NCBI GenBank assembly: GCA_016191335.1
Contig: JACPOW010000074.1
Location: forward strand, 1 to 38,763
Direction of reading: 5' to 3'
Origin: Elusimicrobiota bacterium
GTDB taxonomy: Bacteria; Elusimicrobiota; Elusimicrobia; UBA1565; UBA9628
DNA length: 38,763 nt
Each line of letters opens with the position of its first letter. Within the stretch, counting starts at the first letter, position 1. Shown in pieces: positions 1-38,763 of this stretch. The position numbers and the translations under genes are program-made. Below the pieces are notes generated by a model. The model ran no database searches and was not told the DNA's origin. It saw nothing but the letters and a program-made list of their open reading frames with translations.

Positions 1-122
1 ACCGCCGCGCCTGCGCCTGCGCCTTCCGCATCGGGCACGACGGGCGTCGCGACGCGCACCTGCGCGAACGCCGGGGATGCGAAAAGCAGAACCGCGACGA
101 ACGCCGCGAGGGTTCTTTGCAT
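1..122 (-). CDS. Secreted protein, N-terminal fragment (cut by window edge)
   Basis: An ATG at 122 on the minus strand opens a frame that runs off the window. It encodes MQRTLAAFVAVLLFASPAFA followed by Q, a textbook signal peptide with an AFA cleavage site, and then an Ala/Gly-rich stretch (about 40 residues visible). The start is supported by a -10 hexamer TATAGT at 134-129, ending 6 nt before the ATG, the same geometry seen at many other genes here. The mature function cannot be told from the fragment. Confidence 0.75.
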   Translation of the reverse strand, partial: MQRTLAAFVAVLLFASPAFAQVRVATPVVPDAEGAGAGAA

Positions 123-199
123 GCCTTTACTATAAAGGACTGGAACGCGCCGCGCGTGGGCCGTCTGGGCACCCCTGCACAGGAAAAGGGCCTAGACGG

Positions 200-217
200 A
201 CTATCCTTAAGGATAGT
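200..217. repeat. Perfect 18-bp palindrome, family P1, copy 1
   Basis: ACTATCCTTAAGGATAGT reads the same on both strands. It lies 10 bp past the stop of the third radical SAM gene. Variants with centre TTGA occur after two other genes (8093 and 36752). A 9-bp direct repeat, CTAGACGGA, flanks this copy at 192-200 and 227-235, which resembles a target duplication. There is no T-tract, so a classical intrinsic terminator is not evident. Confidence 0.8.
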
Positions 218-226
218 TCGCCCGAT

Positions 227-1189
227 CTAGACGGAGACCTTCACGTCCCAGCACTCGTTGGCGTGCTTGAGGAGGTCGGTCTCGGTCTGGGCGCGGCGCA
301 CGAAGTCCTGGACTTCCTTGGACTTCCAGGCGGCGCCGACCTTGGGCCAGGCGGACTTGAGGCTCTCGGTCTTGAGGTCCGCGACGGCGAACGGCAAGGC
401 GTTCAAGAGCTTGGCGCGGCCGTTGGGGACGACGAGCACCATGCTTTGGGGGCTCTCGGCGCGGGTGACCATCTCCTGCTGTATGCCCCACGGGTAGATC
501 GCGAGCTTGGGACCTTTCAAGGCTGCGGCCGCGGCTTTGAGGCCCATCACGGCCTCTTTCCAGTCGTCTTCCGAACAGGCGAGGGTGTCCCACGCATAAG
601 CGGCGCGGCCGAGGCGCATCATTGGACCGGTGACGAAGGTCCGCACGCCTCGCGCGGCGGCTTGTTCATAGACCGATACCGCGTCCTTGACGTTTATCTT
701 CGTCGGTATAAAAACCAGCTCAGGTTCAAGCCCACGCGCCACAAGGCGGTCTATGGCGGCCCAGGCCGGCGCGTAGCCTGACCCCGGCCTGAGCTTCTCG
801 TGGACGGCCGCGGTGGCGCCGTCGATCGAGATCTGGACACACGCGATTTTGAGCTCTTTAAGCTTGTCGCAGGCGGCGTCGTTCAGGTCGAGGCCGTTCG
901 TCTCGATCTTGATCTCGACGCCCCCTTTCGTGAGCATCTCGAATATCTCGATGGCCCACGGCGAGCCCATCGGCTCCCCGCCGCCGAAGGCGACGTAGGC
1001 GATGCCGTTCTCGACGATCTGGCGGGTTAATGAAAGGGCCTGCTCGCGCGTCATCTCGTCGGGCCAGGCCTTGTCCGGCCCCGACTCCTCGCAGCAGTGC
1101 AGGCAGCGGCCCGTGCAGCGGTTGCTCAGCTGCCAGGCAAGAAAGAGAGGGGCGCCGTAGTCGCCCACGGACGCCCCTCTCCGGTCCAT
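227..1189 (-). CDS. Radical SAM protein, third paralogue of the RiPP-like cluster
   Basis: 320-residue radical SAM enzyme. The [4Fe-4S]/SAM motif is CTGRCLHC (C25, C29, C32, with an extra C33), followed by a GGGEP SAM-contact motif and the usual (beta/alpha)6 barrel. The C-terminal region keeps the outline of a SPASM/twitch domain (VPNGRAKLLNALPF, then AVADLKTESL) but lacks the cysteines that bind auxiliary clusters; even the single Cys kept in its two paralogues is Ala/Val here. The ATG overlaps the stop of the precursor peptide gene by one base (TGATG), so the two are translationally coupled. This arrangement makes it the most likely direct modifier of that peptide. The modification type is not predictable from sequence. 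Confidence 0.85.
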   Translation of the reverse strand: MDRRGASVGDYGAPLFLAWQLSNRCTGRCLHCCEESGPDKAWPDEMTREQALSLTRQIVENGIAYVAFGGGEPMGSPWAIEIFEMLTKGGVEIKIETNGLDLNDAACDKLKELKIACVQISIDGATAAVHEKLRPGSGYAPAWAAIDRLVARGLEPELVFIPTKINVKDAVSVYEQAAARGVRTFVTGPMMRLGRAAYAWDTLACSEDDWKEAVMGLKAAAAALKGPKLAIYPWGIQQEMVTRAESPQSMVLVVPNGRAKLLNALPFAVADLKTESLKSAWPKVGAAWKSKEVQDFVRRAQTETDLLKHANECWDVKVSV

Positions 1190-1308
1190 CAGGTGAAGCG
1201 GATGTAGGGCTGGGCCATCACGCGCTCGGAAACTTCCTCAAGAGAGGGCGTCTCCCAAGCGAGCTTCGGCTCGGCCTTGGCATCCGTCACGGTTTTCTGG
1301 TCGTTCAT
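1189..1308 (-). CDS. Candidate RiPP precursor peptide, 39 aa
   Basis: A 39-codon ORF, ATG at 1308, TGA at 1191-1189, wedged between two radical SAM genes. It has one of the strongest Shine-Dalgarno sites in the window (AGGAG, 4-5 nt before ATG). The N-terminal 17 residues are polar and charged (MNDQKTVTDAKAEPKLA). Then comes WETPSL, which fits the [Y/W]xxPxL element that RiPP leaders use to bind PqqD-like RRE domains; such an RRE protein is in the same operon. The tail EEVSERVMAQPYIRFT ends in an aromatic-rich PYIRFT. There is no cysteine. By position, size and leader motif it is a precursor peptide whose Tyr/Phe/Arg-rich C terminus would be the modified core. I do not recognise the family by name. 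The start is firm; the function is inferred. Confidence 0.8.
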   Translation of the reverse strand: MNDQKTVTDAKAEPKLAWETPSLEEVSERVMAQPYIRFT

Positions 1309-1325
1309 GTTACTCCTGTTCCCGG

Positions 1326-2285
1326 TCAGACCACGACCGGTATAGCTTCAGATTCGTGCAGCGCGACCCACTGGTTCGCCCGGGCCGAGGCGCCCGGGTC
1401 GGCGGCGAGGTCCGCCAGGGCGGTCCGCACGCGCGGATCGGCCCAGGCTTTCTTGTACGCCTCCCAGGATTCGAGGAAAGTCTGCGATTTGAGGTCGGCG
1501 CATGTAAAGGGCAGGGGTGCCGCGACCTTCACGCGCCCGTCGGGAAGTACCAATAATGTGCCGGAGGGCTGAAAAGCCCGGTGCGCCATCTCCTCGTCCA
1601 GGGAGAAGGGCTTGTAGCACAGCTCCATCTTGCCGGCGTACTCCCGCTCCTTGCGCTCCAGGACGCGCAGGAAGGCCGCGTAGTCGGCCTTGGAGGGCTC
1701 GAGCTTGTCCCAGAGCCTGGCGGCGGTGCCCAAGCGCATCAGCTGGCCGGTGTTGAAGCGGAAGGCGCCGAGCTTGGCGGCAAGATCGATCACCGCCTCG
1801 GCTTCGAAGATGTTCAATCGCGTCGGGGCGAAAGTGATCTCGAGAGGCAAGCCGGCGGCGACGACGGAACGGCACGCGGCCACGGCACGTTCGAGCACGC
1901 CGTTGACCCGCTGGCGTCCGTACACCGCCTGAGAGGCCCCGTCCAAGGAGATCTGCACCGACCGTATGCCGAGGCCCTTGAGGGTCGCGGGATCGAAGTT
2001 GTTGCCGTTCGTCTCGATCTTGAGAAGCACCCCGCCGTCGGACAAGGTCTTGCAGACCTCGGCGAAATGAGGCGCGAGGGTCGGCTCCCCGCCGACGATC
2101 ATCGCGTACGGCACGCCGGCGGCGACGATCTCCCCCGCCAGCTTCAACGCCTGCTCCCGCGTCAGCTCGCCCGGCAGCGCCTTGCCCGGGGCGGAGTCCG
2201 TGCAGCAATGCAGGCACGCCAGGTCGCAGTCCCGCGTGAGCTGCCAGGTGACCATGGTCGGCGACGAGAAGGCCTCGATCCTCAT
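1326..2285 (-). CDS. Radical SAM protein, second paralogue of the RiPP-like cluster
   Basis: 319-residue radical SAM protein. The cluster motif CDLACLHC places C20, C24 and C27 as iron-sulfur ligands, followed by VGGEP and the barrel. The C-terminal SPASM-like part (LPDGRVKVAAPLPFTCADLK) has one Cys and cannot hold a full auxiliary cluster. The start ATG at 2285 overlaps the stop of the upstream radical SAM/UbiA gene (ATGA). The precursor peptide starts 17 nt downstream of its stop. It is clearly homologous to both neighbouring radical SAM proteins along its whole length, so the three arose by duplication. It probably acts on the same peptide or on an intermediate. Longer frames on both strands across this region are shadows. 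Confidence 0.88.
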   Translation of the reverse strand: MRIEAFSSPTMVTWQLTRDCDLACLHCCTDSAPGKALPGELTREQALKLAGEIVAAGVPYAMIVGGEPTLAPHFAEVCKTLSDGGVLLKIETNGNNFDPATLKGLGIRSVQISLDGASQAVYGRQRVNGVLERAVAACRSVVAAGLPLEITFAPTRLNIFEAEAVIDLAAKLGAFRFNTGQLMRLGTAARLWDKLEPSKADYAAFLRVLERKEREYAGKMELCYKPFSLDEEMAHRAFQPSGTLLVLPDGRVKVAAPLPFTCADLKSQTFLESWEAYKKAWADPRVRTALADLAADPGASARANQWVALHESEAIPVVV

Positions 2286-3778
2286 CGGCCGAGCCCCATG
2301 AACACCGCGAACAGGGCCGTCGTGAGCGCGTAGCACTGCACGATGGAGCGGATGGCCGGCATGAACAGGCGGGGCGTGTCCCAGGTGTCGCGCCCGTGGC
2401 GCAAGGACAGGATCCACAGAGGCAGGCCCGCCAAGGCGGCGAGGATGGTCAGCTTGGGAAAGAGGCCGGCGAAGATGCCGGCGGGGATGATGAGCAGCCC
2501 CAGCGCGGAGAGCGCCAGGTACAGCACCCTTCCGTTCTTCCTTCCAAGGCGAACCACCAGATTCTTCTTTCCGACGAGACGGTCCTGATGAAAATCGGGG
2601 ATGTTGTTGACGGTGGCCAACGCCGTGATGAGCAAGCCGGGCACCAACGAGGCGAGAAGAGCGCCCCACGAGAAGCGATGCGTATGAAGGTGCAAAGACC
2701 CGAGCACCATCCACGGACCGTACGAGAGGCCGATGACGGTCTCGCCCAAGCCCCGGTACACCCAGCGGATCGGCGGGCCGACGTACCAGACGGCGGCTGC
2801 GCCGCCGAGAAGCGTGTAAAGCACGATGGGCCAACCCTCCTCCCACTGATGCAGGCGGGAGACGATGTTCGGGTCCTCGGCCAGGCGGTCGATGAACGCC
2901 GAGACGCGCGGGCTCTGCCACGCCTTCTGGAACTGGGCCCACACCTGTCCGAGCGTGTCGGTCTTCAGGTCCCCGCAGGTGAACGGGAGCGCGTTGATGA
3001 GCTTGACCTTGCCGTTGGGCAGGATGATGAACAGCGCCGCCGGGTTGAGCAGGCGGTAGCGCAGCTCGTCCAATAATCCCATCTCGTGGTAGTACACGCG
3101 CATCTTGCCCTTGTACTGGTCGGTCTTGGCCTTGAGCGTGGCGAAGAACTCGGGGTAGTCCGCCTCGTCGGGGGCGGTGATGCCCCAGGTGCGCACGGCG
3201 TTGCCGGTGAACATCAGCTTGCCGGTGTAGAACGAGTAGGCGCCGATCTCGTGGGCGAGGTCGACGGCCGCGCCGATCTCCTTGATGTTGAAGCGCGCCG
3301 GGACGAAGTTGATCTCGATCGGGATGCCGGCCTCGCGCAGGTTCTTGATCCCGTTCAGAGCTTCCTCGAAACGCCCGTGGACGCGCATCTTGTTGAAGGA
3401 CGCGTTGCTGGCGCCGTCGAGGGAGACCTGCACCGCCTTGATGCCCAAGTCCTTGAGCTTCTTGCAGTTCTCCTTCGTCAGATAATGGCCGTTGGTCTCG
3501 ATCTTGAGGCCGACGCCGCCCTTGGTGATGCGCTCCACCATGCCGAAGAAGTCGGGGCGGACCATGGGCTCGCCGCCGGAGAAGGAGACGTAGGGCACCT
3601 CGGATTTGACCAGCTGGTCGATGATGCCGTAGGCCTGCTCGGTGGTCAGCTCGTCCTTGAACGCCTTGCCCGGGCCGCTCTCCTCGATGCAGTGGAGGCA
3701 CGCGAGGTTGCACTCGTTGGTGATCTGCCAGGCGACGTACAGGGGCGCGCCGAGGTCCGACGTCTCTTTGTCTTCCAT
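2282..3778 (-). CDS. Radical SAM protein fused to C-terminal half of a UbiA/MenA-type prenyltransferase
   Basis: 498 residues in one frame. Residues 1 to about 310 form a radical SAM enzyme (CNLACLHC with C23, C27, C30; SGGEP; SPASM-like LPNGKVKLINALPFTCGDLK with one Cys). From about 319 the chain becomes a membrane domain resembling the second half of MenA/UbiA prenyltransferases: YRGLGE, then YGPWMVLGS, then NNIPDFHQD with D395 and D399 as the second Mg-diphosphate motif, then GKKNLVVRLG and three to four hydrophobic segments. The first UbiA half, with its NxxxDxxxD motif, is absent and not found elsewhere in the window. The last residues expected of the radical SAM part (compare the paralogue after its NQW) are also missing. 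This looks like an in-frame deletion fusion, unless the half-domain serves only as a membrane anchor. The ATG lies 1 nt after the PqqD-like stop. Confidence 0.82.
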   Translation of the reverse strand: MEDKETSDLGAPLYVAWQITNECNLACLHCIEESGPGKAFKDELTTEQAYGIIDQLVKSEVPYVSFSGGEPMVRPDFFGMVERITKGGVGLKIETNGHYLTKENCKKLKDLGIKAVQVSLDGASNASFNKMRVHGRFEEALNGIKNLREAGIPIEINFVPARFNIKEIGAAVDLAHEIGAYSFYTGKLMFTGNAVRTWGITAPDEADYPEFFATLKAKTDQYKGKMRVYYHEMGLLDELRYRLLNPAALFIILPNGKVKLINALPFTCGDLKTDTLGQVWAQFQKAWQSPRVSAFIDRLAEDPNIVSRLHQWEEGWPIVLYTLLGGAAAVWYVGPPIRWVYRGLGETVIGLSYGPWMVLGSLHLHTHRFSWGALLASLVPGLLITALATVNNIPDFHQDRLVGKKNLVVRLGRKNGRVLYLALSALGLLIIPAGIFAGLFPKLTILAALAGLPLWILSLRHGRDTWDTPRLFMPAIRSIVQCYALTTALFAVFMGLGR

Positions 3779-3779
3779 G

Positions 3780-4220
3780 TTATTCGACGATGAGTCCCTT
3801 GTCCTTGAGCTGCTTCAAGAACGATTCGGCCTCGACGGCCATCTTGCCGGTCGGGTCCTCGAACTTCTCCTTGAGCTTGGCGACGAGGTTCCCGGACTCC
3901 GCGCCCGCGATGACCTCGCGCACGACCGCCGCGCCGGTGGGGCTCAGCGTGTACACCTTCTCGGAGCGCGTCTCGAACAGCACCGCGCCGAACTTCTCTT
4001 CCCGGAACTTCACGAATGGAGCAAGCTTCATGATTCCCTCTCTGTGGGCGACGAGGCAGGAGTTGGCGTCCCAGACCTCGCGCGCCGCGATCTCTTCCAT
4101 CTCACGGCGCACCTTGCGCCGGCTCGCCTCGTCGGCCGGGTCGGCTTGCGCCGCCTCCGTCTCCGAGACGACGAAGTCCCCGCTCTTCCACGCCTTGCGC
4201 AGCAGGGCTTCGTACGACAT
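3780..4220 (-). CDS. PqqD-family RRE protein (peptide-recognition partner)
   Basis: 146 residues. The C-terminal ~80 residues are a PqqD/MftB-like RiPP recognition element: KLAPFVKFREEKFGAVLF, then VYTLSPTGAAVVREVI, then a helix ending FLKQLKDKGLIVE. The N-terminal ~60 residues are a charged helical extension not usual in free-standing PqqD. RRE proteins bind the leader of a precursor peptide and present it to radical SAM enzymes, which fits the peptide at 1189-1308. The ATG at 4220 directly abuts the stop of the polyprenyl synthase gene, with AGGGAG as ribosome site inside that gene. The closest analogue I can name is MftB of the mycofactocin system, because of the shared FGALLY/FGAVLF pattern. 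Confidence 0.85.
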   Translation of the reverse strand: MSYEALLRKAWKSGDFVVSETEAAQADPADEASRRKVRREMEEIAAREVWDANSCLVAHREGIMKLAPFVKFREEKFGAVLFETRSEKVYTLSPTGAAVVREVIAGAESGNLVAKLKEKFEDPTGKMAVEAESFLKQLKDKGLIVE

Positions 4221-5168
4221 CTAGAACTCCCTCTTGGCCATGACTTCCACGAAGAAGGCGAGCTCGGTCGCCTCCGCCTTGCACGGCAGCTTCTTGATCA
4301 TGGCGAGCATCGAATCGGTTATTTCCCGGCCTTTCTCGCGCGTCTTCTGGATATGGCCGCGGTCCTTCAGGAGCCTGGCGATCTTCGTCGCGTCGGGCTT
4401 CGGCTCGTTCCACAGGGCCAGGAAGTCCTCGCGCGTGGCCGAGTCGTGGATCGCGTAGATGCAGGGCAAGGTCAGCTTGCGGTTGGCCAGGTCCTGGCCC
4501 TCGTCCTTGCCGGAGACGCGCTCGGTGAGCGTGTAATCGTGGATGTCGTCCACGATCTGAAGGAGGATGCCGGCCGCGCAGGCCAGGCGGGGCGGGTCGC
4601 TTTGCTCGTGCGGGAAAGGGGACAGCTCGGACAGGACCGCGCCGGCCCACTCGAACAGGGCGCCGGTCTTGCGGGAGGCGACGCCCATGTAGGCGTCCAC
4701 GCTCACCTCGAGCGACCCTTTCAGGAACTCTTCCTGAAGATCGCCGACCGTCATCTCGCGCACGGTCGTGACCAGGAGCTTGGGGGCGTTCGGGGAGATG
4801 TCGATGGCCTCTTCCAGGCCCTGGGCGAAGGCCAGGTCACCCAGGAGCAGGCCGATGGTGGTGCCGAAGATCTTGTTGGGGGTCGGGTGGCCGCGGCGCA
4901 GCTCGGCCTCGTCCACGCAGTCGTCATGGAGGAGGCTGGCGTTGTGGACGAGCTCCATGGCCCGGGCCACGCCCTCGGCCTTCTCCAGATCGACGCCCAG
5001 GGCCCCGGCCATGAGCAAAGCGAAGCGGGAGCGCAGCATCTTCCCCGGCCGGGCGATGTGGCTGGCCAGCTCCTGGCCCACCCGGCCCTCGATCCGGCGG
5101 GCCCGGCTCTCGAGGCCGGCCCGGACCCGGGTCAACGAATCTTCCACCTTCAAAAGGGAAATCGGCAT
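4221..5168 (-). CDS. Polyprenyl diphosphate synthase (trans-isoprenyl diphosphate synthase family)
   Basis: 315 residues, normal for the family. Both Asp-rich motifs are intact: first DDCVDEAELRRG (DDxxDx4RRG), second DDIHD. It would condense IPP onto an allylic diphosphate to make a linear prenyl chain; chain length cannot be read reliably by eye. It is the first gene of the operon that continues with the PqqD-like protein and the radical SAM proteins, with no gap to the next ORF. A prenyl supplier plus a UbiA remnant beside peptide-modifying enzymes suggests a prenylated product or a lipid-quinone-linked role. A housekeeping role in quinone or undecaprenyl-precursor supply is the alternative. 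Confidence 0.9.
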   Translation of the reverse strand: MPISLLKVEDSLTRVRAGLESRARRIEGRVGQELASHIARPGKMLRSRFALLMAGALGVDLEKAEGVARAMELVHNASLLHDDCVDEAELRRGHPTPNKIFGTTIGLLLGDLAFAQGLEEAIDISPNAPKLLVTTVREMTVGDLQEEFLKGSLEVSVDAYMGVASRKTGALFEWAGAVLSELSPFPHEQSDPPRLACAAGILLQIVDDIHDYTLTERVSGKDEGQDLANRKLTLPCIYAIHDSATREDFLALWNEPKPDATKIARLLKDRGHIQKTREKGREITDSMLAMIKKLPCKAEATELAFFVEVMAKREF

Positions 5169-5180
5169 GGGGGGTCCTCA

Positions 5181-5186
5181 ATTATA
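5181..5186 (-). promoter_or_regulatory. Extended -10 promoter of the radical SAM / prenyl operon
   Basis: On the minus strand TGGTATAAT gives a consensus -10 (5186-5181) with the TGn extension. No convincing -35 is visible. The -10 ends 12 nt before the ATG at 5168, and TGAGGA lies between them as a ribosome site. The promoter sits in the 69-bp divergent gap shared with the response regulator. Confidence 0.7.
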
Positions 5187-5201
5187 CCACGACGGGCGCC
5201 A

Positions 5202-5230
5202 TTGACGGCGGGGCGCCCCCCCTTTATACT
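5202..5230 (+). promoter_or_regulatory. Promoter of the response regulator gene
   Basis: TTGACG (5202-5207), 17-bp spacer, TATACT (5225-5230). The ATG follows after 7 nt, which predicts a leaderless message. Confidence 0.75.
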
Positions 5231-5237
5231 CCAGAAG

Positions 5238-5936
5238 ATGCATTCAGAGCGGATATTGGTGGTCGAGGACGACGCGGGCTGGATCCAGCTGCTCCAGCTG
5301 TGGTTCCCGGCCGCGGGCTACTCGTCCGTGGAATACGCGGTGACCGGGGCCCAGGCCCTGGAGGCCGCGGTGCAGCGCAAGCCGGACTGCGTCCTCCTCG
5401 ACTTCGGCCTGCCCGACCAGAACGGCAGCGAGGTCTGCGCCAAGCTGCGCGCCATCCCCGCCCTCGCCCGCGTCCCGGTCGTGATGTTCACCGCCCACGG
5501 CCGGGAGAAGGTGCTCGGCCTCGAGAACGGGGCGGACTACTTCGTCGGCAAGTCCGACAGCTCGCGCGAGTTGATGGCGACCCTCGGCGCGCTGTTCAAG
5601 CGCGCGAAGCAGGAGCCGGGCGTTCTCCAGCACGGCGACCTGTCCCTGCACAGAGAGGACCGCCGCGTGTTCTGGAAGGACGCGCCCGTCGCCGACCTGA
5701 CGCCGAAGGCTTTCGCCCTGTTCCACATCCTCGTGGAGCGCGGCCCCCAGCCCGTCTCGCGCGAGGATCTCTACCGGATGGTCGAGGGCGTCGAGAACCC
5801 GGGATTGTCGCGCGCGCTGGACGTGATGCTCAACCGGCTGAAGAAATCGCTGCCCAAGGAGCTCGCCGAAAGGATCGTTAATGTGAAGAATTTCGGCTAT
5901 TGCTTCCTTGAGGATCGGCGAGTAACACGGCCGTAA
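5238..5936 (+). CDS. Orphan OmpR/PhoB-family response regulator
   Basis: 232 residues. The receiver domain (about 1-120) has the acidic pair in VVEDD (10-11), phospho-acceptor D55 in LLDFGLPD, T85 in FTAHG and K105 in VGKSDS. The C-terminal winged helix (about 135-228) has the OmpR-type order: LTPKAFALFHIL, then VSREDLY, then ALDVMLNRLKKSL, and the wing VNVKNFGYCF. No histidine kinase is in the window. It is transcribed divergently from the radical SAM operon and sits just upstream of the c-di-GMP riboswitch and flgO-like operon, so either could be a target. Three GTAAC direct repeats overlap its 3' end. The start is the ATG 7 nt after the -10 box. Confidence 0.92.
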   Translation: MHSERILVVEDDAGWIQLLQLWFPAAGYSSVEYAVTGAQALEAAVQRKPDCVLLDFGLPDQNGSEVCAKLRAIPALARVPVVMFTAHGREKVLGLENGADYFVGKSDSSRELMATLGALFKRAKQEPGVLQHGDLSLHREDRRVFWKDAPVADLTPKAFALFHILVERGPQPVSREDLYRMVEGVENPGLSRALDVMLNRLKKSLPKELAERIVNVKNFGYCFLEDRRVTRP

Positions 5937-5950
5937 CCCGGCGTAACACG
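5922..5950 (+). promoter_or_regulatory. Three phased GTAAC direct repeats, candidate response-regulator binding site
   Basis: GTAACACGG, GTAACCCGG and GTAACACGA start at 5922, 5933 and 5943, a period of 11 and 10 bp. OmpR/PhoB proteins bind such tandem direct repeats, one subunit per helical turn. The array overlaps the stop codon of the response regulator gene and ends 8 bp before the -35 box of the next promoter, a typical activator position. Confidence 0.55.
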
Positions 5951-5958
5951 ATGGTGAA

Positions 5959-5987
5959 TTTACAGTAAACATCCCGGCTGTTAGACT
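5959..5987 (+). promoter_or_regulatory. Promoter of the riboswitch / flgO-like operon
   Basis: TTTACA (5959-5964), exactly 17 bp, then TAGACT (5982-5987). Transcription would start near 5994, giving a leader of about 120 nt that holds the riboswitch. Confidence 0.75.
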
Positions 5988-6004
5988 CCTGAGGCAGTCG
6001 ATTT

Positions 6005-6094
6005 GACCGAGAAGGGCACACCCGGGGAAACCCGGGGCCGCAAAGCCGACGGGGCTGACGGCGCGAGAGCGCCAAGCCGGCCGGGCCGCCGAAA
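6005..6094 (+). ncRNA. Cyclic-di-GMP-I (GEMM-I) riboswitch
   Basis: The leader carries the GEMM-I landmarks in order. GGGCACACC opens the aptamer, followed by a P2 hairpin with a GAAA tetraloop (CCGGGGAAACCCGG). Then CCGCAAAGCC supplies the conserved GCAAAGCC with the adenosine that stacks between the ligand guanines. A second hairpin with a GCGAGAGC-type loop follows, and then the closing GCCGGCCGGGCCGCCGAAA. The position equivalent to G20, the last G of GGGC, is G, which favours c-di-GMP over 3',3'-cGAMP. I judged it by eye, not by a covariance model. It would control the downstream FlgO/P/T-like operon. Confidence 0.85.
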
Positions 6095-6099
6095 CGAAC

Positions 6100-6121
6100 G
6101 ACTCCATCGATCATGGGAGTC
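6100..6121 (+). promoter_or_regulatory. Hairpin enclosing the start codon (possible riboswitch expression platform)
   Basis: GACTCC (6100-6105) pairs with GGAGTC (6116-6121). The 10-nt loop contains the ATG at 6113-6115. There is no clear Shine-Dalgarno in front. The hairpin directly follows the aptamer, so it could gate translation initiation, but the stem is only 6 bp. Confidence 0.45.
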
Positions 6122-6952
6122 TTCCGAGAATCAGCCGTCGCGGCGCTGCTGGCCGCCTTCGCCCTCGCCTCCCCGGCGCGGGCCTCGGAAGACATAAAAG
6201 ACATGGCCCGGGCGGTCACCGTGGCCGCCGCCGCCCGCCAGGTCAAGCGCGTGGCCGTCGTCCCCTTCACCGCCCCGCGCGGGGCCGGCTCCTACTCCGG
6301 CGCGATCGTCTCCGAGCGCCTCGTCATCCAGATTCTCGCGCGCGGCGAGCTCGACCTCGTCGAGCGCCGCTTCCTCGACAAGGTCCTCGAGGAGCAGCGC
6401 CTGGGCGTGTTCGGCATCATGGACCAGGACACGGTCAAGACGCTCGGCAAGGTGCTCGGCGTGGACGCCATCCTGACCGGGACCATCGTCGAGCTCAAGG
6501 GAGATCGCGTCGAGATCAACGCCCGCCTGATCCACACGCAGACCGCCCAGGTCCTGGCCGCGGACACGGTGCGCGTGGCCAAGGACTGGGAGGAGCGCGC
6601 GATCGGCGAGGACGCCTCGACCTGGATCGTCCCCGTGCCCGACCTGGGCGACGAACCGTTCAAGTCCGGCGCCTCCTGCCAGACCAGCGTGGACGCGGTC
6701 GAGAGCCGCATCCTCGACTTCAAGGCCCGCTACTGGGCCGAGCGCCTCAAGGACCCCGCCTTCACCATGCGCTCCCTGAAGAACAACCCCGGCTCCGAGA
6801 TCCGCAACGCCGAGATCAAGAAGCGGTTCTTCCTCAAGCTGCAGGAGCGCTACGACTCCCCGGAGCGCACGCCGCTGACGGCGGCGGAGCAGTCGGCGCT
6901 GGCGCGGGGACTTCAGGAGATCAAGGTCCTGTCGGGGCTGTGCGAAGGTTGA
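6113..6952 (+). CDS. FlgO/CsgG-like secreted envelope protein
   Basis: 279 residues. A signal peptide (about 1-24, cleavage after SPARA) has no lipobox. The mature part has the CsgG/FlgO-like core: VKRVAVVPF, then SERLVIQILARGELDLVERRF, then LGKVLGVDAILTGTI with a short beta-rich end. In vibrios FlgO is an outer-membrane protein at the flagellar basal body. The next two genes match the other two members of that set, FlgP and FlgT. The C-terminal ~90 residues are helical and unassigned. The preceding riboswitch ties it to c-di-GMP. No other flagellar gene is in the window, so a role in another envelope machine is possible. Confidence 0.75.
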   Translation: MGVFRESAVAALLAAFALASPARASEDIKDMARAVTVAAAARQVKRVAVVPFTAPRGAGSYSGAIVSERLVIQILARGELDLVERRFLDKVLEEQRLGVFGIMDQDTVKTLGKVLGVDAILTGTIVELKGDRVEINARLIHTQTAQVLAADTVRVAKDWEERAIGEDASTWIVPVPDLGDEPFKSGASCQTSVDAVESRILDFKARYWAERLKDPAFTMRSLKNNPGSEIRNAEIKKRFFLKLQERYDSPERTPLTAAEQSALARGLQEIKVLSGLCEG

Positions 6953-6968
6953 CGATCACGGAGGTCGC

Positions 6969-7409
6969 ATGAAGATCAGAGCGGTCGTACTGACGGCGGT
7001 CGCGGTCCTGGCGGGCTGCGGGGGCGTGACGCGGCGCGTGCACGACGGGAGCGTGGACCGGGTCATCGACCAGAAGCCCGTGCGCGGGGCCTACCTGGAG
7101 GCCATCGGCATCGGCGCCTCGGACCCGGCGCTCAAGACGGACACCCAGCGCATGGCCCTGGCCCGCGACGCGGCCATCGTCAAGGCGCAGTACGAGCTGC
7201 TGTCGATGATCAAGGGCGTGCGGCTCGAGGGCGGCGTCAGCGTCGAGCGCGCGCTCGAGACCGACTCGACCCTGTCGGCGCGGGTCAGCGACGTCATCCG
7301 CGGCGCCGAGATCCACAAGTCCGAGTTCACCGCCGACAACGGCTGCGTGGTGACCTTGAGGCTGCCCAAGTCGGCGCTCGAGAAGTCGCTGGGGAGCCGC
7401 CTCCAGTGA
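6969..7409 (+). CDS. FlgP/LPP20-like lipoprotein
   Basis: 146 residues. Lipobox LAGC with C17 as the lipidated cysteine. The mature part has the LPP20/FlgP pattern: an IGIGASDP strand, then a long helix with MALARDAAIVKAQYELLSMIKGV, then a VSDVIRGAEI and VVTLRLPK end. LPP20-type lipoproteins sit in the outer membrane, and FlgP forms basal-disk or ring structures around some flagella. It starts 16 nt after the FlgO-like stop and overlaps the next gene by four bases (GTGA), so the three are one operon. The start is ATG with GGAGG upstream. Confidence 0.75.
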   Translation: MKIRAVVLTAVAVLAGCGGVTRRVHDGSVDRVIDQKPVRGAYLEAIGIGASDPALKTDTQRMALARDAAIVKAQYELLSMIKGVRLEGGVSVERALETDSTLSARVSDVIRGAEIHKSEFTADNGCVVTLRLPKSALEKSLGSRLQ

Positions 7410-8089
7410 GGCGGTCATTGATCGCGGCCGCCCTGGCGCTGGGCGCGTGCGCCCACGCGGGCCCGAAGTCCAAGGTCGTGGAGGCCGAGGGCTTCGCGCC
7501 GGTGGACGCGCGCGGCCTGGCCGACGCGCGCGACCGGGCCGTCGCCGACGCGCGGCGGCGCGCGGTCGAGTCCGTCGCGGGAGCGCAGGTCGAGTCGACT
7601 TCCCGCGTCGAAGGAGCCGTCACGACGGAGCAAAGGACGACCTCGCACAGCCGGGGCTTCGTCGAGTCCTCCACCGCCGTCGAGGAGGACACACGGGACG
7701 GCATGGTGCGGGTGCGCGTGCGCGCGAAGGTGCGGGAAGGCGCCGCGCCGTGGAGCACGGTCTCCCTGAACATCCCCGACGGCCCGCTCGCCGCCGGCGT
7801 GGCCCGCGCCTTGCGCGAGAAGAAGATCGAGACGGGCGGCGGACGCGGCGCGGCCGAGCTCTCCGGAACGGCCCACACCATGGACCTTCCCACGAGCCTG
7901 ATCGCGGGCACCATCGCCGTGCGCGCCAACGCGTCCTTGCTTCTTAAGGGAGAGGGCTCCCCCCTCCACGCCTCGGGCGCCGCCTCCGGCCTCGACCCCG
8001 ACCGCGATGGCGCTGCCGACAAGGCCCTCGAGGCGGCGGGCTACCGCGCGGGCTTGGAACTCGCCGCCGCGATGACCCGCGTGCCGTAA
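7406..8089 (+). CDS. Lipoprotein with FlgT-N/LPP20-like domain
   Basis: 227 residues from a GTG that overlaps the previous stop. Lipobox LGAC with C15. The mature N-terminal part has the pattern GFAPV, then a helix of repeated ARDRAVADARRRAVESVAGAQVE type, then a Ser/Thr-rich strand region and VRVRVRAKV. This resembles the N-terminal domain of FlgT, the H-ring protein. The rest (about 120-227) is a probable second alpha/beta domain that I cannot name. Compared with vibrio FlgT it is short and lipid-anchored. In the FlgO-FlgP-FlgT order, the three could form an outer-membrane ring or a related structure under c-di-GMP control. Confidence 0.65.
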   Translation: MRRSLIAAALALGACAHAGPKSKVVEAEGFAPVDARGLADARDRAVADARRRAVESVAGAQVESTSRVEGAVTTEQRTTSHSRGFVESSTAVEEDTRDGMVRVRVRAKVREGAAPWSTVSLNIPDGPLAAGVARALREKKIETGGGRGAAELSGTAHTMDLPTSLIAGTIAVRANASLLLKGEGSPLHASGAASGLDPDRDGAADKALEAAGYRAGLELAAAMTRVP

Positions 8090-8092
8090 ACG

Positions 8093-8112
8093 GACTATCC
8101 TTGAGGATAGTC
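8093..8112. repeat. Palindrome family P1, copy 2
   Basis: GACTATCCTTGAGGATAGTC, 9-bp arms around TG, 3 bp after the stop of the FlgT-like gene. Same core as 200-217 and 36752-36767. Confidence 0.8.
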
Positions 8113-8120
8113 GCCGCGCC

Positions 8121-8138
8121 ACTGTTTCCGGAAACAGT
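8121..8138. repeat. Palindrome family P2, copy 1
   Basis: ACTGTTTCCGGAAACAGT, a perfect 18-bp palindrome. It is identical to the core of the 20-bp palindrome at 37416-37435. Confidence 0.85.
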
Positions 8139-8146
8139 CGCGCCCG

Positions 8147-8168
8147 GGACTCACACCGGTGCGAGTCC
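8147..8168. repeat. Palindrome family P3, copy 1
   Basis: GGACTCACACCGGTGCGAGTCC, 11-bp arms with one mismatch. It lies 7 bp before the -35 box of the TPR gene. The same palindrome occupies the matching place before the HEAT gene at the window end, which suggests an activator site as well as a possible terminator. Confidence 0.75.
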
Positions 8169-8175
8169 GCTCGGC

Positions 8176-8204
8176 TTGCGCACCTCCGGAGAACGACATA
8201 TACT
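8176..8204 (+). promoter_or_regulatory. Promoter of the TPR/beta-propeller gene
   Basis: TTGCGC (8176-8181), 17-bp spacer, TATACT (8199-8204). The GTG start follows after 6 nt, so the message is probably leaderless. Confidence 0.7.
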
Positions 8205-8210
8205 CCGCTT

Positions 8211-10694
8211 GTGCTGAGCGCGCTGATCATCGCCATAGGCTTCGCGTCGTCGCCCGTCCACGCCGGCCCGGCCGAGGTCGTCTCCAAGGCGCGCGCTCTG
8301 CTCGGTCAAGACCAGCGCTACAACGCCTATATCCTCCTCTGGTCGGCGGTCGACAAATACCCGTCGGATCTCTCCGTGCAGAAGACCTACCAGCTCGTCC
8401 TCCACAACCGCGGCGATTACGCGGACGCCCTCTCGAAGTATTACTGGCGATGGGAGAAGGACCGAACCCCACTGAACGCCTATCTGCTCGCCCGGATCGA
8501 CAACGACCGGGCCCGCACCGCAGACACGGTGCGTCAAGGGCTCGCTTCGGGATCGAAGCACCCCGGTCTGCTCGCGATCCGGGAGCTGCAGCGCGCGGAG
8601 GACCTCGCCGCGGCGGGCAAATACGAATCCGCGCTCAAGCTCCTCGACGCGTCGCAGGAGGTCCGGACCATGGAGCCGGGCACCTACCGTCAGGCGCGCG
8701 CCGGCATCCTGCAGAGCCTCGGGCGCCTCGATGAGGCCTGGATCGAGTCGGTGCTCGCTCTCGCGGCCGAGCCGTTCGACGCCTCCGCGCGCGGAGTGCG
8801 CTTCAACATCCTCCAGGCCCGCGGCGATGCGGACGCGCTCGCTGACGAGACCCGCCGAACATGGGGCCTCGGGGAATTCGCGATGACCCACCTCATCGAT
8901 GCCGCCCGGAACAAGGCCCTCGGCGCCAAGGACGGCGCGGAGGCGAACTACCGGCAGGCGCTGGCGGCCAAGGAGGACAACCTCGGCTGGCATAACGCCC
9001 GGATGACCGCCTATCACGGGCTCGAGGACTGGGACAACGCCGTCGCGGAAGCCGAAGCCTCCCTCGCCCTGAACCCTTACGATTACGGCGCCGCCCATCT
9101 GCTCGCCGAAAACCTGCGCCGCCAGGGCCAGCCGGACGAGGCGGACAGGCAGGTCGAGGCTCTTTACGCCCGGAATCCGCGCCATATCGCGAACATCGCC
9201 TACATGGCGAACCTCCACCATGAGCACGGCCGCTATCGCGAGGCGGAGAAGCTTTACACGCAGGCGCTCCGGCTCGCCCCGGGACTTTATGACCTATGGA
9301 TCGCGCGGGCCGCGACCCGCTCGTATTTGAACGACAACACGGGCGCCGAGGAGGATCTGCAAACCGCCGAGAATTTCGCCCACGGGTACGAGCCGCTCGA
9401 CCGGAATTACGGGCGGCTGCTGATGAACGCGGGCCGCTGGAACGAGTGCCGCAACCGCTTCGCGAACGTCGCGCGGCACGGCTATGACGATTTCGACGCC
9501 TTGCTGGGCTACGCGCGGTGCAGCATCGGCGACAATCGGTTCGAAAAGGGCCTCGCGCTGTACGAACGCGCACGGAAGAAGGCCGTGAGTCCGGAGGAGA
9601 AGCGGCAGGCGGACTCCGCGATCGACTGGGCCCGCGGCGCGCTCGCGGAGCACGAGAAGAAATACAAGGCCGACGCCTGGGCGGAGGTCGTCAAGGTCGG
9701 GAGAACGGACACCGTCGACGCGCCGGACGCCGTCTTTTTCGACGGGAAGATCCGGGCGGGGACCGCCTGGAACGACGCGCCTCTCGCCGCCGTTCCCAGC
9801 GCCACCGTCTGGCCCTCCTTCCTGGGATGGACGCGGGACGGACGGCGGATCCTCGAGGCCAGCTCGGAGGAGATCCGGGAGATCGACCCGTCTACCGCGA
9901 CGAGCCGCGTCATCCGCCGGGTGGAGAAGCCGAAGCCCGGCCGGAACCCGTTATGGCGGAGCATCCGAAAGGTCGCCGCCTCCCCGAGATCGGGGAAGAT
10001 CTACGACGTCGAAATGGTGCGGGATTATTCCTACCACGGGCACTACGCCGTCAACGAGATCGACGCGGCGACCGGCAAAGCAAGGGAGCTCCATCGACGC
10101 CCCCGCCATGTCGGAGCTCTATGGGCGGACCCCGACAAGCCTCGCCTCCTGCTGCTCGGCGAAGGGAACGAGGAGATCGACCTGACGACGGGCAAGGTCA
10201 AGCCCCTGGGAACGATCGGTTGCCGGCTCGACGTACAGTTCCGCCCCGGAGCGAGCGACGAGGCGGCGTGCGTCTCCGCGGACGCCAACGCCGCGGGCCA
10301 CGGGGAGCTCGTGCATTTCGACTTCCGGACGAACAAGAAAACGTACCTGGGGACCGTCGGCGACGAGCCTTCCTGGTCGCCCGACGGCAAGCAGCTGGCC
10401 TATCTCTGGCGCGACCGCGAGCTGCGGATCCGCGATCATGACACCGGCGCGATCCACGCGTACCGGCTCCCGTTCGGCGCGGATCCGACGTGGGATTCAG
10501 GAGAATCGACGTCGCCGACCCAGTGGTCGCCCGATGGGCGGTACATCTATTACACGATCGCGAAGCCCGAACTGCCCGGCACCGACGACCGCCGGCACTC
10601 GGTCGTCCTCGATCTCAAGGAGAAGAAAGCCTGGGTCCAGGCCGGGCCGCTGCCGAACTTCTCGTGGCGGCCGCCGCGGGCCCCGAAGCGCTAG
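8211..10694 (+). CDS. Secreted TPR and beta-propeller (PD40/TolB-like) protein
   Basis: 827 residues from GTG at 8211, chosen by its position 6 nt after a -10 box. The signal peptide ends near PVHA (about residue 18). Residues about 20-480 are helical TPR-like repeats, for example NPRHIANIAYMANLHHEHG followed by YREAEKLYTQALRLAPG. From about 510 to the end comes a beta-propeller region with WTRDG, WSPDGKQLAYLW and WSPDGRYIYYT blades typical of PD40/TolB repeats. It is probably periplasmic or surface-exposed, with protein-protein binding roles; no catalytic motif is seen. Its stop overlaps the stop of the convergent Kbl-like gene within the palindrome CTAG. Confidence 0.8.
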   Translation: MLSALIIAIGFASSPVHAGPAEVVSKARALLGQDQRYNAYILLWSAVDKYPSDLSVQKTYQLVLHNRGDYADALSKYYWRWEKDRTPLNAYLLARIDNDRARTADTVRQGLASGSKHPGLLAIRELQRAEDLAAAGKYESALKLLDASQEVRTMEPGTYRQARAGILQSLGRLDEAWIESVLALAAEPFDASARGVRFNILQARGDADALADETRRTWGLGEFAMTHLIDAARNKALGAKDGAEANYRQALAAKEDNLGWHNARMTAYHGLEDWDNAVAEAEASLALNPYDYGAAHLLAENLRRQGQPDEADRQVEALYARNPRHIANIAYMANLHHEHGRYREAEKLYTQALRLAPGLYDLWIARAATRSYLNDNTGAEEDLQTAENFAHGYEPLDRNYGRLLMNAGRWNECRNRFANVARHGYDDFDALLGYARCSIGDNRFEKGLALYERARKKAVSPEEKRQADSAIDWARGALAEHEKKYKADAWAEVVKVGRTDTVDAPDAVFFDGKIRAGTAWNDAPLAAVPSATVWPSFLGWTRDGRRILEASSEEIREIDPSTATSRVIRRVEKPKPGRNPLWRSIRKVAASPRSGKIYDVEMVRDYSYHGHYAVNEIDAATGKARELHRRPRHVGALWADPDKPRLLLLGEGNEEIDLTTGKVKPLGTIGCRLDVQFRPGASDEAACVSADANAAGHGELVHFDFRTNKKTYLGTVGDEPSWSPDGKQLAYLWRDRELRIRDHDTGAIHAYRLPFGADPTWDSGESTSPTQWSPDGRYIYYTIAKPELPGTDDRRHSVVLDLKEKKAWVQAGPLPNFSWRPPRAPKR

Positions 10695-11890
10695 ATCAGC
10701 CCGAGCTCGCGGCCGACCTTGCCGAACTTCTCGAGCGCGAAGTCGAGGTCCTTCGCCGTGTGGCCGGAGGACACGATGGTGCGCAGGCGGTCCTTGCCGC
10801 GGGCGACGATCGGGAAGCAGATGGCGAGGGCGAAGACGCCCTCGTCGAACAGGCGCGCGGAGAACTCCTGCGCCTTCTTGGTGTCGCCGATGAGCACGGG
10901 CGTGATGGGCGTCTCGGAGGCGCCGGTGTCGAAGCCCAGCTTCTTGAGGCCTTCCTTGAAGTGGTTCGCGTTCTGCCAGAGCTTCTGGATGCGCTGCGGC
11001 TCGTCGAGCATCACGTCGATGGCGGCGGCGCAGGTGGCGATCACCGACGGCGGGTGGGAGCTCGAGAAGGTGAAGGGGCGCGCGGTCGAGGTCAGGTAGT
11101 CGATCAGGCGCTTCTGACCCGCGACGTAGCCGCCGACGGAGCCGACGGCCTTGGAGAGCGTGCCGATGGAGACCTGGACGCGCTCGGAGACCTTGAAGTG
11201 GTTCGGGGTGCCGCGGCCGTTCTCGCCCATGACGCCGGAGGCGTGGGCGTCGTCGACCATGACGAAGGCGCCGTAGCGCTCGGCGAGGTCCACGATCTCG
11301 GGCAGGGGCGCCAGGTCGCCGTCCATGGAGAACACGCCGTCGGTGACGATCATCTTGCGGCGGGCGGCCTTCGCCTCGGGAGATTCCAGGATCGCCTGCA
11401 GCGCCTTCATGTCCTTGTGCGGGTACACCTTGCGCGCGGCCTTGGCCAATCGAGCTCCGTCTATGATAGAAGCGTGGTTGAGCTCGTCGCTGATGAGCAG
11501 GTCCTTGGGGTCGCTCATCAGGCTCTGGCAGCAGGCGACGTTGACGGTGAAGCCGGACTGGAAGACGAGGGCGGACTCGGTGCCCTTGAACTTGGCGAGC
11601 TTCTGCTCGAGGGCGAGGTGGATGTCCTGGGTGCCGATGATGGGGCGCACGGCGGCGGTGCCGACGCCGTGGGTGTCGATGGCGGCCTTGGCGGCGGCCT
11701 TGAGCTTGGGGTGCTCGGTCAGGTCCAGGTAGTTGTTGCTCGTCAGGTTCACGACCTTCTTGCCGTCCACGACGGAGACGGGGGCCTGGTGGCCGGTGAG
11801 CACGCGCAGGCGGACGAAGCGGCCTTCGGTCTTGAGCTGGGCGTTCTCGGCGTCGAGGAAATCCATGAGTGAGTCGGTCTTAGTCGTCAT
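10691..11890 (-). CDS. kbl: 2-amino-3-ketobutyrate CoA ligase / AONS-family PLP enzyme
   Basis: 399 residues, alpha-oxoamine synthase family. Visible features are the substrate/CoA region NLTSNNYLDLTEHP, the DELNHASIIDG His, the PLP-binding DDAHASGVMG and the Schiff-base lysine in GTLSKAVGSVGGY. The length and the NNYLDL and HPPSVIATC patterns fit glycine C-acetyltransferase (Kbl) or BioF. With a threonine dehydrogenase gene 5 kb away and no biotin genes, Kbl is preferred: 2-amino-3-ketobutyrate plus CoA gives glycine and acetyl-CoA. The start at 11890 lies 6 nt after a consensus TATAAT, shared back to back with the divergent gene. Confidence 0.85.
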   Translation of the reverse strand: MTTKTDSLMDFLDAENAQLKTEGRFVRLRVLTGHQAPVSVVDGKKVVNLTSNNYLDLTEHPKLKAAAKAAIDTHGVGTAAVRPIIGTQDIHLALEQKLAKFKGTESALVFQSGFTVNVACCQSLMSDPKDLLISDELNHASIIDGARLAKAARKVYPHKDMKALQAILESPEAKAARRKMIVTDGVFSMDGDLAPLPEIVDLAERYGAFVMVDDAHASGVMGENGRGTPNHFKVSERVQVSIGTLSKAVGSVGGYVAGQKRLIDYLTSTARPFTFSSSHPPSVIATCAAAIDVMLDEPQRIQKLWQNANHFKEGLKKLGFDTGASETPITPVLIGDTKKAQEFSARLFDEGVFALAICFPIVARGKDRLRTIVSSGHTAKDLDFALEKFGKVGRELGLI

Positions 11891-11896
11891 GCGCCG

Positions 11897-11908
11897 ATTA
11901 TATAGAAT
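11897..11908. promoter_or_regulatory. Back-to-back divergent -10 boxes
   Basis: TATAAT on the minus strand (11902-11897) abuts TAGAAT on the plus strand (11903-11908). Each ends exactly 6 nt before its start codon (11890 minus, 11915 plus). The whole intergenic gap is 24 bp, so each -35 region must lie inside the other gene. Confidence 0.75.
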
Positions 11909-11914
11909 ACGGCC

Positions 11915-13417
11915 ATGAAGCGCACGGACGCGGCCGCCCTCCTCCTCCTCGCCCTGTGCCTCTGCGGCCTCCTCTGGCGGCTGGCGAGCGTGCCGGCGAT
12001 GTCCCTCGACGAGGCCTGGATCGGGCTGTTCGCCGACCGGCTGCGCGGCGCGGGGCTGTACTCCCCCCACGCGATGAACCATTACACCAGCGCGCTGTAC
12101 GCGCGGATGCTGGCCGCGTTCTACGACGCGCGCGGGATCTCGCTGGAGACCTTGCGCCTGCCGGGCGCGCTGCTCAACGCCGCGGCGCTCCTCGGCGTGT
12201 GGGCGCACCTGCGCCGCCGCGTCTCGCCCGAGGCCGCCGCGTCCTGGGCCCTGCTGTGCGCCGGCTCCGCCTTCTACCTGCTGAAGGGGCGGCTGGCCTG
12301 GGAGGTGTACGCGCTGCACCCGATCCTGATCCTCGGCACGCTCGCCGCGGTGGCCCGGCCGGGCGGAGGGCCCTTCCTCGTCGCGCTCTCGATGGTCGGC
12401 GTCGTGAACCACTTCATCTATCTCTCGATCCCCGCCTCGCTCGTCGTGCTCTTCGGGGCGCGGACCGCCTGGCGAGGCGAGGCCGAGGCCGAGGGGCGCC
12501 TGCGCGACGCGGCGGGGGCGCTCGCGGCCGGCGCGGTCCTCGCGCTCGTCAAGCAGCCGCTCACCGACGAGATGTGGGTCGCGCACCGCGCGCCGCTGCT
12601 CGCCGCGCTCGTGCTCCTGCCGGCCCTGGCGGCCGAGGGGACCCGGCGCGCTCCGCGGGAGCTCCTGCTGGCGCCTTTCACGCGCTTCCGCCGTCCTTTC
12701 ACCGGGCTGCTCGTCCTGACGGTCATCGCGTTCGCCGGCTGGCACGTCCTCCCGATGATCCAGGTCTTCGCGGGGCCCGTCGTCTTCAAGCGGCTGTTCG
12801 CTCTGGCCCTGCCCTGGCCGCTGAGCGTCCTGCTCCACGCCTGGGGGGTCTTCCTCACCGGCCTGGCCGCGTGGAGCTGCGTGCGCGCCTGGCACGACGA
12901 GCGGCTGGGCTTCCACGAGCGCACGGTGCTGCTGTGGCCCGCGGCCTTCGCCGCCGTGTTCATCTTCTTCCGGCACACCAGTTCCCTGCGCTACTACTCG
13001 CTGCCCGCGCTGCTGGGCACCGTCGCCCTCGCGGCCGCCCTGCCGCGGCTCGCGCGGCGGGACAAAGGGTTCATCCTGGCCTGCGCGGCCGGGGCCGCGG
13101 TCGCGACCCAGGCCTACCTCCTGCGCGAGCTGGCCGCCCCCGCGGAGCGCCCGCCCCTGGATTTCCGCGTCGGCTGGCGCAAGGAGAACTCCAAGGATTT
13201 CGCGCGCAAGGAAGCCCTGTTCGCCGCCTTCGACGCCTCGCGCGCCTGCGGGGTCGCGCACGCGGAGAGGAGCTTCACCGCGATCCCGCTCTTCTTCTAT
13301 CGCGCCGGCCACCCCCCCCAGGGCTGCGACGCCGCGCTCGCGTTCGATTCCGACCAGTGCCCCGCCTGCCCCGCGCCGCCCTACTACCGGTGGTCGGTCG
13401 TTCCCGTCGCGAAGTAG
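11915..13417 (+). CDS. Polytopic membrane protein, GT-C glycosyltransferase-like
   Basis: 500 residues with a hydrophobic first segment (about 5-25) and about ten further membrane segments. The DEAWIG motif at about residue 33 follows the first segment, as in the acidic first periplasmic loop (DE/DD) of GT-C transferases such as the PMT/ArnT families. The C-terminal ~90 residues are soluble with several Cys. GT-C enzymes use polyprenyl-phosphate sugars to glycosylate lipids or proteins on the outer face of the membrane. The assignment rests on topology and one motif. The 3' end overlaps the convergent regulator gene by 34 bp. Confidence 0.6.
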   Translation: MKRTDAAALLLLALCLCGLLWRLASVPAMSLDEAWIGLFADRLRGAGLYSPHAMNHYTSALYARMLAAFYDARGISLETLRLPGALLNAAALLGVWAHLRRRVSPEAAASWALLCAGSAFYLLKGRLAWEVYALHPILILGTLAAVARPGGGPFLVALSMVGVVNHFIYLSIPASLVVLFGARTAWRGEAEAEGRLRDAAGALAAGAVLALVKQPLTDEMWVAHRAPLLAALVLLPALAAEGTRRAPRELLLAPFTRFRRPFTGLLVLTVIAFAGWHVLPMIQVFAGPVVFKRLFALALPWPLSVLLHAWGVFLTGLAAWSCVRAWHDERLGFHERTVLLWPAAFAAVFIFFRHTSSLRYYSLPALLGTVALAAALPRLARRDKGFILACAAGAAVATQAYLLRELAAPAERPPLDFRVGWRKENSKDFARKEALFAAFDASRACGVAHAERSFTAIPLFFYRAGHPPQGCDAALAFDSDQCPACPAPPYYRWSVVPVAK

Positions 13418-14007
13418 GACGGCGGCCCCTCGACGGGGAGCAGCTCCCACAGGTCCTCGACGGCGGCCGCGCGGGCCGCGTCCCGGCGCGAAAGGACGCG
13501 GGCCTCGAGCGGCAGCGACCATTGCTCCCCGAGGCGCGCGCCGAGGTCGCGGAGCGCCTCCGACAGGGGGCGGCGGCCCAGCGCGCCCTCCACGACGACG
13601 AGCTCCACGGGCCGCCCCGGCTCGAGGCGGCCCTTCGCCGCCGCTCCGGCGACGAACACGGCCGCGGCCTTGCCGCGCACGCCCTTGCGGACCGCGTCGA
13701 CGACGGCGCCGGCGTGCTCGGCCTCGCGCTCGAGCAGGGGCAGGAGCAGCTCGCTCATCAGCCAGCCCCGCCGGTCGAGCCGCCACTGGCCGGAGCGACC
13801 CGCCGGACGCCGCTCGACGAGGCCGAGCCGCGCGAGCCCCGCCAGGGCCACGGCCGCGCCCTGATGGTTGATCCCGGCCAGGCGCGCGAGCGCCCGCCCG
13901 GACAGCGGGGACTTCGCGCGGGACAGCGCGCGCAGGACGGCGAGGCGGCTGGGGGCGGTCAGGACGGCGTCCAGAGGTCGGGACAGGTGGCCTTTGAGGT
14001 AGATCAT
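13384..14007 (-). CDS. Winged-helix regulator with degenerate nucleotidyltransferase-like domain
   Basis: 207 residues. The N-terminal ~85 form a MarR/ArsR-like winged helix: LTAPSRLAVLRAL, the recognition region LARLAGINHQGAAVALAGLA, and the wing VERRPAGRSGQWRLD. From about 110, AVFVAGAAAKGRLEPGRPVE followed by LVVV matches the outline of the nucleotidyltransferase GSxARG...DxDLxV motif, but with the catalytic Gly-Ser and Asp residues lost. This is a known architecture of transcriptional regulators with a sensor-like NT domain. The start lies beside an AT-rich palindrome (14009-14032), which suggests autoregulation. Confidence 0.65.
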   Translation of the reverse strand: MIYLKGHLSRPLDAVLTAPSRLAVLRALSRAKSPLSGRALARLAGINHQGAAVALAGLARLGLVERRPAGRSGQWRLDRRGWLMSELLLPLLEREAEHAGAVVDAVRKGVRGKAAAVFVAGAAAKGRLEPGRPVELVVVEGALGRRPLSEALRDLGARLGEQWSLPLEARVLSRRDAARAAAVEDLWELLPVEGPPSYFATGTTDHR

Positions 14008-14008
14008 G

Positions 14009-14032
14009 ATATGTCTAGTATTATAGACATAT
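14009..14032. promoter_or_regulatory. Palindromic operator overlapping the regulator promoter
   Basis: ATATGTCTA (14009-14017) and TAGACATAT (14024-14032) form a perfect 9-bp inverted repeat with a 6-bp spacer. A TATAAT -10 box of the minus-strand regulator gene lies at 14025-14020 inside it. It is an AT-rich island directly upstream of an HTH gene, so most likely its own binding site. Confidence 0.7.
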
Positions 14033-14092
14033 TCCCGCCCCCGGCAAAGGGACGGGCGCGGCGGGAGCGGGGTCTCCTCTCTGAAAAAGACC

Positions 14093-14121
14093 TTGTAAGG
14101 AACGGGGAACGGACCTATACT
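14093..14121 (+). promoter_or_regulatory. Promoter of the HExxH protein gene
   Basis: TTGTAA, 17-bp spacer, TATACT (14116-14121), then 6 nt to the ATG at 14128. Leaderless geometry. Confidence 0.7.
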
Positions 14122-14127
14122 GGGGCC

Positions 14128-16197
14128 ATGCGCGCGCTGGCACCCCTCCCGGCGTTCCTCCTGCTCGCCGCCTCGGCGGCGGCCTGCCCTTTCGGCTACC
14201 CCGGGCACATCCACGCCAGCGCCGGCTCCCCCGCCCCTGCCGCTGCTATGCCCGAGGGCCGCTGCACGGGCCACGCAACCGCCCCCGCGACCGCGCCCAT
14301 CCCGTCGGACGGACCCGTCTACGACCTGCGCGCCGAGCCCATCCCGGCCGAGATGCGCGTGTGGTGGGAGATGATCGGCTACCGCTTCGACGACGCGCGG
14401 GGCCGTCTCATCGGCCCCGGCGGCCTCGCGGTCGCCCGGGCGCACATGGAGGCCCTTCACAAGCCCTTCGACGCCGCGACGGAGCGCCTCGACGCCTCGG
14501 TGTGGCAAAGCTTCGTCTACTCCGGCTACCGCCTCGACGAGAAGACCTGCCGCCTCATGGGGCCCGACGGCAAGCCCCTGGACACGGTCACCATGCTGGT
14601 CTGGCGCGAGGCGAACCGCCGCCAGCAGGCCCACGCGGCCATGGAGACCTTGCTGGGCAAGCTGCAGGGCCTCGACCCGGCGCTCCCGGTGCCCGAGGAG
14701 ACGCGCCAGCACATGCTCGCGCTCGCCTCGGCCGGCACCGCGCTTCCCCCGAACGTCCGGCGGCTGCTCGAGCGGAACACGACGACCGTGGGCGAGCTGC
14801 GCGCGCCGGCGGCGGACACCTACGCCGAGTCGACGAAATTCTTCGACGGCCATCGCGAGCTCTCCGACTTCGTCTCGGCCGCGATCCCCGGCTCCGGGCC
14901 CGGCGTCGCCGCGCGGCGCAAGGGCATCCCCGACCCCGACGAGCGCAAACTCGGCGCGGCGCTCAGCGCCGCCTTCAACGCCGAGATGATGAAGACGGCG
15001 CCCGGGCGCGAGCTGCTCTCCCGCTTCCGCGGGCCCAAGGGCCCGGACATGCCCGACGTGATGGTCCTCAAGCTCACGCAAAGCCCCAACGACCCCAACG
15101 CCCCCGGCGCGCAGTACGACCCCTCCGGCGACCGCATGGTCATCAACCACTGGGTCATCGTGAGCGCCCTCCACTCGCGGCTGCCCCCGGAGAAGTTCGA
15201 GAGGATCAAGGACCGCCTCTCCGACGCGAAGCAGGTCTCCAGGCTCCTCGCCGAGGACCCGTCTTTGATGCCCCTGTTCGTCGACAGCCTCGACGTCATG
15301 TACTTCCACGAGCTGACCCACGCCGCGCAGTCGCGCCGCAACCGCCTCGACGACGAATCCCTGCGCGGCAACCTCCCCGGCGCCAACCCCCTCACCAAGG
15401 AGCATGAGGCTCATCGAGAGCACTGCCGCTACGTGCTGTCGAAGGAGCCCGCCGCCGCCGACCGCAACCCCTGGCGGGATTACTGCCTGACCCTGATCAA
15501 CGACCCCGCCGGCTTCAAGGACAGCGTCACGCAGATGTACCTCTCCACCTTCTCCGGGAGCGCGAAGCTCGACGACGTCGCGGCGCGCCAGGCGGTGCGG
15601 CGGAGGACGGCGCGCGCCCTCCAGAGCGGAGGCGGGCCCGTCAACTGGGTCGTGCAGAAGCTCAAGCAGGCCGGCTTCGACCTTGGCGACAAGGAGCTGG
15701 CCGTCTACCGGGCCGACGTGGACCGGCGCGAGCGGGATTTCCTCCTGGCGATGCCGGCGCTGAGGCGCGAGGCGGGCGCGGGGCTGGTCTCGTACTACGA
15801 GAAGACGGGCGCCGCCGACCGGGCTTTCCTGCTGGCGCGGACCTTGCCCCAGGACACGCTCGACGGCGGGGAGGAGCGGATAGACCGCCTCGCGTACGAG
15901 GCCGCCGCCTGGGTGGCGCGAGCCAAGGGCCCCGAGCGGCGCGACGAGCGCCTCGCGACCGGGGGCCACGTCATCGACCGGCTCCGCTTCCGCGAGCGCC
16001 CGGTGCCGGCCGCTTTGACCGCCGCCTACGAGCGCGACGCCCGCTCGCTGGCCGAGGAGCTCCTCTCCAAGGCCCTCCGGCTCCCGCGCGAGCGCGCGGA
16101 GCTGCTCGACCGCGCCGAAGCGTGGACCAAGGCCTTGAAAGAACCCGGAGACCTCCCCGCGCGCATCCGGACCGCGCGCGCGGCGAAAACAAAATGA
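14128..16197 (+). CDS. Secreted putative zinc metallopeptidase (HExxH)
   Basis: 689 residues. The hydrophobic N-terminus ends in SAAAC (C20), so it is either a lipoprotein or cleaved by signal peptidase I. Residues about 75-170 hold two related units, GYRFDDARGRLIGPGG and GYRLDEKTCRLMGPDG, spaced about 50 residues apart. A zincin-type motif, HELTHAAQ, lies at about residue 395 in YFHELTHAAQSR; a downstream EHEAHREH is a candidate for the third ligand. The long C-terminal part is helical. The family is not recognised and the substrate is unknown. The next lipoprotein gene overlaps by ATGA, so they may act together. Confidence 0.65.
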   Translation: MRALAPLPAFLLLAASAAACPFGYPGHIHASAGSPAPAAAMPEGRCTGHATAPATAPIPSDGPVYDLRAEPIPAEMRVWWEMIGYRFDDARGRLIGPGGLAVARAHMEALHKPFDAATERLDASVWQSFVYSGYRLDEKTCRLMGPDGKPLDTVTMLVWREANRRQQAHAAMETLLGKLQGLDPALPVPEETRQHMLALASAGTALPPNVRRLLERNTTTVGELRAPAADTYAESTKFFDGHRELSDFVSAAIPGSGPGVAARRKGIPDPDERKLGAALSAAFNAEMMKTAPGRELLSRFRGPKGPDMPDVMVLKLTQSPNDPNAPGAQYDPSGDRMVINHWVIVSALHSRLPPEKFERIKDRLSDAKQVSRLLAEDPSLMPLFVDSLDVMYFHELTHAAQSRRNRLDDESLRGNLPGANPLTKEHEAHREHCRYVLSKEPAAADRNPWRDYCLTLINDPAGFKDSVTQMYLSTFSGSAKLDDVAARQAVRRRTARALQSGGGPVNWVVQKLKQAGFDLGDKELAVYRADVDRRERDFLLAMPALRREAGAGLVSYYEKTGAADRAFLLARTLPQDTLDGGEERIDRLAYEAAAWVARAKGPERRDERLATGGHVIDRLRFRERPVPAALTAAYERDARSLAEELLSKALRLPRERAELLDRAEAWTKALKEPGDLPARIRTARAAKTK

Positions 16198-16682
16198 GAC
16201 TGATCCTGCTCGCCGTCCTCGCCGCCGCCTGCTCCCGTCCCGCGCCCGACGCGGCGGCCGAGTACCGCCCCGGCGACGAGAGCTTCACCGCGGCCCTGCC
16301 GGGCGGCTGGAAGGTCGACGATTCGCCGGCCGAGACGCGCAAGGCGGCCTTCTTCGGCCCCCCCGACGGGCCCGCGGCTTTCACCGAGATGATCCGCGTG
16401 TCGCTGTACCCCGCGACGACGCCCGAATCCTATCGCGCCGCGCGCCCCGGCCTGCCCACCCCGCTGACGGAGACGGCGGCCGGAGGCGCGAAGGCGTGGG
16501 AGTTCCTGAACGACTCCGAGTTCCCGGACCCGCACGGCGGGGTCAAGAAGCTGACCTCGCGCGTCGTGGCGCTGCCGACGCCGCGCGGCCTGTTCGTCCT
16601 CGAGCACACCTGGCCCGCGGGAGCGTCCTCCGGCCGACCGGCCTTCGAGGAGCTGCTGCGGACCTTCAAGCCGAAGCCCTAG
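16194..16682 (+). CDS. Small lipoprotein of unknown function
   Basis: 162 residues. Lipobox LAAAC with C13 as the first mature residue. The mature part reads like a PsbP/Mog1-fold domain (FTAALPGGWKVDD, then ESYRAAR, then FEELLRTFK), common in bacterial lipoproteins of unknown role. The ATG overlaps the HExxH gene stop. The stop codon overlaps the tdh stop on the other strand within CTAG. Confidence 0.7.
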   Translation: MRLILLAVLAAACSRPAPDAAAEYRPGDESFTAALPGGWKVDDSPAETRKAAFFGPPDGPAAFTEMIRVSLYPATTPESYRAARPGLPTPLTETAAGGAKAWEFLNDSEFPDPHGGVKKLTSRVVALPTPRGLFVLEHTWPAGASSGRPAFEELLRTFKPKP

Positions 16683-17701
16683 GGGACGAAGACGACCTTG
16701 CCGCAGTCGCGGTTGGGCGAGGTCATCGCCGCGAAGCCCGCCTCGTAGTCCTTCAGCGGGAAGGTGTGCGTCACCACCGGCCTGAGGTCCACCGCGCCGG
16801 AGCGCAGCAGGCGGTCGGCCTTGTACCAGGTCTCGAAGATCTCGCGCCCGACGATGCCGTGCACGCGCACGCCCTTGAAGATCAGGTCGTTGGCCCAGTC
16901 GAGCTCGACCTTCTTCGAGGGGATGCCGAAAGCGGTGATACGCCCGCCGCTGCGCACGCACTTGAAGGCCTGGGTGATGGCGGCCTGCGCGCCGGACATC
17001 TCGCAGACCACGTCGAAGCCGTCCTTGACCTTGCCCGCCTTGACCGGGTCCTCGCCGGGGGCGACGACGGTCGTGGCCCCCATCCGGATCGCGAGCTCGG
17101 CGCGGTACTTCGAGCCCTCGACCGCGACGATGCGGTCCGCGCCCGAGGCCTTCGCCACGGCGATGGAGAACAGGCCCTGCGGGCCGCAGCCCATGACGAG
17201 GACCGACTTGGCGGCGACGGGCTCGACGAGGACGGAGTACACCGCGTTGCCGAACGGCTCGAACAGCGAGCCCATGTCCCTCAAGGAGTCGTCGCTGTGC
17301 TTCCACGCGCAGCGCGCGGGCACGGCCGCGTACTCGCCGAAGCCGCCGGGGCCGTCCACTCCGATGATCTTCATCTCCCGGCACACGTGGCGCTGGCCGT
17401 TCTGGCATTGATAGCAGAGGCCGCAGAAGATGTGGCTCTCGACGGAGACGAAGTCCCCCTTCTTGAAGTCGCGCGCCGACGCGCCGACCTCGGCGATGGT
17501 GCCGCAGAACTCGTGGCCGAAGGTGCTCGGGGTCTTGAAGCGCTCGGGCGCCCACGAATTCCAGCCGAAGATGGGCAGGTCCGAGCCGCAGATGGAGGCC
17601 CGGTGGACCTTGATGAGGACCTCGTCGGGCTTGATGCGCAACGCCTCCGTCGTCTCATAACTAGCTCCCGGGGACGGCGTTTTCTTTAATAGGGCTTTCA
17701 T
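16679..17701 (-). CDS. tdh: L-threonine 3-dehydrogenase
   Basis: 340 residues, zinc medium-chain dehydrogenase. The catalytic zinc site shows CGSD at about 38 and GHE at about 63. The structural zinc lobe is CGLCYQCQNGQRHVC. The NAD site is VMGCGPQG, followed by VAVEGS. It oxidises threonine to 2-amino-3-ketobutyrate, the substrate of the Kbl-like enzyme at 10691-11890. The ATG overlaps the proline dehydrogenase stop (ATGA), so the two are co-translated. The overall pattern fits Tdh better than sorbitol dehydrogenase, but substrate choice is by similarity only. Confidence 0.85.
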   Translation of the reverse strand: MKALLKKTPSPGASYETTEALRIKPDEVLIKVHRASICGSDLPIFGWNSWAPERFKTPSTFGHEFCGTIAEVGASARDFKKGDFVSVESHIFCGLCYQCQNGQRHVCREMKIIGVDGPGGFGEYAAVPARCAWKHSDDSLRDMGSLFEPFGNAVYSVLVEPVAAKSVLVMGCGPQGLFSIAVAKASGADRIVAVEGSKYRAELAIRMGATTVVAPGEDPVKAGKVKDGFDVVCEMSGAQAAITQAFKCVRSGGRITAFGIPSKKVELDWANDLIFKGVRVHGIVGREIFETWYKADRLLRSGAVDLRPVVTHTFPLKDYEAGFAAMTSPNRDCGKVVFVP

Positions 17702-18540
17702 TCGAAGAAATTCCTCACGATGAACAGCAGGTTCTCCTTGCGCTCGCGCAGGCGCCGGTAGAAGTACGGGAACCAATGGCTGCCGTACGGCACGTAGATG
17801 CGCACGGTGTGGCCCGCCTCGCGCAACTCCTTGGCGCGCTTGGTCCGGATGCCGTACAGCATCTGGAGCTCGTAGTCGGCCTTGACCAGGCCGGCGGCGT
17901 CGAAGGCCTTGAGGGCCGCCTCGATGCGCGCGTCGTCGTGCGTCGCCATCGCCGGGACCGGCGCCTTGGCGAGGATGGCGGAGCAGCGGTCGTAGCTCGC
18001 GTCCACCTCGCGCTTGTCGGCGAAGGCGACGGAGGCGGGCTCCTTGTAGGCGCCCTTGCACAGGCGCACGCGGACCTTGCGGGCGACGGCGTCCCTGCAG
18101 TCGGCCTCGGTGCGGCGCAGCATCGACTGGAGCACGATCCCGACGCCGGGGTGCTTCTCGTGCATGGCGTAGAAGATGTCGAGCGTCTTCTGCGTCCACT
18201 GCGAGCCTTCCATGTCGATGCGCACGAAGGTCTTCAGGCGCTCCGCCTCGGTGACGATGCGCAGGAGGCTGTCGGTGGCGAGCTTCTCGTCGAAGGCGAG
18301 CCCGAGCTGGGTGAGCTTCAGCGAGATGTTGGCGTCCACGCCGGACTCGTGGAGGCGGCGCAGCATCGTCAGGTTCTCCTCGGCGGCGGCCAGCGCGTGC
18401 TTCTCGTCGAGGCTGTCCTCGCCCAGGTTGTCGAGCGTGGCCTTGAGGCCGTCGGCGTTCAGCGCGCGCACGGCCTCGATCGCGTCGGAGATGTCGTCGC
18501 CCGCGACGAAACGCTGGGCGAGGAAGGTTAATGCCCTCAT
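17698..18540 (-). CDS. Proline dehydrogenase, monofunctional
   Basis: 280 residues, the size of stand-alone PRODH. FAD-linked TIM barrel: ISLKLTQLG, FVRIDMEGS, VRLCKGAYKEP (with the conserved Lys), and the C-terminal YVPYGSHWFPYFYRRLRER, whose two arginines bind the substrate carboxylate. It oxidises proline to pyrroline-5-carboxylate; no P5C dehydrogenase is in the window. It is the first gene of a two-gene unit with tdh. TAGAAT ends 7 nt before the ATG, which predicts a leaderless message. Confidence 0.9.
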   Translation of the reverse strand: MRALTFLAQRFVAGDDISDAIEAVRALNADGLKATLDNLGEDSLDEKHALAAAEENLTMLRRLHESGVDANISLKLTQLGLAFDEKLATDSLLRIVTEAERLKTFVRIDMEGSQWTQKTLDIFYAMHEKHPGVGIVLQSMLRRTEADCRDAVARKVRVRLCKGAYKEPASVAFADKREVDASYDRCSAILAKAPVPAMATHDDARIEAALKAFDAAGLVKADYELQMLYGIRTKRAKELREAGHTVRIYVPYGSHWFPYFYRRLRERKENLLFIVRNFFE

Positions 18541-18566
18541 GCGCCCGATTCTAACAGATGTTGGGG

Positions 18567-18944
18567 CTAGATGTTCAGGCGGTCGAGGAGGGAGGACGAC
18601 GAGCGGCTGAACAGCAGGATCAGCCAGCCGGCCAGGAACAGGACGCCCCCGATGGGCGTGACCGCCCCCCACTTCCGCACGCCGGTGAGCGCCAGGAGGT
18701 AGAGGCTGCCGGAGAACAGGGCGATGCCCACGGTGAAGCACCAGGCGGCCTTGGACGGGCCGCGCAGGGACGCCAGCAGGAGCAGGGCCAGCGCGTGGTA
18801 GACCTGGTAGCGCACTCCCGTCTCGAAGACGGCGAGCATGTCGGGCTCGAGGCGCGCCTTCAGCGCGTGCGCGCCGAACGCGCCCAGGCCGACGGCGAGG
18901 AACATCAGGCCCGCGCCGAGGCGGGTCATCACCGCGAAGGTCAC
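18567..18944 (-). CDS. DUF423 (YgdD/TMEM256-like) membrane protein
   Basis: 125 residues, four membrane segments, with the family signature GAFGAHALK near the N-terminus and YHALALLLLA and SLYLLALTG in later helices. Function is unknown across the family. The start is uncertain: GTG 18944 (3 nt after the HEAT gene stop) or ATG 18929, which gives the more usual family N-terminus. It is probably co-transcribed with the HEAT protein. Confidence 0.85.
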   Translation of the reverse strand: MTFAVMTRLGAGLMFLAVGLGAFGAHALKARLEPDMLAVFETGVRYQVYHALALLLLASLRGPSKAAWCFTVGIALFSGSLYLLALTGVRKWGAVTPIGGVLFLAGWLILLFSRSSSSLLDRLNI

Positions 18945-18947
18945 CGG

Positions 18948-19856
18948 CTATTCCGCGTCGAGCGGGTCGGACACCATCACGCCGTTGTTGTCGCGGCGGA
19001 CCAGGTGGAAGAAGCCCGTGAGCTCCTCGGAGCGCGGGTTGCCCAGCGCGACGATCGCCGCCGCGCGCATCGCGGGCTCGCGGTCGCGCGTGGCGATCTC
19101 CTCGAGCAGGTCCTTCTGGGTCGAGGTGACGCGGTTGGAGTGCAGGAGGATCGCCGCCTTGCGCACGGAGGCGGGCGTCCCGGTGTTGCGCGCCAGGTCG
19201 TAGGCGGCGTCGCGGACCTCGCTGTAGCCCATCATCCCGTAGAGGCTCTTGAGGGACTCCACGCGGGCCGCCTCGCTCGAGTCGCGCTTGGCGATGTCGA
19301 GGAGCGAGTCCTTGACGCGGCTGTCGTTGGCGCCGAACAGCGCCCAGATCGCGGCCAGGCGCACGGACGGGTCGCTCTCGCGCCGGGCGGCGTCGAGGAC
19401 GTCGTCGCGCACGTCGGAGCGCTGGGCGACCATCCAGTACAGGGACTTGTACGAGATCGCGCGCAGGCCGGCGTCGCTCCCGCGGCGGGCGTAGTCGAGC
19501 AGGGCCTGGTAGATCTCGCTGTTGCCGGAGACGACGGAGAGGGTCTTGGCGGCCTCGCGGCGGACGGAGAGGTCCTCGGAGGAGTCCCGGTACACGTCGA
19601 GGACGCGGTCGCGCGTGCTCGAGCGCTGGGACACCCAGGCCTTGAGCGAGCGCACGGCCTGGCGGCGCACCGCGGGGTCGGAGTCGCGGAGCAGGTCGAG
19701 CAAGGTGTCCACCTCGTTCCACGAGGCGGTCTTGAACGCGGCGCCCATCGAATCGCTCACGCCGGCGGCGGCGGAGAAGAAGGAGGCGTCGGACGAGGGC
19801 GCGGCGGACGCGGACGCGGCGAGGACGGTGGCAACCAGCCAGGTGGTCATTATCAT
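18948..19856 (-). CDS. Secreted HEAT-repeat protein
   Basis: 302 residues from ATG 19856. A signal peptide (MIMTTWLVATVLAASASA) precedes about seven HEAT-type repeats with the pattern DSDPAVRRQAVRSLKAW, SSEDLSVRREAAKTLS and DPSVRLAAIWALFG. It is probably a periplasmic scaffold. The start was chosen because TTGTTT, a 17-bp spacer and CAAAAT precede it by 7 nt; the frame extends 12 codons further upstream without support. A second HEAT protein lies at 37434-38702. Confidence 0.75.
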   Translation of the reverse strand: MIMTTWLVATVLAASASAAPSSDASFFSAAAGVSDSMGAAFKTASWNEVDTLLDLLRDSDPAVRRQAVRSLKAWVSQRSSTRDRVLDVYRDSSEDLSVRREAAKTLSVVSGNSEIYQALLDYARRGSDAGLRAISYKSLYWMVAQRSDVRDDVLDAARRESDPSVRLAAIWALFGANDSRVKDSLLDIAKRDSSEAARVESLKSLYGMMGYSEVRDAAYDLARNTGTPASVRKAAILLHSNRVTSTQKDLLEEIATRDREPAMRAAAIVALGNPRSEELTGFFHLVRRDNNGVMVSDPLDAE

Positions 19857-19923
19857 AATTGGGATTTTGACAAAGCCCCGCCCCGAAAACAAGACCCGCG
19901 AGGGCCCATTTCCCGTCGTATTT

Positions 19924-20835
19924 TCAGCGCATGGACTTCCAGAACTTCTGGAAGTCGGCGGGCGGCGGCGCCTCGAACCGCGCCGGGCGCCCGGTGAACG
20001 GGTGCTCGAAGGCGATGCGGTAGGCGTGCAGCATCAGGCGCGGCGCGGCGGGAACGCCCTTTCGGTCGAACTCGGAGTCCCCCATCACGGGGTGACCAAT
20101 ATGGGCCAGGTGGGCGCGGATCTGATGGGTGCGGCCGGTGAGCGGCTTCGCCTCGACGAGGCAGGCGATCTTCTTCTTCGTGACGACGCGGAAGTTGGTC
20201 TCGGCGGGCTTGCCCAGCGGCGTGACGACGATCTGGCGCTGTCCCGGCTCGCGGCCGATGGGCGCCGACACGCGGGAGGTCGGCGGCGGGACCCCGCGCA
20301 CGATCGCGCGGTAGGTCTTGTCCATGTACCGCTCCTTGAACATGTCGGTGAGCGCGGCGTAGGTCTCGGGGTCCTTGGCGACGAGGAGGACGCCGCTCGT
20401 CGGGCGGTCGAGGCGGTGGACGATGCCGCAGCGCGGCGTGCCGGCCTTGAGTATCGCGGGCCGGTGGACCTGCAGCTCGGCGGCGAGGTTCGTCTCGCGG
20501 CCGGCGCGCGCGGCCTCGGGGCTCTTGAGCCAGGAGTCGCCGAGCGGGTGCATCAGGAGCCCCGTGGGCTTATTGAGGACGAGCAGGCGCTTGTCCTCGA
20601 AGATCACCCAGGACTCGAAGTCGTCGGAGGAGGCGGCGGCCGTCTCCGGCAGGTCGACCTCGATCCGCTGCCCCTCGAGTATGGACTCGTCGGCGTCGAC
20701 GACCTTGCCGTCGACCGTGACCGCGCCGCGCTTGATCATGTCCTTCAGGAAGGCCCGGCTGAAGCCGGTGAGGTTCTTGGAGAGGAACGCGTCCAGGCGC
20801 GGCAGGTCGTTCTCGACGACCAGGCGTTTCTTCAT
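19924..20835 (-). CDS. RluA/RluD-family 23S rRNA pseudouridine synthase
   Basis: 303 residues. N-terminal S4 RNA-binding domain (RLDAFLSKNL, SRAFLKDMIKRGAVTVDG). Catalytic motif GIVHRLDRPTSGVLLVAK with the conserved Asp. RTHQIRAHLAHIGHPVMGD closes the fold. It isomerises uridines in large-subunit rRNA. It is the last gene of the pgm-eno-ftsB-lgt-lgt unit; its ATG overlaps the preceding lgt stop (ATGA). Confidence 0.93.
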   Translation of the reverse strand: MKKRLVVENDLPRLDAFLSKNLTGFSRAFLKDMIKRGAVTVDGKVVDADESILEGQRIEVDLPETAAASSDDFESWVIFEDKRLLVLNKPTGLLMHPLGDSWLKSPEAARAGRETNLAAELQVHRPAILKAGTPRCGIVHRLDRPTSGVLLVAKDPETYAALTDMFKERYMDKTYRAIVRGVPPPTSRVSAPIGREPGQRQIVVTPLGKPAETNFRVVTKKKIACLVEAKPLTGRTHQIRAHLAHIGHPVMGDSEFDRKGVPAAPRLMLHAYRIAFEHPFTGRPARFEAPPPADFQKFWKSMR

Positions 20836-21569
20836 GACGGTTTTCTCCGGAAAGCGATAGCGGCGGCGGTCGCCGCGGAGGCGGCGAGGGCGACCCACTG
20901 CGACGGCGACAGGCCCAGGACGAAGGCGCCGCGGTCGTCGCCGCGCAGGAACTCGACGGCGAAGCGCAGGGCGGCGTAGCCCAGGACGTAGGACGCCAGG
21001 CCGGCGCCCTCCCGCCAGCGCTTGTCGGCGACGCGCGGCAGGACGAAGCGGACGAGGACGCCGAACAGGACGAGGTTCAGGACGGCCTCGTACACCTGGG
21101 TCGGATGGCGCGAGGGGTCGCCCGCCATGGAGATGCCCCAAGGCAGGTCGGTGTGGCGGCCGTAGCAGCAGCCCGCGGCGAGGCAGCCGAAGCGGCCGAT
21201 GCCGTGGCCGAGCGCCAGCGCGGCCATGCACCAGTCCGCGAGCTTGAGGAAGGGCAGCCGGTGCCTCCACGCGTGATAGAAGCCCGCCGCGAGGCCGCCG
21301 ATCAGGCCGCCGTAGAACACGAAGCCGTAGCGCAGGGCCTCCACCGTGAAGACGAACGAGCCCGGCGTCACGAGGAAGTACATGACCTTCCCGCCGACGA
21401 AGGCGCCGCCGAAGCACCAGTAGACGATGTCCCAGATGGCGTTCTCGCTCAGGCCCATGTCGGCGCGGCGGGACACGAGCCAGCGCACGCCCAGGTACCA
21501 GCCGAGGGCGACGAGGACGCCGTAGGTGGAGACCTCGAGCGAGCCGAGCCTCAGGAGGACGGGGAGCAT
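20832..21569 (-). CDS. lgt: Prolipoprotein diacylglyceryl transferase, paralogue A
   Basis: 245 residues, seven membrane segments. Lgt features: YGGLIGG loop, the arginine in GRFGCLAAGCCYG, and HPTQVYEA near the C-terminal half. It transfers diacylglycerol from phosphatidylglycerol to the lipobox cysteine of prolipoproteins at the inner membrane. It belongs to the branch with GCxxAGCCxG in place of the E. coli GRxxNFxNxE element. It overlaps the second lgt copy by 19 bp. Which of the two is the main enzyme is unclear; this one keeps the canonical GG(L/F)IGG loop and is the better candidate. Confidence 0.85.
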   Translation of the reverse strand: MLPVLLRLGSLEVSTYGVLVALGWYLGVRWLVSRRADMGLSENAIWDIVYWCFGGAFVGGKVMYFLVTPGSFVFTVEALRYGFVFYGGLIGGLAAGFYHAWRHRLPFLKLADWCMAALALGHGIGRFGCLAAGCCYGRHTDLPWGISMAGDPSRHPTQVYEAVLNLVLFGVLVRFVLPRVADKRWREGAGLASYVLGYAALRFAVEFLRGDDRGAFVLGLSPSQWVALAASAATAAAIAFRRKPS

Positions 21570-22315
21570 CGGCTCCTCCAGACCATGATGGCCGCGGAGG
21601 CCGTCAGCAGGCCCGCGCCGAACGCCTGGCCCTGCGTGAGCGGGCCGAGGAACGGCAAGGTGTCGCCGCGCAGGAGCTCGAGCGAGGAGCGCATGATCCC
21701 GTAGGCGGCGAAGTGGCCGGCCGCGACGAGGCCGGGCTTGAACCGGCCCTTCTCGGTGGCAAGCAGGACGCGGTACAGGAGCGCCGCGACGATCAGGTCC
21801 CCCGCCGCCTCGTACAATTGCACCGGGTGGAGGCGGACGCCGAGCAGCTCCGGCGGGACCATCGAGCGCGGGTCGCGGAAGGTCACGCCCCACGGGAGGT
21901 CCGTCGGCCGGCCCTGGCAGCAGCCGGCGAGGAAGCAGCCGAGGCGGGCGAACGCGTGCCAGAACAGGGCGGTCAGGAACATGTAGTCGGCGAGCTTGAG
22001 CACCGGGATCTTCTTCCAGTAAGCGAAGCCCGCGACGGCCAGAGGGACGCTGACGAAGCCGCCGTACGCGGAGTAGCCGTTCATCAGGGAGAGGCCGGGG
22101 CCGAACCCGTACTGGATCATGAACAGGAGCTTCCCGCCGAGGAACCCGGACAGCACGGCGAGGTTGATCAGCGCCCAGAAGGACTCCTCGTCGCGCAGCC
22201 CCATCTTCTCGCGGCGCAGCCACAGCAGCCGCGCGCCGATCACGCCGCCGAGGGTGATCGCGGCCCCGTAGCCGTACAGCTTGAAGGGCCCGAACGAGAG
22301 CAGGATGGGGAGCAC
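21551..22315 (-). CDS. Prolipoprotein diacylglyceryl transferase, paralogue B
   Basis: 254 residues with the same topology and motifs as paralogue A: ARLGCFLAGCCQGRPTDLPWG and HPVQLYEAAG. The loop that is YGGLIGG in A is YGGFVSV here, so the substrate-facing glycine motif is altered. Identity to A looks moderate, so the duplication is not recent. It may handle a different lipoprotein subset or phospholipid, or be a diverged copy. It follows ftsB by 15 nt. Confidence 0.8.
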   Translation of the reverse strand: MLPILLSFGPFKLYGYGAAITLGGVIGARLLWLRREKMGLRDEESFWALINLAVLSGFLGGKLLFMIQYGFGPGLSLMNGYSAYGGFVSVPLAVAGFAYWKKIPVLKLADYMFLTALFWHAFARLGCFLAGCCQGRPTDLPWGVTFRDPRSMVPPELLGVRLHPVQLYEAAGDLIVAALLYRVLLATEKGRFKPGLVAAGHFAAYGIMRSSLELLRGDTLPFLGPLTQGQAFGAGLLTASAAIMVWRSRCSPSS

Positions 22316-22330
22316 GGAGGTATTGTAGCG

Positions 22331-22645
22331 TTATTCGCGCTTCTTTGCGGGCGGCGGGAAGCGGTACTCGATCTCGCCCTTCTTGATGTAGCCGAGTTCG
22401 CGGCGGGCGAGGCGCTCGACGGGGCCGTCGCCGGAGCGCAGGGCCTTGAGGCGGCCGTCGAGCTCCTTCTCGTCGCGCTTGAGCGCGACAATCTCTTTAT
22501 TGAGGCGGCGAAGCTCGAGCCAGTTGCGCGTGAGCGACCGGAAGCCGCCGTTGCCGAAGAACACGAAGACCAGCACGCCGCCCGTCAGCAGCCGGCCCCA
22601 GTGCGCGCGCAGGAATTCCGACGCGCGCCGGGCCCGGTCCTTCAC
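22331..22645 (-). CDS. FtsB/DivIC-like septum formation initiator
   Basis: 104 residues from a GTG that overlaps the enolase stop (GTGA). A short basic cytoplasmic end is followed by one membrane segment ([16 protein letters not shown]) and a coiled coil ([23 protein letters not shown]), ending with the [18 protein letters not shown] block typical of FtsB/DivIC next to eno. It joins the FtsQLB-type complex of the divisome. Confidence 0.88.
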
Positions 22646-23937
22646 CGCGCTCCGGCCGTGGCGGCGAACGCGGAGCCGCCCGCGTAGCTGGCCTTCTTGC
22701 CCAGCGCCGCCTCGATCTGCAGGAGGCGGTTGTACTTGGCCAGGCGCTCGGAGCGGCACGGCGCGCCGGTCTTGATGGCGCCCGCGTTGAGGGCGACGGC
22801 GAGGTCGGCGATGAACGCGTCCTCGGTCTCCCCGCTGCGATGCGAGATGACCGTCGAGAACCCGGCCTTCTGCGCGTCGGTGACGGCCTTCACCGTCTCG
22901 GTGAGCGTGCCGATCTGGTTGAGCTTGATGAGGATGGCGTTGGCCGACTTGTCCTTGATGCCGCGCGCCAGGCGCTCGGGGTTGGTGACGAACAGGTCGT
23001 CGCCGATGAGACGGACGCGGTCGCCTATCGTGGCGGTCATCGCCTTCCAGCCGGACCAGTCGTCCTCCCACAGCGGATCCTCGATGGAGACGATGCCGTG
23101 CTTGGACGCCCACGACGCGTACACCTCGGCGATCTCGGCGCTGGTCAGGGCCTTGCCCTCGAGGACGTACTTGCCGTCCTTGTAGTACTCGCTGGCGGCG
23201 CAGTCGAGGGAGAGGCGGACCTTGCCCTCGTAGCCGCCCTCCTTGATCGACGCCGCGAGGATCTCGAGGACCTCGAGGTGGGTCTTCAGGCGCGGGGCGA
23301 AACCGCCCTCGTCGCCGACCGCGGTCGTCATCTTGAGCGCGGTGAGCTTCTTCTTGAGGATCTGGTAGATCTCGGCGCCGGCGCGCAGGCCGTCGGCGAA
23401 GGTCGGCAGGCCGGTCGGGACGATCATGAACTCCTGCACGTCGAGGCCGGAGTCCGCGTGCTTGCCGCCGTTGACGACGTTGAGCATCGGCGTGGGCAGG
23501 AGCCACGCGTCGGACTTGATGCCGTAGGCCTGGCGCAGGAAGGCATACAAAGGCAATTTGGCGGTCGCCGCTGCCGCTCTCGCCGTTGCCATTGAAACCG
23601 CCAAAATCGCGTTGGCGCCGAGGCGCCCCTTGTTCGGGGTGCCGTCGAGGGCGATTATCTTGGCGTCGAGCCCGGCCAGGTCGGAGGCCTCATGGCCCTT
23701 CACGGCCTTGGCGATCTCTCCGTTGGCGTTCGCGACGGCCTGGAGCACGCCTTTGCCGAAGTAGCGGGCCTTGTCGCCGTCGCGCAGCTCGACGGCCTCG
23801 TGCTCGCCGGTGGAGGCGCCGGACGGCACGCCGGCCCAGCCGACGGAGCCGTCCGAGAGGACGACCTCGACGCCGACGGTCGGGAAGCCCCGGCTGTCCA
23901 GGATCTCTTGAGCGCGAACGGATTCGATTTTAGCCAT
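22642..23937 (-). CDS. eno: Enolase
   Basis: 431 residues, full length. [12 protein letters not shown] at the N-terminus, the [12 protein letters not shown] mobile loop, metal ligands in [19 protein letters not shown] and GDDLFVTN, the catalytic lysine in LIKLNQIGT, and SHRSGETED near the end. Converts 2-phosphoglycerate to phosphoenolpyruvate. The ATG lies 2 nt after the phosphoglucomutase stop. Confidence 0.97.
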
Positions 23938-23939
23938 GG

Positions 23940-25418
23940 TTAGAATTTCCCCGACAGCATTTTTTTGCCGGCGTCGATCATCTCCGCCAGGCGTTTGGGC
24001 GTGTGCGCCTCGGCGTACACGCGGAACACCGGCTCCGTGCCCGAGCTGCGCAGGCCCAGCCAGGCGCCGTCGCGCAGGATGAACTTGAAGCCGTCGGCCT
24101 GGTCGATGCGCCAGACCGAGGCCCCCGCCAACTCGAGTGGCGGCTTCGCCTTGAGGCGGGCCTCGAGCTCGATGATGTCGCGCAGGCGGTCCATCTTGTA
24201 GTTGAGGCGCGCGCCGTGGAAGGCGCCGAGCTTCTTGAACAGGCGGTCGCGCACGGCCGCCAGCGGCTTCTTCTCGAACGCGACGAGCTCGAGCATCAGC
24301 ACGCAGGCGAGGATGCCGTCTTTTTCGGGAACATGCCCGCGGATGGAAAGACCGCCCGACTCCTCGCCGGCGAGCAGGAACGGCCCCGAGCGCAGCAGCT
24401 CGCCGAGGTACTTGAAGCCGACCGGCGTCTCGCGCGTCTCCGAGCCGTGGGACTTGGCCACGGCGTCGATGAAGTGGGAGGTCATGACCGAGCGCGCGGC
24501 CTTGCCCTTCAGACCGCGGTTGACGACGAGGTGCTCGTAGGCGAGCGCGATGACCTCGTTGGGCTGGATCCAGACGCCGCCCGCGTCGACGATGCCGAAG
24601 CGGTCGCCGTCGCCGTCGCAGGCGAGGCCGAGGTGGAGCTTCTGCTTCTTGACCTGCTCGGCCAGGGCCGCGGTGGACTCGGGCGTCGGCTCGGGCGAGA
24701 TGCCGCCCAGCAGGACGTCGCGCTCCTCGTTGCGCGCGAAGACTTCCACGCCCAAGCGCTCCTCGAGGAAGGCGCGCAGGTACAGGCGCGCGGAGCCGTG
24801 CATCGCGTCGATGCCGACCTTGAGCTTGGCCTTCTTGATCGCCTTGACGTCGAGCAGGCTCTCGAGCTGGTCGAAGTAGGACTTGCGGAAATCCACGGTG
24901 TCGATCCACGCCTCGCGGGTCGAGCGCTCGTCGGTCATCGTCTTGATGGAGTGGTCGCCGAGCAGCTCGATGCGGCGCTCGAGGTCGTTGGTCACGTTCG
25001 GGGAGGCCGAGCCGCCCCAGTAGGGCATCCACTTGAAGCCGTTGTACTGGGCGGGGTTGTGCGAGGCGGTGATCATCACGCCGCCGACGGCCTTGTTGGC
25101 GAGCACGGCCCAGGCGACGGCCGGGGTCGGCAGGTCCTTGTCGGCGAGCAAGGTGCGGATGCCGTCGTTGGCGAACACCGCGGCGACCTCGTGCGCGAAG
25201 TCTTCGGACTGGAAGCGGGTGTCGTAGCCCACGACGACGGTCGGCACGCGGGACGGCGCGGCCCCCGCCAGGAACTGGCGGTAATCGTCGCTGTTGTAGC
25301 CGACCTCGGTGCTCTCCTTCACGCACCCGGCCACGCTGTGGGCGACCTTGCGGACGTTCTGGAACGTGAAGTCGTCCGAGACGATGCCGCGCCAACCGGA
25401 AGTGCCGAATCTGATCAT
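23940..25418 (-). CDS. Phosphoglucomutase / phosphomannomutase (alpha-D-phosphohexomutase)
   Basis: 492 residues. Opens with [10 protein letters not shown]. The phosphoserine loop is [14 protein letters not shown], the metal loop is [12 protein letters not shown], the sugar loop contains EESGGLSI, and the phosphate-binding loop is [16 protein letters not shown]. The length and GTSGWRG start suit the family that uses glucose-1-phosphate and mannose-1-phosphate. First gene of the enolase operon. SD AGGGG 5 nt before ATG. Confidence 0.93.
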
Positions 25419-25451
25419 TGATCCCCTTGAGGCTATTGAATCGTGGGCGGC

Positions 25452-25480
25452 ATATTAGGATAAGCGCGGCCAAAGGTCAA
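25452..25480 (-). promoter_or_regulatory. Promoter of the pgm-eno-ftsB-lgt-lgt-rluD operon
   Basis: On the minus strand TTGACC (25480-25475), 17-bp spacer, TAATAT (25457-25452). It leaves a leader of about 28 nt with a normal ribosome site, unlike the leaderless units elsewhere. Confidence 0.75.
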
Positions 25481-25606
25481 TGACCCTGTTACGGCAGAGT
25501 CGTTCTGGGTCTTAGGGCCTATTGACGCCTAGGTCCTTGGGCCTATGGCACGAAGAGGCCCCCGGGGCTATGCTGTGGGGGTCGCGAGAAAGAACGGAGA
25601 ATCCGT

Positions 25607-26812
25607 ATGAAAACGTCAAACCCCCTCGCCGCAGCCCTTCTTCTGATCGCCGCCTCCGCCGCGGCCCAGCCCCTCGCCACCGGCTTCAGCATGACCGGCG
25701 CGAATTCCAGCTCGAACCCCTTCGCCCTGCAGCTCGCCCCGGGCTCCGCGCCCGTCGACGAGATGGTCTTCAAGTGCGGCACCGTGCCCTACGTCGCCTG
25801 CACCACCGCCCAGACGAACCTCCGCGAGGCGGTGCGCACGAGCAAGAAGTGCCCCGAGCCGGCGATTCCGGCCTGCGTCGACTTCCTGATGAAGCAGTCG
25901 AACTCGACCAATCCGGCCGAGACGATCGCCGCCTACAACCCTCCCCCCGGCACCCAGTGGGCCTCGCCGGACTGCACCCACATCCCCTGCCGTCTCGCCG
26001 ACAGCCCCGCCGCCCCCGCCGCCTCCGGCCAGACCCTCGCCGGCCGCAGCTACGAGGACGAGCCCGGCTTCATCGGCCCGCCCTCGCCTTTCAGGAACCA
26101 GGGCCCGCAGCCTTTCGCCGACGAGAGCTCGTTCAAGCAGGCCATGAAGGACCAGGAGGCCGTGACGCCCGGCAAGGTCATAGACCTCGGAAACAACACC
26201 TACGCCGTGGACACGGGAGACGGGAATTACAGCATCGGCGGCCTGTGCAGCGGCGCGCCGTGCAACGGACTGCCCAAGCCCGCCGACCAGATCCCCGGGC
26301 TCGCCGACGCGCTCCAGGCCGCCAACAGCCTCAACAGCGGGGGCAAATCGCTCAACAACGACAACCCCAACGGCTTCACCGCGAGCAGCAACAAGCAGAC
26401 CCCCTCCATGAACAACGCCGGGCAGACCGGCGACCAGGGACAGGCCGACGACACGAACCCCTCCGACGAGGCGAAAGGCATGGGCCGCCAGGCCGCCGCC
26501 GACTCCGTCGCCGTCTCCGGGGCCTCGGGCTCGTCGGGCGGGACCTCCGTCGCCTCCAACGGCTCCCCGTCTTCCGGCGGCGCCACCCCCGAGCAGGTCA
26601 TCAAGACGAAGGCCGCCGCCCTGGGCAGCATCGAGATCACCTACACGCGCCTGCAGCAGACGGAGGACAGCATCAAGGGCGCGGCCGGGGCCTTCAACAA
26701 CGGCCAGATGACCGGCTTCGCATCGCCGAACGCTCCCGCCTCCGGCCGGCTCGCCGAGCCGCCCGTGGACGAGAAGTACCTAGGCAAGATCCAGGCCTCC
26801 TCGAACGAGTAG
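25607..26812 (+). CDS. Secreted protein of unknown function, low-complexity linker
   Basis: 401 residues with a clean signal peptide (AAALLLIAASAAAQ). The N-terminal third has several paired cysteines (FKCGTVPYVACTT, KCPEPAIPACVDF, DCTHIPCR), which suggests disulfides. The middle is Gly/Ser/Asn-rich and disordered. The C-terminal ~70 residues form a helix (GATPEQVIKTKAAALGSIEI). The ribosome site is GGAG, 8-9 nt before ATG, and a TATGCT -10 lies at 25569. CTAGGTCC occurs on both sides of the gene. I recognise no family. Confidence 0.7.
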   Translation: MKTSNPLAAALLLIAASAAAQPLATGFSMTGANSSSNPFALQLAPGSAPVDEMVFKCGTVPYVACTTAQTNLREAVRTSKKCPEPAIPACVDFLMKQSNSTNPAETIAAYNPPPGTQWASPDCTHIPCRLADSPAAPAASGQTLAGRSYEDEPGFIGPPSPFRNQGPQPFADESSFKQAMKDQEAVTPGKVIDLGNNTYAVDTGDGNYSIGGLCSGAPCNGLPKPADQIPGLADALQAANSLNSGGKSLNNDNPNGFTASSNKQTPSMNNAGQTGDQGQADDTNPSDEAKGMGRQAAADSVAVSGASGSSGGTSVASNGSPSSGGATPEQVIKTKAAALGSIEITYTRLQQTEDSIKGAAGAFNNGQMTGFASPNAPASGRLAEPPVDEKYLGKIQASSNE

Positions 26813-26826
26813 CGTCTAGGTCCATG

Positions 26827-26853
26827 GTCCTAGGCCCTCCCGGGCCCTAGGAC
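26827..26853 (+). terminator. Hairpin after the secreted protein gene
   Basis: GTCCTAGG and CCTAGGAC form 8-bp arms around a loop with an inner CCC/GGG stem, 14 bp after the stop codon. No T-tract is visible, so it is a weak or Rho-assisted terminator at best. Confidence 0.5.
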
Positions 26854-26901
26854 ACTGAGCGCCGAAGCCCTTTCCCGCTATCCTCTCAGCAGGGAAAGGA
26901 A

Positions 26902-27276
26902 ATGGGAACCAAGCTCAAGACGGCGATGTTCGCGGCGCTGCTGACGATGGCGGCGCTGTCCGCTTCGGCGGAGGTCACCACCCCCACGGTCACCCACGAC
27001 CCGCTGATGCGCCAGATCATGAGCCTCCAGCTCACCATGCCCGCCGGCGGCGTCACCGGCTCCACCCGCCTCGGCTCCGGCCAGGCGATCTCGATCAGCC
27101 TCGTGGACCCTCTCGCCCCCCTCAAGCCGGTCGACGGCCTCGCCCCGAAGGCCGACGACGCCTCCGCCGAGAAGCCCGCCAAGGCGAAGGCCGCCCGCAA
27201 GGTCCGCCGCGCCGACGAGCAGCTCCGCAAGATGTCGGACGAGAAGCGCGCGGCCGACTGGTCCGGCCGCAAGTAG
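26902..27276 (+). CDS. Small secreted basic-tailed protein
   Basis: 124 residues. Signal peptide ending in ALSASA. The mature part has a short beta-prone region (QIMSLQLTMPAGGVTGSTRL), then a Lys/Ala/Arg-rich tail (AEKPAKAKAARKVRRADEQL). The ribosome site is AAAGGA with TATCCT upstream at 26879. No homologue recognised. It converges on the hydrolase gene with 7 bp between the stops. Confidence 0.7.
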   Translation: MGTKLKTAMFAALLTMAALSASAEVTTPTVTHDPLMRQIMSLQLTMPAGGVTGSTRLGSGQAISISLVDPLAPLKPVDGLAPKADDASAEKPAKAKAARKVRRADEQLRKMSDEKRAADWSGRK

Positions 27277-27283
27277 ACGGCGC

Positions 27284-28198
27284 CTAGGACCCCGCGCCGA
27301 ACAACGCCCGCGAGACGCTCTCCGGGCATTCCTGCTGGGGCAGGTGGCCGCAGCCCGGGACCAGCTCCACGCGCGAGCCGCGCACGCCCTTGCGGAAGCG
27401 CTCCGCGAACTCCGCCGGAAGGACGCCGTCCGCTCCCCCCCACAGGATGACCGTGCCGGCCTTCACGTCCTTGAGGCGCCCGTCCAGGACGTCCTCGAGC
27501 CTGAGCGCCTCCAGTATCGCGCGCGTCGGCCGCGCGCGGATGGAGGCCACGGCCGCGGCCCAGGCCCGCTCCGGCACCGGCCGGGGCCTTCCGTAGGCCT
27601 TGGCGTTGAAGGCCTTCATCGCGGGGATGGTCGGGTCCGCCAGCACCTTCGCCGCGGCGAGAGCGTGCTCGCTGGGATCGCTGAGCCCCGCCGCGTTGAC
27701 GAGCACGAGGCGGCGCACGCCCTGGGGCCAGTCCACGGCGAGCCAGCCCGAGATCCAGCCGCCGAGGCTGTTGCCCGCCACGGTCCATTCCGCGCAGCGC
27801 GGCTCGAGCGCGGCGCGCAAGGTCCGCGCCTGCGCGCGAATGCCGTAGTCGGCCGCCGGCGCCGAGCCGTCCGTGCCGGGCATGTCCACCGCGAGGATCA
27901 AAGTCCCCTCGGGCGGCGGCGTCGCCCCGCCGCGGCCGAGCATGGTCTTGTCCCAGGTCATCGCCGAGTCGCCCATGCCGTGGACCAGCGCCACGCAGCG
28001 GCACGGCGCCCCCGGCCGGCAGGCGTTCCTCTCGTACGCCAGCAGGGGCCCGGCCGCGACCCGATGCACGCCGCCCAGCCGCAGGGCCAGCCGGCGCAGC
28101 GCCATGTGCGTCTGGAACGGCGCGAACGCCGTCGCCGCCGCGAACGCCGCCACGGCGAACAGCACCCCGAGCAACCCGGCGACCAACGCGCGCTTCAT
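27284..28198 (-). CDS. Alpha/beta hydrolase, membrane-anchored or secreted
   Basis: 304 residues. The N-terminal hydrophobic segment (ALVAGLLGVLFAVAAFAAATA) is a signal or anchor. Hydrolase fold landmarks: oxyanion LVHGMGDSAMTWD, nucleophile elbow GNSLGGW (Ser), an acid in ILWGGADGVLP, and the catalytic His in GCGHLPQQECPE. The substrate is unknown; lipase, esterase or epoxide-hydrolase-like activities are all possible. TATCAT ends 6 nt before the ATG, with a -35 CTGACA that lies inside the inverted repeat upstream. Confidence 0.82.
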   Translation of the reverse strand: MKRALVAGLLGVLFAVAAFAAATAFAPFQTHMALRRLALRLGGVHRVAAGPLLAYERNACRPGAPCRCVALVHGMGDSAMTWDKTMLGRGGATPPPEGTLILAVDMPGTDGSAPAADYGIRAQARTLRAALEPRCAEWTVAGNSLGGWISGWLAVDWPQGVRRLVLVNAAGLSDPSEHALAAAKVLADPTIPAMKAFNAKAYGRPRPVPERAWAAAVASIRARPTRAILEALRLEDVLDGRLKDVKAGTVILWGGADGVLPAEFAERFRKGVRGSRVELVPGCGHLPQQECPESVSRALFGAGS

Positions 28199-28204
28199 CC
28201 CCCG

Positions 28205-28233
28205 ATGATAACAAACGATAATCTTGGTGTCAG
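28205..28233 (-). promoter_or_regulatory. Hydrolase promoter, -35 inside the inverted repeat
   Basis: CTGACA (28233-28228), 17 bp, TATCAT (28210-28205), then 6 nt to ATG 28198. The -35 box is part of the left arm of the 28-bp repeat. Confidence 0.65.
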
Positions 28234-28301
28234 GCCTTGCAGTATGTGCAGTAATCCGTGTGAGCGGGTGAAATACTGCACATACTGCAAGGCCTGACAC
28301 C
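28226..28301. repeat. 28-bp perfect inverted repeat, REP/MITE-like
   Basis: Left arm 28226-28253 (GGTGTCAGGCCTTGCAGTAT, then GTGCAGTA), right arm 28274-28301 as its exact complement, 20-nt loop. It lies between two divergent genes. The GGTGTCAGGCCTTG edge is the sort of sequence found at hairpin elements mobilised by REP-associated Y1 tyrosine transposases. No transposase is nearby. The base composition is lower in G+C than the surroundings. Confidence 0.8.
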
Positions 28302-28318
28302 TTGTTAGAATAGTGGGG

Positions 28319-28735
28319 ATGACGAAGAGCGCCGAGCTGGTGACGCGCTGCGCGCTGGCCAAGCCGGCGGCCGGGGCGTGCTCGTGGTGCGGGGAGGCGC
28401 TGCCCGAGGGCCGGCGTATGTGGTGCCGGGACCGCTGCGCCACTGTCTTCTGGAAGAACCACTGGTGGTCGCGCGCGCGGCGCGCGGCGAAGCGGCGGGA
28501 CAAGTACGCCTGCGTGCGCTGCGGCGGCGGGCGCCCGCTGGAGGTCAACCACATCGAGCCCTGCCTCGGCGCGCACGGGGAGATCAGCTGCGCCCATCAC
28601 CTCGCCAACCTCGAGACCCTGTGCGCGCCCTGCCACCGGGCCCACACCGCCTCAGCGGTCGGGGTCCCAGGCCGCGTGCGGGCCGACCATGACCGAGGCG
28701 AAGAGGAGCGGCAGCAAGGCGTGCCACAGGCCTGA
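28319..28735 (+). CDS. HNH-type zinc-finger nuclease-like protein
   Basis: 138 residues from ATG 28319 (TAGAAT ends 7 nt before; an in-frame GTG at 28313 is the alternative). The N-terminal zinc knuckle CSWCGEALPEGRRMWCRDRC is followed by an HNH core: YACVRCGGG, EVNHIEPCLG, HHLANLETLCAPCHRAHT. The His and Asn positions needed for ββα-metal catalysis are present. The last ~30 residues are charged. Lone HNH proteins can be restriction, homing or repair nucleases; no partner methylase or intron is seen. The link to the adjacent mobile-looking repeat is unproven. Confidence 0.75.
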   Translation: MTKSAELVTRCALAKPAAGACSWCGEALPEGRRMWCRDRCATVFWKNHWWSRARRAAKRRDKYACVRCGGGRPLEVNHIEPCLGAHGEISCAHHLANLETLCAPCHRAHTASAVGVPGRVRADHDRGEEERQQGVPQA

Positions 28736-28863
28736 GAGCCGGCTCATCCATTCGTGCATGTGGGTCTCCTGGGTTCGCGAGGACAGCCTACCGCGGAACG
28801 CCGCCGTTTTCCATGCCCGCGGCGTGACGCTTCGGTCGCATTTTTTACTGCTAGACTAAAGAC

Positions 28864-29634
28864 ATCGACACGCACGCCCTCTACGCCGCCGCGGTGCAGC
28901 AGCCGGACGCCGACGTCCGCTTCTTCCGGGAGATGTACCGGGAGCTGAGGGGCCGCGGCCCGAAGCTCCTGCGCGAGGACTTCTGCGGGAGCTTCGGCGT
29001 GTGCTGCGAGTGGGTCAAGCTCGGGCCGGGCTACCGCGCCTACGGGCGGGACCTCGGCGCCGCGCCGCTCGCCTACGGCCGGAAGACCTTCCTTCCGAAG
29101 CTGACGCCCGAGCAGCGCTCCCGCGTCCGGATCGAGCGCAAGGACGTCCTCGCGCCGGGCGGGCCGAAGAGCGACCTGATCATGGCGATGAACTTCTCCT
29201 ATTTCGTCTTCAAGGAGCGCGCCGCGCTCAAGGCCTACTTCAAGAACTGCCGCAGGAACCTGCGCCCGGGCGGCGTGCTGGCTATGGACTGCTTCGGCGG
29301 CGGCGGCGTGCACCGGCCGAACAAGGAGAGCACGGTCCACCCCCGCTTCACCTACTACTGGGAGCAGTACGACTACGACCCGGTGTACAACACCGCCCGC
29401 TGCGCGATGCACTTCAAGCCCAAGGGCGGCAGGAAGGTCCGGGACGTCTTCACCTACGACTGGCGCGTCTGGACCCTCGCCGAGATCCGCGAGCTCCTGG
29501 CCGAGGCCGGCTTCCGCCGCTCGCACGTCTACTGGGAGGGCGACGACGGGCGCCGCGGCAACGGCAAGTTCGCGCGCGACGAGAACGGCGGCCGCGAGGA
29601 GATCTGGATCGCGATGGTCGCGGCCGAGAAGTAG
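28864..29634 (+). CDS. SAM-dependent methyltransferase, probable ATC start
   Basis: About 256 residues. Motif I region LREDFCGSFGVCCEW is typical of a class-I methyltransferase family that begins with an LY..AVQxPxxD block. That block (ALYAAAVQQPDADVRFF) is encoded here upstream of the first usual start codon, GTG 28894. The only start that keeps it is ATC at 28864, which lies exactly 6 nt after TAGACT (28852-28857); an in-frame stop precedes it. Later landmarks are LIMAMNFSYFVF and GGVLAMDCFGG. The substrate is unknown. The conservative alternative is 28894-29634. Confidence 0.75.
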   Translation: MDTHALYAAAVQQPDADVRFFREMYRELRGRGPKLLREDFCGSFGVCCEWVKLGPGYRAYGRDLGAAPLAYGRKTFLPKLTPEQRSRVRIERKDVLAPGGPKSDLIMAMNFSYFVFKERAALKAYFKNCRRNLRPGGVLAMDCFGGGGVHRPNKESTVHPRFTYYWEQYDYDPVYNTARCAMHFKPKGGRKVRDVFTYDWRVWTLAEIRELLAEAGFRRSHVYWEGDDGRRGNGKFARDENGGREEIWIAMVAAEK

Positions 29635-29657
29635 CGCCGAAATCCGGGGCGATTTCG

Positions 29658-29663
29658 TACACT
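29658..29663 (+). promoter_or_regulatory. -10 box of the sugar-import operon
   Basis: TACACT (29658-29663), then six C residues, then ATG 29670. Leaderless geometry; the -35 is not clear. Confidence 0.55.
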
Positions 29664-29669
29664 CCCCCC

Positions 29670-30731
29670 ATGAACATCCGCGTCGCCCTCGTCGTCCTGT
29701 CATGCGCCCTCAGCCTCGCCACCGGCTTCGCGGTGTCCCGCAGCGGCGGCTCCGCCTCGCCGTCCGCCAAGCGCGCGCGCCCGCTGATCGGGCTCTCGAT
29801 GGACACGCTCAAGGAGGAGCGCTGGCTCAAGGACCGCGACCTGCTCGTCGCCAAGACCGCAGAGCTCGGCGCCGACCTGCTCGTGCAGGCCGCCAACGGC
29901 GACGACACCCGGCAGATCCAGGACATCGAGGCCCTTCTCTCGCGCGGCGTGGACGTGCTGATCGTCGTGCCCCACAACGGGGCCGCGATGGCCAAGGCCG
30001 TGACCCTCGCCCACGACGCGGGCGTGCCCGTGATCTCCTACGACCGCCTCATCACCGGCGCCGACGTGGACCTGTACGTGAGCTTCGACTCGGTCGCCGT
30101 CGGCGAGGCGCAGGGGCGGTTCCTCCTCGAGCGCCTCAAGGCGAAAGGACCGGGCAAGCACAGGATCGTCCGCATCTACGGCGCCAAGACCGACAACAAC
30201 GCCCTGCTCTTCAAGCAGGGCCAGGACAACGTCATCAGGCCCGCCGCCGCGCGCGGCGAGGTCGAGGTCGTCCACGAGGACTGGGCCGAGAACTGGACGC
30301 CGGAGAACGCGAAGAAGATCATGAACGCCGCGCTGACCAAGAACGGCCGGGGGATCGACGGCGTGCTCGCGACGAACGACGGCACGGCCGGCGGGGCGAT
30401 CCAGGCCCTTCTGGAGGAAGGCCTGGCCGGGAAGGTCGTCGTGACCGGCATGGACGCGGAGCTCGCGGCCTGCCAGCGCATCCTCGCGGGCACGCAGGCG
30501 GTCACCATCTACAAGCCGGTGAGCAAGCTCGCCGCGCGGGCCGCCGAGGCCGCGTTCAAGCTCGCCAAGGGCCGTCCCGTGGTCGTCTCCGCGGAGACGG
30601 ACAACGGCAAGGTCAAGGTCCCCTCCATCATGCTCGAGGTCGTCGCCGTCACGAAGGACAACATGGACGCGACCATCGTGCGCGACGGCGTGCACACGGC
30701 CGCCGAGCTTCGCGGGGCCGTGGCGAAGTGA
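29670..30731 (+). CDS. xylF: Sugar ABC transporter substrate-binding protein (XylF-like)
   Basis: 353 residues, type-I periplasmic binding protein of the ribose/xylose cluster. The N-terminus has VVLSC (C12), a possible lipobox. The mature part has IGLSMDTLKEERWLKD, VDVLIVVPHNG, VPVISYDRLI, VLATNDGTAGGAIQAL and VTGMDAE, all typical of XylF/ChvE. Binding residues resemble those of xylose and glucose binders and cannot separate the two. Operon context with GH144 and GH3 glycosidases favours glucose as cargo. Confidence 0.88.
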   Translation: MNIRVALVVLSCALSLATGFAVSRSGGSASPSAKRARPLIGLSMDTLKEERWLKDRDLLVAKTAELGADLLVQAANGDDTRQIQDIEALLSRGVDVLIVVPHNGAAMAKAVTLAHDAGVPVISYDRLITGADVDLYVSFDSVAVGEAQGRFLLERLKAKGPGKHRIVRIYGAKTDNNALLFKQGQDNVIRPAAARGEVEVVHEDWAENWTPENAKKIMNAALTKNGRGIDGVLATNDGTAGGAIQALLEEGLAGKVVVTGMDAELAACQRILAGTQAVTIYKPVSKLAARAAEAAFKLAKGRPVVVSAETDNGKVKVPSIMLEVVAVTKDNMDATIVRDGVHTAAELRGAVAK

Positions 30732-32251
30732 GCCGGGAGCCGATCCTCCGCGCCGAAGGCATCACCAAGCGCGTCCCCGGCGTCGTCGCGCTCTCGGGCG
30801 TCACCTTCGACCTCGCCCCCGGCGAGATCCACGCCCTGTGCGGGGAGAACGGCGCGGGCAAGTCCACCCTCATCAAGCTGCTCAGCGGCCTCCACGCCCA
30901 CGGCTCCTATGAAGGAGAGCTGACGGTCGCGGGCCGGCCCGCGCGGTTCAGGTCGGTCGCCGACGCGGAGAAGGCCGGGATCGCGGTGATCTGCCAGGAG
31001 CTCGCGCTCGTGCCGGAGATGACCGCCGCCGAGAACCTGTTCCTGGGCGCGGAGCCGACGCGCGCCGGCCTCATCGACTGGGCCTCGGTCTATGGAGAAT
31101 CGAAGGCGTTGTTCGAACGCTTCGGCGTGCGCATCGACCCGCGCGCCCGCACCTCGGACCTGGGCACGGGCCAGCAGCAGCTCGTCGAGATCCTGAAGGC
31201 CCTGAGGAAGGATTCAAGGGTCCTGATCCTCGACGAGCCGACCGCCGCGCTCACCGAGACCGAGACGGCGGTCCTCATCGGCATCCTGAAGGACCTGCGG
31301 CGGCGCGGCATCTCCTGCATCTACATCTCGCACCGCCTCGAGGAGGTCTTCGAGCTGGCGGACCGCATCACCGTCCTGCGCGACGGCTCCACGGTGGCGA
31401 CGCTCGACCGGGCGAAGACCGACGTCTCCGCGGTGATCCGCCACATGGTCGGCCGCGAGATCAAGGACCTGTTCCCCCGCCGCGCGTCCGCTCCGGGCAA
31501 GACGCTCCTGCGCGTGAGCGGCTTGAACGCGGCCGCGGGCGGGAGCCCGCGAGCCTTCTTGAAGGACGTCTCCTTCGAGGCGCGCGCGGGCGAGGTGGTG
31601 GGCTTCGGCGGGCTGATGGGCGCCGGACGCAGCGAGCTCCTGATGCACCTGTTCGGCGCCTGGGGCCGCAGGCTCTCCGGGACCGTCGAGCTCATGGGCG
31701 TTCCGCTGGGCGCGGTCACGCCGGAGACGGCGCTCGAGCGCGGGCTGGCGCTCGTCACCGAGGACCGCCGCCGCTACGGCCTCGTGCTGGAGCATCCGAT
31801 CTCCTTCAATCTCTCCCTGTCTTCCCTCAAGAAGCTCACCGCCGGCCTCCTCCTCGACCTTCGGCTGGAATCGTCCCGGAACCGGGAGCAGGCGAGCGCC
31901 CTGCGGGTGAAGGCCCCGGACCTCGGCGTCCGGGTCGGAGGGCTCTCGGGCGGGAACCAGCAGAAGGTCGTGCTGGGCCGCGTGCTGATGGCGGAGCCGT
32001 CGGTCATCTTCCTCGACGAGCCGACGAGAGGCATCGACGTCGGAGCCAAGATCGAGGTCTATGAGATCATCAACGCCCTGACGGCGTCCGGCAAGGCCGT
32101 GGTGCTCGTCTCGAGCGAGCTGCCCGAGCTGATGGGCATGAGCGACCGGATCCTGATGCTGCACGACGGGCGCGTCTCCGCCGAGTTCGCCAAGGCCGAG
32201 GCCACCCAGGAGAATCTGCTGGCCGCCGCCATGGGCCGCGCGAGGAACTGA
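30728..32251 (+). CDS. xylG: Sugar ABC transporter ATPase, two domains (XylG-like)
   Basis: 507 residues, GTG start overlapping the binding-protein stop (GTGA). First half: Walker A GENGAGKST, signature DLGTGQQQLVEI, Walker B VLILDEPTAAL. Second half: degenerate Walker A GGLMGAGRSE, signature GGLSGGNQQKVVLG, Walker B VIFLDEPTRGID. This tandem arrangement with one degenerate site is normal for the monosaccharide (CUT2) family. Confidence 0.95.
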   Translation: MSREPILRAEGITKRVPGVVALSGVTFDLAPGEIHALCGENGAGKSTLIKLLSGLHAHGSYEGELTVAGRPARFRSVADAEKAGIAVICQELALVPEMTAAENLFLGAEPTRAGLIDWASVYGESKALFERFGVRIDPRARTSDLGTGQQQLVEILKALRKDSRVLILDEPTAALTETETAVLIGILKDLRRRGISCIYISHRLEEVFELADRITVLRDGSTVATLDRAKTDVSAVIRHMVGREIKDLFPRRASAPGKTLLRVSGLNAAAGGSPRAFLKDVSFEARAGEVVGFGGLMGAGRSELLMHLFGAWGRRLSGTVELMGVPLGAVTPETALERGLALVTEDRRRYGLVLEHPISFNLSLSSLKKLTAGLLLDLRLESSRNREQASALRVKAPDLGVRVGGLSGGNQQKVVLGRVLMAEPSVIFLDEPTRGIDVGAKIEVYEIINALTASGKAVVLVSSELPELMGMSDRILMLHDGRVSAEFAKAEATQENLLAAAMGRARN

Positions 32252-33342
32252 TGGAAAACAAGAAGCTGCTGCGCGACCTTTCGCCCGTGATCGCCCTGGC
32301 CCTCATCTGGGGCGTCTTCGCGGCGCTGACCCCGCACTTCCTCACGCCGCGCAACCTCTCGATGCTGATGATCGAGCTGTCGACGACGGCCCTGCTCGCG
32401 CTCGGCATGTTCCTCATCATCCTGCCGGGCCACATCGACCTCTCGGCCGGCAGCGGCGTGGGGCTGATCGGCGGCGTCGCGAGCGTGCTCATCATCCAGC
32501 ACGCGTGGCCGGCGCCGGCCGCGCTGCTGGTCGCGTTCCTGATCGCGATGGCGGTCTGGATGGGGATGGGCTCGGTGATCGTCAAGCAGAAGATGCCGGC
32601 CTTCATCATCACGCTCGGCGGCCTGCTCGTCTTCAAGGGGCTGTTCTGGCTCGTGATCCGCAACTCGACGGTTCCGGTGGCGCCGGGCGGCTCGTGGAAC
32701 CTGTACTCGCTGCTGACGACCTACTACCTGCCCCACGCCGCGGGCTACGCGCTGGCCGCGGCGTGCGCCGCGGGCTTCGCCTGGACGCGCGAGCAGCCCG
32801 ACCCCGAGCGCCGCTTCCTCGAGCGCTTCACGGTCGCGCAGGCCCTGTTCCTGTTCGCGTTCCTGATGAACCAGTTCCGCGGCGTCCCCCTGCCCGTCGT
32901 CATCCTGGGCGCGGCCGCGGTCGCGGTGACGGTGCTGACGCGGCTCACGCGCTTCGGACGCTACCTGTACGCCATCGGCGGCAACGAGGAGGCGGCGGTC
33001 ATGTCCGGCGTGCCGGTCGACCGCGTCGTGATCGGCGCCTACGCGATCATGGGCGCCGTCGTCGCGCTCACCGGCTTCATGCAGACCGCCTACTCGGGCG
33101 CGTCCACGACGACGGTCGGCGAGCTCATGGAGCTCGACGCGGTCGCGGCCTGCGTCATCGGCGGGACCAGCCTCAAGGGCGGGCGGGGCACGGCCCTCGG
33201 CGTGCTGTTCGGCGCCCTGATCATGGCGAGCCTCTTGAACGGCATGACCTTGCTCGCCGTCGCCCCCGAGTTCAAGTTCATCGCGCGCGGCCTCGTCCTC
33301 TCCCTGGCGGTCTGGCTCGACACGCGCCTCTCCCGCGCCTGA
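32251..33342 (+). CDS. xylH: Sugar ABC transporter permease (XylH-like)
   Basis: 363 residues, about ten membrane segments. Family landmarks: HIDLSAGSGVGLIGG, MPAFIITLGG, YAIGGNEEAAVMSGVPVDR and AACVIGGTSLKGGRGT. Overlaps the ATPase stop by one base, and the glycosidase gene that follows overlaps its own stop. Confidence 0.94.
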   Translation: MENKKLLRDLSPVIALALIWGVFAALTPHFLTPRNLSMLMIELSTTALLALGMFLIILPGHIDLSAGSGVGLIGGVASVLIIQHAWPAPAALLVAFLIAMAVWMGMGSVIVKQKMPAFIITLGGLLVFKGLFWLVIRNSTVPVAPGGSWNLYSLLTTYYLPHAAGYALAAACAAGFAWTREQPDPERRFLERFTVAQALFLFAFLMNQFRGVPLPVVILGAAAVAVTVLTRLTRFGRYLYAIGGNEEAAVMSGVPVDRVVIGAYAIMGAVVALTGFMQTAYSGASTTTVGELMELDAVAACVIGGTSLKGGRGTALGVLFGALIMASLLNGMTLLAVAPEFKFIARGLVLSLAVWLDTRLSRA

Positions 33343-34592
33343 TGAGAGCCCTCCTCCCCCTCCTGCTGGCTTGCGCGGCCTCCGCGGCGCCGCTGTCGAA
33401 GGCGGACGACGCGTTCGTCGACGACCTGTCCAAAAGGGCCTTCCGGTTCTTCGTCGAGCAGACCGACCCGAAGACGGGGCTCACGGCCGACCGCGCCGGG
33501 ACCGACGGCAAGCAGGCCGCCGGCGTCGCGAGCGTCGCCTCCACGGGCTTCGGCCTGAGCGCGCTGTGCGCCGGCGCGGAGCGAGGCTGGATCGCTCCGG
33601 CGAAGGCGCGGGAGCGCGCGCGGGTCACGCTCGGCTTCCTCCTCCGCTCCGCGCCGCACGAGCGCGGCTTCTTCTTCCACTTCCTCGACATGAAGACCGG
33701 CGCGCGCGCCTGGGGCAGCGAGGCCTCGACGATCGACACCGCCCTCCTCCTCGGCGGCGTCCTGACGGCGCGGCAGTGCTTCCGCGACGACCCCGAGGTC
33801 GTGTCGCTGGCGACGAAGCTCTACGAGCGCGTCGACTTCCCCTGGATGATGAAGGGCGAGCCGCCTCTCCTGTCGATGGGCTGGAAGCCGGAGACGGGCT
33901 TCATCCCGGCCCGCTGGGACACCTACAGCGAGCACATGCTCCTCGACCTGCTCGCGATCGGCTCGCCGACGCATCCGATCCCGGCGAAGACCTGGGACGC
34001 CTGGCGCCGCGACCTGGTGTCCTACTCGAGCTTCTCCTACGTCGCCGGCGACAAGCCCCTGTTCATCCACCAGTACTCCCACGCCTTCGTGGACTTCCGC
34101 GGCAAGCACGACGGCCACGGCCTCGACTACTTCCGGAACTCCGTCGTCGCAACCTTGGCCCAGCGCCGGTTCTTCATCGACCTCGCCTCCGAGTTCCCGA
34201 CCTACTCGAAGGACGTCTGGGGCCTCACCGCGTCGGACGGCCCCCGGGGCTACACCGCGTGGGGAGCGCCCCCGCGAGACCCCGCGATCGACGGCACGGT
34301 CGTGCCCTGCGCGGCGGGCGGGTCGCTCATGTTCACGCCCAGGGAGTCCCTGTCCGCCCTGCGCGAGATGAAGTCCCGCTGGGGCGCGAAGGTGTACGGC
34401 CGCTACGGCTTCGCCGACGCCTTCAACCCGGCCACCGGCTGGACCGGGCCGGACGCGATCGGCATCGACCAGGGCATCATCCTGCTCAGCGCCGAGAACC
34501 TGCGCGGCGGCCGCGTCTGGGGCTGGTTCATGAAGAACCCGGAGATCGTCCGCGCGATGAAAGCCGTCGGATTCCAGGAGACCAAGCCATGA
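33342..34592 (+). CDS. GH144-type glucoamylase-family protein, probable beta-1,2-glucanase
   Basis: 416 residues. Signal or lipobox region LLLACAASA (C11). The (alpha/alpha)6 barrel of the glucoamylase/GH144 family shows the repeated landmarks AFRFFVEQTDPKTGL, ASVASTGFGLSAL, ASTIDTALLLGGVL, YSEHMLLDLLAIGSPTH, HQYSHAFVDFRG, WGLTASDGP and IGIDQGIILL. Characterised GH144 enzymes cut linear beta-1,2-glucan to sophorose and larger products. The overlap with the sugar permease and the GH3 gene fits a beta-1,2-glucan utilisation operon. Exact specificity is inferred from family and context. Confidence 0.85.
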   Translation: MRALLPLLLACAASAAPLSKADDAFVDDLSKRAFRFFVEQTDPKTGLTADRAGTDGKQAAGVASVASTGFGLSALCAGAERGWIAPAKARERARVTLGFLLRSAPHERGFFFHFLDMKTGARAWGSEASTIDTALLLGGVLTARQCFRDDPEVVSLATKLYERVDFPWMMKGEPPLLSMGWKPETGFIPARWDTYSEHMLLDLLAIGSPTHPIPAKTWDAWRRDLVSYSSFSYVAGDKPLFIHQYSHAFVDFRGKHDGHGLDYFRNSVVATLAQRRFFIDLASEFPTYSKDVWGLTASDGPRGYTAWGAPPRDPAIDGTVVPCAAGGSLMFTPRESLSALREMKSRWGAKVYGRYGFADAFNPATGWTGPDAIGIDQGIILLSAENLRGGRVWGWFMKNPEIVRAMKAVGFQETKP

Positions 34593-36742
34593 CCGTCATC
34601 CTCGCGTTGCTGCTCGCCGCCGCCCCCGCGTTCGCCGCGCCCCGCCCCGACCTCGAGGCCCTCCTCAAGAAGATGACCTTGGAGGAGAAGGTGGGCCAGC
34701 TGCAGCAGGCCGGAGGCCCCATCGAGGGCTCGCCCGCGCTGCTCGAGCTCGCGGGGAAGGGAAAAATCGGCTCCACGTTGAACGTGCGCGGCGCGAAGAC
34801 CGTCAACGCCCTGCAGCGCGCCGCCCTCGGCACGCGCCTGGGCATCCCCCTGCTGTTCGGCTTCGACGTGATCCACGGCTACCGCACGATCTTCCCGATC
34901 CCCCTGGCGCTGGCCGCGACCTGGGACCCGGCCGTGGCCGAGGCCGCGGCGCGCCTGTCCGCGCGCGAGGCCGTCCTCGACGGCCTGCGCTGGACCTTCG
35001 CGCCGATGGTGGACATCGCGCGCGACCCGCGCTGGGGCCGCGTGGCCGAGGGCGCCGGCGAGGACCCGTTCCTGGGCTCGGCGATGGCGCGCGCCTACGT
35101 CCGCGGCTTCCAAGGAAAGGACCCCGCGTCGTCAGACAGCCTCGCCGCCTGCGCGAAGCACTGGGTCGGCTACGGCGCCGCCGAGGCCGGCCGGGACTAC
35201 AGCACCACGGAAATATCCGAGCGCACCTTGCGCGAGATCTACTTCCCCCCGTTCAAGGCCGCGCTCGACGAGGGCGTGCTGACCTTCATGAGCGCCTTCA
35301 ACGACCTCAACGGCGTGCCCGCCTCCGCGAACGCGTTCACCCTGACGAAGGTCCTGCGCGGCGAGTGGGGCTTCAAGGGCTTCGTCGTCAGCGACTGGGA
35401 CTCCGTGGCGCAGCTGATACCGCACGGCTTAGCCGACGGCGCTGACGAAGCCGCCCGCCTCGCCCTCGGCGCGGGCGTGGACATGGAGATGAACAGCGTC
35501 CTCTACAGCTCGGAGGTGCCGAAGCTCGTCAAGGACGGCCGCCTCAAGACGGCGGCCGTGGACGAGGCCGTGCGCCGCGTCCTGCGCGTGAAGGCCGCGC
35601 TGGGCCTGTTCGAGCGCCCTTACGCCGACGAGGCGCTCGCCTCCGCCGCCCCGGACGCCGCCGCGCGCAAGGCCGCGCGCGACGCCGCCGTGCGCTCCCT
35701 CGTCCTCCTCAAGAACGACGGCGGCTTGCTGCCGCTGTCGAAGAGCCTCAAGACGCTCGCCGTGATCGGGCCGCTCGCCGACGACGGGGCCGCCGTGCTC
35801 GGCTCCTGGACCGGCGACGGCAAGGCCGCCGAGGCGGTCACGGTCCTGGCCGGCCTGCGCGCGGCCCTGCCCGGCGCCACGGTCGTCTTCTCGACGGGCT
35901 GCGCCGTGACCGGCGACTCCGACGCGGGCTTCGCCGAGGCGGTCGCCGCGGCGCGCTCCGCCGACGCCGTCGTGCTCGTGCTGGGCGAGGCCGGGGACAT
36001 GAGCGGAGAGGCCTCCTCGCGCGCCTTCCTCGACCTGCCGGGGCGCCAGCTCGACCTGGCGAAGGCCGTCCTCGCGGCGGGCCGTCCGACCGCCGTCGTC
36101 CTGCTCAACGGCCGTCCCCTCACGCTCTCCGGTCTCGCGGAGAAGGCTCCGGCCATACTCGAGGCCTGGCAGCCCGGCACCGAGGGCGGCGCCGCGGTCG
36201 CGGCCGTCCTGTTCGGCGACGCGGGCCCCGGCGGCAAGCTGCCGATCACCTTCCCGCGCACGCTCGGGCAGGTGCCCCTGTACTACAACCACAAGAACAC
36301 CGGCCGCCCGCCGTCGGAGTCGGACCACTACACCTCGAAGTACCTCGACGCCCCGGTCACGCCCCTGTTCCGCTTCGGCCACGGCCTGAGCTACGCGTCC
36401 GTGCGTCTCTCGGGGCTGACGGTCTCGGCCGGGAAGGCGGGCTCGTACGCCGTGGCCGTCGACGCGGAGAACGCCGGCGCGCGCGAGGGCGACGAGGTCG
36501 TCCAGCTATACATCCGCCGCGCCGCGGCGAGCGTCACCCGGCACGTGGCCGAGCTCAAGGGCTTCCGGCGCCTGACGCTCAAACCCGGCGAGAAGCGCCG
36601 GGTGGAGTTCACGCTCGGACCGCGCGAGCTCGGGTTCCACGGCCTCGACATGAGGTTCGCCGTGGAGCCCGGCGTTTACGAGGTCATGGCCGGCACCGAC
36701 TCCGCGCCCGGTCTCTCGGCGCGCCTGACCGTCGCGCTCTGA
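34589..36742 (+). CDS. GH3 family beta-glucosidase, secreted
   Basis: 717 residues. Signal peptide ending FAAP. Domain 1: LEEKVGQLQQ, IPLLFGFDVIHGYRTIFPIP, FAPMVDIARDPRWGRVAEGAGEDP, AKHWVGYG and the nucleophile Asp in FVVSDWDSV. Domain 2: SLVLLKNDGGLLPL and a candidate acid/base Glu in EASSRAFLDLPG. The C-terminal fibronectin-III-like domain starts near FRFGHGLSYA. It resembles BglX. In this setting it would hydrolyse sophorose or other gluco-oligosaccharides in the periplasm to glucose. ATGA overlap with the GH144 gene. Confidence 0.93.
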   Translation: MTVILALLLAAAPAFAAPRPDLEALLKKMTLEEKVGQLQQAGGPIEGSPALLELAGKGKIGSTLNVRGAKTVNALQRAALGTRLGIPLLFGFDVIHGYRTIFPIPLALAATWDPAVAEAAARLSAREAVLDGLRWTFAPMVDIARDPRWGRVAEGAGEDPFLGSAMARAYVRGFQGKDPASSDSLAACAKHWVGYGAAEAGRDYSTTEISERTLREIYFPPFKAALDEGVLTFMSAFNDLNGVPASANAFTLTKVLRGEWGFKGFVVSDWDSVAQLIPHGLADGADEAARLALGAGVDMEMNSVLYSSEVPKLVKDGRLKTAAVDEAVRRVLRVKAALGLFERPYADEALASAAPDAAARKAARDAAVRSLVLLKNDGGLLPLSKSLKTLAVIGPLADDGAAVLGSWTGDGKAAEAVTVLAGLRAALPGATVVFSTGCAVTGDSDAGFAEAVAAARSADAVVLVLGEAGDMSGEASSRAFLDLPGRQLDLAKAVLAAGRPTAVVLLNGRPLTLSGLAEKAPAILEAWQPGTEGGAAVAAVLFGDAGPGGKLPITFPRTLGQVPLYYNHKNTGRPPSESDHYTSKYLDAPVTPLFRFGHGLSYASVRLSGLTVSAGKAGSYAVAVDAENAGAREGDEVVQLYIRRAAASVTRHVAELKGFRRLTLKPGEKRRVEFTLGPRELGFHGLDMRFAVEPGVYEVMAGTDSAPGLSARLTVAL

Positions 36743-36751
36743 GAGATTCGG

Positions 36752-36767
36752 CTATCCTTGAGGATAG
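36752..36767. repeat. Palindrome family P1, copy 3
   Basis: CTATCCTTGAGGATAG, 9 bp after the GH3 stop, between convergent genes. A half-site GACTATCC lies about 17 bp further on, at the end of the YceH gene. Confidence 0.8.
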
Positions 36768-36774
36768 TCGAAGG

Positions 36775-37404
36775 TCAGGCGGGGACTATCCGCTTCACAG
36801 CCTCTTCGAGGGCCGCCACGCGCTTCTCGAGCTCGGCCACGCGGTCGATCGCGGGCTGAGCGGCCGCGGGCGCGGCGACGGGATTCGCGGCGGGCACCGC
36901 CGACGGTCCTCCGGTGAAGAGCTGACGCCAGCGCGATTCCTTCTGGCCCGCCTGGCGCGGGAGCTTGACGACCCACGGCTCGGCGCGCAGGGACATGTCC
37001 TGGAGGAGCGACTCCACCTCGGCGCTGCTGGCGAACTCGCAGAGGCGGTCGGTGCGGGTCTTGATCTCGCCGGCGGTCTGAGGGCCGCGCAGCAGGAGCA
37101 CGCAGATCGTCGCGATCGTCTTCGCGTCGGCGCCGTCGAGGAGGATCTCGGCGTGGTGCATGAACTTGGGGACCCGGCTGCCCGGCTCGTGGATGCGCCC
37201 CGCCAGGCTGCGCTCGATGAGCGCGTGCAGGGCCTGGGCGACGACCGGCTCCTCGAGGGCCAGCACCGGGTCGCGGCTCGTCTTCTGGTTGCACGCCGCG
37301 ACCAGGCTGTTGAGCGAGAGCGGGTAGGACTCCGGCGTCGTCAGGGACTTCTCCACGAGCGAGCCCAGCACGCGCGCCTCGATGTCGTTGAGTTCGGTGA
37401 TCAT
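36775..37404 (-). CDS. YceH/DUF480 family protein
   Basis: 209 residues. The family starts with two winged-helix domains; here LNDIEARVLGSLVEKSLTTPESYPLSLN, then LTSR-type NQKTSRDPV, then HHAEILLDGADAKTIATICVLLLRGPQTAGEIKTRT are characteristic fragments. An Ala/Pro-rich linker and a C-terminal coiled coil (VAELEKRVAALEEAVKRI) follow. Function is unknown in detail, with DNA-binding-like folds. TAGAAT ends 6 nt before the ATG, directly beside the P2 palindrome. Confidence 0.9.
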   Translation of the reverse strand: MITELNDIEARVLGSLVEKSLTTPESYPLSLNSLVAACNQKTSRDPVLALEEPVVAQALHALIERSLAGRIHEPGSRVPKFMHHAEILLDGADAKTIATICVLLLRGPQTAGEIKTRTDRLCEFASSAEVESLLQDMSLRAEPWVVKLPRQAGQKESRWRQLFTGGPSAVPAANPVAAPAAAQPAIDRVAELEKRVAALEEAVKRIVPA

Positions 37405-37415
37405 GCGCTGATTCT

Positions 37416-37435
37416 AACTGTTTCCGGAAACAGTT
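37416..37435. repeat. Palindrome family P2, copy 2
   Basis: AACTGTTTCCGGAAACAGTT, perfect 20-bp palindrome. It includes two bases of the HEAT gene stop codon and fills the 17-bp stretch upstream of the YceH -10 box, so a bound protein would block that promoter. Confidence 0.85.
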
Positions 37436-38702
37436 ATCTCGCGCCGCGCGAGCCCGGCCGGTCGATAGCGCGCCGCGCCTCCTTGCCCACGTGCCGGCTG
37501 AAAGCGGCCCGCGCGTCGGGAGAGTCGATGCGGGACAGGGCCAGGGCCGCGGCGTAGCGCACGTCCTCGCTGGGGTCCTTCAGGGCCTTCGTCAGCAGGG
37601 GCACGACGCTCTCGTGCTGGGCGCCGATGTTGCCGAGCGCCAGCCCCGCGCTCGCGCGCACCGGCGCGCTGCGGTCGCCCAGCGCCTTGATCAGGGCCGG
37701 CACGGCGGGCGCGGCCCTGGCGCCCATGTGGCCGAGGTCGTCGGCGGCGCGGGCGCGCGTGCGCGCGTCGCCCTGCTTCAGCGCGCGCAGCAGCCCCGGC
37801 AAGGCGTCATGCGCCGCCTTGCCGCTGCCCGCGTCGGCCATGATCGCGCCGGGAGCGCTCACCTCGTGCTCGCGCGGGATGAGGCCGACGGCCAGGGGCA
37901 GGTTCTCCGGCGCGGCCGTGCTCCGGGAGCGCGGCGGCGTCAGCGCGACGCGCGGGCGGGCGACGGGCGCCGTCGAGGCGTCGAGGATGGCGTCGAGCTC
38001 GGTGTGGCGCTGGAACTTCGTCGGCTCGGGCAGGTCCTCGGGCCGGCGACGGGGCTTCGCGGCGGGAACGGGCGGAGGGAGCGGGTCGCTCGTGACCAAC
38101 GCGTCCGGCTCGTCCGGGGCGGGCTGCGGCCGAGGCGAAGGGACTCCGCGCGGCCTCCGGTCCGGCTCGGGCGCGGTCGGCGGCGGCGCCGTCGCCTCGG
38201 CCTTCGCGACGCCCTTCGCGACGGACTTCGCGGGCGTCTTCCCCCGCGCCCACGGGGCGCGGCCGGGGCCGGCCTGGTCGCGGCAGTTGACCGCCTTGTT
38301 GTCCGCGTCGAAGATCCAGCTCATCGCCTTCGCCTCTTCCCCCTCGGGGCCCAGGCTGCCGAGGCTGTGCAAGGTCATCAGGCGCACGACGGGGCAGGGC
38401 TCGTGCTTGAGCAATCTGTTCAGGATGGGCGCGCCCTCGACGCCGCGGCCGGAGAGGGCGTGGACGGCCGTCAGGCGCACCTGCCAGTCGCCGTCCTGCG
38501 TCGCCAGGTCCAGGCCGGGCAGGCCCTGCTCCTGCATGTAGTCGAACTCATGCACGGCGTGGATGCGCGCGTTCCAGTCGCCGGTCTCGAGCTGACGGAT
38601 GAAGGCGTCGAAGTTGCGGTTCGCGACCGCGGCCTCCTCGAAGCCCCAGGCCGGCGCGACGGCGGATAGGATCAACGCGGCGAGGGCGAGAGCGCGGGGC
38701 AC
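37434..38702 (-). CDS. Secreted HEAT-repeat protein with long Pro-rich linker
   Basis: 422 residues from GTG 38702. That start gives a signal peptide (VPRALALAALILSAVAPAWG) and lies 5 nt after TAAACT with TTGACC 16 bp upstream; the longer frame to 38753 would include the promoter. The N-terminal HEAT-like repeats (WNARIHAVHEF, WQVRLTAVHALSG, PVVRLMTLHSLG) are followed by a Pro/Ala/Lys-rich linker of about 150 residues. A C-terminal HEAT block follows (DARTRARAADDLGHMG, SAPVRASAGLALGNIG, SEDVRYAAALALSRID). It is probably a periplasmic scaffold. Same style as the HEAT protein at 18948-19856, but not a close copy. Confidence 0.8.
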   Translation of the reverse strand: MPRALALAALILSAVAPAWGFEEAAVANRNFDAFIRQLETGDWNARIHAVHEFDYMQEQGLPGLDLATQDGDWQVRLTAVHALSGRGVEGAPILNRLLKHEPCPVVRLMTLHSLGSLGPEGEEAKAMSWIFDADNKAVNCRDQAGPGRAPWARGKTPAKSVAKGVAKAEATAPPPTAPEPDRRPRGVPSPRPQPAPDEPDALVTSDPLPPPVPAAKPRRRPEDLPEPTKFQRHTELDAILDASTAPVARPRVALTPPRSRSTAAPENLPLAVGLIPREHEVSAPGAIMADAGSGKAAHDALPGLLRALKQGDARTRARAADDLGHMGARAAPAVPALIKALGDRSAPVRASAGLALGNIGAQHESVVPLLTKALKDPSEDVRYAAALALSRIDSPDARAAFSRHVGKEARRAIDRPGSRGAR

Positions 38703-38707
38703 ACCCA

Positions 38708-38735
38708 AGTTTAGCCCGTTTACACGGAAGGTCAA
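38708..38735 (-). promoter_or_regulatory. Promoter of the HEAT protein gene
   Basis: TTGACC (38735-38730), 16-bp spacer, TAAACT (38713-38708), then 5 nt to GTG 38702. P3 palindrome copy 2 lies 8 bp upstream of the -35. Confidence 0.7.
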
Positions 38736-38743
38736 GGCCCCGA

Positions 38744-38763
38744 GGACTCGCACCGGTGCGAGT
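38744..38763. repeat. Palindrome family P3, copy 2 (runs to window edge)
   Basis: GGACTCGCACCGGTGCGAGT, a perfect palindrome apart from the bases cut by the window end. Same core as 8147-8168, and also just upstream of a -35 box. Confidence 0.75.

Follow-up and report, generated by a model that had tools for sequence, protein, structure and literature searches.

Organization of the gene cluster

The window, the whole stretch of DNA that was analyzed, is contig JACPOW010000074.1 of an Elusimicrobiota bacterium (GCA_016191335.1), positions 1 to 38,763, and all coordinates refer to it. The ORFs and their Pfam matches bear out the tightly packed operon of synthase, RRE, radical SAM (rSAM) and peptide genes described in the initial annotation, with all genes on the minus strand:

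4221..5168, minus strand: all-trans polyprenyl diphosphate synthase, 315 aa (PF00348, 1.4e-42)
3780..4220, minus strand: PqqD-like RRE protein, 146 aa (PF05402, PqqD, 1.3e-9)
2837..3778, minus strand: rSAM1 proper, 314 residues of a 498-aa chimera (PF04055, 1.7e-26)
2282..2836, minus strand: 3' remnant of a MenA-like UbiA prenyltransferase, fused in frame to rSAM1 (PF01040)
1326..2285, minus strand: rSAM2, 319 aa (PF04055, Radical_SAM, 5.2e-16; own clade, 100/97)
1313..1317, minus strand: Shine-Dalgarno AGGAG of the peptide gene (from the sequence)
1189..1308, minus strand: precursor peptide, 39 aa (ORF conserved between rSAM2 and rSAM3)
1240..1257, minus strand: leader element WETPSL (WxxPx[LMI], pattern in 47/48 contexts)
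1192..1221, minus strand: invariant C-terminal core VMAQPYIRFT (identical in 48/48 distinct contexts)
227..1189, minus strand: rSAM3, 320 aa (PF04055, 6.6e-23; own clade, 100/95)

The synthase carries both Asp-rich motifs, with HDDC.D and DDIhD kept in 27 aligned relatives, and appears to be of the long-chain type. Three Radical_SAM matches agree with the three rSAM proteins first counted, but the first of these proved to be a chimera with a UbiA tail.

A MenA-like prenyltransferase within the cluster

The 498-aa ORF joins rSAM1 to about 184 C-terminal residues of a MenA-like UbiA prenyltransferase. Residues 316-465 match UbiA (PF01040, 1.3e-15) over profile positions 89-236 of 250, and the UbiA-type matches among the 25 best models listed are MenA models. 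A new two-domain enzyme architecture was considered and rejected, because the two genes are separate in relatives, from which the window departs by a 374-base deletion. The rSAM1 part is 94-99% identical to the separate rSAM1 of the three closest genomes (99% to that of G196), and 374 bases are missing at the join compared with G196 and L034, in a gap flanked by the near-repeats GTGGGAGG and GTGGGAAGG. The prenyltransferase of the relatives is complete and has its own gene; the window copy lacks its first third and with it the first Asp motif, shortened by either a real deletion or a mis-assembly.

Of this prenyltransferase 35 relatives were extracted, and both Asp motifs (FNEYxD..G.D and NxxPDxxQD) were present in 32/32 of those that were near full length and were aligned, which together with the modelled fold places them in the UbiA superfamily. 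The closest solved chain to a relative was UBIAD1, by sequence (E 1e-4) and, for the model, by fold (4e-6). The protein from L034 scored best against MenA models, with 107.9 bits for NF004751 (cut-off 264) and 72.8 bits for TIGR00751 (cut-off 102.15), and reached the equivalog cut-off of neither. The pairing of a UbiA-family enzyme with a polyprenyl diphosphate synthase is that of the MenA step in menaquinone biosynthesis; unlike MenA, the enzyme here scores under the MenA cut-offs and is set within a RiPP cluster.

An invariant precursor peptide

The strong ribosome site claimed for the peptide gene is present as AGGAG four bases upstream of the ATG, and the short ORF is conserved at the same place in relatives, between rSAM2 and rSAM3 in 33/40 loci. 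In five of the other seven loci the contig stops before that point, and the remaining two have nothing but a distant archaeal rSAM. The peptide was also found in 16/18 further regions retrieved, one of which repeats locus L056; of the two regions lacking it, that of L113 begins too far along the contig to include the site, and L128 was chosen at the wrong place. Because of this recurrence in both sets, a chance origin of the ORF is excluded.

Both the leader element WETPSL and the QPYIRFT ending, free of Cys, agree with the initial annotation. The pattern WxxPx[LMI] occurs in 47/48 contexts, the exception being L060 with Trp replaced by Leu, and WETPSL is the probable RRE-binding motif. Conservation along the peptide is highest in the Tyr- and Phe-containing tail, not in the leader. 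The ten residues VMAQPYIRFT were identical in all 48 distinct contexts while being spelled in 31 different ways at the DNA level (stop codon counted), an invariance that fits the expectation for a cofactor precursor. The same argument, a tail kept identical while its codons vary, was used for mycofactocin (PMC3023750). We infer that the Tyr/Phe tail is the modified part.

RRE protein and radical SAM enzymes

The RRE comprises the C-terminal ~80 residues of the 146-aa protein, and the N-terminal part found no match in the nine Pseudomonadota loci, where matches extend over about 95 residues at most. The RRE model (pLDDT 80.7) best matched the lasso B1-leader complexes 6jx3 and 5v1u/5v1v in the PDB, followed by PqqD (5sxy). 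By both PF05402 and the model's fold match to RRE-leader complexes, an RRE-fold protein lies beside the precursor, as in RiPP pathways. The likeness to lasso systems extends to the [Y/W]xxPxL leader element, whereas the operon has no lasso cyclase or peptidase.

None of the rSAM proteins in the window exceeded a curated NCBIfam cut-off among the 25 top models listed per protein, in keeping with the earlier failure to match the cluster to a named class. The mycofactocin maturase model was the best-scoring one for rSAM2 and rSAM3 and third for rSAM1; the three proteins reached 132.5, 96.5 and 93.2 bits against TIGR03962 (cut-off 265 bits) and 92, 63 and 40 bits against the PqqE model (cut-off 381 bits). 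Assignment as SPASM enzymes was rejected on account of missing cysteines. C-terminal to the radical SAM domain, rSAM1 has one invariant extra Cys, and rSAM2 and rSAM3 have no conserved Cys set of the mycofactocin kind.

These matches lend some weight to a soluble cofactor similar to PQQ or mycofactocin, with the synthase and the MenA-like enzyme serving a separate prenyl lipid and only sharing the operon. We consider this quite unlikely, given that UbiA lies between rSAM1 and rSAM2 in every examined locus spanning both, including Pseudomonadota loci without a synthase, and still adjoins the RRE and one rSAM in L111-L113, where no other rSAM was found in the locus. Moreover, the surroundings of the 14 loci compared share no recurring cofactor-dependent dehydrogenase. 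The cluster resembles mycofactocin (MftA-MftF) as a putative redox carrier conserved across phyla, and presumably the prenyl synthase and MenA-like enzyme stand where mycofactocin has MftD-F. It differs in its peptide, as MftA ends in an invariant CGVY (PMC3023750), and in its rSAM enzymes, which fall far under the MftC cut-off and lack the additional Fe-S cysteine motif, C-x2-C-x5-C-x3-C, borne C-terminal to the radical SAM domain of the mycofactocin enzyme (PMC3023750). With PQQ (PqqA-E) the cluster shares a peptide, a PqqD-type RRE and an rSAM, and PQQ is itself a quinone; the operon differs in having no PqqB/C, in rSAM proteins under the PqqE cut-off and in an apparently prenylated product.

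For rSAM1 the top models were heme b synthase AhbD (140 bits) and NirJ2 (135 bits), and UbiA enzymes also prenylate heme, which together with neighbors of L113 that look by eye like heme and cytochrome c genes would suit a tetrapyrrole-modifying pathway. Such a pathway is very improbable: both scores are far under the 500-bit cut-offs, it gives no place to the RRE and the invariant peptide, and the genome of the window has separate CtaB-type heme O synthase genes.

Distribution of the cluster

The order (polyprenyl synthase)-RRE-rSAM1-MenA-like-rSAM2-peptide-rSAM3 is conserved. The hosts are found across one order of Elusimicrobiota, in four genomes from other parts of its class and in a few Pseudomonadota. 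The cluster was present in 46/56 genomes of the order and 50/340 across the phylum, counted as an rSAM1 match with E <= 1e-60, which may be an rSAM1 paralogue in G183, G205 and G206. G183, cluster-bearing by its rSAM match, gave zero UbiA match. Nine loci in records of Pseudomonadota with alpha, beta and gamma labels have the same gene order as the Elusimicrobiota. The polyprenyl synthase lies in the cluster in 28/29 Elusimicrobiota loci as against 0/9 Pseudomonadota loci, and is absent from four further Elusimicrobiota loci with room for it (L111, L112, L116 and L117). The Pseudomonadota host genomes also contain other UbiA proteins with strong matches (best E 1e-63 to 1e-68), taken to be ubiquinone and heme O enzymes. 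Two wider distributions were rejected, namely a broad spread in Pseudomonadota (1/398 sampled genomes was positive, the sample's own center) and a plasmid-borne system (a tblastn search of 72,556 plasmid records with rSAM1 of L063, from Betaproteobacteria GR16-43, found nothing at E 1e-30).

In the rSAM tree, the Pseudomonadota rows lie beside L056-L058 for rSAM1 and rSAM2, while for rSAM3 they form the sister group of every Elusimicrobiota row but L114. Transfer likely ran from Elusimicrobiota to Pseudomonadota, a direction that is not certain because rSAM3 places the latter differently. The rows of L111-L113 (f8) tagged as rSAM1 sit beside rSAM3 on a long branch.

Barring wrong-frame ORFs over the core, each gene outside the core turned up in at most two of the 14 loci compared, the pattern that a general carrier would be expected to give; a short accessory gene might be missed, because the simple ORF caller gave some wrong frames. 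These data bear on a prenylated RiPP natural product, such as a signal, an antibiotic or a membrane-anchored lipopeptide, in which the rSAM enzymes would cross-link or epimerize the tail and UbiA would lipidate it. An RRE, an rSAM and a precursor commonly make up a RiPP cluster, RiPP prenylation is known (by other enzyme families), and the Tyr-Ile-Arg of the tail resembles three-residue cyclophane motifs. We nevertheless regard a natural product as unlikely. The tail is invariant from Elusimicrobiota to the alpha, beta and gamma Pseudomonadota records, no gene for a transporter, immunity or a peptidase is found repeatedly near the 14 loci compared, UbiA is nearest to quinone-type MenA models, and presence in 46 of the 56 genomes of one order is more like core metabolism.

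Quinone marker genes in the order

The window's genome contains a Nuo operon as well as two genes for heme-copper oxidases. All 56 genomes of the order have a NuoH-family match, 55 of them below 1e-70; the sole match of G221 (1.4e-34) is at the level of weaker, hydrogenase-like matches elsewhere. By contrast with the menaquinone pathway, the MqnA/MqnD family was found in 0/56 genomes of the order and MenD over its cut-off in 0/56. Matches to MenD under the cut-off in 34/56 presumably represent other ThDP enzymes. UbiE/MenG over cut-off was found in 0/56, and the argument about ubiquinone rests on UbiA and UbiE. The two other UbiA proteins of the window's genome are of the heme-O-synthase type (CtaB-like, defined as a TIGR01473 match with E < 1e-39 at the same place). 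Among the 46 cluster genomes of the order, 35 lack any over-cut-off UbiA (Pfam) protein apart from the CtaB-like and cluster-encoded ones and 11 carry another non-CtaB UbiA. The ten genomes without the cluster (rSAM1 E > 1e-60), among them G211 and G215-G217, all have NuoH, so that complex I alone is no proof of need for the product; three have strong cytochrome bd, and 8/10 have no non-CtaB UbiA over cut-off (this tally and the 35/46 were matched by hand).

Strong PF02621 matches (E < 1e-30) occur in 29/334 genomes of the phylum and do not overlap with the cluster (50/340). The hypergeometric P is ~0.007 (inputs 334, 50 and 29, the cluster count itself coming from 340 genomes), uncorrected for phylogeny, and the exclusion tracks family lines. 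G177 has the cluster and also a PF02621 match that exceeds the cut-off but is weak and partial.

These Elusimicrobiota seem to need a lipid electron carrier but to be without the usual marker genes for one. A MenA-like enzyme and missing menaquinone markers would not by themselves require a peptide-derived ring, and the peptide could be a carrier or leader only, with the rSAM enzymes converting a free aromatic metabolite to an unusual menaquinone-like quinone. That peptide conservation peaks in the Tyr/Phe tail and not in the leader makes this improbable.

Proposed pathway and product

The new RiPP class with a modified tail proposed in the initial annotation stands as far as the RiPP-type cluster goes, and the conserved tail looks modified; modification of the tail is still an inference. 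Four features it had not seen, the MenA-like prenyltransferase, the invariance of the full 10-residue C terminus, the presence in Pseudomonadota and the missing menaquinone markers of this Elusimicrobiota order, shift the reading from a new RiPP to a peptide-derived prenylated redox lipid. We favor, at somewhat better than even confidence, a cluster that turns a ribosomal peptide into a redox lipid of the membrane, acting as a quinone pool. The product would be a peptide-derived, polyprenylated aromatic redox lipid and is probably a respiratory quinone.

Family and motifs suggest that the polyprenyl synthase first makes a long isoprenoid diphosphate. The RRE, judging from its fold and the leader motif, would grip WxxPxL and offer the peptide to the three paralogous rSAM enzymes, which would alter VMAQPYIRFT, most likely so that the Tyr ring becomes an aromatic head that is hydroxylated or quinone-ready, or is cut free. 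The MenA-like UbiA enzyme may then attach the polyprenyl chain to the ring, as MenA does with dihydroxynaphthoate, and housekeeping peptidases could carry out trimming; no conserved peptidase gene was seen. In Elusimicrobiota without known quinone markers the product would serve as the pool of quinone that links complex I to the oxidases, and in Pseudomonadota as an additional carrier. Counting against this pathway, ten genomes of the order keep NuoH without the cluster, UbiE/MenG over cut-off is missing from the order, no cluster enzyme is a known hydroxylase and the window's prenyltransferase copy is incomplete.

The most specific form of the proposal is a first ribosomally encoded respiratory lipoquinone, with a redox head cut from VMAQPYIRFT and prenylated by the MenA-like enzyme, that takes the place of menaquinone in one large Elusimicrobiota branch and was probably passed from there to Pseudomonadota. 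We hold this tentatively, at somewhat less than even confidence. Literature searches, whose scope left out bioRxiv and most subscription journals, found no published description of the cluster in the text available to them.

Major respiratory quinones derive from small metabolites, and the known peptide-derived redox cofactors, PQQ and mycofactocin, are to our knowledge not membrane-pool prenyl quinones. The cluster would join these peptide-derived cofactors and the membrane prenyl quinones. PMC13386864 recently suggested that other quinones are undiscovered in lineages without a known quinone pathway, and the cluster would give this suggestion a concrete seven-gene set.

Cluster organization and the rSAM1–UbiA fusion

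The genome carrying the window (G000:C82:1-38763) spans 3.66 Mb at 93.9% completeness, and its cluster is composed of six genes, all on the minus strand:
5168-4221, minus strand, polyprenyl diphosphate synthase
4220-3780, minus strand, PqqD-like RRE (leader-binding domain)
3778-2282, minus strand, radical SAM (rSAM) chimera, 498 aa
2285-1326, minus strand, rSAM2
1308-1189, minus strand, precursor peptide, 39 aa
1189-227, minus strand, rSAM3
A divergent ORF resembling an OmpR-type response regulator, named by eye, lies immediately upstream of the operon (5238-5936).

The three rSAM enzymes described in the initial annotation are present, but the UbiA prenyltransferase tail of the 498-aa protein had been overlooked. 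This tail occupies the last ~184 residues of the chimera, and MenA was its best match among UbiA-type models. In G196, a genome of the same genus with a 99% identical rSAM1, a complete UbiA and rSAM1 are encoded separately, with an overlap of a few bases, and compared to G196 the window is missing 374 bases at the rSAM1/UbiA join. This deletion, at 2830-2845, joins rSAM1 to a 5'-truncated UbiA and shows near-repeats on both flanks; the fusion represents either a true loss or a mis-assembly. Among the UbiA relatives (alignment of 32 near-full-length sequences from 35 extracted), the FNEYxD..G.DRVF and N..PD..QDRLVGK motifs, both metal-diphosphate motifs of the family, were kept. The top structural match of the UbiA model from cluster locus L034 (pLDDT 84.9) was UBIAD1, the menaquinone-4 synthase of animals. 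Adjacent UbiA-family gene pairs were also observed in two Elusimicrobiota genomes (G185:C27:67830-69504 and G214:C18:643-2117).

An invariant peptide tail, the RRE and the rSAM lineages

VMAQPYIRFT forms the C-terminal end of the peptide in 59 loci representing 48 distinct contexts, window included, and is encoded by 31 DNA spellings, stop codon counted. No near-miss tails (6 to 9 of 10 letters) were found. The leader is variable except for WxxPx[LMI], present in 47 of the 48 contexts. The nearest structures to the RRE model (pLDDT 80.7) were lasso B1 proteins solved with leader peptides, followed by PqqD, and this agrees with the WxxPxL leader element noted initially. The tree resolved three rSAM lineages, with rSAM2 and rSAM3 each forming one branch and rSAM1 likewise except for three rows from family f8. 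All 34 aligned rSAM1 sequences and almost every rSAM2 and rSAM3 sequence retain CxxxCxxC, and the auxiliary Fe-S cysteine set is gone from the aligned cluster rSAMs.

Distribution of the cluster

A genome-contig scan using the chimera as query identified 40 loci. The peptide sits between rSAM2 and rSAM3 in 33; five others end too early, and two have a distant archaeal rSAM only. Nine loci lie in records with Pseudomonadota labels (two Acidocella, Acidiphilium, Betaproteobacteria GR16-43, Burkholderiales, Kiloniellales, Azospirillaceae, Gammaproteobacteria and a bin, L059, doubtfully labelled Bordetella parapertussis) and harbor the full set minus the polyprenyl synthase. Of the 29 Elusimicrobiota loci in the scan, 28 include this synthase; the exception, L052, starts within rSAM1. 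Eighteen extra regions, which take in class-level relatives with rSAM1 identity of only 42-50%, provided 16 peptides, one a repeat of locus L056. Among these extra regions, the Elusimicrobiota loci L111, L112, L116 and L117 are long enough to include the synthase, but none was found there.

Several loci showed altered organization. In L111-L113 (genomes G111-G113, family f8), the locus contains only the RRE, an rSAM1-like protein and UbiA; the peptide lies upstream in L111 and L112, and the L113 contig begins too late to show it. Neighboring genes resemble CcdA in L112 and ResB/CcsA/HemA in L113. At L069 (10978-13544), ~1.5 kb of additional DNA interrupts the rSAM3 start. In L036 (CP096137, 9868-11912), rSAM2 and rSAM3 matches are overlapping pieces in differing frames, perhaps reflecting sequencing indels.

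Quinone marker genes and cluster presence

The window is taken to be Elusimicrobiota, since the match in G203, a genome placed in its genus, has the coordinates found for the Elusimicrobiota chromosome CP096137. The cluster is present in 46 of the 56 genomes of the order of Elusimicrobiota that includes the window genome. None of the 56 contained MqnA/MqnD family members, or MenD or UbiE/MenG over the cut-off; 34 weaker MenD matches are presumed to be other ThDP enzymes. The NuoH family was found in all 56 (below 1e-70 in 55). Sixteen genomes showed strong cytochrome bd subunit I matches (E below 1e-60), and 13 of these carry the cluster. The window genome has a Nuo operon, two COX1 genes and three UbiA proteins, namely two CtaB (258 and 238 bits; cut-off 210 bits) and the cluster remnant. 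In 35 of the 46 cluster genomes, no over-cut-off UbiA was found beyond CtaB-like ones and the cluster's own. Across the phylum, a strong MqnA/MqnD signal occurred in 29 of 334 genomes, with no overlap with the cluster-bearing genomes (50 of 340). Within family f8, one of these two features occurs in some genomes of genus g45 and the other in genera g39 and g40. The nine Pseudomonadota genomes encode additional strong UbiA matches, with best E values of 1e-63 to 1e-68, presumed to serve in ubiquinone and heme O synthesis. A survey published in 2026 and covering 26,264 genomes describes many lineages without quinone pathways and suggests that further quinones may await discovery (PMC13386864).

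Other observations weigh against a quinone assignment. Ten of the 56 genomes keep NuoH with the cluster absent. Three of these ten have strong cytochrome bd, and eight lack a non-CtaB UbiA over the cut-off. Either these genomes lost a quinone or scavenge one, or the evidential value of complex I in this order is lower than it seems. In a comparison of 14 loci, no hydroxylase, methyltransferase or peptidase was seen repeatedly next to the cluster. A further UbiA protein occurs in 11 of the 46 cluster-bearing genomes. Genome G183 is cluster-bearing by rSAM match, yet has no UbiA match, and G177 combines the cluster with a weak, partial PF02621 match above the cut-off.

The set combines an invariant-tail precursor, the RRE, three rSAMs and a MenA-like prenyltransferase, and most Elusimicrobiota loci add a chain synthase of their own; its simplest product would be a prenylated aromatic derived from the peptide tail. 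In genomes with no other visible route to a quinone, this compound is the leading candidate for the quinone pool. The strong NuoH match in 55 rather than all 56 genomes and the four Elusimicrobiota loci lacking a synthase weigh little against the main evidence. The peptide side works like PQQ and mycofactocin assembly and the lipid side like MenA; by the tests made, the cluster belongs to none of the three systems. A respiratory quinone derived from a peptide, if proved, would be categorically new.
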